Below, one piece after another: positions 1-43,958 of a DNA stretch of 43,958 nt. The notes under the pieces were generated by a model, which searched no databases, had not been told where the DNA came from, and saw only the letters and a program-made list of their open reading frames with translations. Source of the stretch: Lachnospiraceae bacterium (GTDB lineage: Bacteria; Bacillota; Clostridia; Lachnospirales; Lachnospiraceae); contig JAFSCH010000083.1 of assembly GCA_017436865.1 (NCBI GenBank), positions 1 to 43,958 of the forward strand, read 5' to 3'. Made by a program: the position numbers and the translations under genes. The first letter of the stretch is position 1; every line of letters starts with the position of its first letter.

Positions 1-795
1 AAGCCAAAAATCTATATCAAAGAGGGAACATATTCAAGCGAACCTCAGCCACCAATGTTGACAAATGATGATGCGATACAAGAAAAGAGTCTGGCACAGA
101 TTTATGTGGCAGCAGGTGCGGTAGAGATAACCCAGGCAGATGTTACAGATGAAAGAGCGGATGAAAGTGTATGTGGTTTTATAGCATCTCAATTTCAAGA
201 CATAAATTTTGAGCAAGTAGCAGCACAATTTGATGAATGGTTTAACCAAAAAAAAGCATCTGTGGATTTGGCATATAAAAACATGGTAAATGAAAAGAGG
301 ATAACATTCGATAAATGGTTTGCAAATATAAAAGAGCAGTTGAGTGATGATGCCGCCGGAAATTTACAAAATCAAATAGGAAATCTTAATGAGTTAATAA
401 TAGAAGAAAAAGAAAATCTTGTAACAGCAATTAATAAAGCTATCAGCGATATCGGAAATGCTCATAAATGGATAAAATTTTTAACCTTTACGGGTTCTGA
501 TGGATTAGTATCATTGCCCGACGAAAAGGAATTTACCGAACTTAAAATTGTAGTAGTTTCGACCGGTTCGGGTAGAGAAACATATTTATTCTACCTAGGT
601 AAAGAAGAGTTGCTAATGTATAGTGAGAATTATATAAGTGTCCAATGTGTTGCACAGGGCTATTATAATGCTATAAGCAATGAAAATGGATCGTGCAAGT
701 TAAATTTTAACGGTCATAGTAAGGGAGTTGCAATATCAGAGTTTATTTCATGCGGCAATAGAGTAAGTGCAAAAGCCACTATATATTATAGATAG
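1..795 (+). CDS. Phage tail or baseplate protein, 5' end outside window
   Basis: The reading frame is open from base 1, and the residues before the first ATG (position 55) read as ordinary protein, so the gene very likely begins upstream and is truncated by the window edge. About residues 55-120 after the ATG are charged and helical, with W, F and K/E patterns (EWFNQKKAS, KWFANIKEQLS, GNLQNQIGNLN). This pattern recurs in tail and baseplate-associated proteins of Clostridia phages. The C-terminal ~110 residues look beta-rich, as in a small tail-fibre knob. It is followed 22 bp later by another small phage gene, then the putative receptor-binding protein. The family is not recognised with certainty; the phage assignment rests on motif style and on the downstream holin and endolysin. 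Confidence 0.6.
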   Translation, partial: KPKIYIKEGTYSSEPQPPMLTNDDAIQEKSLAQIYVAAGAVEITQADVTDERADESVCGFIASQFQDINFEQVAAQFDEWFNQKKASVDLAYKNMVNEKRITFDKWFANIKEQLSDDAAGNLQNQIGNLNELIIEEKENLVTAINKAISDIGNAHKWIKFLTFTGSDGLVSLPDEKEFTELKIVVVSTGSGRETYLFYLGKEELLMYSENYISVQCVAQGYYNAISNENGSCKLNFNGHSKGVAISEFISCGNRVSAKATIYYR

Positions 796-817
796 TTAGA
801 GAAAGGAAAGGATTAAT

Positions 818-1033
818 ATGTCAGTTGCATTATTAGATAGAAATTTTAGTACAAATTATTGTGAATTTTCTTATGATGAGTGGGAATCAGATAAGGATTC
901 TATCCCGACATTGAATACTCCGGGAAAGGGAGTGTTATCAAATATTCGTTCATGTACGCAAGGGTCAATAGCGATTGGAACGGATGGAACGATGAAAATA
1001 TTAAAAGGTTCAAATGAATGGGTTGATTATTAA
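818..1033 (+). CDS. Small phage tail-associated protein
   Basis: A 71-residue protein with a strong ribosome binding site (AAAGGAAAGG) upstream of its ATG. It ends in GTDGTMKILKGSNEWVDY; Clostridia phages often have a short gene just before the tail-fibre gene whose product ends in a similar glycine/aspartate turn followed by a W-containing tail. No transmembrane segment or signal peptide is visible. It lies tightly between two tail genes (22 bp and 18 bp gaps), so it is probably in the same late operon. Its molecular function is unknown. Confidence 0.55.
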   Translation: MSVALLDRNFSTNYCEFSYDEWESDKDSIPTLNTPGKGVLSNIRSCTQGSIAIGTDGTMKILKGSNEWVDY

Positions 1034-1051
1034 TGAGAGGAGTTCAGATAA

Positions 1052-3607
1052 ATGAATGGTGCTGTTTTTTTGAAAAAAGCAAAAAAGTATGTAGAAGAGA
1101 AAATAAAAGAAGCAGGGGGAATGACAAGCGAAGGTGTCAAAGAAATTGTAAAAAGTAGTGTCGGAACTGAAGTAAATGCATATTTACCTGAGTATTTAGG
1201 CAAAGAAGAATGTAAGATTGCATCAAAAGAGTATGTCAAAAGTGAGAGCGCAAGTAAAGTTGCGATGAATAACAATGGTTGGAATTTGGTTGAAATGGCT
1301 GAAAATGAAAACAAGTTAGCATTAACGGATGGTGCTAGTTATCCGCAGACATATTTAACATTCAAAAATGAGATTTTGCTTCCTGCTGGAAATTATGCTT
1401 TAAAAGCAAAAGTGAAATGCTCGGAAAACTTTAGATTGAATGATTTAAAATTGTGTATCTCGCCATCTGGTTCTATTGCTGCAAGTAGTAAGGGATTTTC
1501 TTATTGCAATCATGTGGACTATGAGGATATTGCAGCATTATTTACGGTAACAGAGAACACAAAGTTTAATAGATTATGGATTCAGTTTTACGTTACAGAC
1601 AAAACTATAACAAACCAGATGGCATATATAAAAGATGTGCAAATATTGCAGGAATCTGATATTAACCTACCTCACGTTGATGATTCAGTGATAGGTTATA
1701 TGCGTAATTTTAAAGATAAGATAAGGCAGTCAAATACAGAACTTGATATATCGGATTATGAAGATTGGATGACAAAGGTAGATTTTCCAGCGAGTGATTA
1801 TACAAACATAAAGGCGATTGGCATGCCTGATGGTACTTTATGCTATAACTCACCTAGCGGCAGAGTGGTCATTTACAAGCTGAACGAAGAAAAATACTTT
1901 TTCCTTTCAAGTCCGAAACATCGATATGGAATGCCAGTCTATATAGAGTACGAAAGTGATGATTTCACAAAACCGTCAAATGTCGTTATAAGTTATGAAG
2001 CAGCCATTGAAGGAGTCATTAAGTTTAAAGAAAGCACTAAGTATGTCGCAATTTGTGGACATAACAGTTGGGATGCTACTTTAAAAAGACTACCTAATGT
2101 AAATGCATTATGGCGTGAAGACTTATATCCGTATGAAGAGGTGCTAAAGGAAGGGTATCTTCCAAATCCTGATTCTGGAATAATGGATTGGGACAGATGG
2201 GGAGCAACGAAAGAACATACGGAAATGATTAATAACATTTTTGATGAATTTGTGCTTGGTCAGTATTATAACAGGTATCGTTGGGCAGAAGTGTATAATT
2301 CTGAAACAGGAACATATGATTTTAGTGGAATTAAAGCATCTCTTGAAAACTGCATAGCGAACAAGACTAGGGCGCAATTAGGGGTATTTAGTTCTTTATA
2401 TCCAGGAGAGTATGATTCATACACTGAATATGATGATAAAGTTGTATATTACAATATGCCTAAATTTGTATACGATTTGGCTTATGAAGCAGAAACTTTT
2501 CCGCTAAAACTTATTCAGTACAATTCTGCAACCTTTAATGGAAAGCCTGCTTATAATGCTGTAATCGATTGGAGAAATGAAGATGTTTTTAATGCTTTCA
2601 AAGATGCACTAACTCAATTTTCGAATTTTTTGGATAGTGAATCATCAATCGGTGTGCCATATAGAAAAATTGTTGCATCTATTCAGATACGATTCTTTGG
2701 CAAATACGGAGAAGGTCACAATGGAGAACTGTTCGCACAATATCCTAATGACTTGGAAAATGTAGAAACATTGAAATCTGTGGTAGACCTATACATAGAA
2801 CTATTCGATGATATTCGTCTAATTGCACCCGTAGACGGAAAAGGTAGTACAACTGTAGATTTAGGATTGGCAGAATGGCAGAAATATTATTTTACTGCTG
2901 AAAACTCAGTCGGAAAGTTTGGTTTTTTTAACGACCACATAGGAGCTGCATTGTCATTTACTGATGTTAAGCGAAATTTTGATGGGGTAAATCTTCTTGA
3001 TGAATTTTGCAATAGATACAAAGAAGCACCCATGACGGGAGAAGTGTTTAACAACGGCGAATATGATAAAAATTTATTGACAATGCAATATTTACTAAAC
3101 GATACAATGTCGTATAGATATAATACAATGCGATGGACAAACGTTACAGGAGAATCCAAAACACCGAATTACAACCATCCATCAGTAAAAAGGATGTTTC
3201 AGAAAGCGTATGATATGTGCGGTTATAGAATATTCTTTTTGCCGATTAGTGCTTACATAGCCAATTCGAAAGTAAATGTTAAGTTTCGTGTGGGCAATAT
3301 GGGATTAACACCTTGCTATGGTGATTACTGGAACGCTCAACTTGTGGTTAGAAATTCCAAAGGTGAAGAAATACAAGTTATTGACAATATCTTTGACTGT
3401 CGCACAGTTAACATGATGCCAGAGCCAATGAAACCGTCATGGAAATATACTGATGTTGTATCTATCAGTAAGTCATGTTTATCTAATGTGGATTATACAA
3501 ACGCAAAATTTTATATTCGTGTTGTTGATACAGTGGGTATATCCAATAACATGTATCTGTCAAATATAGACAGAACTGAAATCGGAGAGTATTTGTTATT
3601 TAAATAA
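1052..3607 (+). CDS. Large phage tail protein with glycoside-hydrolase-like barrel and DUF4832-like C-terminus
   Basis: An 851-residue protein with RBS AGAGGAG before the ATG. Apparent order: a helical N-terminal leader (~1-70), likely for tail attachment; a beta-sandwich resembling a carbohydrate-binding module (~75-205; LPAGNYALKAKV and NRLWIQFYV strands); a second beta-rich segment (~235-360); a TIM-barrel-like region (~380-700) with RWAEVYNSETGTYDF, the W-x-E-x-E/N-x-G-x-Y-D-F signature of beta-galactosidase-type barrels, and FFGKYGEGHNGELF near 550-562, a G-x-x-G-E-x-H pattern where related barrels carry an acidic residue; and a C-terminal beta domain (~725-851) resembling DUF4832 (GYRIFFLPIS, then FRVGNMGLTPCY). 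Position beside tail and lysis genes suggests a receptor-binding or surface-glycan-processing tail protein. Enzymatic activity is inference; a purely binding barrel is possible. Confidence 0.6.
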   Translation: MNGAVFLKKAKKYVEEKIKEAGGMTSEGVKEIVKSSVGTEVNAYLPEYLGKEECKIASKEYVKSESASKVAMNNNGWNLVEMAENENKLALTDGASYPQTYLTFKNEILLPAGNYALKAKVKCSENFRLNDLKLCISPSGSIAASSKGFSYCNHVDYEDIAALFTVTENTKFNRLWIQFYVTDKTITNQMAYIKDVQILQESDINLPHVDDSVIGYMRNFKDKIRQSNTELDISDYEDWMTKVDFPASDYTNIKAIGMPDGTLCYNSPSGRVVIYKLNEEKYFFLSSPKHRYGMPVYIEYESDDFTKPSNVVISYEAAIEGVIKFKESTKYVAICGHNSWDATLKRLPNVNALWREDLYPYEEVLKEGYLPNPDSGIMDWDRWGATKEHTEMINNIFDEFVLGQYYNRYRWAEVYNSETGTYDFSGIKASLENCIANKTRAQLGVFSSLYPGEYDSYTEYDDKVVYYNMPKFVYDLAYEAETFPLKLIQYNSATFNGKPAYNAVIDWRNEDVFNAFKDALTQFSNFLDSESSIGVPYRKIVASIQIRFFGKYGEGHNGELFAQYPNDLENVETLKSVVDLYIELFDDIRLIAPVDGKGSTTVDLGLAEWQKYYFTAENSVGKFGFFNDHIGAALSFTDVKRNFDGVNLLDEFCNRYKEAPMTGEVFNNGEYDKNLLTMQYLLNDTMSYRYNTMRWTNVTGESKTPNYNHPSVKRMFQKAYDMCGYRIFFLPISAYIANSKVNVKFRVGNMGLTPCYGDYWNAQLVVRNSKGEEIQVIDNIFDCRTVNMMPEPMKPSWKYTDVVSISKSCLSNVDYTNAKFYIRVVDTVGISNNMYLSNIDRTEIGEYLLFK

Positions 3608-3630
3608 TCAACCAAATAATATTGAAAAAG

Positions 3631-3668
3631 AGACCATATTCGTGAAACAGCGAAAATGGTCTTTTTTA
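3631..3668 (+). terminator. Rho-independent terminator after tail gene
   Basis: AGACCAT (3631-3637) pairs with ATGGTCT (3656-3662), extended inside by TTCG/CGAA, and is followed directly by a T-run. It lies 24 bp after the stop of the large tail gene, so the tail transcript probably ends here. Confidence 0.8.
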
Positions 3669-4003
3669 TTTTTAGAAAGTATTTACATTCTAGCGTGAAA
3701 ATGGTAATATTTAGTCACATAAATACCAATGTATTTTGTGTAATGTCATTTTCTTAATTTTCATTTCTTCGGTGGGTGTAGTCTGCTCCCGAGGTTTTCC
3801 AAACTAAACAATAAATAAAAATATGTAAATAACAGAGGAAAGATGTCTATCTTTTCTTTTTTGTATATAAAATTTGAAAGTATTTATTAAAAAATCTTCC
3901 ATAGTGTATGCGTAGTAAGAATAAATGCAATCGATTATCAAAGTTCTGCTTGATACAGATTGCATTTGTGATAAGTTTTGGCAGAACAGGAAGGAGATTG
4001 GTT
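3669..4003. other. AT-rich gap between tail and lysis genes
   Basis: About 335 bp with no convincing gene. It holds one GC-richer island: CTTCGG (3767-3772) can pair (two wobbles allowed) with CCGAGG (3789-3794), followed by TTTT, a weak terminator-like hairpin. An ORF from 3925 to 4146 (73 codons) begins here without a good ribosome binding site and overlaps the better-supported small ORF at 4004 in another frame. I see no attachment-site repeat. Confidence 0.4.
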
Positions 4004-4162
4004 ATGATAATTTATATAGATATAATCAATTTAGAAACTTTGTTGTTGATTCTTTTAAGCATGTGGATTTTGATTATTTTCGTTTTAATTGTAAAAGGAA
4101 AGATAAGAAGAAAACATATCAAGAAAATATTAAAACTAATAATTGATTTATTGAAATTATAA
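4004..4162 (+). CDS. Small membrane protein in phage lysis region
   Basis: A 52-residue protein. The ATG at 4004 has a good ribosome binding site (GGAAGGAGA, 7 bp upstream), which is why I prefer it to in-frame codons further 5'. The N-terminal ~33 residues form one very hydrophobic helix (ETLLLILLSMWILIIFVLIV), followed by a lysine/arginine-rich tail (KGKIRRKHIKK): an N-out, C-in single-pass protein by charge. Small proteins of this shape occur near phage holins. Function unknown; a competing ORF in another frame (3925-4146) covers the same DNA. Confidence 0.45.
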   Translation: MIIYIDIINLETLLLILLSMWILIIFVLIVKGKIRRKHIKKILKLIIDLLKL

Positions 4163-4236
4163 CCAGTATGTTATAATGTTTTATTTCTTACACAAATGTT
4201 TAGGAACAGTATCATTCTAAAGGTGTATGCGGTGTT

Positions 4237-4380
4237 ATGGACGACGATAAGAAAATAAGTAGAAGTGTGGTACGGGAATTGTCTAGAATTACTTTAAAAA
4301 GATATTTTTGCAATGAATATTTAAGTGTGTATAAATGGGTCAGAATTTCAACACAAAACAGCCTACAATATGTTTCGTAA
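4237..4380 (+). CDS. Possible tiny ORF upstream of holin
   Basis: A 47-codon frame beginning MDDDKKISRSVVREL and ending at 4380, 28 bp before the holin start. It is basic, with aromatic residues (KRYFCNEYLSVYKWVR). No clear Shine-Dalgarno precedes the ATG. Its placement between tail and holin genes fits the small pre-holin genes of Clostridia phages, but coding status is uncertain and no family is recognised. Confidence 0.25.
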   Translation: MDDDKKISRSVVRELSRITLKRYFCNEYLSVYKWVRISTQNSLQYVS

Positions 4381-4408
4381 TATGAGGATTACGAAAGGAG
4401 AAGAGAAC

Positions 4409-4852
4409 ATGAAAAACGCAGTAATGGAGTTTACACTTGAAATGGTAAGAAATCCATTTTTGCAGGCTGTTGCTTTAGCGATTGTATTTGATACAATCAT
4501 GGGAGTGCTAAGAGCAATAAAGGAGCGTATGTTTAACAGTTGTGTAGGTATCAATGGAGCAATTCGAAAAGTGGGAATGGTTTTATCTATTGTATTTTTA
4601 CACATAGTTGACACCATTGTCATTGGAATTAATCTTATTGGATTTATTCCAGAAGAATTATGGATATGGATGGGAATGGAAGCACCTTTGCATATTGGAC
4701 TTGCTGAATTTTTTGCAATTTTATTTATTGGATATGAAATTGTAAGTATCTTAAAAAATATGGCACTTGCAGGACTCCCTGTGAAAGGTTTGTGGAAAAT
4801 GGTTAGAGATGTACTTTCAAAATACACAACAGAATTGCCGGATGAATGTTAA
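4409..4852 (+). CDS. Phage holin (holin family 4 / TIGR01593-like)
   Basis: A 147-residue membrane protein. The ATG at 4409 is chosen because AAAGGAGAAG lies 7 bp upstream; an earlier in-frame ATG at 4325 has none. Three hydrophobic segments are visible (~11-27, ~50-72, ~88-110). The D-T-I-M-G-V-L-R-A motif, followed by NS-x-x-G-x-x-G-x-x-R-K, is the hallmark of the toxin-secretion/phage-lysis holin family, in which D-x-x-x-G sits at the end of the first helix. Holins permeabilise the cytoplasmic membrane and time the release of endolysin. The endolysin gene follows 15 bp downstream, forming a standard lysis cassette. Confidence 0.88.
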   Translation: MKNAVMEFTLEMVRNPFLQAVALAIVFDTIMGVLRAIKERMFNSCVGINGAIRKVGMVLSIVFLHIVDTIVIGINLIGFIPEELWIWMGMEAPLHIGLAEFFAILFIGYEIVSILKNMALAGLPVKGLWKMVRDVLSKYTTELPDEC

Positions 4853-4867
4853 TAAGGAGAATGCAAC

Positions 4868-5896
4868 ATGTATGTAGAGAGTGCATATGAGGATGAAGAG
4901 TATTTTGGCATTGATGTGTCTGTACACAATAAAGATATAAACGTTAAACAGATACGGGATGCAGGATATAAGCGAATCATCATTCGTGCAGGATATGGAA
5001 AAAATAATGTAGATCAAAAATTTGTTTCAAATGCAGAAGCTTGTGTGAACTTATCTGTATTATCCGGGATTTATTGGTTTAGTTATGGTTATACAGAAGA
5101 AATGGCAGCAAATGAAGCAAATTATGCAATTGCCCAGGCTAAGAAATACTGGAGTAAATGCCCGGTTGCATTTGATTTGGAATATGACACGGTAAGATAT
5201 GCAAGACAAAAGAGTGTGGAGATTACAAAATCCATAGCAACAGAAATGGCAATTGCCTTTTTAAATGTTGTAGTTGAAAATGGTTATATCCCGGTACTTT
5301 ACACAAACAAAGATTATGCTCAAAGGTACTTTGATATTGAAGAAATCGAAGCGGCATTGGGCACAAAGCTTTATATTTGGTATGCACGTTACACAAATTG
5401 CCTTACCACTACAGAAAAAGAGATGGCGCATATTTGGCAGAAATCAAGCAAAGGAAAAGTGCCAGGGATTAAAGGGAATGTTGATATTAATGAGTTTTAT
5501 ACGAATTTTGAAAGTACAACAGTGCCGACAACATCAAGTAAAACATGTAATATTAATATTCTGAATTTTCAAAAAGCGGCTAACCTGGATGGTTACACCG
5601 ATCAGGACGGCAATAAGCTTAAAGAGGATGGTTTGGATGGACCAAAAACACAATATGTAAGAAAAAAGATAAAACTGAAAGCTAAGAAAAATCTATTTAC
5701 ATATAAAACGGGTTCGACAGGTCATTTGGTAAAGTATTGGCAACGTAGATTAACAGAAATGGGATTTATAACCGAAGATGACGGGAAATATGGCAACAAC
5801 ACCAGGAAAAACACAATGAAAATGCAAGAAAAATATGAATTAGTCCAGGATGGAGTGGTTGGATATAATACGATGTCTATGTCATTCTATAATTAG
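4868..5896 (+). CDS. Phage endolysin, GH25 muramidase with C-terminal peptidoglycan-binding repeats
   Basis: 342 residues, with AAGGAG upstream of the ATG. The N-terminal ~205 residues form a GH25 lysozyme domain: GIDVSVHN with D16, IRAGYG at 40-44, then FDLEYD, in which D103 and E105 are the expected catalytic acids, and WQKSSKGKVPGIKGNVDIN closing the barrel. GH25 enzymes cut the N-acetylmuramic acid to N-acetylglucosamine bond. A T/S-rich linker follows (~218-226), then two peptidoglycan-binding-like repeats: ILNFQKAANLDGYTDQDG...DGLDGPKT and VKYWQRRLTEMGF...DGKYGNNT, the second ending DGVVGYNT. No signal peptide is visible, so export depends on the adjacent holin. This is the last phage gene before chromosomal housekeeping genes. 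Confidence 0.92.
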   Translation: MYVESAYEDEEYFGIDVSVHNKDINVKQIRDAGYKRIIIRAGYGKNNVDQKFVSNAEACVNLSVLSGIYWFSYGYTEEMAANEANYAIAQAKKYWSKCPVAFDLEYDTVRYARQKSVEITKSIATEMAIAFLNVVVENGYIPVLYTNKDYAQRYFDIEEIEAALGTKLYIWYARYTNCLTTTEKEMAHIWQKSSKGKVPGIKGNVDINEFYTNFESTTVPTTSSKTCNINILNFQKAANLDGYTDQDGNKLKEDGLDGPKTQYVRKKIKLKAKKNLFTYKTGSTGHLVKYWQRRLTEMGFITEDDGKYGNNTRKNTMKMQEKYELVQDGVVGYNTMSMSFYN

Positions 5897-5963
5897 AAAA
5901 AATTTACCGCCTTGGATTAATAGACCAAAAAGAACAAGGAAAATAAATATATCACACACAAAT

Positions 5964-5997
5964 AGGCACATGTCAATAAAAGGCATGTGCCTTTCTC
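5964..5997 (+). terminator. Terminator at end of phage lysis cassette
   Basis: AGGCACATG (5964-5972) pairs perfectly with CATGTGCCT (5984-5992), followed by a short T-rich run (TTCTCTT). It separates the endolysin from the miaB promoter that begins one base later. Confidence 0.8.
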
Positions 5998-6026
5998 TTG
6001 AAAAAACGATAGTTTTAGAGTACAAT
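5998..6026 (+). promoter_or_regulatory. Promoter of miaB
   Basis: TTGAAA (5998-6003), a 17-bp spacer and TACAAT (6021-6026) form a near-consensus housekeeping sigma promoter. It gives a ~25-nt leader before the miaB RBS (GAAAGGTGG). It starts at the edge of the phage terminator, so miaB is transcribed independently of the prophage. Confidence 0.75.
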
Positions 6027-6058
6027 AAAAAACATTATTTCGAAAGGTGGAACTTAAT

Positions 6059-7504
6059 ATGTATAAGGATATAGATTTAGATAACATTGATTTGACTCAG
6101 GAGCCGCCAACCCAAGAGCCGCAAAGACAATATTATTTTATGGCAAAAATGAGAGAAATCGTAAAAGAGAAGTCAAAAGAACTGGGTAGACCGTTAAGCG
6201 CGGTAGCCGTAACCTTCGGTTGTCAGATGAATGCAAAAGATAGTGAGAAACTTTTAGGAATCCTTCGTAAGATTGGTTTTGAGATTATAGAAGATGAAAG
6301 TGCAGATTTAGTGTTTTTTAATACTTGTACAGTGCGTGATAATGCTAACCAAAGAGTATATGGACGCCTTGGCTTTTTGCATAGCATGAAGAAAAAGAAT
6401 TCGGATAAGAAGATAGCATTGTGTGGTTGTATGATGCAGGAGCCTTCAGTGATTGAAAAGATTAAGAAGAGCTATTCCTTTGTTGATTTGATTTTCGGAA
6501 CACATAATATTTATAAATTTGCAGAATTATTAACAACGATGTATACCAGTGAGAGAATGGTAATTGATATATGGAAAGATACTGATCAGATTGTTGAGGA
6601 TTTACCGTCAGAGCGTAAGTTCTCGTTTAAATGTGGCGTTAATATCATGTATGGTTGCAATAATTTCTGTAGCTATTGTATTGTGCCTTATGTAAGAGGC
6701 CGTGAGAGAAGCCGTAATCCAAAGGATATCATTCGAGAAATTGAACAGCTTGTATCCGAAGGTGTTGTTGAGGTTATGTTGCTTGGACAAAATGTAAATT
6801 CCTATGGAAAGACTTTGGAAGAGCCGATGACTTTTGCAGAATTGCTACAAGAGGTTGAAAAAATAGAAGGTTTAGAAAGAATTCGTTTTATGACTTCACA
6901 CCCAAAGGATTTATCAGATGAATTGATTCAGGTTATGAAGAATTCTAAGAAAATCTGTAAACATCTTCATTTGCCATTGCAGGCAGGTTCTACAAAGATA
7001 TTAACGGCCATGAATCGTCGTTACACAAAGGAACAGTATTTGGCATTGGCCAAGAAGATTAGAACGGAAATTCCAGATATTGCATTAACAACAGATATTA
7101 TTGTTGGTTTTCCGGGAGAGACTTTAGAGGATGTAGAAGAGACGATAGAAGTTGTAAAGGAAGTACAGTATGACAATGCCTTTACCTTTATCTATTCTAA
7201 GAGAACGGGAACACCTGCTGCCGCAATGGAGAATCAGGTACCGGAAGAAGTGGTAAAAGAAGGTTTTGATAAACTTCTTAAGGTGGTACAGGAGACGGCA
7301 AGAGAACGCGTATCAAGATTAGAGGGGCAGGTTCAGGGTGCATTGGTAGAAGAAATAAATGAACATGATAACAGCCTTGTAACAGGAAGATTGTCTAATA
7401 ACACAATTGTACATTTTCCTGGAGATGCCAGTCTGATAGGTAAAATTGTTGATGTAAGGCTAAAGGAATGTCACGGATTTTACTATATTGGCGAGCTTAT
7501 ATAA
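6059..7504 (+). CDS. miaB: tRNA-2-methylthio-N6-dimethylallyladenosine synthase MiaB
   Basis: 481 residues. The ATG at 6059 is preferred to the in-frame GTG at 6047 because the Shine-Dalgarno GAAAGGTGG covers that GTG. The N-terminal methylthiotransferase domain has the three cluster cysteines: TFGCQMN (C55), NTCTV (C90) and CGCMM (C124). The radical SAM motif is GCNNFCSYC (C200, C204, C207), followed by VPYVRGRERSR, typical of MiaB. A TRAM domain occupies the last ~65 residues. MiaB adds the methylthio group at C2 of i6A37 in tRNAs reading UNN codons; its substrate is made by MiaA, encoded 7 kb downstream. An N-terminal ~40-residue extension (LTQEPPTQEPQRQYYF) is common in Clostridia. Confidence 0.95.
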   Translation: MYKDIDLDNIDLTQEPPTQEPQRQYYFMAKMREIVKEKSKELGRPLSAVAVTFGCQMNAKDSEKLLGILRKIGFEIIEDESADLVFFNTCTVRDNANQRVYGRLGFLHSMKKKNSDKKIALCGCMMQEPSVIEKIKKSYSFVDLIFGTHNIYKFAELLTTMYTSERMVIDIWKDTDQIVEDLPSERKFSFKCGVNIMYGCNNFCSYCIVPYVRGRERSRNPKDIIREIEQLVSEGVVEVMLLGQNVNSYGKTLEEPMTFAELLQEVEKIEGLERIRFMTSHPKDLSDELIQVMKNSKKICKHLHLPLQAGSTKILTAMNRRYTKEQYLALAKKIRTEIPDIALTTDIIVGFPGETLEDVEETIEVVKEVQYDNAFTFIYSKRTGTPAAAMENQVPEEVVKEGFDKLLKVVQETARERVSRLEGQVQGALVEEINEHDNSLVTGRLSNNTIVHFPGDASLIGKIVDVRLKECHGFYYIGELI

Positions 7505-7512
7505 AAATACAC

Positions 7513-7545
7513 AAAGACATGGGGATAAAACCATGTCTTTTTCGT
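7513..7545 (+). terminator. Terminator after miaB
   Basis: AAAGACATGG (7513-7522) pairs with CCATGTCTTT (7531-7540), followed by further T residues, 8 bp after the miaB stop. Confidence 0.88.
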
Positions 7546-7567
7546 TGTTTTTAAAACATGAGAAATG

Positions 7568-7596
7568 TTGAAAAATGTCGAGAAGAGGAATAATAT
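7568..7596 (+). promoter_or_regulatory. Promoter of sulP-type transporter gene
   Basis: TTGAAA (7568-7573), a 17-bp spacer and TAATAT (7591-7596). The start codon of the transporter is at 7675, leaving a ~70-nt AU-rich leader with RBS AGAAGGAG. Confidence 0.65.
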
Positions 7597-7674
7597 TAAA
7601 AATGTATAAAACTATAATTTTATATATTTTTAATATTTTAAGATAAAAAGTTGTAAAGGACTAGAAGGAGACAT

Positions 7675-9303
7675 ATGAAAACTTTTAAACCAAAGATTTT
7701 TTCGGTTATGAAAAATTATACGAAAGAACAATTTATTAAAGATGTTATATCAGGTATTATCGTTGCTATTATTGCATTACCACTTTCCATTGCATTCGCA
7801 CTTGGTGCAGGCGTGTCAGCGGAAAAGGGTATCTATGCGGCTATTATTTCGAGTTTAGTAGGGGCTTTTTTAGGAGGAAGCCGTGTTCAGATTTCGGGAC
7901 CTACAGGAGCGTTTATTGTGATTACGCAATCTGTTATTTTGAGTTATGGATTAAATGGTCTTGCGGTTTCTATGATAATGGCTGGTATATTTTTAGTGCT
8001 TCTTGGTGTATTTAAGCTAGGAAGATTGATTAAGTTTATTCCATCACCGATAACGGTAGGGTTTACGGCAGGTATTGGTGTTACTATTTTTACCTTAGAA
8101 GTAAAGGATTTCTTAGGGCTTTCACCAGAATCTATGCCTACAAATTTTTTGGGCAAGTGGGGATATTATCTAAGCCATTTAAATGAAGTGAATTGGCAGT
8201 CTGTCATTTTGGCATTGGTATGTATTGTTATTTTAGTAATATGGCCAAGATTTAATAAAAAGATACCAAATTCTTTAATTGCAATTATTGTAGGAACGGT
8301 AGCGACACAGCTTTTGAATTTGGAAGTGAAGTTGTTGGGAGAGATTCCTAAGTCGCTTGGTGCGCCGGTAGTTCCTGAAATGAGTTTTGATATGATACAA
8401 CAGTTGGTTGCACCAAGTTTTACAATAGCAATTCTTGTTGCAATGCAGGCATTGTTATCAGCGGTTGTAACAGATGGTATTATTAACAGTAGAACAAATT
8501 CACATATGGAACTGATTGCACAAGGTGTTTCGAATATTATACTTGGTTTCTTTGGTTGTATTCCGACCACAGGTGGTGTTGCTAGAGGTGTTCAGAGTGC
8601 TCAGAATGGAGCGAGAACACCAGTTGCGGCTATTGTGCATTCCGTAAGCTTGTTTGTATTTTTGATTGTGTTAATGCCTTTTATTAAGCTTGTTCCATTG
8701 CCAGTACTTGCCGCGATTCTTATGGTAGTGTCTTATAATATGCTGAATCTAAATGTGCTAATTGGCTACTTAAAGAATCCTAAGAGTGATTTAGCGGTAT
8801 TAATTTGTTCCTGTGTGCTTACATTCGCTTTTGACCTTGTATTTGCCATCGAAGTTGGTCTTATCATGGCAGCATTCTTATTTATGAAACGTATGAGTGA
8901 TGTGACAGAGGTGCAGGGCTGGAGATATATTAATGATGAAAATGATCCAGAAAGTCTTACTTTAAGAAAAGTGCCAGCACATACGCTTGTTTATGAAGTG
9001 TCAGGACCGATGTTTTTTGCGGTTTCTGATAAAATCTTAAAAATAACAGGTGAAGCAGATACGAAGTGCATTATTATCCGTATGCGTGGTGTGAACTCCA
9101 TTGATGCTACTGCAATGAATACGCTGGAACAGTTACTTGAGAAATGCAAAAAGAAAGGTATTACATTGATTCTTTCTCATGTAAATGTTCAACCAAGAAA
9201 GCTCATGGATAATGTTGGTTTTACTAGAAAAATCGAAAAATCGAACTTATGTGATAATATAGATAAGGCACTTATGAGAGCAAAAGAGATTGTAGAAGAA
9301 TAG
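7675..9303 (+). CDS. SulP family anion transporter with STAS domain
   Basis: 542 residues. About ten to twelve hydrophobic segments fill residues ~20-410. The conserved first-helix region VISGIIVAIIALPLSIAFALGAGV and the QISGPTGAF motif (residues ~75-84) are SulP hallmarks. A cytosolic STAS domain follows at ~440-540 (CIIIRMRGVNSIDATAMNTLEQLL), as in SulP anion exchangers. Members carry sulfate, bicarbonate, nitrate or other anions; the substrate cannot be read from the sequence. It has its own promoter and terminator and is monocistronic between miaB and mutS. RBS AGAAGGAG is well placed before the ATG. Confidence 0.92.
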   Translation: MKTFKPKIFSVMKNYTKEQFIKDVISGIIVAIIALPLSIAFALGAGVSAEKGIYAAIISSLVGAFLGGSRVQISGPTGAFIVITQSVILSYGLNGLAVSMIMAGIFLVLLGVFKLGRLIKFIPSPITVGFTAGIGVTIFTLEVKDFLGLSPESMPTNFLGKWGYYLSHLNEVNWQSVILALVCIVILVIWPRFNKKIPNSLIAIIVGTVATQLLNLEVKLLGEIPKSLGAPVVPEMSFDMIQQLVAPSFTIAILVAMQALLSAVVTDGIINSRTNSHMELIAQGVSNIILGFFGCIPTTGGVARGVQSAQNGARTPVAAIVHSVSLFVFLIVLMPFIKLVPLPVLAAILMVVSYNMLNLNVLIGYLKNPKSDLAVLICSCVLTFAFDLVFAIEVGLIMAAFLFMKRMSDVTEVQGWRYINDENDPESLTLRKVPAHTLVYEVSGPMFFAVSDKILKITGEADTKCIIIRMRGVNSIDATAMNTLEQLLEKCKKKGITLILSHVNVQPRKLMDNVGFTRKIEKSNLCDNIDKALMRAKEIVEE

Positions 9304-9315
9304 AATGATTGAATA

Positions 9316-9349
9316 TGCATTATGCAACATAAATAAATTACATAATGCA
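9316..9349. repeat. Inverted repeat downstream of sulP-type gene
   Basis: TGCATTATG (9316-9324) and CATAATGCA (9341-9349) are a perfect 9-bp inverted repeat with a 16-bp loop, 12 bp after the stop codon. No T-run follows, so it is not a classical terminator; it may protect the 3' end of the transcript. Confidence 0.55.
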
Positions 9350-9353
9350 CTCT

Positions 9354-9381
9354 TTGAATTTTAATACGTTTGTGTTAGAAT
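9354..9381 (+). promoter_or_regulatory. Putative promoter ahead of a terminator hairpin
   Basis: TTGAAT (9354-9359), a 16-bp spacer and an extended -10 (TG-T-TAGAAT, -10 at 9376-9381). The expected start near 9388 is followed within ~40 nt by a strong terminator hairpin, so the product would be a very short RNA or an attenuated mutS leader. Confidence 0.5.
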
Positions 9382-9400
9382 ACTTAGGAGAAAAACAGAG

Positions 9401-9430
9401 CGGGCAAAAGGATGTTTGCCCGTTTTTTTC
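9401..9430 (+). terminator. Terminator or attenuator before mutS
   Basis: CGGGCAAA (9401-9408) pairs with TTTGCCCG (9415-9422), then a run of seven T. It ends transcripts from the sulP-type gene or from the promoter at 9354. Confidence 0.88.
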
Positions 9431-9457
9431 TCTGCATAGAAAAACATATGTATTTTT

Positions 9458-9466
9458 TGGTATGAT
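9458..9466 (+). promoter_or_regulatory. Extended -10 promoter element of mutS
   Basis: TGGTATGAT (TG at 9458-9459, -10 hexamer TATGAT at 9461-9466). The -35 position holds no good match, as is usual for extended -10 promoters. It lies 24 bp ahead of the mutS start. Confidence 0.5.
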
Positions 9467-9490
9467 ATTACGAAAGGTAAGGTTTAAAAT

Positions 9491-12142
9491 ATGGCTAATT
9501 TAACACCGATGATGCAACAGTACGTGGAGACAAAGAAGCAGTATTCGGACTGTATTTTGTTCTATAGACTCGGTGATTTTTATGAGATGTTCTTTGAGGA
9601 TGCGATTATTGCATCAAGAGAACTGGAGATTACATTGACAGGTAAAGATTGTGGGCTAGAGGAAAGAGCACCTATGTGTGGCATTCCTTATCATGCAGTG
9701 GATACTTATTTGAATAAATTAGTTTCACGGGGCTATAAGGTAGCAATTGGAGAACAGGTAGAAGATCCGAAGCTTGCAAAGGGGCTGGTAAAACGTGAAG
9801 TTGTACGAATCGTAACGCCGGGAACAAATTTAAATGTGCAGGCATTAGAGGAATCTAAGAATAATTATCTGATGTGTATTTCCTGTTTTCAAAATAAAAT
9901 AGGACTTTCTATTGCAGATGTTACAACAGGTGATTTTTATATGACTGAGGTGGAAGGATTGCAGAAGCTTCAGGATGAAATATATAAATATATGCCGACG
10001 GAGATTATCTGTAATGATGCCTTTATGATGAGTGGTTTCGATGTTGATGATTTACGTAATCGTTTAGGTATGGCTGTTTATTCCTTAGAGCCTTGGTATT
10101 TTGATGATGATGGATGTAGAAAATGTCTGATGAATCATTTTAAGGTGAATACATTAGCAGGGCTTGGGGTTGAGGATTTTCCCACAGGAATGATTTCAGC
10201 AGGAGCACTTCTACAGTACCTCTTAGAGACACAAAAGACTTCATTAGAACATTTTACGCACATTACACCATACTTAGCAAGCCGTTTTATGCTTCTTGAC
10301 AGCTCTACTAGAAGAAATTTAGAATTGACAGAAACGTTACGAGAGAAGCAAAAAAGAGGTTCTCTTTTGTGGGTACTTGATAAGACTAAAACGGCTATGG
10401 GTGCAAGACAGCTTAGAAATGATATTGAACAGCCATTGATTAATATGGAGGATATCAATGATAGGCTCGATACGATAGAACAGTTATGTAAGAATTCGGT
10501 GTCAAGAGATGAGATTCGTGAATACTTAAATCCAATTTATGATTTAGAGAGATTGTTAGGCAAGGTAAGCTATAAGTCGGCTAATCCAAGAGATTTGATT
10601 GCTTTTGCTAATTCTATGGAAATGTTACCGCATATTAAAACGGTATTAAAAGAATTTGATGCGAAGTTACTTCAGGAAATTGACCAGCAAATAGATGGTT
10701 TGGAAGATTTATGCCATTTAATTAAGAATGCTATTTGTGAAGAGCCGCCGATTATGATTCGTGAGGGTGGTATTATTCGTAATGGATTTGATGAAGATAT
10801 TGATATGCTCAGAAAAGCGAAAACAGATGGAAAAACATGGCTTGCACAGCTTGAAGAAGAGGATAGAGAGCGAACAGGTATTAAGAATCTGAAGGTAAAA
10901 TATAACAAAGTATTTGGTTATTATTTTGAGGTTACGAATTCGTATAAAGATTTGGTTCCTGACGATTATGTTAGGAAGCAGACTTTGGTGAATGCGGAAC
11001 GTTATACAACACCAAAACTAAAAGAATTAGAAGATACCATTTTAAATGCAGAGGACAAGCTTAATACATTGGAATATGATCTTTTCTGCAAGATTCGTGA
11101 TGAGATAGCAGGGCAATTAGAGCGTATTCAGAAAACAGCAAAAGCGGTTGCAAGACTTGATGTTTTTGCGTCTCTTTCCGCAGTTGCAGAGCAGAATCAT
11201 TATGTACGTCCTTCTTTAAATGAAAAGGGTATTATTGACATTAAAGATGGCAGACATCCTGTTGTAGAAAATATGATTGATCATGATATGTTTGTATCAA
11301 ATGATACCTTTTTAAATAACACCAATCATTGTATTGCGGTTATTACAGGGCCGAATATGGCTGGTAAGTCTACCTATATGCGTCAGTCGGCGTTAATTGT
11401 ACTCATGGCACAGCTTGGAAGCTTTGTTCCTGCAAAAAGTGCTAATATTGGTATTGTAGACCGTATATTTACCAGAGTCGGTGCTTCGGATGACCTTGCA
11501 AGCGGTCAAAGTACCTTTATGGTAGAAATGAATGAGGTTGCCAATATTCTAAGAAATGCAACTTCTAAGAGTTTGCTGGTATTGGATGAAATCGGGCGAG
11601 GAACGTCAACTTTTGATGGACTTAGTATTGCTTGGGCCGTTATCGAGCATATCAGTAATAAACGCATTCTTGGTGCAAAGACCTTATTTGCAACGCATTA
11701 TCATGAGCTTACAGAGCTTGAAGGTAAAATGAATAATGTAAATAACTATTGTATTGCAGTTAAGGAAAAAGGTGACGATATTGTCTTTTTGAGAAAGATT
11801 GTAAAGGGTGGCGCAGACCGAAGCTATGGTATTCAGGTAGCTAAGCTTGCAGGGGTTCCGGATATGGTTATTGACCGTGCAAAAGAGATAGCAGAGCAGT
11901 TAAGTGATAATGATATTACGGAAAAGGTTCAGAGTATTGCAGTAGACAATAAAGGAAACGAGCGAAAAAAGCAAAAGCAGGTGCTTGATGATATTGCGAT
12001 GGGGCAGATGTCTTTATTTGATACCGTAAAGGATGAGGATATTATCAATGAATTAAAAGAGATTGATATTTCTAATCTGACACCAATGGAGGCGATGAAT
12101 ACACTTTATCGTTTACAGAATAAGTTAAATAACCGGTGGTAA
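9491..12142 (+). CDS. mutS: DNA mismatch repair ATPase MutS
   Basis: 883 residues, full family length. Domain I has the mismatch-sensing loop FYRLGDFYEMFFEDA (the Phe-x-Glu motif). Connector, lever and clamp domains follow. The ATPase domain has Walker A GPNMAGKST (~619-627), the ABC-like signature region ASGQSTFMVEM, Walker B LLVLDEIGRGTSTFDG and the switch ATHYHEL. Near the C-terminus, MGQMSLFD resembles the sliding-clamp binding motif of MutS proteins. MutS recognises mispairs and recruits MutL, encoded 113 bp downstream. Start ATG has RBS AAAGGTAAGG. Confidence 0.97.
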   Translation: MANLTPMMQQYVETKKQYSDCILFYRLGDFYEMFFEDAIIASRELEITLTGKDCGLEERAPMCGIPYHAVDTYLNKLVSRGYKVAIGEQVEDPKLAKGLVKREVVRIVTPGTNLNVQALEESKNNYLMCISCFQNKIGLSIADVTTGDFYMTEVEGLQKLQDEIYKYMPTEIICNDAFMMSGFDVDDLRNRLGMAVYSLEPWYFDDDGCRKCLMNHFKVNTLAGLGVEDFPTGMISAGALLQYLLETQKTSLEHFTHITPYLASRFMLLDSSTRRNLELTETLREKQKRGSLLWVLDKTKTAMGARQLRNDIEQPLINMEDINDRLDTIEQLCKNSVSRDEIREYLNPIYDLERLLGKVSYKSANPRDLIAFANSMEMLPHIKTVLKEFDAKLLQEIDQQIDGLEDLCHLIKNAICEEPPIMIREGGIIRNGFDEDIDMLRKAKTDGKTWLAQLEEEDRERTGIKNLKVKYNKVFGYYFEVTNSYKDLVPDDYVRKQTLVNAERYTTPKLKELEDTILNAEDKLNTLEYDLFCKIRDEIAGQLERIQKTAKAVARLDVFASLSAVAEQNHYVRPSLNEKGIIDIKDGRHPVVENMIDHDMFVSNDTFLNNTNHCIAVITGPNMAGKSTYMRQSALIVLMAQLGSFVPAKSANIGIVDRIFTRVGASDDLASGQSTFMVEMNEVANILRNATSKSLLVLDEIGRGTSTFDGLSIAWAVIEHISNKRILGAKTLFATHYHELTELEGKMNNVNNYCIAVKEKGDDIVFLRKIVKGGADRSYGIQVAKLAGVPDMVIDRAKEIAEQLSDNDITEKVQSIAVDNKGNERKKQKQVLDDIAMGQMSLFDTVKDEDIINELKEIDISNLTPMEAMNTLYRLQNKLNNRW

Positions 12143-12178
12143 ACAATTTTGAAAAAACTTATATGGTAGTTTTTTTAT

Positions 12179-12197
12179 GAATGAACAAAGTTCATTC
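12179..12197. repeat. Perfect inverted repeat in mutS-mutL spacer
   Basis: GAATGAAC (12179-12186), loop AAA, GTTCATTC (12190-12197). It follows a T-run rather than preceding one, so it is not a forward terminator. About 20 bp downstream is CAAATTCGCAG, an 11-mer that recurs after the hairpin in the mutL-miaA spacer. Confidence 0.55.
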
Positions 12198-12255
12198 TGC
12201 AAATATTGCGTATAAATGCAAATTCGCAGGTAATGAAAGGGGGAGAGGATAGTAT

Positions 12256-14277
12256 ATGGCAGAGATTCATGTACTGGATGATAATACGATAGATAAGATT
12301 GCTGCGGGTGAGGTTGTAGAACGTCCCTCAAGTGTTGTGAAGGAGCTTGTTGAGAATGCCATGGATGCAGGGGCAACTGCAATTACGGTTGAAATCAAGG
12401 AAGGTGGTATTGAATTTATTCGTGTCACGGATAATGGTGGAGGTATTGAGAGAACACAAGTGCGAAATGCTTTTTTACGTCATGCTACGAGTAAAATCAG
12501 TCAGGTAACAGATTTACAGACCCTACAGAGTCTTGGCTTTCGTGGCGAGGCACTTTCAAGTATTGCGGCCGTTTCTAAAGTAGAGATTGTAACAAAGACT
12601 TCAGGTGATATGACAGGAATACGCTATTGCCTTGAGGGTGGAAGAGAAACGGAGTTTGAAGAGGTTGGAGCTCCTGATGGAACAACCTTTATTGTAAGAA
12701 ATTTGTTCTTTAATACGCCGGTAAGAAGAAAGTTCTTAAAAACTGCTATGACAGAAGGAAGCTATATAACAGACCTTTTGGAGCACCTTGCTTTGTCGAA
12801 ACCGGAAATTTCTTTCAAATATGTGTTGAATGGTCAGACGAAGTTTTTTACGAATGGAGATGGCGATTTAAAGGCAATTATTTATCGAATCTTTGGAAGA
12901 GATATTGCAAATGAAATGATGCCATTTCAGATTGTAGACCAAGAGCTTGTATTAGAAGGTTTTTTAGGAAAACCGACGCTAAACAGAGCAAATAGAAATT
13001 TTGAAAATTACTTTGTAAATGGTCGTTTTGTTAAGAGTAAAATATTGTCAAAGGCGATTGAAGAAGGCTATCAGTCTTATCTTATGCAACATAGATATCC
13101 GTTCTGTGTGATACATATTACCGTGCCAACAGGAGATGTTGATGTAAATGTACATCCGACCAAGATGGAGGTTCGTTTTTCAAATCAGAATAGTGTATAT
13201 CGTATGATATCACAAAATATTTCTGAATTTCTTGCGACACAGGAGATGATACCAGAAGCAGATTTGGGAATAGATGAGAAAAAAACGGATAATAAACCCG
13301 AAAAAATAGAGGCACCTGAGCCGTTTGAAAAAACGCGTATGCAAGAACAGCTTCTTCGAGAAGAAAGTAGCTATAATCATGCGGGAGGAAAGGCTACAAA
13401 ACATGAAGAAGTTGGGCAGTTCCTATTCAATAATAAAGTTGCATATAATAGAGAGGAAACAAAGAAAGAGTTGCCAGAGCCGAAAGAGGATGTTTTTTTT
13501 GAAGATAACAGAGAACAACCTGTGAAACAGGAAGTGACTCCTATAGTGGAAAAGACCTCTCTTTTGCAGAAAATCTTAGGTGGAGAAAAAGAGCCTGACA
13601 GAAGCAGTACAGGTATTATTAAGGCAAAGGAACATATTATTATTGAAAAGCCGGAACAACTTAATTTCTTTGATGAAAAGATATTAACACGAGAGGCAAA
13701 AGAAGAATATCGGATTATTGGTCAGGTTTTTGAAACCTATTGGATAATAGAATATAGAGATAAGCTCTTAATCATTGACCAGCATGCGGCACATGAGAAG
13801 GTAAAGTATGAACAGATACTAAAAAAAGTAGAAAATCATGAGATTTTGTCGCAGACCTTAACGCCACCGATTATTATTAGTGTGACACCAAAGGAAGCGG
13901 ATATTATTCATCAATATAATACGTATTTTGAAGAATTAGGGTTTCAGATAGAGGATTTTGGAATGAATGCTTATGCAATCAGAGGAATTCCGTATGATTT
14001 ATTTGGTTATGAAGTAAAAGAATTGTTTGAAACAATATTGACAGAAATGTCAGAAAATCCAGTCCGCGGTGTTCCGCAGATTATCCGTGAAAAGATTGCG
14101 TCTATGGCATGCAAGGCAGCAGTAAAAGGCAATAATTTTATGACTTATGAGGAAGCAGATACTTTGATAGAACAGCTTTTGAGTCTTGAGAATCCATACA
14201 ATTGTCCGCATGGAAGACCAACCATTGTTACGATGTCAAAATATGAAATGGAGAAGAAGTTTAAGAGAATAGTGTAA
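12256..14277 (+). CDS. mutL: DNA mismatch repair protein MutL with endonuclease domain
   Basis: 673 residues. The GHKL ATPase half has IDKIAAGEVVERPSSVVKEL, the N-box asparagine in VENAMDAGA, DNGGGI, RHATSKI and GFRGEALSSIAAV. A poorly conserved acidic linker (~340-470) follows. The C-terminal dimerisation domain has the metal-binding endonuclease motif DQHAAHEKVKYE (D508), ACKAAVKGNN and CPHGRPT, and ends FKRIV. This is the nicking type of MutL found in bacteria without MutH, which fits the absence of mutH here. RBS AAAGGGGGAGAGG precedes the ATG. It works with the adjacent mutS product. Confidence 0.96.
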   Translation: MAEIHVLDDNTIDKIAAGEVVERPSSVVKELVENAMDAGATAITVEIKEGGIEFIRVTDNGGGIERTQVRNAFLRHATSKISQVTDLQTLQSLGFRGEALSSIAAVSKVEIVTKTSGDMTGIRYCLEGGRETEFEEVGAPDGTTFIVRNLFFNTPVRRKFLKTAMTEGSYITDLLEHLALSKPEISFKYVLNGQTKFFTNGDGDLKAIIYRIFGRDIANEMMPFQIVDQELVLEGFLGKPTLNRANRNFENYFVNGRFVKSKILSKAIEEGYQSYLMQHRYPFCVIHITVPTGDVDVNVHPTKMEVRFSNQNSVYRMISQNISEFLATQEMIPEADLGIDEKKTDNKPEKIEAPEPFEKTRMQEQLLREESSYNHAGGKATKHEEVGQFLFNNKVAYNREETKKELPEPKEDVFFEDNREQPVKQEVTPIVEKTSLLQKILGGEKEPDRSSTGIIKAKEHIIIEKPEQLNFFDEKILTREAKEEYRIIGQVFETYWIIEYRDKLLIIDQHAAHEKVKYEQILKKVENHEILSQTLTPPIIISVTPKEADIIHQYNTYFEELGFQIEDFGMNAYAIRGIPYDLFGYEVKELFETILTEMSENPVRGVPQIIREKIASMACKAAVKGNNFMTYEEADTLIEQLLSLENPYNCPHGRPTIVTMSKYEMEKKFKRIV

Positions 14278-14307
14278 AAAATCCATAGACGGAAGAATTT
14301 TTACACG

Positions 14308-14334
14308 GCAAATTTGTGCAAAGCACAAATTCGC
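14308..14334. repeat. Inverted repeat in mutL-miaA spacer
   Basis: AATTTGTGC (14311-14319), loop AAA, GCACAAATT (14323-14331), with an outer GC/GC pair beyond one mismatch. It is followed by CGCAG and has no T-run. Its architecture (perfect stem, AAA loop, CAAATTCGCAG) matches the hairpin ahead of mutL. Confidence 0.55.
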
Positions 14335-14366
14335 AGAGCTTGAATATAATAAGGGATTAATATAAT

Positions 14367-15311
14367 ATGAAAAAGCCATTGATAATATTAACAGGCCCTA
14401 CGGCAGCAGGGAAAACAAAGCTGTCGATTGCACTTGCAAAGGCATTAAACGGTGAGATTATCTCTGCAGATTCCATGCAGGTGTACCGCTATATGGATAT
14501 AGGTTCTGCTAAAATTAAGTCAGAAGAAATGGACGGAGTTCCACATCATTTGGTTGACGTGTTAGAACCTATGGATGATTTTAATGTTGTTATGTTTCAG
14601 AAATATGCAAAGGAAGCTATGGAGAAAGTATATGCCAGAGGAAAAGTTCCAATTTTAGTAGGAGGAACTGGTTTCTATATTCAGTCGGTTTTGTATGATA
14701 TTGATTTTACAGAAAATGATGAGAATACTGAGCTTCGTAGGGAATTGGAAACTTTGGCTCAGGAAAAAGGTGCGCAGTATCTTCATGATTTGTTAAAAGA
14801 GTGTGATCCAAAGGCAGCGGAAGAGATTCATGCAAATAATATAAAACGTGTGATTCGTGCAATTGAATATAACAGACAGACAGGTGGAAAAATTTCTGAA
14901 CATAATGAAACAGAACGTCAGAAGGAATCACCGTATGCTTCGTGTTATTTTGTTTTGACGGATGAAAGAGCTCATTTGTATCAGAATATTGATAAACGTG
15001 TTGATATTATGTTGGAGGAAGGGCTTGTAGACGAGGTAAAGCATTTGCTTGAAATGGGGTGTAAACGTGAGTCAACCGCAATGCAAGGTTTGGGTTATAA
15101 GGAGATTATTGCCTATCTTCTTGGTGAGATTACCTTAGAAGAAGCGGTATATCTTATTAAGCGTGACACCAGACATTTTGCAAAAAGACAGCTTACTTGG
15201 TTTCGTAGAGAAAGAGATGTTATTTGGGTAGAAAAAGATAAATTTGCCTATGATGACAAAAAGATGTTACAATATATGATTGAATGTTTTACTAAAGAAA
15301 CAGAGAAATAG
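14367..15311 (+). CDS. miaA: tRNA dimethylallyltransferase MiaA
   Basis: 314 residues. P-loop GPTAAGKT at 9-16, then the catalytic and DMAPP-binding stretch ISADSMQVYRYMDIGSAK, PHHLVDVLEP, GGTGFY, and the C-terminal GLGYKEI and RQLTWFR motifs. It transfers a dimethylallyl group to N6 of A37 in tRNAs reading UNN codons; MiaB, encoded upstream, then methylthiolates the product. It lies downstream of mutSL as in many Firmicutes; in Bacillus subtilis hfq follows miaA, but no hfq is present here. Confidence 0.96.
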   Translation: MKKPLIILTGPTAAGKTKLSIALAKALNGEIISADSMQVYRYMDIGSAKIKSEEMDGVPHHLVDVLEPMDDFNVVMFQKYAKEAMEKVYARGKVPILVGGTGFYIQSVLYDIDFTENDENTELRRELETLAQEKGAQYLHDLLKECDPKAAEEIHANNIKRVIRAIEYNRQTGGKISEHNETERQKESPYASCYFVLTDERAHLYQNIDKRVDIMLEEGLVDEVKHLLEMGCKRESTAMQGLGYKEIIAYLLGEITLEEAVYLIKRDTRHFAKRQLTWFRRERDVIWVEKDKFAYDDKKMLQYMIECFTKETEK

Positions 15312-15334
15312 TGGAAAGGCATGGTAATAAAATC

Positions 15335-16621
15335 ATGAAACAGATGATAAAGGATATGTATAAGCAAATGGGCATCTCAGAAGAGGTATTTGCGTTCTGC
15401 GAAGAGATTTTAGATAGCTTGGCAGAAAGATTTGCGGAAATTGATAAAACAGCAGAGTATAATCAAATGAAGGTTGTAAAGGCAATGCAGGACAATAAGG
15501 TAAGTGAGGCCTGCTTACTTGGAACAACTGGATATGGATATAATGATATGGGAAGAGAGACATTAGAGGCAGTATATGCTTCCATTTTCCATGCTGAAGA
15601 TGCTTTAGTACGTCCGCAGATTACATGTGGAACACATGCACTTGCACTTGCATTAATGAGTAATCTCCGCCCAGGAGATGAATTGCTTTCACCGGTTGGT
15701 AAGCCATATGATACCTTAGAAGAGGTTATTGGAATCAGACCATCGAAGGGTTCCTTAAGAGAATATGGTATCACATATAGCCAGGTTGATTTATTAGAAG
15801 ATGGTAGCTTTGACTATGAAAATATCAAAAAGGCAATGAATGAAAAAACAAAGCTCGTAACAATTCAGCGTTCCAAAGGTTATCAGACAAGACCAACTCT
15901 GTCAGTAACAAGAATTGGTGAACTTATTTCCTTTATCAAAGGAATAAAGCCGGATGTTATCTGTATGGTAGATAACTGTTATGGTGAATTTGTAGAGTGT
16001 ATGGAGCCAACGGATGTTGGAGCGGATATGGTTGTTGGTTCGTTGATTAAGAATCCGGGCGGTGGATTGGCACCAATTGGTGGATATATTGCAGGAAAGA
16101 AAGAATGTGTAGAAAATGCTGCTTTTCGCCTGACATCTCCGGGACTTGGAAAAGAAGTAGGAGCTTCTCTTGGAGTATTAAAAGATTTCTATCAAGGATT
16201 GTTCTTGGCGCCTACTGTAACAGCAGGGGCATTGAAGGGAGCTATCTTTGCTGCAAATATTTATGAGAAGCTTGGATTCCGTGTAGTACCTAACAGTACA
16301 GAAACAAGACACGATATTATTCAGGCTGTGGAATTTGGTAAGCCGGAGGGTGTGATTGCATTTTGTAAGGGAATACAGGCAGCAGCGCCGGTTGACAGCT
16401 TTGTAACACCAGAACCATGGGATATGCCGGGATATGACAGTCCTGTTATTATGGCAGCAGGTGCTTTTGTAGCTGGTTCTTCGATTGAACTTAGTGCTGA
16501 TGGCCCAATTAAACCACCCTATGCTGTTTATTTCCAAGGTGGATTAACTTATGAACATGCAAAATTTGGCATTATGAAAACCTTGCAGGAGGTTGTAAAT
16601 GCTGGAATTGCAGCGTTGTAA
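15335..16621 (+). CDS. Methionine gamma-lyase-like PLP enzyme (YnbB / 'aluminium resistance' family)
   Basis: 428 residues from the ATG at 15335. A GTG at 15311 overlapping the miaA stop is an alternative, but homologous proteins begin close to DMYKQMGISEEV and neither start has an ideal ribosome binding site. The fold-type I PLP core shows ITCGTHALALALM (cofactor phosphate region), DNCYGEFVE (the Asp that binds the pyridine nitrogen) and GSLIKNPGGGLAPIGGYIAG, whose Lys is the expected Schiff-base residue. It belongs to the Met_gamma_lyase family; in Bacillus subtilis the homologue ynbB also lies downstream of miaA. The true substrate is unproven in this family. Confidence 0.88.
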   Translation: MKQMIKDMYKQMGISEEVFAFCEEILDSLAERFAEIDKTAEYNQMKVVKAMQDNKVSEACLLGTTGYGYNDMGRETLEAVYASIFHAEDALVRPQITCGTHALALALMSNLRPGDELLSPVGKPYDTLEEVIGIRPSKGSLREYGITYSQVDLLEDGSFDYENIKKAMNEKTKLVTIQRSKGYQTRPTLSVTRIGELISFIKGIKPDVICMVDNCYGEFVECMEPTDVGADMVVGSLIKNPGGGLAPIGGYIAGKKECVENAAFRLTSPGLGKEVGASLGVLKDFYQGLFLAPTVTAGALKGAIFAANIYEKLGFRVVPNSTETRHDIIQAVEFGKPEGVIAFCKGIQAAAPVDSFVTPEPWDMPGYDSPVIMAAGAFVAGSSIELSADGPIKPPYAVYFQGGLTYEHAKFGIMKTLQEVVNAGIAAL

Positions 16622-16679
16622 TAACAAGAAAAAGACATATTTCTACAAGAGTGGGTCGAAAAAAAACTAATGTTTTTGG

Positions 16680-16708
16680 TGTACAGACTCTTTTGGGTGT
16701 GGTAATAT
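16680..16708 (+). promoter_or_regulatory. Putative promoter of radC
   Basis: TGTACA (16680-16685), a 17-bp spacer and an extended -10 TG-G-TAATAT (hexamer 16703-16708). No terminator is evident between the preceding PLP enzyme gene and here, so readthrough may add to radC expression. Confidence 0.5.
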
Positions 16709-16767
16709 AACTATGGTCTTGGATAAATTTTATGTCATTTTGTCTGGAGAGACATAAAATTGTAAAA

Positions 16768-17457
16768 ATGAGTTTATTAAAACAACTATATGACGCGGAA
16801 GAACTGCCGTATGACAAGTTTTTAAAGAGTGGGCCATCTAGTCTTACAGACGTTGAACTTTTGGCGATTATGTTAAGGACTGGAACAAGGGATAAGACAC
16901 CGATGGAGCTTGGACGAGCAGTGCTACAGCTTTCTGATTGCAAGTGGGGACTTTTGGGACTTCATCATTTTTCAATAAAAGATTTGATGCAAATCCCAGG
17001 AATTGGTGAGGTTAAGGCGGTACAGCTTCTATGTATTGCAGAAATTGCTAAGAGGATTTCTAATATGCAGGCAAAGGAAAATCTTTCCTTTCAAAATCCT
17101 GACTCTGTTGCGGCATACTATATGGAGAGAATGCGACATCAAGAGACGGAACGATTAATTCTGATATTGTTGGACGCGAAGAGTAGAATGATAAGTGACG
17201 AAGTAATCTCCGTTGGGATTTTGAATGCAACTTTAATTTCCACAAGAGAGATTTTTGTAAAAGCCTTAAAGGAAGAAGCGGCATATGTTATGATACTGCA
17301 TAACCATCCAAGTGGAGATCCGACACCAAGTCGTCAGGATCAGATTATTACGAACAAGATAAAAGAAGTATCCGTTTTGGTTGATATTCCTCTGTTGGAT
17401 CATATCATCATTGGAGACAACCGATATATCAGTTTTAAACAAAAAGGGCTTTTATAA
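16768..17457 (+). CDS. radC: RadC family JAB1/MPN-domain protein
   Basis: 229 residues from the ATG at 16768, chosen because the family begins a few residues before the LP-x-x-K-x-L-x-x-GPSSLTDVELLAIMLRTG block; an in-frame ATG at 16732 adds 12 unlike residues, and neither start has a well-spaced ribosome binding site. An N-terminal helix-hairpin-helix region (IPGIGEVKAVQL) precedes an MPN domain with the zinc-binding JAMM motif HNHPSGDPTPSRQD. Despite its name, RadC's role in DNA repair is doubtful; the biochemical function is not established. It lies directly upstream of mreB, its usual place in Firmicutes. Confidence 0.93.
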   Translation: MSLLKQLYDAEELPYDKFLKSGPSSLTDVELLAIMLRTGTRDKTPMELGRAVLQLSDCKWGLLGLHHFSIKDLMQIPGIGEVKAVQLLCIAEIAKRISNMQAKENLSFQNPDSVAAYYMERMRHQETERLILILLDAKSRMISDEVISVGILNATLISTREIFVKALKEEAAYVMILHNHPSGDPTPSRQDQIITNKIKEVSVLVDIPLLDHIIIGDNRYISFKQKGLL

Positions 17458-17476
17458 GAGACAGAAAGGAGTTGTT

Positions 17477-18487
17477 ATGTTGGCTAACAACGTATACGGT
17501 ATTGATTTAGGTACCAGAACTATTAAAATCTATAATGCTCATGGCGATAATGTCGTAGTAGAGAAGAATATGATTGCAATTGAGGACAAAAAGAATTTAT
17601 TTGCTTATGGAGATTCTGCTTTTGATATGTTTGAAAAAGCACCTTCTAATATTGAGATTTCTTATCCGCTATGTAATGGTGTTATTGCAGACATCAAGAA
17701 TATGCAATTGTTGCTTAGAAACTTTATTATGGACACGAATAAGGGTGTAATTAAGCCTGCAGAATTTTATATTGCAGTGCCATCTGATATTACAGATGTT
17801 GAAAAGAGAGCTTTCTTTGATCTGATTAAAGAGGCGAATGTTAAAGCAAAGAAGATTATGCGTGTGGAAAAGGCTGTAGCAGATGGTCTTGGGCTTGATA
17901 TTGATGTTAAGAATGCACAGGGTATTCTTGTTGTAAATGTTGGATTCCATACGACAGAGATTTCTATTTTGTCTCTTGGTGGTATTGTATTGAGCCGCTT
18001 AATTAAGGTTGGTGGCCAAAAATTTGATGAATCCATCAAGAATGCAATTAGGAAGGAATTCAGTCTGATTGTAGGTAGTAAAACAGCTGAAAATGTAAAG
18101 ATTGCATTAAAGGAATTAGAAGCAGAAGGTAAGGGTGCAATTGTATATGGTAGAGATATTGTAACAGGCCTTCCGATGGAGAAAGAAATTCCAACAGATT
18201 TGGTAAGTGAATGTATGCTTGAGAATTTCAATGTCATTATTGATAATATACGTGTTATTTTAGAGAGAACTCCACCAGAGCTTTCTGCTGATATTTTTAG
18301 ACGTGGTATCTATCTCACAGGTGGTGCATCTCAGGTAAATCATTTGGCAGAATTGATTGCAAAGGGAACAGGATTAAAGGTAAATGTAAGTGAAAATCCT
18401 GTAACTGGTGTAGCTCTCGGTATTTCAAAGATTATTAAGGATGATAATTATAAATCTGTTGCAAGTTTAGAAGGAATGAGTAGATGA
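17477..18487 (+). CDS. mreB: MreB-like actin homologue (divergent)
   Basis: 336 residues. The ATG at 17477 has GAAAGGAG just upstream; an in-frame ATG inside radC (17381) is rejected. Actin-fold motifs: phosphate-1 loop YGIDLGTRTIKIY, phosphate-2 region VVNVGFHTTEISILSLGG and adenosine motif LTGGASQVNHLAELI, then VALGISKII. Typical MreB has GIDLGTANT and EPSVVA; both are replaced here, so this is a divergent member. Its position immediately before mreC and mreD supports a role in directing lateral wall synthesis. The stop overlaps the mreC start (ATGA), implying translational coupling. Confidence 0.85.
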   Translation: MLANNVYGIDLGTRTIKIYNAHGDNVVVEKNMIAIEDKKNLFAYGDSAFDMFEKAPSNIEISYPLCNGVIADIKNMQLLLRNFIMDTNKGVIKPAEFYIAVPSDITDVEKRAFFDLIKEANVKAKKIMRVEKAVADGLGLDIDVKNAQGILVVNVGFHTTEISILSLGGIVLSRLIKVGGQKFDESIKNAIRKEFSLIVGSKTAENVKIALKELEAEGKGAIVYGRDIVTGLPMEKEIPTDLVSECMLENFNVIIDNIRVILERTPPELSADIFRRGIYLTGGASQVNHLAELIAKGTGLKVNVSENPVTGVALGISKIIKDDNYKSVASLEGMSR

Positions 18488-19353
18488 GTCCTGTTGTAAA
18501 GAGAAAACGAGAGAAATTCTCTATTCCAAGTAAATATTTACTATTGATACTGACAGGTGTTTGTATTGCGCTAATGGCAATTACTTTTCTTACCGACTAT
18601 ACACCATCCACCATGAATAAAGTGGTTGGTTATGTTGTAGTACCTTTTCAAAATGGTGTAAGTCGGGTAGGGTCTTGGATTTCAACAAGAGTAGATGAGC
18701 TTGATGAACTTAGAATCGTATTACAAGAGAATCAAGAATTAAAAGAGCAAATTGCCGAACTTACCATTCAAAATACACAGCTTCAACAAGATAAGTATGA
18801 GTTGAATAATTTAAGAGAACTGTATAAATTAGATGAGCAGTATAGTGGATATGAAAAGATAGGAGCTAGAATTATTGCTCGAAATAGTGGAAATTGGTTT
18901 CATGCTTTTACAATTGATAAGGGACTTAATGATGGTTTGGCAATTGATATGAATGTAATTGCTGGTGGTGGTCTTGTTGGAAGAATTGAAGAAATTGGTT
19001 CGAATTGGGCAAAGGTAAATTCTATTATTAACGATAATTCTAATGTTAGTGCAATGGTATTGGCGAGTTCTGATACTATGATTGTGACAGGTTCCTTACA
19101 ACTTATGGCGGAAGGTAAAATAGGATTTGAACAGCTTACAGATTCAAAGAATCAAGTAAAAACAGGTGATAAGATTGTGACATCTAACATTAGTGATAAG
19201 TATTTACCGGGGATTCTGATAGGATATGTAAGTGAAGTGGAACAGGATTCTAATAATATTACAAAATCGGGAACGATTACTCCTGCTGTTGATTTTGAGC
19301 ATTTGGAAGAAGTTCTTGTTATTAGAAAAATGAAGCAACAGATAGAGGATTAA
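18484..19353 (+). CDS. mreC: Rod shape-determining protein MreC
   Basis: 289 residues. Short basic cytoplasmic N-terminus (KRKREKFSIPSK), one transmembrane helix (~18-37), a coiled coil (~70-112; LQENQELKEQIAELTIQNTQLQQDKYEL), then the beta-barrel MreC domain (ARIIARNSGNWFHAFTIDKG, VIAGGGLVGRI, ISDKYLPGILIGYVSEV). MreC is an extracytoplasmic scaffold linking MreB, MreD, PBP2 and RodA. It overlaps mreB by four bases and is 2 bp from mreD. Confidence 0.95.
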   Translation: MSPVVKRKREKFSIPSKYLLLILTGVCIALMAITFLTDYTPSTMNKVVGYVVVPFQNGVSRVGSWISTRVDELDELRIVLQENQELKEQIAELTIQNTQLQQDKYELNNLRELYKLDEQYSGYEKIGARIIARNSGNWFHAFTIDKGLNDGLAIDMNVIAGGGLVGRIEEIGSNWAKVNSIINDNSNVSAMVLASSDTMIVTGSLQLMAEGKIGFEQLTDSKNQVKTGDKIVTSNISDKYLPGILIGYVSEVEQDSNNITKSGTITPAVDFEHLEEVLVIRKMKQQIED

Positions 19354-19355
19354 GC

Positions 19356-19874
19356 ATGAAAAGAAATGTAGCACTTGTTTTAGTCGTACTGATAGGGTTT
19401 GTTATGCAGACTACATTGTTTCAAACGTTAAGCTTTGGTGGGATTGCACCCAATCTTTTGATTATTATAACATCCTCCTATGGCTTTATGTATGGAAGAA
19501 AATATGGTATAGTTGTTGGCTTTTTCTGTGGCTTGCTCATGGATGTATTTTATGGAAGTGTACTTGGATTTTATGCGTTGATTTATTTATACATAGGAGC
19601 TGCAAATGGAGTTTTCCGCAGGGTATTTTATCAGAATGATATTATGTTGCCATTGGTGTTAATAACAGCAAGTGATTTTTCGTATTCTTTTGTGGTTTAC
19701 GTGTTGTTGTTTTTGCTTAGAGGAAGATTTGACTTCATTTTTTATCTAAAGGATATTATTTTACCGGAACTTGTTTATACGATTTTTGTAACCGTATTTC
19801 TATATCCATGTATTTTGTTGTTAAATAAAGCATTAGAAAATACGGAAAAAAGAGGTGACCACAAAATTGTTTAA
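19356..19874 (+). CDS. mreD: Rod shape-determining membrane protein MreD
   Basis: 172 residues, almost entirely hydrophobic, with about five to six transmembrane helices and the family pattern GGIAPNLLIIITSSYGFMYGRKYGIVVGFFCGLLMDVFYGSVLGFYAL. It is part of the elongasome with MreB, MreC, RodA and PBP2. Its 3' end overlaps the start of the PBP2 gene. Confidence 0.93.
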   Translation: MKRNVALVLVVLIGFVMQTTLFQTLSFGGIAPNLLIIITSSYGFMYGRKYGIVVGFFCGLLMDVFYGSVLGFYALIYLYIGAANGVFRRVFYQNDIMLPLVLITASDFSYSFVVYVLLFLLRGRFDFIFYLKDIILPELVYTIFVTVFLYPCILLLNKALENTEKRGDHKIV

Positions 19875-22737
19875 AAATTTGAAGGAAAGTCTGTTCAATA
19901 TGGTCACATCAAGACTTCTGCTATTGTTTGTAGTTTTTACGGGAATGGCAGTGCTCTTAATTTACAGATTGTTTAATCTGCAAATCGTGAATGGTGAGTC
20001 TTATCTGAACAATTTTCAATTAAAGATACAAAAAGAAAAAGTTATAGAAGGTACTCGTGGAAATATATATGATAGAAACGGGAATCTTCTTGCTTATAAT
20101 GAATTAGCGTATTCTGTGACAATCGAAGATGTTTATGAATCAGGTTCTAAAAAACATGAACCATTGAATCGTACATTATATAAGTTGATCCATATGATAG
20201 AAGCTAATGGTGATACTGTCATTAGTGATTTCAATATTATTTTAGATGGTAATGATGAATATGCCTATACCGTAGAGGGAAAAACGTTATTACGTTTTTT
20301 AGCCGACGTATATGGGCAGACTTCGATAGATACTCTAAAATATTTTCAGGAAACTGCAACTGCAGAAGAAGTGATCGATTATTTGTGCAATCGCTATAAA
20401 ATTGGGGAGTACGAAGTACTTCAAGATGGTAAGAAGGGTGACTTTATACCAAGAAAAGGTTATACCAAAAAAGAAGCGTTACAATTGGTAACAATTCGTT
20501 ATGAGATGAACTTATATAGTTACCAGAAGTATATCGCGACTACGATTGCAACGGATGTATCACCTGAAACGGTAGCTGTGATTATGGAGAATATGAGTGA
20601 TCTGGATGGGGTTTCTATTGAGGAGGATACGATTCGAAAATATAATTATCCATACTATTTTACACATATTTTGGGTTATACCGGTAAAATATCGCAGACA
20701 GAGTTAGATGAGTTGATTCTACAGGATGATAGTTATACAATGAATGATACCGTAGGAAAGAGCGGTATTGAACAAGTTATGGAGCTAGAATTGCAAGGAG
20801 AAAAAGGATCAGAAACTATCTATGTAGATAATCTAGGTAAAGTTATTGATACTACAAATTATGTTGAGCCTAAAGCAGGAAATGACTTGTATCTGACTAT
20901 TGATAAGGATTTACAGGTAGCGACATATAACATATTGGAGCAAAAACTTGCAGGTATTCTAATTTCAAAAATTCGTAATGTTATGAATTATGATCAGACA
21001 TCTGTATCATCTGCGGCAAAAATTATTATACCAATTGATGATGTTTACTTTGCCCTAATCAATAATAATGTGATTGATACAGAGCGTTTTACGCATAAAA
21101 ATGCCAGTGATACGGAAAAGGAAGTATATCAGATTTTTACTGATAAAAAAACAGAGGTTTTAGCAACTTTAGAGGAAGAATTATTAAACAAGAAAACGCC
21201 ATATAATAAGCTTTCTAAAGAATATAAGACCTATGAAAGTTATATTGTTTCTATGTTGATGAATAAAGGCGTACTTATCAGCAGTGCAATTGACAGGGAA
21301 GACAAAATATATAATGCATGGACAAAAGAAGAAACAATAAGTTTGAATGAATATTTGACATACGCTATATCAAAAAACTGGGTAGATATTACTAAATTAG
21401 AAGTTGATAGTCAATATTCTGCTTCTTCGGAAGTGTTGGAAAGTATCATTGACTATATTTTAGTAAACTTACAGGACAATCAGGAATTTTCAAAAAAGAT
21501 GTACAAATATCTTATCAGCTCTCAGAAAATCAAGGGAAGACAGATGTGCCTGTTGTTGTGGGAGCAGGATTTGATCAGTGTAGAAGAAAGTCGTATTGTT
21601 TCTTTGAAAAATGGAAGTATCAATCCATATAATTTTATGTTGGAAATGATACGTGATATACAGATTACTCCGGCACAGCTAGCACTTGATCCATGTACAG
21701 CTTCCTGTGTTGTAACAGATGTTAATACAGGAGAAGTTTTAGCGTTGGTTTCTTACCCAGGATATGATTTAAATAAAATGGCAAATGGTGTAGATGCTGA
21801 ATACTATGCAAAAATCAATCGTGATTTGTCTGTTCCACAATGGAATGCTGCAACACAGCAATTAACAGCTCCTGGATCTACCTTTAAAGTGGTTTCTTCT
21901 GTTGCAGCAGTTAGTGAAGGTGCAGTATCAAATTTAAGAGAAACGATAAGATGTACAGGTGTATTTGATAAATTAGCTCCAACAATTCATAGGTGTTGGA
22001 TTTATCCTAGTGCGCATGGTAATATGAATGTGTCAAGTGCGATAGCTAATTCTTGTAACTGCTATTTTTATGAGGTGGGATATCGCTTGAGTCAAGATGG
22101 CTCAGGATATAATAGTGATTACGGATTATCTCGTTTAGAAAAATATGCAGATATGTTTGGGTTAACGGAAAAGTCAGGTATTGAAATTACAGAGTCAGAG
22201 CCGAAATTTTCAGATTTATATGCTGTTCCTTCTATGATAGGACAAGGTACACACAATTACACAACCGTAGGTCTTGCTCGTTATGTAACAACAATTGCAA
22301 ATAACGGAACCTGTTATAAGCTTAGTTTGCTTGAAAAATTAACAGATTCCAAGGGTAATTTGATAGAAGATTATAAAGCAGAAGTTCGTAATAAGGTTAC
22401 TTTAGATGATAGTATGTGGAATGCAATTCACACAGGAATGCGTCAGGTAGTAGAAACAAAGGCGTATTATAATGATCTTGCAGTTAATGTAGCAGGAAAA
22501 ACAGGTACTGCACAGCAAGATAAAACACGTGCGAACCATGCCCTTTTTATCAGTTATGCACCATATGAAAACCCGGAGATATCTGTGACAGTTCGTATTG
22601 CTAATGGATACGATTCGGGATATGCAGCGCAGACTGCAAGGGATGTTTATAAATATTATTATGGTTTGGCAGAAGAAGAGGATCTTCTTACTGGTACTGC
22701 AGAAGTTCCAGAATTAACAGGTGGAACAGGAGATTAA
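19867..22737 (+). CDS. mrdA: Penicillin-binding protein 2 (elongation transpeptidase) with large insertion
   Basis: 956 residues from a TTG at 19867, preferred because AGAGGTG lies 9 bp upstream; an in-frame GTG at 19855 overlaps that ribosome binding site. One N-terminal transmembrane helix is followed by the class B dimerisation domain (GNIYDRNGNLLAYN; YFTHILGYTGKI). Transpeptidase motifs (numbered from GTG 19855): S-x-x-K in PGSTFK (S675), S-x-N in SCN (S733) and K-T-G (K882). Between TIDKDLQ (~350) and VVTDVNTGEVLALVSYPG (~617) lie ~265 residues where most class B PBPs have about 25; this inserted block is helical and charged. PBP2 crosslinks the glycan strands made by RodA. Confidence 0.93.
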   Translation: MFKNLKESLFNMVTSRLLLLFVVFTGMAVLLIYRLFNLQIVNGESYLNNFQLKIQKEKVIEGTRGNIYDRNGNLLAYNELAYSVTIEDVYESGSKKHEPLNRTLYKLIHMIEANGDTVISDFNIILDGNDEYAYTVEGKTLLRFLADVYGQTSIDTLKYFQETATAEEVIDYLCNRYKIGEYEVLQDGKKGDFIPRKGYTKKEALQLVTIRYEMNLYSYQKYIATTIATDVSPETVAVIMENMSDLDGVSIEEDTIRKYNYPYYFTHILGYTGKISQTELDELILQDDSYTMNDTVGKSGIEQVMELELQGEKGSETIYVDNLGKVIDTTNYVEPKAGNDLYLTIDKDLQVATYNILEQKLAGILISKIRNVMNYDQTSVSSAAKIIIPIDDVYFALINNNVIDTERFTHKNASDTEKEVYQIFTDKKTEVLATLEEELLNKKTPYNKLSKEYKTYESYIVSMLMNKGVLISSAIDREDKIYNAWTKEETISLNEYLTYAISKNWVDITKLEVDSQYSASSEVLESIIDYILVNLQDNQEFSKKMYKYLISSQKIKGRQMCLLLWEQDLISVEESRIVSLKNGSINPYNFMLEMIRDIQITPAQLALDPCTASCVVTDVNTGEVLALVSYPGYDLNKMANGVDAEYYAKINRDLSVPQWNAATQQLTAPGSTFKVVSSVAAVSEGAVSNLRETIRCTGVFDKLAPTIHRCWIYPSAHGNMNVSSAIANSCNCYFYEVGYRLSQDGSGYNSDYGLSRLEKYADMFGLTEKSGIEITESEPKFSDLYAVPSMIGQGTHNYTTVGLARYVTTIANNGTCYKLSLLEKLTDSKGNLIEDYKAEVRNKVTLDDSMWNAIHTGMRQVVETKAYYNDLAVNVAGKTGTAQQDKTRANHALFISYAPYENPEISVTVRIANGYDSGYAAQTARDVYKYYYGLAEEEDLLTGTAEVPELTGGTGD

Positions 22738-22740
22738 AGC

Positions 22741-23481
22741 GTGGCATATGTATACATAGATATGTATGTATTACATGTGGTGTGCAAGAACACGCAGATA
22801 GGAGCGAATGTGAAAAATTCAGTGATTTTAAAAAGTTTTTCTAGTGGTATTTCTGTTATTATGGATGAAACAACTCCTTATGAGCAGTTGCTGGAAGATA
22901 TTGCACAAAAATTTAAGGAAGCGGATAGTTTTTTTAAAAATGCTTCTGTTGCAATTTCTCTTGAAGGAAGAATTCTGAATGAGCAGGAAGAAAGAGAAAT
23001 TTTGAATGTGATTACACAGAATTCACGTTTGAATGTACTATGCCTTATGGGTAGAGATGAAGAGAAAAATATTAAATTTCTTGGAATACAAAATAATCTG
23101 ACTTTTCAGAAAGATGAAAATTGTGGACAATTTTATCGTGGAACTTTAAAGGACGGACAGAGTATTGAAACGGAACATAGCATTGTGATTCTTGGAGATG
23201 TTTGTGAAGGTTGCTCTGTATATTCTGCTAAGGATATTGTTGTATTAGGAAGTTTGTTAGGAGAAGCGTATGCTGGTGCAGCAGGAAGTAATAATCATTT
23301 TGTCGTTGCACTGGATATGAATCCGGAAAAGCTTCGAATTGGAGATTTAAAATATACTCCACAGCGAGTTTCAAAATGGGGATTAAAACCCAAAGTAGTT
23401 CCTAAAATAGCCTACAATTATAATGGTGAGGTACTTATAGCCCCAATTACAAAAGATTTACTGGAGAATTTCACGTTATAA
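22741..23481 (+). CDS. minC: Septum site-determining protein MinC
   Basis: 246 residues from a GTG, with AGGAGA 8 bp upstream, in the end of the PBP2 gene. The N-terminal ~110 residues are the FtsZ-inhibiting domain, weakly conserved. The C-terminal beta-helix (~125-205; FYRGTLKDGQSIETE, SIVILGDVCEGCSVYS, DIVVLGSLLGEAYAGAAG, EKLRIGDL) binds MinD. The ending EVLIAPITKDLLENF is acceptable for the family. It acts with the adjacent MinD and MinE to keep FtsZ rings away from the poles. Confidence 0.92.
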   Translation: MAYVYIDMYVLHVVCKNTQIGANVKNSVILKSFSSGISVIMDETTPYEQLLEDIAQKFKEADSFFKNASVAISLEGRILNEQEEREILNVITQNSRLNVLCLMGRDEEKNIKFLGIQNNLTFQKDENCGQFYRGTLKDGQSIETEHSIVILGDVCEGCSVYSAKDIVVLGSLLGEAYAGAAGSNNHFVVALDMNPEKLRIGDLKYTPQRVSKWGLKPKVVPKIAYNYNGEVLIAPITKDLLENFTL

Positions 23482-23521
23482 TATTTCCAGGGGACCAATC
23501 TATATTATGTTGAGGTGACTT

Positions 23522-24328
23522 ATGAGTGAAGTTATTGTTGTCACATCAGGTAAAGGCGGTGTAGGGAAGACTACTACATCAGCAAACGTTGGAACAGGTC
23601 TTGCACAAATGGGAAAAAGCGTTGTTTTAATTGATGCAGATATTGGACTGCGCAATTTAGATGTGGTTATGGGATTAGAAAACAGAATTGTTTATAATCT
23701 TGTAGACGTAATTGAGGGAACATGTCGATTAAAACAGGCGTTAATTAAGGACAAAAGGCATGCTGGATTGTATTTAATGCCAGCTGCGCAGACAAGAGAT
23801 AAAAATTGTATTACGCCAGGACAAATGATTAAGCTAATTGAAAATTTGAAACAGCAATTTGATTATATTATATTAGACTGTCCGGCTGGAATTGAACAAG
23901 GATTTCAAAATGCAATTGCAGGGGCAGACCACGCAATTGTTGTAACGACTCCAGAGGTGTCGGCAATTCGTGATGCGGATCGAATCATTGGACTGTTGGA
24001 AGCGAATGAGATTAAAAAGATAGATTTAATTGTAAACAGAGTACGATATGATTTGGTTCGTCGTGGAGAAATGATGACAGTAGAGGATGTTATAGATATT
24101 TTAGGGCTTCCACTGTTAGGAATAGTTCCAGATGATGAGAATGTCGTAATTGCAACAAATCAAGGCGAACCCCTAGTGGGAAAATCATCATTAGCAGGAC
24201 AAGCTTTTGCAAATATCTGTAATCGCATAACGGGTAAGGAAGTTCCATTTTTGAATATGGGTAAAAATATAACGATATGGACACGAGTTACTGGTTTGTT
24301 TCATAGAAGTCAGGAGGAGAGAATATGA
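23522..24328 (+). CDS. minD: Septum site-determining ATPase MinD
   Basis: 268 residues. Deviant Walker A SGKGGVGKTT (residues 9-18) with the signature Lys11, switch I DADIGLRNLDVVMGLENR and Walker B-like YIILDCPAGIE. It recruits MinC to the membrane through a C-terminal amphipathic helix; here the tail NITIWTRVTGLFHRS could serve, although it lacks the usual lysine-rich pattern. RBS TGAGGTGA is close to the ATG. It overlaps minE by four bases (ATGA). Confidence 0.96.
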   Translation: MSEVIVVTSGKGGVGKTTTSANVGTGLAQMGKSVVLIDADIGLRNLDVVMGLENRIVYNLVDVIEGTCRLKQALIKDKRHAGLYLMPAAQTRDKNCITPGQMIKLIENLKQQFDYIILDCPAGIEQGFQNAIAGADHAIVVTTPEVSAIRDADRIIGLLEANEIKKIDLIVNRVRYDLVRRGEMMTVEDVIDILGLPLLGIVPDDENVVIATNQGEPLVGKSSLAGQAFANICNRITGKEVPFLNMGKNITIWTRVTGLFHRSQEERI

Positions 24329-24591
24329 GGCTGTTTTCCTTCTTTCGACCGAAATCTTCAAGACAGATTGCAAAAGACCGTTTGAAAATTTTGCTTATTT
24401 CTGACAGAGTAAATTGCTCACCAGAAATGATGGAATTAATAAAAAATGATATTGCGCATGTAATATCAAAGTATATGAAAATTGATGCATCTAGTATGGA
24501 TATTCATATTATGAAAACAGGAACAAGCGGGAGGTCTACGAAGACGCCGGTATTATATGCAAATATTCCAATTCTTGACTTAAAAAATTGA
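24325..24591 (+). CDS. minE: Cell division topological specificity factor MinE
   Basis: 88 residues, typical length. The N-terminal membrane-targeting stretch MRLFSFF and the MinD-contact helix (IAKDRLKILLISDR) precede the dimeric C-terminal topological domain (PEMMELIKNDIAHVISKYMKID). MinE stimulates the ATPase of MinD and drives pole-to-pole oscillation. RBS AGGAGGAGA lies at the end of minD. Presence of MinE, rather than DivIVA/MinJ alone, suggests an oscillating Min system, as in many Clostridia. Confidence 0.94.
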   Translation: MRLFSFFRPKSSRQIAKDRLKILLISDRVNCSPEMMELIKNDIAHVISKYMKIDASSMDIHIMKTGTSGRSTKTPVLYANIPILDLKN

Positions 24592-24632
24592 TGTGACTAT
24601 AAGTAAATTAAGGTTACATAATGATAAATGCG

Positions 24633-24663
24633 GCGGGAATGCTGTAGTAGACAGCTATCCCGC
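24633..24663 (+). promoter_or_regulatory. Compound hairpin between minE and rodA
   Basis: GCGGGA (24633-24638) pairs with TCCCGC (24658-24663); inside, GCTGT (24641-24645) pairs with ACAGC (24651-24655). It is GC-rich in an AT-rich setting and has no T-run, so it is not a classical terminator. It ends 20 bp before the rodA start, close to its RBS (GGGAG), and could act as a processing site or affect rodA translation. Confidence 0.5.
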
Positions 24664-24683
24664 TATACTGGGAGACATAATAA

Positions 24684-25799
24684 ATGTTTAAAAATTACAG
24701 AATACGTGATTATGATTTTAAATTAATAATAATGGTTGTTGCAATAACTATTATAGGAATTTTGGCGATAGGAAGTGCAAAGGAATCAGTACAGAACAAG
24801 CAGATTATTGGGGCAATTATGGGCTTATTTTTAATGATAGTTCTGTCATTTTTTGATTATTCTTTCTTTTTGCGGTTTTATTGGCTGATTTATATATTTA
24901 ATTTAGGACTGCTTCTGATGGTAGCTATTTTTGGAGAAACGGTTAATAATGCAAAAAGATGGCTTGAAATTGGTGGAATTCAGTTCCAACCATCCGAAAC
25001 TACGAAAATTATGTTGATTTTATTCTTTTCACAGTTTATTATGAAACATAGGGAGAATATAAATTCTTTAAAGAATATTTTATTATTATGTTTTCTGTTA
25101 CTACCACCACTTTATCTTGTCTATGAGCAGCCTGACATGTCAACCAGTATTGTTATTATCATAGTTTTTTGTGTTGTATGGTACATAGGCGGTTTAGACT
25201 ATAAAATTATAGCAGGAGTATTAAGTGTGGCGATACCAGCCGCTGTAATTTTCTTTATTATGGTATTACAACCAGATCAGACATTGATTAATGAATATCA
25301 GCAAAGGAGAATTCTTGCGTGGCTGGAACCAGAGAAATATGCTACAACAACGGCGTATCAGCAGACAAATGCTATGATAGCCATTGGATCAGGTCAGCTT
25401 TGGGGAAAAGGCTTAAACAATAATATGATTAGTTCAGTTAAGAATGGTAATTTTATTTCAGAGCCTCAGACAGACTTTATTTTTACAATTATAGGAGAAG
25501 AGCTAGGTTTTGTTGGTAGTTGTACAGTTGTTGTTCTATTATTCCTAATTGCATTGGAATGTCTCGCAGTTGCGAGAAAAGCAAAAGATCTTGCTGGAGC
25601 TTGTATCTGTGGTGGAATGGCAGCGCTTGTTGGATTTCAAAGCTTTGTAAATTTGGCAGTTGCAACAGGACTTTTTCCGAATACGGGAGTTCCTTTACCT
25701 TTTGTAAGTTATGGACTTACTTCTTTGGTAAGTTTGTATATGGGAATGGGTATTGTGTTAAATGTCAGATTACAGTGTGTTAGAAAATATAATAATTAA
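24684..25799 (+). CDS. rodA: SEDS glycosyltransferase RodA
   Basis: 371 residues with about ten transmembrane helices. SEDS signatures: RWLEIGGIQFQPSE, PDMSTSIVI (conserved Asp region), AIGSGQLWGKGLNN, PQTDFIFTIIGEELGFVG and NTGVPLPFVSYGLTSLV. RodA polymerises lipid II into glycan with PBP2, encoded in the same cluster. Assigned as RodA rather than FtsW from its shape-operon context and length. Confidence 0.93.
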   Translation: MFKNYRIRDYDFKLIIMVVAITIIGILAIGSAKESVQNKQIIGAIMGLFLMIVLSFFDYSFFLRFYWLIYIFNLGLLLMVAIFGETVNNAKRWLEIGGIQFQPSETTKIMLILFFSQFIMKHRENINSLKNILLLCFLLLPPLYLVYEQPDMSTSIVIIIVFCVVWYIGGLDYKIIAGVLSVAIPAAVIFFIMVLQPDQTLINEYQQRRILAWLEPEKYATTTAYQQTNAMIAIGSGQLWGKGLNNNMISSVKNGNFISEPQTDFIFTIIGEELGFVGSCTVVVLLFLIALECLAVARKAKDLAGACICGGMAALVGFQSFVNLAVATGLFPNTGVPLPFVSYGLTSLVSLYMGMGIVLNVRLQCVRKYNN

Positions 25800-25819
25800 C
25801 AAAGGAAGGTGCTTAAATC

Positions 25820-26215
25820 ATGAATATTGCGTTAATCGCACATGACGGAAAGAAAAAATTAATGCAGAATTTCTGCATTGCATATCGAGGAATTTTAAGC
25901 AAAAATGAATTATTTGCTACAGGAACAACAGGAAGATTGATTGAAGAAGTTACTAATTTGAATGTTCACAAATACCTTGCAGGACATTTAGGTGGAGAAC
26001 AGCAGATTTGTGCTCAGATTGAACATAATCAGATTGATCTTGTTATTTTCTTAAGAGAGCCTGTTAACTCAAAGGCACATGAACCGGATGTGAATAATGC
26101 AGTTCGTTTGTGTGACGTTCATAATATACCATTGGCAACCAATCTTGCTTCAGCAGAGCTGTTAATTAAGTCACTTGATAGAGGAGATTTAGACTGGCGT
26201 GAAATGTATAAATAG
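25820..26215 (+). CDS. mgsA: Methylglyoxal synthase, with Asp to Glu changes at two conserved positions
   Basis: 131 residues. The family converts dihydroxyacetone phosphate to methylglyoxal and phosphate. Motifs: NIALIAHD (D9, equivalent to E. coli D20), FATGTTGRL (phosphate binding), HEPDV (H87 and D90, equivalent to H98 and D101). At the position of the proposed E. coli catalytic base D71 (in GGDQQ) this protein has GGEQQ (E60), and at E. coli D91 (WDP) it has REP (E80). The preceding SGP is AGH. It may be an altered or weakly active synthase. RBS AAAGGAAGGTG. The 3' end overlaps the next gene by 17 bp. Confidence 0.9.
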   Translation: MNIALIAHDGKKKLMQNFCIAYRGILSKNELFATGTTGRLIEEVTNLNVHKYLAGHLGGEQQICAQIEHNQIDLVIFLREPVNSKAHEPDVNNAVRLCDVHNIPLATNLASAELLIKSLDRGDLDWREMYK

Positions 26216-27176
26216 GTTTATAAACTTATCCTTATGCATAATTTTATTATCCGGCTCATTATGCGCATGTGGTTCTAAGGAGTATTCCTTCGCATATGAT
26301 AGAAACCGTAATAATTCAAGTTTTACGGTTGCAGCCGGCATGAAGGGGCAGAACTCAGAAGCTTTTGCCTCTGATTTGTGTATTACTGTGGATGATGTAG
26401 TAGAAGGAACTACTGTAGATATGTCAATGGCAACAGCGGCAGGGCTTTTTGATATTAATGATGGAGAAGTTCTGTATGCTAAAAATGTGCATGAAAAACT
26501 TAATCCGGCAAGTCTTACCAAAGTTCTTACAGCACTGTGTGCGCTTGAGAAGGGAAATTTGGATGATGTGTTAACTGCATCGGAGAATGTTATTGTTAAC
26601 GAGTCTGGTGCAGTAAAGCTTGGATTGCAGGCAGGTGATACTATGACGTTAGATCAAGCGCTTCATGCACTAATGTTAAAGTCTGCGAATGATGTAGCTA
26701 TTATGATAGCAGAATATTTAGCAGGTAGTGTTGAAGGCTTTTCAGAGATGATGAATCAAAAGGCGCAGTCGATTGGAGCGACAAATAGTCATTTTGTGAA
26801 TCCTCATGGTCTGACAGACCCTAATCACTATACAACTGTATATGATTTGTATTTAATTTGTAACGAGGCAGTTAAATACGATAAATTTATCGAGATTATT
26901 CATACACCATCTTATAATTCTGTTTATCATGACAGAAATGGAAAAGAAAAAGAGTTTAGCTTGTCTACTACTAATGCCTATTTAAAAAATGAGGCATTTG
27001 CACCGGATAATGTTACGGTTATTGGCGGTAAGACTGGAACAACAAGTGCAGCAGGAAGTTGTTTGATTCTTTATTCTAGAGATCAGGCAGGAAATCCTTA
27101 TATTTCTGTTATTTTGCAATCTTCAGAACGTACTGTGTTGTATCAGGAGATGACTGGACTTTTGGGAGAAATATAG
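26199..27176 (+). CDS. D-alanyl-D-alanine carboxypeptidase, predicted lipoprotein
   Basis: 325 residues of the peptidase S11 family. A signal peptide ends in a lipobox-like LCAC with C24 as the probable lipidated residue, unusual because most S11 enzymes are anchored by a C-terminal helix; none is seen here and the protein ends soon after the catalytic domain. Catalytic motifs: S-L-T-K (S105, K108), S-A-N (S162, N164) and K-T-G (278-280). It trims the terminal D-Ala of pentapeptide stems and so limits crosslinking, in keeping with the neighbouring wall-elongation genes. It overlaps mgsA by 17 bp, without a strong RBS, suggesting coupling. Confidence 0.9.
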   Translation: MKCINRFINLSLCIILLSGSLCACGSKEYSFAYDRNRNNSSFTVAAGMKGQNSEAFASDLCITVDDVVEGTTVDMSMATAAGLFDINDGEVLYAKNVHEKLNPASLTKVLTALCALEKGNLDDVLTASENVIVNESGAVKLGLQAGDTMTLDQALHALMLKSANDVAIMIAEYLAGSVEGFSEMMNQKAQSIGATNSHFVNPHGLTDPNHYTTVYDLYLICNEAVKYDKFIEIIHTPSYNSVYHDRNGKEKEFSLSTTNAYLKNEAFAPDNVTVIGGKTGTTSAAGSCLILYSRDQAGNPYISVILQSSERTVLYQEMTGLLGEI

Positions 27177-27235
27177 AAATAGTTTGATGTTTTGTGTAAA
27201 AATCAGATAAATTTTGAATGTTATTGAGATTTGAG

Positions 27236-27264
27236 TTGTATTTTTTTATGTAATCTACTATAAT
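27236..27264 (+). promoter_or_regulatory. Promoter of small P-loop gene
   Basis: TTGTAT (27236-27241), a 17-bp spacer and a consensus TATAAT (27259-27264). The predicted leader is ~100 nt and contains the stem-loop listed next. Confidence 0.75.
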
Positions 27265-27274
27265 TAATTATAAT

Positions 27275-27319
27275 ACATGTTTCACTCTAATTCTTCTGAT
27301 TATTAGTGGTAGAACATGT
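27275..27319 (+). promoter_or_regulatory. Leader stem-loop of small P-loop gene
   Basis: ACATGTT (27275-27281) pairs with AACATGT (27313-27319); inside, CACT (27283-27286) pairs with AGTG (27305-27308), leaving an asymmetric bulge and an 18-nt loop. It begins at about the predicted transcription start. No T-run follows, so it is likelier a 5' stabiliser or regulatory structure than a terminator. Confidence 0.5.
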
Positions 27320-27372
27320 AAAAGAATGGGGAATCTTATTGTAGAGGTTCTTAAAATGTAGGAGGGATTACA

Positions 27373-27798
27373 ATGGTACAGCTTATTTTAGGAAAAAAAG
27401 GTAAAGGCAAAACAAAAATTGTATTAGAAATGGTAAATAAGGAGATTACAAGTGCAAATGGCAATATTGTATATCTTGACAAAGGCATTGATCATATGTA
27501 TGAATTAAATAACAAGATTCGTTTGATTAATGTTAGAGAATATGGTGTTTCTAATGCAGATGAGTTCATTGGATTTATTAGAGGAATTCTTTCTCAGGAT
27601 CATGATTTAGAGCAGATATATTTCGACAGCTTCCTGAAGATTGCTAATTTGGAAAATAATATGGACAGATTAGAAGAAGTAGTAAATAAGTTAAATGATA
27701 TCAGTGAAGCATATGGATTCAAAATTATTGCAAGTGTTTCTATGGATGAAGCTGAGTTGCCGGAATCTTTAAAATCGAAAGTTATTGTATCTCTTTAA
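27373..27798 (+). CDS. Small P-loop NTPase-like protein of unknown function
   Basis: 141 residues. A textbook Walker A, GKKGKGKT, spans residues 7-14 at the very N-terminus; a hydrophobic strand ending in Asp (LEQIYFDSF, ~76-84) could be Walker B. The rest alternates helix and strand and ends VIVSL. No sensor, DNA-binding or membrane segment is seen, and the protein is much shorter than ordinary AAA or PilT proteins. It has its own promoter with a structured leader, RBS AGGAGGG and its own terminator, so it is a monocistronic conserved-looking gene. Function unknown. Confidence 0.75.
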   Translation: MVQLILGKKGKGKTKIVLEMVNKEITSANGNIVYLDKGIDHMYELNNKIRLINVREYGVSNADEFIGFIRGILSQDHDLEQIYFDSFLKIANLENNMDRLEEVVNKLNDISEAYGFKIIASVSMDEAELPESLKSKVIVSL

Positions 27799-27809
27799 AA
27801 TATAAATAG

Positions 27810-27840
27810 AAGCCTCGGAAAGAAATTCCGAGGCTTTTAT
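27810..27840 (+). terminator. Terminator after small P-loop gene
   Basis: AAGCCTCGGAA (27810-27820) pairs perfectly with TTCCGAGGCTT (27826-27836), followed by TTAT. Confidence 0.9.
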
Positions 27841-27844
27841 ACTT

Positions 27845-27935
27845 TATAGGAAAGTGCTGTAGCGTAGTGGCAGTTAGACAAGAATTTCGTAAGAAATTCT
27901 TGTCAAAGTGCGTGCGCTGGCACGCACTATTTTTA
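27845..27935 (+). repeat. Core-plus-two-hairpin repeat, copy A
   Basis: Core TATAGGAAAGTGCTGTAGCG continues to 27876. Hairpin 1: GACAAGAATTTC (27877-27888), loop GTAA, GAAATTCTTGTC (27893-27904). Hairpin 2: AGTGCGTGC (27907-27915), loop GCTG, GCACGCACT (27920-27928), then ATTTTT. Copies B, C and D of the same plan lie at 33382-33772. It follows an ordinary terminator, so termination is not its only possible role. Confidence 0.85.
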
Positions 27936-27964
27936 CATTTATTTAGAGTAGGAGGAGCGCTTAC

Positions 27965-29365
27965 GTGGCAGGCAGAAGGAAACGTCAGGTTGTTGAAATA
28001 ACAAGAAGAACCGGAAAAACAATGAATAAAATAGAGATTTTAATTTTCGGGGCAATGATGATTTACCTTATTGTTGTGGTGGTAGCCTATTTAAATTCTG
28101 AAAAAATCAGAGGTTATGAGATTAAAATGGGATCACTTTCTGAGACAAAGACATATACCGGAATAGCACTACGCGAAGAGAAGGTTGTGGTTTCACCATA
28201 TACTGGATATATTAATTATTATATTCATGAAGGTGAACGTGTATCAACTAGAGACACTGTGTATTCTATTGATGAAAGTGGTAAACTTGCTACTTTACTG
28301 AGTACTGATGGATTAGGAGAAAATAATTACTCAGATGAAGAACTTACGGAATTTCGCTCGGAAATCATACAATATGATAGGAGCTTTGATCGAAAAGAGT
28401 TTGAGAGTGTATATGATTTTAAATATGATATCACTGGTACTGTTATTAAACTTCTTAATATTGACATGTATAAAGGAATGGAGACTTTGAACCAATCCAG
28501 CCTTGGTGGAATGGTGAATATGTGTACGGCGGGAAAAACGGGATATGTTGTCTATAATACAGATGGCTATGAAGATGTAACTGCAGAACAACTTACTGCT
28601 CAGGATTTTGAACAAGCTAATTATGAAAAAAAACGAATTAATAATAATGATCTTATAGAAGCTAATTCTACGGTTGCAAAGCTAATAACAGATGAGGAAT
28701 GGTCTCTTGTAATACAGGTTGATGAAGAACGAGCTGCTGCTTTGGAAGAGGCAGAATATGTTAAAATAAAATTCTTGAAAACGCAGGAAAGCTCTTGGGC
28801 GAAGGTTACAATTCATCGAAAAGGTGAAGAAGTATTAGCAGAGCTTGGATTTAACAATTCTTGTAAAAATTTCTGTACAGACAGATTTGTGGAAATTGAA
28901 TTAGTTATTAATGATGAAGAAGGATTGAAAATTCCTAATTCTGCCATTGTGGAAAAAGAGTTTTTTATTATTCCAGCAGAATATATGAGTAAAGGTGGAG
29001 AAAACGGTAATTATGGTGTCATCAAGGAATGCTTTAATGAAGATGGTAATGTAGAGTATAAATTTGTGGAGACAACTGTATATAATTCTGATGAAAATGA
29101 ATTTTATGTTGATAATGAAAATCTTAGTGTAGGAGAATATATTTATATGTTGGACTCTGCCGAAAAGATGCCAATTAGTAAATCAGGAAAGCTTATCGGA
29201 GTGTATAATATGAACAAAGGATATGCAGATTTTAAACAGATTACTATTTTGTATCAAAATGATGAGTATGCAATTGTAAGCTCAAATACAAAATACGGGT
29301 TGACAGTATATGATAGAATCGTATTAGATGCTTCTAGTGTAAATACGGATGATTTTGTATATTAG
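27965..29365 (+). CDS. HlyD-like membrane fusion/adaptor protein, orphan
   Basis: 466 residues from a GTG with AGGAGGAG 7 bp upstream. A basic cytoplasmic N-terminus (GRRKRQVVEITRRTGK) and one transmembrane helix (~24-42) are followed by an extracytoplasmic region with a biotinyl-lipoyl-like half-motif (GIALREEKVVVSPYTGYINYYIHEGERVSTRDTVYSID, ~75-112) typical of HlyD-family adaptors, and a beta-rich C-terminus. The usual coiled-coil hairpin is short. No ABC or RND pump gene is adjacent; the neighbours are yggS-type and sepF genes. Function unknown; a role in envelope or division processes is inference from context. Confidence 0.75.
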   Translation: MAGRRKRQVVEITRRTGKTMNKIEILIFGAMMIYLIVVVVAYLNSEKIRGYEIKMGSLSETKTYTGIALREEKVVVSPYTGYINYYIHEGERVSTRDTVYSIDESGKLATLLSTDGLGENNYSDEELTEFRSEIIQYDRSFDRKEFESVYDFKYDITGTVIKLLNIDMYKGMETLNQSSLGGMVNMCTAGKTGYVVYNTDGYEDVTAEQLTAQDFEQANYEKKRINNNDLIEANSTVAKLITDEEWSLVIQVDEERAAALEEAEYVKIKFLKTQESSWAKVTIHRKGEEVLAELGFNNSCKNFCTDRFVEIELVINDEEGLKIPNSAIVEKEFFIIPAEYMSKGGENGNYGVIKECFNEDGNVEYKFVETTVYNSDENEFYVDNENLSVGEYIYMLDSAEKMPISKSGKLIGVYNMNKGYADFKQITILYQNDEYAIVSSNTKYGLTVYDRIVLDASSVNTDDFVY

Positions 29366-29377
29366 TTTTATAGGGAA

Positions 29378-29417
29378 TGAGTTTTCAGTGTAATTATGAA
29401 GGTACTGAAGCATCATA
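29378..29417. repeat. Stem-loop carrying a 21-bp sequence shared with the MITE at 36185
   Basis: TTATGAAGGTACTGAA and five bases before it (29389-29409) are identical to 36288-36308, inside the right end of the second MITE-like element. Locally, TTCAGT pairs with ACTGAA, with outer ATGA/TCAT, giving a short stem-loop between the adaptor gene and the yggS-type gene. It may be a remnant of a related insertion; no target duplication is evident. Confidence 0.55.
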
Positions 29418-29460
29418 GATATTATATACCTATAAGATATACATAGAAATGAGGAGTGTA

Positions 29461-30159
29461 ATGATTAAGGAAAATATCAATTATGTAGAACAAGTAATCG
29501 ATAAAGCGTGCATGGAATCAGGACGTAATAGAAGAGATGTTACATTGATTGCTGTTAGTAAAACAAAACCAGTTGAAATGCTTCAAGAAGCTTATGAGAC
29601 AGGTTGTAGAGATTTTGGAGAGAATAAGGTTCAAGAGCTTGTTGATAAATATGAAGTAATGCCGAAAGATATAAGATGGCATATGATAGGACATCTTCAG
29701 AGAAATAAAGTAAAGTATATCATTGATAAGGTATATTTGATTCATAGTGTGGATTCTTTAAGACTTGCCGAGGAAATTAGTAAAGAAGCGATAAAGAAAG
29801 CAGTTGATGTTAATATTTTAATCGAAGTAAATGTTGCTGGAGAAGAATCAAAATTTGGAACAAATATGGAAGAAGCAAAAAAATTAGTGCGTGATGTGGC
29901 AAAACTTCCCAATGTTTACATAAAAGGACTCATGACAATTGCACCTTTCGTTGAGAAAGCAGAGGAAAATAGGCAATTTTTTCAACAATTAAAGAAATTA
30001 TCGGTTGACATTGCAGCAGAAAACATTGATAATGTAAGTATGGAAGTGTTGTCCATGGGTATGACAGGAGATTATTCGGTAGCAGTATCAGAGGGAGCGA
30101 CATTAGTTAGAGTAGGAACCGGTATCTTTGGAGAGCGTAACTATTCAGTTTCCATATAA
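29461..30159 (+). CDS. YggS/YlmE family PLP-binding protein
   Basis: 232 residues from the ATG at 29461, which has GAGGAG 4 bp upstream; the in-frame ATG at 29449 overlaps that ribosome binding site. The fold-type III PLP-binding barrel shows LIAVSKTKP (PLP lysine), FGENKVQEL, WHMIGHLQRNK, HSVDS, EVNVAGEESKFG, GLMTIAPF and SMGMTGDY(S)VAVSEGATLVRVGTGIFG. The family maintains vitamin B6 homeostasis rather than catalysing a known reaction. It lies directly upstream of sepF, as ylmE does in Bacillus. Confidence 0.94.
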   Translation: MIKENINYVEQVIDKACMESGRNRRDVTLIAVSKTKPVEMLQEAYETGCRDFGENKVQELVDKYEVMPKDIRWHMIGHLQRNKVKYIIDKVYLIHSVDSLRLAEEISKEAIKKAVDVNILIEVNVAGEESKFGTNMEEAKKLVRDVAKLPNVYIKGLMTIAPFVEKAEENRQFFQQLKKLSVDIAAENIDNVSMEVLSMGMTGDYSVAVSEGATLVRVGTGIFGERNYSVSI

Positions 30160-30190
30160 TGTAGTAACGAATTAAGAAAGGGAACTTAAA

Positions 30191-30700
30191 ATGGGAGTAA
30201 TGGATAAGTTTTTAAACGTTATGAAACTAAATGACATTGAAGATGAATTTGATGGCGATGATTATTATGATGATGAGCCTGTTGAAAAGATAAAGAAAAC
30301 TTCTTATCGAGATGAAGAGGATGAATTTGATGATGTTGTGGAAAAGAGTAGAAAAACATCTCAAAAGGTGACTCCTATTCGACAGGCAAAGCGTTCGACT
30401 GGTAATGGTATGCAAGTATGTGTGATTAAGCCTACCAGTGTAGATGATGCAAAAGAGATTACAGATACCTTACTTGAGAATAAAACTGTTGTTTTGAATA
30501 TGGAAGGGCTTGATATTGATATTGCACAACGAATTATTGATTTTGCTTCAGGATCAACTTATGCCATTCATGGTAATTTACAGAAAATCTCAAATTATAT
30601 TTGCATTCTTACACCGGCAAGTGTTGACATATCAGGCGATTTTCAGGAAATATTCTCAGGCACATTTAATGTACCGCCAATATCTCACAATGCGATATAA
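30191..30700 (+). CDS. sepF: Cell division protein SepF
   Basis: 169 residues. The N-terminal amphipathic membrane anchor (VMDKFLNVMKL) is followed by an acidic disordered linker (~15-75) and a C-terminal SepF domain (VCVIKPTSVDDAKEITDTLLENKTVVLNMEGLD, FASGSTYAIHGNLQKIS, YICILTPASVDIS). SepF rings bind FtsZ and tether it to the membrane. It follows the yggS-type gene by 31 bp in the conserved ylm cluster order. Confidence 0.95.
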   Translation: MGVMDKFLNVMKLNDIEDEFDGDDYYDDEPVEKIKKTSYRDEEDEFDDVVEKSRKTSQKVTPIRQAKRSTGNGMQVCVIKPTSVDDAKEITDTLLENKTVVLNMEGLDIDIAQRIIDFASGSTYAIHGNLQKISNYICILTPASVDISGDFQEIFSGTFNVPPISHNAI

Positions 30701-30703
30701 AGG

Positions 30704-30738
30704 AAAACTTCCTGCTTAATAGGTAGGAAGTTTTTTTT
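30704..30738 (+). terminator. Terminator after sepF
   Basis: AAAACTTCCT (30704-30713) pairs with AGGAAGTTTT (30725-30734), followed by more T, four bases after the stop codon. Confidence 0.9.
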
Positions 30739-30787
30739 GCACACGATGTAACAGAGGAAAAGGTCGCTTAGGTGATGCTTTTTCTTA

Positions 30788-30806
30788 TTCGTTAGGAACG
30801 CGAATG
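30788..30806. repeat. Small inverted repeat in aroB leader
   Basis: ATTCG and CGAAT flank TTAGGAACG, with an imperfect inner CGT/ACG pairing. It lies ~27 bp before the aroB start. Role unknown; possibly coincidental. Confidence 0.3.
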
Positions 30807-30832
30807 ACGACTTGATTTAGGAGGAACTACTT

Positions 30833-31942
30833 ATGTCACAGCGATTAACAATTAATCAAAACAATAAACCAATTTACGATATTGTATACGAAAATGATTT
30901 TTCACAACTTTCAGATGAACTTGAAAAATTTGACATTTTAAATAAGAAGTTGTGTATCATTACGGATTCTAAAGTAAATGGATTATATAGTGATGATGTA
31001 TGCAATGTATTAAAGGATAAATGTAAACAAGTAGTTGTATTTTCATTTCCTGATGGAGAAAAAAGTAAGAATCTTGATACAGTAAAAAATATTTATGAAT
31101 TTCTAATACAGAATAAATTTGAAAGAAAAGATATGCTTCTTGCATTGGGTGGTGGTGTTGTAGGAGATATTACGGGGTTTGTAGCAGCAACTTATCTACG
31201 CGGAGTTGATTTTGTACAGATTCCGACCACTTTATTAGCACAGGTTGATAGTAGTGTTGGTGGAAAAACAGGAGTTGATTTTGACCAGTATAAGAATATG
31301 GTTGGAGCTTTTTATATGCCTAAATTGGTATATATGAATCTTGCGGTACTTCGTTCTTTGGATGATAGACAATATTATGCAGGAATGGCTGAGGTCATGA
31401 AATACGGGCTTATAAAAAATGCTACTTTCTATGAATGGATTATTGATCATATGTATGAGATTCATGATAGAGATTTAGAGACTTTAGAAGAAATGGTGGT
31501 TAAAAGCTGTACCTTTAAAAAACTGGTGGTAGAAAAAGATCCTACAGAAAAAGGAGAACGGGCGATACTAAATTTTGGGCATACAATTGGTCATGCAGTT
31601 GAAAAGGCAATGAATTTTGAATTATTGCATGGTGAGTGTGTTGCTCTAGGAAGTGTTGCTGCAGCTTATATATCATGGAAGAAAAATTTATTATCCATGG
31701 ACGAATATTATGAAATTCGAGATATGTTTGTTCCATTTAATTTGCCTATTTCTATTGATAATATAGACCCGGAAGAGATTCTTTCATTAACAGCTTCTGA
31801 TAAGAAGATGGAAGGAAATCAGATTAAATTTATTCTTCTTAAAAAAGTAGGTAAGGCAATTATTGATTCTACGGTTACACAAGAAGAGATTTTAGAGGGA
31901 ATAAAAGAAATATATTTTAGTGAAGAGGATGAGCATGAATAA
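30833..31942 (+). CDS. aroB: 3-dehydroquinate synthase AroB
   Basis: 369 residues. NAD-binding and active-site blocks: FPDGEKSKNL, LLALGGGVVGDITGFVAATYLRGV, IPTTLLAQVDSSVGGKTGVD, MAEVMKYGLI and NFGHTIGHAVEKA (zinc-binding histidines). It converts DAHP to 3-dehydroquinate, step two of the shikimate pathway. RBS TAGGAGGA precedes the ATG. It overlaps lspA by 8 bp. Confidence 0.96.
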   Translation: MSQRLTINQNNKPIYDIVYENDFSQLSDELEKFDILNKKLCIITDSKVNGLYSDDVCNVLKDKCKQVVVFSFPDGEKSKNLDTVKNIYEFLIQNKFERKDMLLALGGGVVGDITGFVAATYLRGVDFVQIPTTLLAQVDSSVGGKTGVDFDQYKNMVGAFYMPKLVYMNLAVLRSLDDRQYYAGMAEVMKYGLIKNATFYEWIIDHMYEIHDRDLETLEEMVVKSCTFKKLVVEKDPTEKGERAILNFGHTIGHAVEKAMNFELLHGECVALGSVAAAYISWKKNLLSMDEYYEIRDMFVPFNLPISIDNIDPEEILSLTASDKKMEGNQIKFILLKKVGKAIIDSTVTQEEILEGIKEIYFSEEDEHE

Positions 31943-32462
31943 AAGAAAAGGTATTCTTTTGCTAATTGATGTTATTTTTTTAGCAATACTAATTTTTTTG
32001 GATCAGATTACAAAACATTTTGCAATTATTTATCTAAAAGGGCAAGAATCTTTAAAGATAGTTGATGGTGTGTTTGAGTTCAATTATCTTGAGAATAGAG
32101 GTGCAGCGTTTGGAATGCTACAGGATCAGAAATTCTTTTTCATTTTCATTGCTGTAGTGATTTTAGCAGTAATTGCGTATGTATTATTTAAAACGCCAAA
32201 TCAGAAGAAATATACAAAGCTTCATATTGCACTTGTATTTATTGCAGCAGGAGCTGTTGGAAACATGATTGATCGCTTGAGATTTGATTATGTGGTTGAT
32301 TTCTTCTATTTTAGTTTAATCAATTTTCCTATTTTTAATGTTGCAGACATTTATGTTACCTGTGCAGCAATATATCTTGTTATTTTGTTGCTTTTCTCAT
32401 ATAAAGAAAGTGATTTGGAATTCTTATCCTTTAGAACTAAGAAATTTCGCGATATAAAATAG
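31935..32462 (+). CDS. lspA: Lipoprotein signal peptidase II LspA
   Basis: 175 residues. The ATG at 31935 has AGAGGA 7 bp upstream within aroB; the frame extends to 31920 but without a ribosome binding site. Four transmembrane helices. Conserved blocks: DQITKHFAI, YLENRGAAFGML, GAVGNMIDRLR and FNVADIYV, the last two with the catalytic aspartates. It cleaves prolipoproteins ahead of the lipidated cysteine; the D,D-carboxypeptidase in this window is a candidate substrate. It is 1 bp from the next gene. Confidence 0.96.
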   Translation: MNKRKGILLLIDVIFLAILIFLDQITKHFAIIYLKGQESLKIVDGVFEFNYLENRGAAFGMLQDQKFFFIFIAVVILAVIAYVLFKTPNQKKYTKLHIALVFIAAGAVGNMIDRLRFDYVVDFFYFSLINFPIFNVADIYVTCAAIYLVILLLFSYKESDLEFLSFRTKKFRDIK

Positions 32463-32463
32463 T

Positions 32464-33378
32464 ATGAATGAAGTGATTTTTGATATTATTCCAGAGATGG
32501 AAGATGAACGAATTGATAAATGTTTATGTGGTTATATGGAGTCTTTATCACGTTCCTATATTCAAAAGATAATTAAAGATGGAAATGTATATGTAAATGA
32601 TTTGCCAGTAAAAGCAAATTATAAGGTTCGCGTTGATGATAGGGTTCGTTTTATTATTCCTGACAGTGTTGAGCCGGATATTCCGGCACAAGATATTCCT
32701 TTAGATATTATTTATGAAGATTCGGATATTCTGATTGTAAATAAGCCTAAGGATATGGTTGTTCATCCAGCACCAGGACATTATGAAGGAACAATTGTAA
32801 ATGCTGTTATGTTCCATTGTAAAGATGCACTTTCTGGAATTAATGGTGTTATGAGACCAGGAATTGTTCATCGTATTGATAAGGATACAACAGGTTCTCT
32901 TATTATTTGTAAAAATGATGAAGCTCATAATGATATTGCATCTCAATTAAAAGAACATTCTATTAATCGTTGTTATCGAGCAATCGTTTGGGGTCGTATA
33001 AAAGAAGATGGTATAATAAATGCACCAATCGGGAGACATCCGAATGATCGAAAGAAAATGGCAATCAATGAGCGTAATGGAAAGCATGCTATAACACATT
33101 ATAAAGTGTTGGAACGCTTTGATAAATTTACTTATATTGAATGTAGACTGGAAACAGGAAGAACTCATCAAATTCGTGTACATATGGCTAGTATAGGACA
33201 TCCACTATTAGGAGATGATGTATATTCCAGTGCTAAATCACCGTATAAAGTGCATGGTCAGACATTGCATGCAATGGTACTTGGTTTTGTGCATCCATCT
33301 ACAAAAGAATATATGGAATTTGAGGCACCGTTACCTGATTATTTTGAAGATATTTTGAGAAAACTTAGAAAAGGATAA
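32464..33378 (+). CDS. RluA/RluD-family rRNA pseudouridine synthase
   Basis: 304 residues. An N-terminal S4 RNA-binding domain (ERIDKCLCGYMESLSRSYIQKIIKDGNVYVN) precedes a catalytic domain with HRIDKDTTGSLI, in which the Asp is the nucleophile, and ETGRTHQIRVHMASIGHPLLGD. It isomerises uridines in 23S rRNA; the exact site is not deducible. Directly after lspA, as ylyB is in Bacillus. Confidence 0.94.
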   Translation: MNEVIFDIIPEMEDERIDKCLCGYMESLSRSYIQKIIKDGNVYVNDLPVKANYKVRVDDRVRFIIPDSVEPDIPAQDIPLDIIYEDSDILIVNKPKDMVVHPAPGHYEGTIVNAVMFHCKDALSGINGVMRPGIVHRIDKDTTGSLIICKNDEAHNDIASQLKEHSINRCYRAIVWGRIKEDGIINAPIGRHPNDRKKMAINERNGKHAITHYKVLERFDKFTYIECRLETGRTHQIRVHMASIGHPLLGDDVYSSAKSPYKVHGQTLHAMVLGFVHPSTKEYMEFEAPLPDYFEDILRKLRKG

Positions 33379-33381
33379 AGT

Positions 33382-33469
33382 AAAAAAGTGCAAGCTCAGC
33401 AGCTTGCACTCAAAGAATTTACTTTGTAAATTCTTTATTAACTACCACTACGTTACAGCAATTTCCTAT
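33382..33469 (-). repeat. Core-plus-two-hairpin repeat, copy B
   Basis: Read on the minus strand: core (33469 to 33439, containing GCTGTAACGTAGTGGTAG), hairpin 1 AAAGAATTTAC/GTAAATTCTTT (33412-33422 with 33426-33436), hairpin 2 AGTGCAAGC/GCTTGCACT (33387-33395 with 33402-33410), then a T-run (33386 to 33382). Stem sequences differ from copies A and C, but pairing is perfect. It lies just after the pseudouridine synthase gene and also encodes a plus-strand hairpin there. Confidence 0.85.
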
Positions 33470-33473
33470 GACT

Positions 33474-33562
33474 TAAAAAAGAGATTGCCCAGCGGCAATC
33501 TCTAGCAAGAATTTCTTGCGAAATTCTTGTCTAACTACCACTACGTAACAGCAATTTCCTAT
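33474..33562 (-). repeat. Core-plus-two-hairpin repeat, copy C
   Basis: Minus strand: core (33562 to 33532, containing GTTACGTAGTGGTAGTTA), hairpin 1 CAAGAATTTC/GAAATTCTTG (33506-33515 with 33520-33529), hairpin 2 AGAGATTGCC/GGCAATCTCT (33480-33489 with 33494-33503), then TTTTTT. It is arranged in tandem with copy B. Confidence 0.85.
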
Positions 33563-33565
33563 CAC

Positions 33566-33597
33566 AAAAAAAGATGCAGATAATGCATCTTTTTTTT
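33566..33597. terminator. Bidirectional terminator-like hairpin between repeat copies C and D
   Basis: AAAAAAAGATGCA (33566-33578) pairs with TGCATCTTTTTTTT (33584-33597), loop GATAA. The A-run and T-run allow termination on either strand. Confidence 0.75.
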
Positions 33598-33598
33598 G

Positions 33599-33772
33599 TA
33601 TGGTAGGAAGTGCTGTAACGTAGAGGTAGTTAATAAAGAGTTACTGTTCACACACAATGTCATTAACTTAACCTTAAATGCTAAAAATACAGAGATGTAA
33701 TAGTGTTTTGAGGGTTACTTAAAATGACATTGGGAGTGAACAGTAACAATAAAGAATTTACTTTGCAAATAT
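33599..33772 (+). repeat. Core-plus-hairpin repeat, copy D, degenerate and interrupted
   Basis: Core GGAAGTGCTGTAACGTAGAG and onward to 33631, then AATAAAGA, then a 108-bp insertion (33640-33747), then AATAAAGA again and AATTTACTTTGCAAATAT. Removing the insertion and one AATAAAGA restores the junction seen in copy B (GTTAATAAAGAATTTAC). The right arm of hairpin 1 is decayed and hairpin 2 is absent. Confidence 0.8.
33640..33747. mobile_element. MITE-like element 1, 108 bp, nested in repeat copy D
   Basis: Ends are inverted repeats starting GTTACTGTTCAC; the first 25 bases of each end match at 23 positions, with looser similarity for ~10 more. It is flanked by the exact 8-bp direct repeat AATAAAGA (33632-33639 and 33748-33755), and the uninterrupted site is visible in copy B. 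There is no coding capacity, so it is non-autonomous; the mobilising transposase is not in the window. An 8-bp duplication is known from several IS families (for example IS6, IS66, ISL3, IS256); the family here is undetermined. Confidence 0.85.
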
Positions 33773-33785
33773 ATCGTATTAGTGA

Positions 33786-33814
33786 TTGATATTTACATAA
33801 TTATTTTGTATAAT
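33786..33814 (+). promoter_or_regulatory. Promoter of cytidylate-kinase-like gene
   Basis: TTGATA (33786-33791), a 17-bp spacer and consensus TATAAT (33809-33814). The leader is ~83 nt and contains the stem-loop listed next. Confidence 0.75.
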
Positions 33815-33833
33815 ATGAATAAGAAAAGTAAAT

Positions 33834-33876
33834 AAGTATGATTTTTTTGTGTGAAAAAGCACAAATAGCCATACTT
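33834..33876 (+). promoter_or_regulatory. Leader stem-loop of cytidylate-kinase-like gene
   Basis: AAGTATG (33834-33840) pairs with CATACTT (33870-33876); inside, TTTGTG (33846-33851) pairs with CACAAA (33860-33865). No T-run follows. It ends ~16 bp before the RBS (GGAAAGGTGG). Confidence 0.5.
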
Positions 33877-33904
33877 TATTGATAAATGGAAAGGTGGAAG
33901 ATAC

Positions 33905-34531
33905 ATGAATACAATTATTACAATTGGTCGCCAGTTTGGCTCTGGAGGACATGAGATAGGGGAAAAATTAGCTCAACATTATGGAATAAAATATTTTGAT
34001 AAAGAGCTTCTTTCGAGAGCAGCACAGGAAAGCGGATTTTGTGAAGAAATGCTAAAAAATCATGATGAAAGACCAACTAATTCATTTCTTTATAATCTAG
34101 TAATGGATACTTACACGTTTGGATATAATTCTTCATCCTTTGTTGATATGCCAATCAGCCATAAAGTATTTATGGCACAATTTGACACCATTAAAAAAAT
34201 TGCAGAGGAAGAGCCTTGTGTTATTGTAGGTCGTTGTGCAGATTATGCACTTCAGGAATTCAAAAATTGCCTTAATATTTTTATTTATTCAGATGAAAAA
34301 TCTAAGATTAGAAGAATAATGGAAAAATACGACATATCAGATGACAAAGCCAAAGATATGATGATTAAAAAGGATAAACAGCGTCAAAGCTATTATAACT
34401 ATTATTCTACGAAAAAGTGGGGACGTGCTGATAGTTATGATTTATGTATCAATAGCGGCATACTTGGTATTGAAGGAACTGTAAAATTGATTACTCAATA
34501 TATTGAAGAGTTTGAGGCGAGAAGAAAATGA
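33905..34531 (+). CDS. Cytidylate kinase-like family protein
   Basis: 208 residues. N-terminal P-loop-like ITIGRQFGSGGHEIGEKLA, then YFDKELL, CVIVGRCADYAL and a lid region with IRRIMEKYDIS. This matches the cytidylate_kin2 family (AAA/adenylate-kinase fold), common in Clostridia and distinct from the Cmk of the cytidylate pathway. The classical GxxGxGK(S/T) is changed to GRQFGSGGH, so true CMP kinase activity is uncertain. It has its own promoter with a structured leader and RBS GGAAAGGTGG. Confidence 0.82.
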   Translation: MNTIITIGRQFGSGGHEIGEKLAQHYGIKYFDKELLSRAAQESGFCEEMLKNHDERPTNSFLYNLVMDTYTFGYNSSSFVDMPISHKVFMAQFDTIKKIAEEEPCVIVGRCADYALQEFKNCLNIFIYSDEKSKIRRIMEKYDISDDKAKDMMIKKDKQRQSYYNYYSTKKWGRADSYDLCINSGILGIEGTVKLITQYIEEFEARRK

Positions 34532-34559
34532 AAATACTTATATTTGTGGTAGTGATCGA

Positions 34560-34590
34560 GAAAAGCCCCAGCTATTAGCCGAGGCTTTTC
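34560..34590. terminator. Terminator between convergent genes
   Basis: GAAAAGCC (34560-34567) pairs with GGCTTTTC (34583-34590), with GCT/AGC inside. It lies 28 bp after the cytidylate-kinase-like gene and downstream of the minus-strand transporter; the A- and T-containing arms allow use in either direction, but the T-run is short. Confidence 0.6.
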
Positions 34591-34630
34591 GTGGAAACCG
34601 TAGGTAATGTGCCCGCCAGTCGAGAGACAA

Positions 34631-34660
34631 CTATTCGCAAAAGACAACTTTAACGAATAG
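34631..34660 (-). terminator. Hairpin just past the AI-2E-type transporter stop
   Basis: CTATTCG (34631-34637) and CGAATAG (34654-34660) form a 7-bp stem two bases beyond the minus-strand stop codon. No T-run follows, so it may mainly be a 3'-end stabiliser. Confidence 0.45.
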
Positions 34661-34661
34661 A

Positions 34662-36023
34662 CTATTTGGTTTTTGACGAACTTTCTTTTTCTTTAGTTTT
34701 TACTTCTAATATATCATTTTGTTTAGCTGTTTTGTTTTTATCTTGCAGTTTTACACGTATCTGTGTAATTTGCGAAAATGGCTTTTCATCTTCTTCGGAG
34801 AAATTAACTAATTCCATATTATCGGGATTGATATAAAGTAAACGCAGATATTTTGCTGTTTCTGGAGGTAATTTTTTTATGGAAAGTTTTGATTCTACCA
34901 ATGATTTTATAGAGGCAAATATAATAGCAAAAATAGGAACGCCAATAATCATACCAAAGATTCCTAAGAGGCCTCCAAATAAAGTAATTGAGAATATGAC
35001 CCAAAAACTTGATAAACCAGTTGAACTTCCTAAAATTTTAGGTCCAATGATATTACCATCTACTTGTTGGAGAATTAGTACAAAAATAAGGAAATAAAGA
35101 GCTTGCATTGGATCTATAAACAATATTAATAATGTAGATGGTATTGCTCCTAAAAATGGTCCAAAAAATGGAATAATATTTGTTACACCAACTATTACAC
35201 TGATTAATACACAGAAAGGCGTTCCCATAACGCTAGTACATATAAAACATAAAATACCTATAATAATTGAATCTATGATCTTTCCAACGAAAAAACCACC
35301 AAAGGTTTTATTTGCGAAACGTGCATTACTAATAAAACGATTAGCTGTTTCTAATGAGGAAAAGGCATAGATACTTTTTTTTGCCTGAGCTGCAAATTTC
35401 TCCTTGCTTCCGAGTAGGTAAAAGGAAATAATAATACCTATTATAAGATTCCAAAATTCAGTTAATATGGAAACAACACTTTTGGAAACAGTTACAATTA
35501 CATTATTAATTTCCGGAATAATTTTGGTATTAAAGAAATTATTAAGATCAACAGAATACTCGTTAATCATATCAGTTATAAAAGTTGCAAATTCCGGATT
35601 ATCATTTAGTATTTTTGAAATCCAAATAGTTAAAGTATTAACATATGTTGGGAACTGTTCAATAATGGTCATAATACTTGTTGATATTTGTGGAATTACC
35701 ATTGCGAAGAATACGTAGAAACCCAAAAATACAACAATCATTGTTACTAATATAGAACACATTCTTTGATGTTTCATATTTATTTTAAAAGGAAAGATAT
35801 TAAAAAATGGTTTCACTAACTTGCGCTCAAAATGATTTAAAAGAGGTGTTAATAAATAAGCAATTACCATTCCGTCTATTACAGGCATTAATATTACGAT
35901 TATTTTACTCAAAATCCCTTTAAAATTATCAATGTGAAATATGATATAATAAGAAATAAGACTTGCCAATACGACAAGGAAAGCGGTAAGTCCCCAACGA
36001 ATGTGATTTTTGTTTCTTTTCAT
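34662..36023 (-). CDS. AI-2E family (PerM/YtvI-type) membrane transporter
   Basis: 453 residues with about eight hydrophobic segments. Family pattern: MVIAYLLTPLLNHFERKL in the N-terminal third, a long amphipathic stretch (~100-190), then GVTNIIPFFGPFLGAIPSTLLIL, VDGNIIGPKILGSSTGLSSFWVI and GGLLGIFGMIIGVPIFAI. The C-terminal ~70 residues are charged and cytosolic. The family includes exporters of the AI-2 signal and cation/proton antiporters; the substrate here is unknown. RBS AGGAGAG is 12 bp from the ATG, a little far. It is divergent from the TtcA-like gene, with the second MITE-like element between them. Confidence 0.9.
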   Translation of the reverse strand: MKRNKNHIRWGLTAFLVVLASLISYYIIFHIDNFKGILSKIIVILMPVIDGMVIAYLLTPLLNHFERKLVKPFFNIFPFKINMKHQRMCSILVTMIVVFLGFYVFFAMVIPQISTSIMTIIEQFPTYVNTLTIWISKILNDNPEFATFITDMINEYSVDLNNFFNTKIIPEINNVIVTVSKSVVSILTEFWNLIIGIIISFYLLGSKEKFAAQAKKSIYAFSSLETANRFISNARFANKTFGGFFVGKIIDSIIIGILCFICTSVMGTPFCVLISVIVGVTNIIPFFGPFLGAIPSTLLILFIDPMQALYFLIFVLILQQVDGNIIGPKILGSSTGLSSFWVIFSITLFGGLLGIFGMIIGVPIFAIIFASIKSLVESKLSIKKLPPETAKYLRLLYINPDNMELVNFSEEDEKPFSQITQIRVKLQDKNKTAKQNDILEVKTKEKESSSKTK

Positions 36024-36402
36024 AGAATTTTAGTACTCTCCTATCTTTATAAGTAATGTAGAAAAATATTGCGATAAAATAGTAATATGAAACTGTTCAG
36101 AAGTTAGAAAATTTGATAAAATACTCAATGAGTGTGTATTTCACATATTATACGCACATAATCTGAACAATGAATCCATTTGTTGTAACTATTCAGTAAG
36201 TCGATGCATTTACTGCTGAGACCGTAAGAAAATGATACAATAAGAAAAATCCCATCGCTGAAAGCGATTCCAAATGGATTTTTGCCTTGTAATTATGAAG
36301 GTACTGAATAATTACCATTTGTTTTATTATAGCACAAACAAAATGTGCTGCCATGGTTATTATGAATTTTTTATTATAATTTTAGAGAGGATAGATTAAC
36401 AA
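36024..36402. other. Intergenic region between divergent transporter and TtcA-like genes
   Basis: 379 bp. It contains a loose inverted repeat related to the MITE ends (ACTGTTCAG near 36091-36101 and CTGAACAATGAA near 36161-36175), a complete MITE-like element with 8-bp flanks (36177-36323), and an AGCACA/TGTGCT stem-loop (36331-36336 with 36344-36349) close to a TATAAT at 36375-36380 that may be the -10 of the TtcA-like gene. No gene is seen. Confidence 0.6.
36185..36315. mobile_element. MITE-like element 2, 131 bp
   Basis: Left end GTAACTATTCAGTA and right end (reverse complement) GTAATTATTCAGTA are inverted repeats, flanked by exact 8-bp direct repeats CATTTGTT (36177-36184 and 36316-36323). 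An internal hairpin AAAAATCC/GGATTTTT (36245-36252 with 36276-36283) encloses ATCGCT/AGCGAT. The ends resemble those of element 1 (GTTACTGTTCAC) and duplication length is the same, suggesting one family. It has no coding capacity. Confidence 0.82.
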
Positions 36403-37134
36403 ATGAAATTACAACAATTAATGAGTTATGTCCGCAGAGCGATTGATGATTTTCAAATGATTGAGGAAGGAGACAAAATTGCAGTTGGAATCTCTGGGGG
36501 AAAAGATAGTCTTGCACTGCTCTATGCGTTAAATGGTTTAAAAAGATTTTATCCTAAAAAATTTGAATTATACGCAGTTACTGTTGATTTGGGGTTTAAA
36601 AATCTGGATTTAGAGAAAATAATTGCTTTATGTGAAAAACTTCAAGTTCCTTATAAGGTTGTAAAAACAGAAATTGCTAAGATTATTTTTGAAGACCGCA
36701 AAGAGGAGAATCCATGTTCCTTATGTGCTAAAATGAGAAAAGGTGCATTAAATGAGGCTATGAAATCCTTAGGTTGTAATAAAATAGCTTATGCCCACCA
36801 CAAGGATGATGTGGTTGTAACAATGCTTATGTCTTTAATTTATGAAGGACGTTTTCATACATTCTCACCAGTGACCTATTTGGACAGAATGGATTTAACA
36901 GTAATTCGACCGCTTATGTATGTGAATGAAGCTGATGTAATTGGATTTGTTAATAAAAATGAGGTTCCTGTTGTGAAAAGTCCATGCCCTGCAGATGGTA
37001 ATACACGCAGAGAATATGTAACACAATTATTAGCCCAATTAAATCGAGAAAATCCGGGAGTAAAGGAAAGAATGTTTACTGCTATATTACGTAGCGATTT
37101 GAAAGGATGGGAAAGCTACATTGGAAAAAAATAA
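36403..37134 (+). CDS. TtcA-like PP-loop tRNA thiolation protein
   Basis: 243 residues. PP-loop SGGKDS at 31-36 in GISGGKDSLALLYAL, C-x-x-C at 105-108 (PCSLCAKMRKG) and a later PCPADGNTRR, a likely third cluster cysteine. This is the TtcA-type arrangement in which an iron-sulfur cluster held by three cysteines delivers sulfur to a tRNA base (position 32 cytidine in E. coli). The Clostridia subfamily may modify another position. RBS GAGAGGA is ~12 bp upstream. The end overlaps the recombinase gene by 14 bp. Confidence 0.88.
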   Translation: MKLQQLMSYVRRAIDDFQMIEEGDKIAVGISGGKDSLALLYALNGLKRFYPKKFELYAVTVDLGFKNLDLEKIIALCEKLQVPYKVVKTEIAKIIFEDRKEENPCSLCAKMRKGALNEAMKSLGCNKIAYAHHKDDVVVTMLMSLIYEGRFHTFSPVTYLDRMDLTVIRPLMYVNEADVIGFVNKNEVPVVKSPCPADGNTRREYVTQLLAQLNRENPGVKERMFTAILRSDLKGWESYIGKK

Positions 37135-38176
37135 TACGAATTACCACGAAGAACTGAATAAAAAAAATATTATTCATCTTAGAGAACTTTTAGATACTCT
37201 TCCACCATTTTGTTCGCAGTATTTTCGTGGAATCCAGGAATATACTTCATCACGTACGAGAATTGCATATGCTTATGATTTACGTGTTTTCTTTGAATAT
37301 ATGCATGAGAATAACCCAGTTTTTAATAAGATGAAGATAAAGAATTACCCGCTTGAAATGCTGGATCAGATTACACGATTAGATATTGAGGAATATCTTG
37401 AGTATTGTTCTTACTACATAAAAGATGGTAAGGAATATATGAATGATGAACGTGGAAAATCAAGAAAATTAGCATCACTAAGGAGTTTTTATAATTATTT
37501 TTTCCGTAACGAATTGATTGAAAAAAATCCAGCTTCTCTTGTGCCCATGCCTAAACTACATCAAAAGGAAATTGTACGTTTAGATGCAGATGAGGTTGCA
37601 ATTTTGCTTGATACTGTAGAATCTGGTGTAAATCTGACCAAACAACAATTGCATTATCATGAAAAAACAAAAATTCGGGATATTGCGTTGTTAACTCTAT
37701 TGCTTGGAACAGGTATTCGAGTATCAGAGTGTGTTGGTATAGATTTGCAGGACTTAGATTTTAAAAATAATGGTGTTAAAGTACGGCGAAAAGGTGGTTA
37801 CGAGGCTGTTATTTATTTTGGTGAAGAGGTTGAAATAGCGCTACTCGATTATCTTGAAAAACGAAACCATATTATTCCTGTAGATGGACATGAAAATGCA
37901 TTATTTCTTTCTATGCAGAACAAGAGAATATCTGTTCGCGCAGTAGAAAAACTTGTAAAGAAATACTCTTCTCTTGTTACGAATTTAAAGAAAATAACAC
38001 CGCATAAGTTAAGAAGTACTTACGGTACATCACTATACCGTGAAACAGGTGATATTTATCTTGTAGCTGATGTGTTAGGGCACAAGGATGTAAATACAAC
38101 CAGAAAGCATTATGCAGCAATTGAAGATGAAAGACGTCGTAAAGCGGCAAATGCGGTAAAGTTAAGAGAACCATAA
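37121..38176 (+). CDS. XerS-like tyrosine recombinase
   Basis: 351 residues from a TTG start overlapping the TtcA-like gene. Catalytic set complete: R200 (GTGIRVSE), K224 (RKGG), H295 and R298 (PHKLR), H321 (LGH) and Y331 (RKHYAA). The SAM-like core-binding domain is at ~35-135. Length and layout, including a long N-terminal region before the core-binding domain, resemble XerS, the single recombinase that resolves chromosome dimers in streptococci. It is not a prophage integrase by context: it is fused transcriptionally to a tRNA-modification gene and far from the phage genes. No dif-like site was recognised. Confidence 0.8.
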   Translation: MEKNNTNYHEELNKKNIIHLRELLDTLPPFCSQYFRGIQEYTSSRTRIAYAYDLRVFFEYMHENNPVFNKMKIKNYPLEMLDQITRLDIEEYLEYCSYYIKDGKEYMNDERGKSRKLASLRSFYNYFFRNELIEKNPASLVPMPKLHQKEIVRLDADEVAILLDTVESGVNLTKQQLHYHEKTKIRDIALLTLLLGTGIRVSECVGIDLQDLDFKNNGVKVRRKGGYEAVIYFGEEVEIALLDYLEKRNHIIPVDGHENALFLSMQNKRISVRAVEKLVKKYSSLVTNLKKITPHKLRSTYGTSLYRETGDIYLVADVLGHKDVNTTRKHYAAIEDERRRKAANAVKLREP

Positions 38177-38180
38177 TTTT

Positions 38181-38221
38181 TAGCCGAAGCTATTTATTTT
38201 GATTGTAAATGGTTTCGGCTA
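38181..38221. terminator. Terminator between convergent recombinase and LysM genes
   Basis: TAGCCGAA (38181-38188) pairs with TTCGGCTA (38214-38221), extended inside with mismatches by ATTTA/TAAAT. It lies just after the recombinase stop and just before the end of the minus-strand LysM gene, so it can serve both. Confidence 0.75.
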
Positions 38222-38227
38222 TTGCAT

Positions 38228-38605
38228 TTAATTTATTATATAATCTGTTGAAAAATAAGGTACTATCAAATAACTGCCACATTCAATGTGATCAGATGGA
38301 AGGGAATTCATTCGTTTTACTTCACTGATATATTCTTTTTGACTCGAATAATGATCATCCATATTTTCTTCGGCAATGGACCACAAAGTGTCTCCCTGAG
38401 CGATATAAATACTTTTAAAGTATTTATATGAAACTTGTTGTTGATGTTGCATATCGCTAGCCTGAATAGACATAGATGCAAAAAAAACAAGTAAGGAAGA
38501 TAAAATAATAGTTGATAGGATAAGGAGAAAAATATTTCTTCTAACCTGTTTTTTTCTAATATCATGTTTTACTTTTGCTCGAGAATAATAAGTATCTTTT
38601 ATCAT
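38228..38605 (-). CDS. YneA-like LysM protein, probable SOS cell-division inhibitor
   Basis: 125 residues from the ATG at 38605, which has AAAGGAGG 9 bp upstream; the frame extends 10 codons further without a ribosome binding site. A basic N-terminus (KVKHDIRKKQVRR) is followed by one transmembrane helix (~24-46) and an extracytoplasmic LysM domain (~65-115; YIAQGDTLWSIAEENM, then CGSYLIVPY). This layout and the divergent position beside lexA match YneA of Bacillus, which blocks division after DNA damage. The promoter is overlapped by LexA boxes. Function is inferred from architecture, context and control. Confidence 0.82.
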   Translation of the reverse strand: MIKDTYYSRAKVKHDIRKKQVRRNIFLLILSTIILSSLLVFFASMSIQASDMQHQQQVSYKYFKSIYIAQGDTLWSIAEENMDDHYSSQKEYISEVKRMNSLPSDHIECGSYLIVPYFSTDYIIN

Positions 38606-38635
38606 TTTCAAAATCCTCCTTTGTTCTTTATACAT

Positions 38636-38662
38636 CGAACATAATTTCCGAACAGTTGTTTG
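38636..38662. promoter_or_regulatory. LexA boxes 1 and 2 (overlapping)
   Basis: Box 2, CGAACAGTTGTTTG (38649-38662), fits the Gram-positive CGAAC-N4-GTTYG pattern. Box 1, CGAACATAATTTCC (38636-38649), is a weaker match sharing one base with it. They lie between the -10 of the LysM gene promoter and its start codon, where LexA would block initiation. Confidence 0.7.
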
Positions 38663-38668
38663 TATTTG

Positions 38669-38697
38669 ATTATACAGAACAGCTGTTTGGATGTCAA
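38669..38697 (-). promoter_or_regulatory. Perfect-consensus promoter of LysM gene with embedded LexA box
   Basis: On the minus strand: TTGACA (38697-38692), a 17-bp spacer and TATAAT (38674-38669), both full consensus. The spacer contains LexA box 3, AGAACAGCTGTTTG (38676-38689), an almost perfect palindrome. A very strong promoter held fully by repressor is the usual design of toxic SOS genes. Confidence 0.85.
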
Positions 38698-38716
38698 TTA
38701 TTTTTTTTATAAAAAT

Positions 38717-38730
38717 CGAACAAATATTTG
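38717..38730. promoter_or_regulatory. LexA box 4
   Basis: CGAACAAATATTTG, one base off the CGAAC-N4-GTTYG consensus, placed 11 bp upstream of the lexA -35. It probably contributes to LexA autoregulation. Confidence 0.6.
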
Positions 38731-38740
38731 GAATATGTGT

Positions 38741-38769
38741 TTGCGTTTACATAGTTAATGTGATATTAT
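38741..38769 (+). promoter_or_regulatory. Promoter of lexA
   Basis: TTGCGT (38741-38746), a 17-bp spacer and TATTAT (38764-38769), 24 bp before the lexA ATG; RBS AAGGAGGG. Confidence 0.65.
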
Positions 38770-38793
38770 GTTATTAATAAGGAGGGACTATTT

Positions 38794-39411
38794 ATGACAT
38801 ATGGTAAGATTACTGCAAAACAAAAAGAAATTTTAGAATATATAAAAGGTGAGATATTAAAAAAAGGTTATCCACCTGCTGTACGCGAGATATGTGAGGC
38901 TGTTAATTTAAAGTCTACTTCCTCTGTGCATTCTCATTTAGAAACATTAGAGAAGAACGGTTATATACGAAGAGATCCAACAAAGCCAAGAGCAATTGAG
39001 ATTATGGATGACAGCTTTCAGATGGTTCGACATGAAATGGCTAGTATTCCTATTGTAGGAACAGTTGCTGCAGGTCAGCCAATTCTTGCAGAGCAGAACA
39101 TTGAAGGCTACTTCCCTATTCCTACAGAAATGGTCCCAAATGGAGAATCTTTTGTATTAAAAGTAAAGGGAGATAGTATGATTAACGCTGGCATCTTTAA
39201 TGGTGATCAGATTTTTGTTCAATGCTGTAATACTGCCAATAATGGTGATACAGTTGTCGCATTAGTTGATGACTCGGCAACGGTTAAAACTTTCTATAAG
39301 GAAAATGGCCATTATCGTTTACAGCCAGAGAATGATACTATGGAGCCAATTATTGTTGAACATGTTGATATTCTTGGAAAAGTGTATGGCGTATTCCGCT
39401 TATATAAGTAA
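38794..39411 (+). CDS. lexA: SOS response repressor LexA
   Basis: 205 residues. N-terminal winged helix (TAKQKEILEYIKGEILKKG, with the recognition helix region STSSVHSHLETLEKNGYI). The autocleavage site is A93-G94 (VAAGQPILAEQ). The S24 peptidase dyad is S128 (KGDSMINAGI) and K165 (SATVKTFYK). RecA filaments trigger self-cleavage, derepressing SOS genes; here the divergent LysM gene and lexA itself carry matching boxes. Confidence 0.97.
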   Translation: MTYGKITAKQKEILEYIKGEILKKGYPPAVREICEAVNLKSTSSVHSHLETLEKNGYIRRDPTKPRAIEIMDDSFQMVRHEMASIPIVGTVAAGQPILAEQNIEGYFPIPTEMVPNGESFVLKVKGDSMINAGIFNGDQIFVQCCNTANNGDTVVALVDDSATVKTFYKENGHYRLQPENDTMEPIIVEHVDILGKVYGVFRLYK

Positions 39412-39536
39412 ATATGAGCATATAAAAATTTATATATAAGTCACAGCTTATAATTTAAAATGATATGATCTACATATCTATTATATATGCGATAAGAAAA
39501 TATATAAAAAATATATAATAGAGCAATAAGAAAAAT

Positions 39537-39623
39537 AAAGCACATGAAAGATGATAAGATGAATATATCTATCAATTTCCATGTGCTTTTATATTGTAAT
39601 TATAAACAACGGAATAATTACAA
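39537..39623. terminator. Two hairpins between convergent lexA and rsfS
   Basis: AAAGCACATG (39537-39546) pairs with CATGTGCTTT (39580-39589), followed by TTATATT, and on the minus strand by ATTTTT, so it can end both transcripts. A second perfect 10-bp stem, TTGTAATTAT/ATAATTACAA (39594-39603 with 39614-39623), precedes a TTTTATT stretch and lies nearer to rsfS. Confidence 0.75.
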
Positions 39624-39637
39624 TTTTATTATAATTA

Positions 39638-39991
39638 TTATTCTTCAAATGAATTTGTTTCTACTACTGTTCCATCTCTCCAAATTCTTTCTAAATCATA
39701 GAATGGACGACTTTCTTTATCAAAAACATGAACAACAAAGTCGCTATAATCCATCAGAATCCAATTAGCACTATTATAACCTTCTACTTGCTTTGCATAT
39801 ACGCCTTCACGTCCAAGTTTTTCGTTTACGTTATCTGCTAATGCCTGAACTTGACTTTTGTTGGTTCCGTTTGTAATAATGAAATAATCTGCAACGGAAG
39901 AAATTTCACCAATTTGAATAACCTTGATGTTTTCTGCTTTTTTATCTTCTAATGCATCAATTACGGTCTTAATACTCTTTTCAATATTCAT
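39638..39991 (-). CDS. rsfS: Ribosome silencing factor RsfS
   Basis: 117 residues from the ATG at 39991, which has AAAGAGG 8 bp upstream; a longer TTG-initiated frame covers that site and is rejected. Family blocks: IKVIQIGEISSVADYFIITNGTNKSQVQALADNV, VEGYNSANWILMDYSDFVVHVFDKESRPFYDLERIW. RsfS binds L14 and keeps ribosomal subunits apart during starvation. It is the last gene of the obgE-yhbY-nadD-yqeK-rsfS cluster. Confidence 0.95.
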   Translation of the reverse strand: MNIEKSIKTVIDALEDKKAENIKVIQIGEISSVADYFIITNGTNKSQVQALADNVNEKLGREGVYAKQVEGYNSANWILMDYSDFVVHVFDKESRPFYDLERIWRDGTVVETNSFEE

Positions 39992-40053
39992 GATATATTC
40001 CTCTTTCAAAAATAAAGAATAAATAACAATACAATATAAGCCTTATTGATAGC

Positions 40054-40629
40054 TTATACATTGTTATAGCTGTCATAAGTTTTTTGCGTCATAGGATCAA
40101 AAGGCTTGTTACTTTTTTGAAGGTAATTAATCGTATTTACAAGAATTGCTCTCATAGCCATATCTAAATCTTCAAACGCAAGCTTTCTGATATAATCCAA
40201 ATCCGGAATCGGTTTTCTGGATGGCTCGATATAGTCAGCAATAAAGATAATCTTCTCCAAGGTAGACATTTCTGGGCGTCCGGTTGTATGCCAAATAATT
40301 GCATTTAAAATATCGTCATCTTCAATACCAAATTTTGATTTTGCAATATGAGCACCTACTTTTCCATGTAATAGAAATGTATTTTCTGCCTCTATGCTTG
40401 TATATGAAATGTTATTTTTGTCACATATACGGATCTTCTTACCATTGTCCATATTTTTTGCACAGTCATGAAGTAATCCTGCTAACTCTGCCTTTTTGAT
40501 AAAATCAGAGTTTGTGGTATCTGGATTGTATTTCATTGCCATTGCAGTAGCTGTGTAAGCTACACCTAATGTATGCTGATAACGCTCTTTGGTCAGATTT
40601 TTTTTTAAATATTTTTTAATCTTCTTCAT
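40054..40629 (-). CDS. yqeK: YqeK-type HD-domain diadenosine tetraphosphatase
   Basis: 191 residues. HD motifs: RYQHTLGVAYTA, LAGLLHDCAKN (the HD pair), HGKVGAHIAK, NAIIWHTTGRPEMSTLEKIIFIADYIEPSR. Proteins of this family split symmetrical dinucleoside tetraphosphates such as Ap4A. It overlaps nadD by 14 bp, with which it is commonly coupled or fused. Confidence 0.94.
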   Translation of the reverse strand: MKKIKKYLKKNLTKERYQHTLGVAYTATAMAMKYNPDTTNSDFIKKAELAGLLHDCAKNMDNGKKIRICDKNNISYTSIEAENTFLLHGKVGAHIAKSKFGIEDDDILNAIIWHTTGRPEMSTLEKIIFIADYIEPSRKPIPDLDYIRKLAFEDLDMAMRAILVNTINYLQKSNKPFDPMTQKTYDSYNNV

Positions 40630-41224
40630 ATAAGTGCTCCTGTAAAATGTATTTTTCTACTTTCTCAGGCACTAATTCGGAAATGGATTGATGATTCTTT
40701 ACTCTATTTCTGATATCAGTGGACGAAATATCAATTTTAGGCATATTTAAATACAAAATATTAGCACCCTTTTGAGTTAGTTCAGCACCTTTTTTCTTAA
40801 TATCTGCCATGTCGTAATCATCTCGTACCATACAGATTAAGGTGGATAATTGAAATATTATTTCGGGATTTCTCCATTTTTCGATATAGAAAAGAGAATC
40901 TGCACCCATAATAAAATAATATTGAATATCCGGATTTTGCTGAGTTAACTGTTGTAAGGTTTCACTGGTATAAGTATTACCAGGTCTTTCAACTTCTATT
41001 GTAGACAATTCAAAATATGGAACCGATTCAATTGCCTTTGAAACCATCGTAACACGCCTTGAATTGTCTAAAACATGCTGTTTCATATAAGACTTTCCGC
41101 TAGGCATAAAGAGTATTATATCTAACGAAAAAGCCTTATATGCGGCATCTGCAAGTGCTAAATGTCCATTATGAATTGGATTAAAGGTTCCACCCATAAT
41201 GCCTATTTTCCTTGTTTGTTCCAT
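40616..41224 (-). CDS. nadD: Nicotinate-nucleotide adenylyltransferase NadD
   Basis: 202 residues. Nucleotidyltransferase motif GIMGGTFNPIHNGHL at 8-22 (the HxGH pair) and C-terminal ISSTDIRNRV. It makes deamido-NAD from nicotinate mononucleotide and ATP. It sits in the conserved order yhbY-nadD-yqeK-rsfS. Confidence 0.96.
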   Translation of the reverse strand: MEQTRKIGIMGGTFNPIHNGHLALADAAYKAFSLDIILFMPSGKSYMKQHVLDNSRRVTMVSKAIESVPYFELSTIEVERPGNTYTSETLQQLTQQNPDIQYYFIMGADSLFYIEKWRNPEIIFQLSTLICMVRDDYDMADIKKKGAELTQKGANILYLNMPKIDISSTDIRNRVKNHQSISELVPEKVEKYILQEHLYEED

Positions 41225-41259
41225 AAATATCTCCTTGAATGAAAGGAAAATATGGTAGA

Positions 41260-41550
41260 TTACTTAGGTAAAACAATCTTTGGATTTTCCTTGAATGGTT
41301 TATACAAAACAAATTTTTTGCCAATAACCTGAACAACCTGCGAACGTGTTCTTTCTGCAACTACATTTGCGATTTCTTTTGGATCATCAAGGCAGTTTTT
41401 GAGAACGGCAATTTTAACTAATTCTCTTGTGTTAAATACTTCACCGATTGCTTCTATATTTTCCGGTGTAACGGATGACTTTCCAATCTGGAAAACCGGA
41501 TCAATATTCATGGCAAGTCCCTTTAAATAGGCTCTCTGTTTACTTGTCAT
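41260..41550 (-). CDS. yhbY: YhbY/CRM-domain ribosome assembly RNA-binding protein
   Basis: 96 residues from the ATG at 41550, which has GGAGGAAA 6 bp upstream; a codon five residues earlier overlaps that site. CRM fold: TSKQRAYLKGLAMNIDPVFQIGKSSVT, LVKIAVLKNC, VVQVIGKKFVLYKP, with the GK-containing loop that contacts RNA. Associated with 50S subunit precursors. It is 9 bp from the end of obgE. Confidence 0.94.
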   Translation of the reverse strand: MTSKQRAYLKGLAMNIDPVFQIGKSSVTPENIEAIGEVFNTRELVKIAVLKNCLDDPKEIANVVAERTRSQVVQVIGKKFVLYKPFKENPKIVLPK

Positions 41551-41573
41551 ATGTGTTTCCTCCATGATTTATT

Positions 41574-42869
41574 CTATTTATAATAGTTAAAGGCAAGACC
41601 ATACATACGAACGGTATCACCTTCCTGAATTCCTAATGCTTCTAATTCGTCAAGAATACCATTGTCCTTAAGGAAGTGCTGGAAAAACTTGAAGCCTTTT
41701 TCAGATTCAAGGTTTGTATAGCCAAGCATTTTCTCAATACGAGGACCTTCAACAACGTACTCATTATCTTTTGCATTGTATTCAACGGTATAAGGTTCAT
41801 TACCGGTTACAATCTCAGTATCTGGATTGAATTCTGACTCAAATACAGTTGGTGGCTCATTGATTTCTGCTAAAAGACCATTTACGTAATATAAAAGCTC
41901 TTTCATTCCTTCTCCAGAAACAGCCGAAATAGGAAATACCTTCATTCCCTTTGGTTCAAATTCATCACGAATCTTCTGAACGGGATCTATGCCACTACCA
42001 TCATCAAAAATCGCATCTACTTTATTAGCAGCAATAACCTGTGGACGTTTTGCAATATCCTCGTTATATGCTTCTAATTCCCTGTTAATTGTATAAATAT
42101 CTTCTACAGGATCTCTTCCCTCTGTAGATGCCGCATCTACAAGATGAATAAGAACTTTAGTTCTTTCAATGTGACGTAAGAATTCGTGGCCAAGACCAAT
42201 TCCTTCAGATGCTCCTTCGATTAATCCTGGAATATCTGCAATAACAAAGCCTTTACTACCGTCTAAATCTACAACTCCAAGGTGCGGATTTAATGTTGTA
42301 AAATGATAATTGGCAATCTTAGGTCTTGCATTGGATACACGAGATAATAAGGTTGATTTTCCTACATTAGGAAAACCAACAAGTCCAACGTCAGCAATAA
42401 CCTTCAATTCAAGGAAAAGATTTAATTCCTTAGAAGGTTGTCCAGGCTGTGCGTATTTTGGAGCCTGCATTGTTGAGGTTGCGTAATGCTGGTTACCGTT
42501 ACCGCCTTTACCGCCGGATAAAATAACCTGTCTACGGTTATCACCGGACATATCAGCAATAATCTTGCCAGATTCTAATTCTTTAATAACAGTACCTTGT
42601 GGAATCTTGATAATAATATCTTCACCGTTTTTACCACGGCAATTCTTCTTACCACCATTTTCTCCATCCTGGGCACAATATTTTCTTATATGTCTAAAGT
42701 CTGTAAGTGTATTCAGACCTTCATCTACTTCAAAAATAACGCTTCCGCCATGACCGCCGTCACCGCCATCTGGTCCACCGTTTGGCACATATTTTTCTCT
42801 TCGGAAGGAAACATGACCGTCGCCGCCTTTACCACTTCTTATATATATTTTGGCTCTATCTGCAAACAT
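41574..42869 (-). CDS. obgE: GTPase ObgE/CgtA
   Basis: 431 residues. N-terminal glycine-rich Obg fold (IYIRSGKGGDGHVSFRREK, PNGGPDGGDGGHGGSVIF), G domain from ~160 (GFPNVGKSTLLSRVS, YHFTTLNPHLGVV, DIPGLIEGASEGIGLG, NKVD) and a C-terminal OCT domain (~355-425; VEGPRIEKMLGYTN, EGDTVRM). It takes part in 50S assembly and stress control. It is separated from rpmA by a hairpin, so it may have its own promoter or receive partial readthrough. Confidence 0.96.
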   Translation of the reverse strand: MFADRAKIYIRSGKGGDGHVSFRREKYVPNGGPDGGDGGHGGSVIFEVDEGLNTLTDFRHIRKYCAQDGENGGKKNCRGKNGEDIIIKIPQGTVIKELESGKIIADMSGDNRRQVILSGGKGGNGNQHYATSTMQAPKYAQPGQPSKELNLFLELKVIADVGLVGFPNVGKSTLLSRVSNARPKIANYHFTTLNPHLGVVDLDGSKGFVIADIPGLIEGASEGIGLGHEFLRHIERTKVLIHLVDAASTEGRDPVEDIYTINRELEAYNEDIAKRPQVIAANKVDAIFDDGSGIDPVQKIRDEFEPKGMKVFPISAVSGEGMKELLYYVNGLLAEINEPPTVFESEFNPDTEIVTGNEPYTVEYNAKDNEYVVEGPRIEKMLGYTNLESEKGFKFFQHFLKDNGILDELEALGIQEGDTVRMYGLAFNYYK

Positions 42870-42897
42870 AAATTTTAACCTTTCTATTAGCTTTTAT

Positions 42898-42928
42898 ATG
42901 AAAAGGCTTCAGGTGTACCTGAAGCCTT
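42898..42928 (-). terminator. Terminator between rpmA and obgE
   Basis: AAGGCTTCAGGT (42903-42914) and ACCTGAAGCCTT (42917-42928) are a perfect 12-bp inverted repeat. Read on the minus strand, TTTTC follows directly. It separates the ribosomal protein operon from obgE, perhaps incompletely. Confidence 0.8.
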
Positions 42929-42966
42929 AATACATTCGTAACTATAGGATAAAACTTAAAAAAGTC

Positions 42967-43254
42967 TTATTTCTCCTCTACAGGATATACGGAAGCCTGT
43001 TTCTTATCTCTTCCTTTTCTCTCGAATCTGAGTACACCATCAACTAATGCGAATAATGTATCATCTCCGCCTCTACCAACATTAACGCCTGGATGAATCT
43101 TTGTTCCACGCTGTCTATATAAAATGTTGCCTGCCTTTACGAACTGACCGTCTGCTCTTTTTGCACCTAATCTCTTGGATTCGGAATCTCTACCGTTCTT
43201 AGTAGAACCTACACCTTTCTTATGAGCAAAAAACTGAAGGTTTAATTTCATCAT
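42967..43254 (-). CDS. rpmA: 50S ribosomal protein L27 with cleavable N-terminal extension
   Basis: 95 residues. It begins [18 protein letters not shown]: Firmicutes L27 carries the leader LNLQFFA, which Prp removes so that the exposed HKKG tail can reach the peptidyl transferase centre. The rest is typical L27 ([25 protein letters not shown]). The RBS GAGGAGGTG lies across the end of prp, whose product cleaves this protein. Confidence 0.97.
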
Positions 43255-43258
43255 GGTT

Positions 43259-43588
43259 TTACACCTCCTCGAATCTGAGTTTTAAATATTTCTTGCCACC
43301 TTGTTGAACAATACTTTCTAAACCCAATATCATCGAATCTAACAAAAGCTTTGATTTCTCATTACATGCCTGCGTAAAACGACAGTCTATGTAACCCGTG
43401 TTCTCGTCAGACTTAACACTCATCTCCTGTCCAGCAAGCTCTTCAAGAGAATTAATAGTATTAATAACAAGAATAGAAATGGAAGCACATATAATATCCT
43501 TACCGGATACTGCATAGCCTGCATGACCCTTACAAGTAAAACCTTCGTAGATTTCATGATCAGATTTATAAATGGTAACTGTAGTCAT
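43259..43588 (-). CDS. prp: Ribosomal-processing cysteine protease Prp
   Basis: 109 residues (YsxB family). The catalytic pair H22 (KGHAGYA) and C34 ([10 protein letters not shown]) are at the same positions as described for the Staphylococcus aureus enzyme. It removes the L27 N-terminal leader. It is encoded between rplU and rpmA, only 4 bp from its substrate gene. Confidence 0.95.
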
Positions 43589-43611
43589 ATTAACGAAACC
43601 AATAACATTTA

Positions 43612-43917
43612 TTAAGCGTTGATCTTATCAATCTTAACCTGTGTGTATGCTTGTCTATGACCGTTCTTCTTGTGATAGCCTGTCTTTCTCTTATACTTGT
43701 AAACGATAACCTTCTTGCCTCTTCCCTGCTCCATAACAGTAGCTGTTACAGTTGCAGAAGCAACGTCTGCGCCTACCTTAAGAGAATCATTGCTAACAGC
43801 AATAACCTTGTCAAAAGTTACAGTGCTTCCAGCTTCAGCATTAAGCTTTTCAACCTTAATAACATCACCTTCGGAAACCTTGTACTGCTTTCCACCTGTT
43901 GCAATAATTGCGTACAT
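43612..43917 (-). CDS. rplU: 50S ribosomal protein L21
   Basis: 101 residues: [25 protein letters not shown] at the N-terminus and [32 protein letters not shown] at the RNA-binding C-terminus. First gene of the rplU-prp-rpmA operon. RBS TAGGAGGTG lies 5 bp before the ATG. Confidence 0.97.
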
Positions 43918-43958
43918 ATTGCACCTCCTAAAAAATTACTCGCTAGCTTCGGTAATGT
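43918..43958 (-). promoter_or_regulatory. Start of rplU leader, truncated by window edge
   Basis: 41 bases upstream of rplU, with the RBS and a T-run. Firmicutes rplU transcripts often carry an autoregulatory L21 leader; only its last bases could be present, so I cannot confirm it. Confidence 0.3.

Follow-up and report, generated by a model that had tools for sequence, protein, structure and literature searches.

Insertion sequences of the IS66 family usually duplicate 8 bp of target DNA (excerpt of PMC3916326), and the Pseudomonas IS66 ends given in the excerpted text of PMC12888890 start with GTAA. For the IS4 subgroup IS4, Table 1 in the accessible part of PMC2266710 gives the end consensus -AATR--------WTW and target duplications of 10 to 13 bp, and the same source describes striking insertion specificity for some of these elements. 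Homing of an insertion sequence to the ends of another transposon is known from IS5075 and IS4321, IS1111-family elements that target the terminal repeats of the Tn21 family, which are Tn3-family ends; hybrids with two captured tips are not described in the portion of PMC8269217 available. Among small nonautonomous elements, MITEAba12 measures ∼113 bp, has the ends of a known IS and is flanked by short duplications; according to the excerpt of PMC6382973 it derives from one parent family and is present in 90 copies over many genomes.

The stretch of DNA analyzed here, referred to as the window, is a 43,958-nucleotide contig (C102; JAFSCH010000083.1) from a 4.2-Mb draft genome of a Lachnospiraceae bacterium (169 contigs; estimated contamination, 7.68%). 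It contains a 108-bp element that resembles MITEAba12 in the features listed above but has two parents and is single copy as a whole. We interpret the element, with a probability of about 0.83, as a nested mosaic of three layers: a structured repeat, an IS66-type mini-element inserted into it and an IS4-type core. It resembles IS66 in its 8-bp duplications and in the IS66-family transposase found between the tips of full-length elements, but the tip starts with GTTA, with GTAA in sister tips, and the interior of the window element is not IS66 sequence. Likeness to the IS4 subgroup IS4 lies in the YREK DDE transposase of full-length relatives, the left end of the core, which fits -AATR--------WTW, and the long duplications of other cores; the differences are a 9- to 10-bp duplication at the tips, against 10 to 13 bp tabulated, and the use of an IS66-type tip as target. 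Insertion sequences targeting transposon ends are already known; new here are the different families and the two-tip hybrids. The open-licence literature on Lachnospiraceae, clostridial and IS4 MITEs and on the 12-mer tip contained no report of the element, which is weak evidence of absence.

Structured repeat and its locus in related genomes

The spacer that holds the element lies between an RluA-family pseudouridine synthase gene and a cytidylate kinase-like gene, and also carries the structured repeat, with two copies in tandem and a third one inverted (Table 1). This repeat is ∼93 bp long, and the stems of both hairpins were found, by eye, in a few alternative sequences with the pairing kept. 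The source genome contained 45 matches to the pair of repeat units, those of the window included; copies were read at 33381 to 33566 and at loci L029 to L058, and a more diverged core with 3 mismatches was seen on the minus strand of the window at 27846 to 27876. The repeat is confined to one genus among the genomes searched, being matched in 9 of 35 relatives, each of the same genus. At gathering thresholds, no Rfam family was identified in the window, the structured repeat included, and phage records gave no DNA match to 33381 to 33780. A REP/RAYT origin of the repeat was considered and rejected, as no repeat core was present in the examined stretches of four Y1 transposase loci of the source genome.

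Likely orthologues of the cytidylate kinase-like gene (at least 74% identity) were identified in 16 genomes of the same genus. The RluA gene adjoins the orthologue in 12 of them and was not found in the examined stretch of the other 4. In the 12 syntenic genomes the spacer between the two genes measures 78 to 224 bp, compared with 526 bp here, and neither the repeat core (≤4 mismatches) nor the tip of the element (≤2 mismatches) was detected in any of the 12 spacers. In comparable relatives of the same genus, this locus lacks both the repeat block and the element.

Table 1. Coordinates, in the window, of the structured repeat, the layers of the 108-bp element and the flanking genes
Feature	Position	Strand	Basis
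RluA-family pseudouridine synthase gene, upstream flank	32464..33378	+	TIGR00005, 328 bits
Structured repeat copy, two hairpins and conserved core; intact paralogous empty site	33381..33473	+	Repeat search, family D1
Second structured repeat copy, in tandem	33474..33566	+	72% identity to first copy; mismatch-free core pattern 33532-33562
Core of third, inverted structured repeat copy; insertion target	33604..33631	-	Inverted arm I1 33608-33642; 33604-33642 match at 90%
Left 8-bp target duplication AATAAAGA	33632..33639	.	Exact
Left IS66-type tip GTTACTGTTCAC-ACA	33640..33654	+	Same 12-base tip in source-genome mini-elements and full-length IS66-type L330
78-bp IS4-type core, CAATGTCATT ends	33655..33732	+	Boundaries from 40 paired core elements
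Right IS66-type tip GTTACTGTTCAC-TCC	33733..33747	-	Tip pairing, source-genome mini-elements
Right 8-bp target duplication AATAAAGA	33748..33755	.	Exact
Truncated remaining half-hairpin of third structured repeat copy	33756..33770	-	Direct repeat D3 33751-33770, 95%
Cytidylate kinase-like gene, downstream flank	33905..34531	+	PF13189, 198 bits

Insertion of a 108-bp element into a repeat copy

The original prediction, made from the sequence of the window, had placed inverted ends matching at 23 of 25 positions around 33640 to 33747, and this was reproduced: the arms (33640 to 33664 and 33723 to 33747) are 92% complementary (23/25), and the inner 78 bp of the 108-bp element runs CAATGTCATT ... 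AATGACATTG. The exact 8-bp target duplication that had been described was likewise recovered on both sides. Joining the flanks yields GGTAGTTAATAAAGAATTTAC, which, as had been claimed, is the junction of the intact repeat copy at 33381 to 33473; across 30 loci of the source genome, the window's included, this junction was matched exactly in 16 cases, with one mismatch in 6 and with two mismatches in 1. An inverted pair of equal quality with arms 60 to 400 bp apart was obtained in 0 of 106 resamples (first-order Markov, 400 bp each), and the real 400-bp stretch contained one such pair, with exact 8-bp flanks. Because no resampled stretch produced it, chance is a poor explanation for the inverted pair. 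Insertion of the element into a structured-repeat copy is well supported, and transposition is preferred over chance palindromy, as initially proposed, on the resamples, the paralogous empty junctions and the 12 of 12 empty same-genus loci. The order of events that had been read from the locus, with the repeat first and the element later, is supported by the duplication of the repeat's sequence, the empty junctions, the empty same-genus loci and the 8-bp duplications around pairs of the same tips elsewhere in the source genome.

In-place evolution of the element as a structural RNA or terminator hairpin, flanked by repeats that arose by chance, appears extremely improbable. Folded as single-stranded DNA, the element does form a long hairpin (z = −6.7), and its position is intergenic, but the exact 8-bp duplication consists of the repeat's own sequence, paralogous junctions are empty at 16 exact matches, the 12 orthologous spacers are all empty, and the window carries no Rfam family at gathering thresholds.

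MITEs are short, have inverted ends and flanking direct repeats, and occur in multiple genome copies. The first three features are present here (108 bp, 23/25 and exact 8 bp), but the whole 108-bp sequence is single copy in the source genome. Its parts recur separately, the tips in the source genome and in relatives and the core ends in relatives. The earlier description as a MITE-like element was retained for the mobile insertion and abandoned for a single MITE with 25-bp ends, since the 8-bp system comprises the outer 12 to 15 bp only; the remainder of the 25-bp end is an IS4-type end with its own boundary and, elsewhere, its own duplications of 9 to 12 bp. As a caution, what looks like one long MITE terminal repeat may be two stacked ends of different families.

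Tips of probable IS66 type and their 8-bp duplications

In the source genome, the tip GTTACTGTTCACNC (≤1 mismatch) gave 43 matches, compared with 5 for a reversed control. Pairing of GTTACTGTTCAC ends with ≤1 mismatch per end and 60 to 400 bp between them yielded seven elements of 108 to 148 bp, using 14 of the 43 tip matches; the 29 left unpaired under this rule count against the account. Each of the seven is flanked by an 8-bp duplication, exact in five and matching at 7/8 in two (re-paired control, 0/42), and among lengths of 5 to 12 bp exact repeats around these pairs were found only at length 8. The six pairs outside the window carry ACA at one end (6/6) and TCC (5/6) or TTC (1/6) at the other, and the window element likewise has ACA and TCC. 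In other genomes, 21 tip pairs were read, apparently from 20 places (L011 and L225 share the same flanks and look like one place in two collections, but each has its own row in this count): 8 showed an exact 8-bp duplication, 5 matched at 7/8, 1 at 6/8 and 7 at ≤3/8. None of 420 re-pairings was exact, and 3 reached at least 7/8. Viral contigs held 56 stretches with the bare tip pattern, and in 4 of these paired tips with a duplication of at least 7/8 were seen; the two-tip, TCC-end and tip-plus-L315-end patterns were unmatched in the viral contigs.

The search for a full-length IS with the same ends, suggested with the original prediction, recovered L330 with the window's tips and L315 with sister tips, but none intact in the source genome. 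L330 is a 2,272-bp element with GTTACTGTTCAC at both ends and the exact 8-bp duplication TAAATGGA; it is the only full-length IS66-type element found with exact GTTAC tips. Its transposase scored 51.6 bits against PF03050, above the cut-off of 23.1, and 110 bits against NCBIfam NF033517 (IS66), below the cut-off of 180. The 1,796-bp L315 has the tips GTAACTATTCAG and the exact 8-bp duplication CTATGGCA, and its IS66 transposase scored 135.6 bits against PF03050 and 254.5 bits against the NCBIfam IS66 model. Given L330, L315 and the 8-bp duplication usual for IS66 (PMC3916326, excerpt), the outer tips most likely belong to the IS66 type. Plasmid records gave two weak partial matches to the L315 IS66-type gene (5 to 6% covered), both named IS66 family transposase, and phage records gave no DNA match to it.

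The terminal bases of the tips are GTTA in the window and L330 and GTAA in the sister tips of L315 and in a second mini-element subfamily of the source genome. This subfamily, with GTAACTGTTCAG-like tips, was seen at L098 (1026 to 1158) and L104 (845 to 977), both with 8/8 duplications. Elements of ∼42 to 45 bp, consisting of little beyond two tips, were also noted in the source genome at L099 (about 1501 to 1545) and L104 (about 1473 to 1514).

Transposases in the source genome

No IS4 transposase of the group described below was found in the source genome by a single-protein query, which matched 8 of 35 relatives, or by a four-member profile, which was run without a positive control. Six PF01609 matches were located on contigs C76, C90, C107, C115 and C117, where none of the 43 tip matches lies. 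The one IS66 gene found is split between two frames, and no recognized tips were found near it. No intact transposase of the IS66 or the IS4 group was thus found in the draft, an absence left unproven by 169 contigs and 7.68% contamination. Unassembled full-length copies that break contigs should place some tip matches near contig ends, and 0 of the 43 lay within 280 bp of one. Because no intact transposase was found, the element can probably no longer move, or else the draft lacks its helper. A solitary IS4-type end, AATGTCATTTAGATAAGG, was seen in the source genome at 2328 to 2345 of L372 (contig C21), abutting an apparent structured-repeat half-hairpin; a second IS4-type end was not found in the examined stretch.

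IS4-type cores within the tips

The loci were collected by searches with the window element and with a tip-plus-core pattern, the latter giving 107 stretches (all 107 read), and the proportions of the classes given below are accordingly not estimates. At L063, L165 and L150, compound ends like those of the window element bound full-length IS4 elements, and the transposases between their tips scored 156.7, 144.0 and 145.8 bits, respectively, against NF033592 (cut-off, 115). The transposases of all four full-length relatives were above this cut-off, and the Y(2)R(3)E(6)K motif was present in the four aligned DDE transposases. IS4 relatives from Enterococcus (∼36% identity) have only the inner part of the end, (C/T)AATGTCATTAAGTTAAG, in common with them, the sequence outside it being unrelated. 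This inner part fits the IS4-subgroup IS4 end consensus. In the window core, the left end fits -AATR--------WTW, and the right end keeps CAATG and reads AGT at the place of WTW. The ISPepr1 subgroup, with duplications of 7 to 8 bp, was rejected because its end consensus, as tabulated in the accessible part of PMC2266710, did not fit by eye.

Forty paired cores were identified in the loci read: 5 with no tip, 22 with one tip and 13 with two. Of the no-tip cores, three had exact duplications of 10 to 12 bp, one had a duplication with one mismatch and one had none (L310; 8/10 by eye). The one-tip cores had exact 9- to 10-bp duplications in 17 cases, one-mismatch duplications in 3 and none in 2, and the duplicated bases belong to the tip, in most cases GTTCACNNN or ATTCACNNN. 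With exact 9-mers alone counted, a duplication was present around 15 of the 22 one-tip cores and in 33 of 462 re-pairings, where exact 9-mers sometimes occur because the target is common to these cores. The two-tip cores, the window's included, had no IS4-type duplication (0/13): the 10 to 13 bp tabulated for the subgroup was lacking around all of them, and the other classes had 9 to 12 bp. In four nested cases (L028, L198, L218 and L347), inner 9- to 10-bp and outer exact 8-bp duplications were found together, and as read from their sequence these directly show an IS4-type element within the tip of a tip-ended element.

These classes bear on whether the window element could be a simple MITE derived from a single IS4-type family, for which the whole 25- to 32-bp GTTACTGTTCACNNNCAATGTCATT would be the terminal repeat and 8 bp the duplication. 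Full-length IS4-type elements with compound ends and 8-bp duplications do exist (L063, 8/8; L200, 7/8). Nevertheless, six mini-elements of the source genome have the tip without CAATG, yet the same 8-bp duplications; elements ending in (C/T)AATG duplicate 10 to 12 bp away from tips (3/5 exact) and 9 to 10 bp within them (17/22 exact); and the Enterococcus IS4 relatives have these ends without tips. This single-family reading was dropped as improbable, since CAATG marks the IS4 boundary both in the Enterococcus relatives and in cores with one tip or none. Under the mosaic interpretation, each layer with its limits, and the duplications of either kind, can be traced directly in the nucleotide sequence. 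Apart from its ends, the window core is no more identical to a common 112-bp core than shuffled sequences are.

Proposed assembly of two-tip hybrids

Taken together, the loci form a readable fossil series in which one transposon family invades another at its ends, from uninterrupted tips through tips holding a core flanked by its duplication to two-tip hybrids. For the window we infer transposases as the agents: an IS66-family transposase would have inserted a nonautonomous mini-element with GTTACTGTTCAC-ACA and -TCC tips into the structured repeat, generating the 8-bp duplication AATAAAGA, and a 78-bp nonautonomous IS4-type element with CAATGTCATT ends would then fill the space between the tips, having replaced the interior of the mini-element. 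IS4-type elements of this group enter an IS66-type tip between GTTACT and GTTCACNNN, and the duplication that results is 9 bp long, or in some cases 10 bp. The IS4-type ends could become joined to both tips via recombination between copies in two tips or, alternatively, by an adjacent deletion running from one tip to the other. On either route the IS66 interior and the inner duplication would be lost, leaving a two-tip hybrid. No locus with two cores was seen among those read under the pairing rule used, so an intermediate with both tips occupied by a core was not found. Also weighing against the mosaic interpretation are the failure to find an intact transposase of either group in the draft, the tip pairs of other genomes and the two-tip hybrids that lack a clear 8-bp duplication, the single full-length element with exact GTTAC tips and its NF033517 score below the cut-off, the missing WTW at the right end of the window core, and the lack of resemblance between this core and the common 112-bp one.

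Outer 8-bp duplications at 7/8 or 8/8 flank 8 of the 13 two-tip hybrids, the window's included (L063 was read with a 4-base spacer). Of the five without a clear duplication, L150, L165, L182 and L209 matched at ≤2/8, and L154 has only a shifted 7-bp repeat. In two pairs of loci, with the TCC tip recognized by its last 3 bases, the same core lies in opposite orientations relative to that tip: a 112-bp core in L003 and L012 (84% when reversed) and a 283-bp core in L171 and L215 (96%). Because of these flipped cores, two-tip hybrids probably arose more than once.

Within the mosaic interpretation, the hybrid may instead have formed elsewhere, an IS66 transposase having carried the whole unit into the repeat rather than the hybrid being built in place. 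We regard this as a real possibility, somewhat short of an even chance. The duplications at 7/8 or 8/8 around the window element and seven further hybrids are what it would produce, and both tips of the window element are intact. However, entry of a core in place after insertion of an IS66-type element predicts the same duplications, the flipped cores of the two same-core pairs favor separate formation, and the window hybrid is single copy in the source genome. If such hybrids are mobile under an IS66 transposase, they would offer mini-elements a route to a new transposase partner. It is a tentative and rather doubtful extension that IS4-type elements home to IS66-type tips and, with both tips captured, become dual-mobility hybrids that keep IS4-type ends and gain ends movable by IS66; if true, an element could in this manner exchange its transposition system or acquire a second one.

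Insertion of the core into the center of a palindrome with a self-symmetric duplication, suggested by L310 and L311, was also considered for the two-tip form and rejected, as the two-tip flanks have no common direct repeat. The IS4 relatives at L310 (390 to 434 and 1982 to 2026), L311 and L118, from Enterococcus plasmids and the relative G010, lie near the center of palindromes or other inverted repeats, a location that hints at a preference of this IS4 group for hairpin targets.
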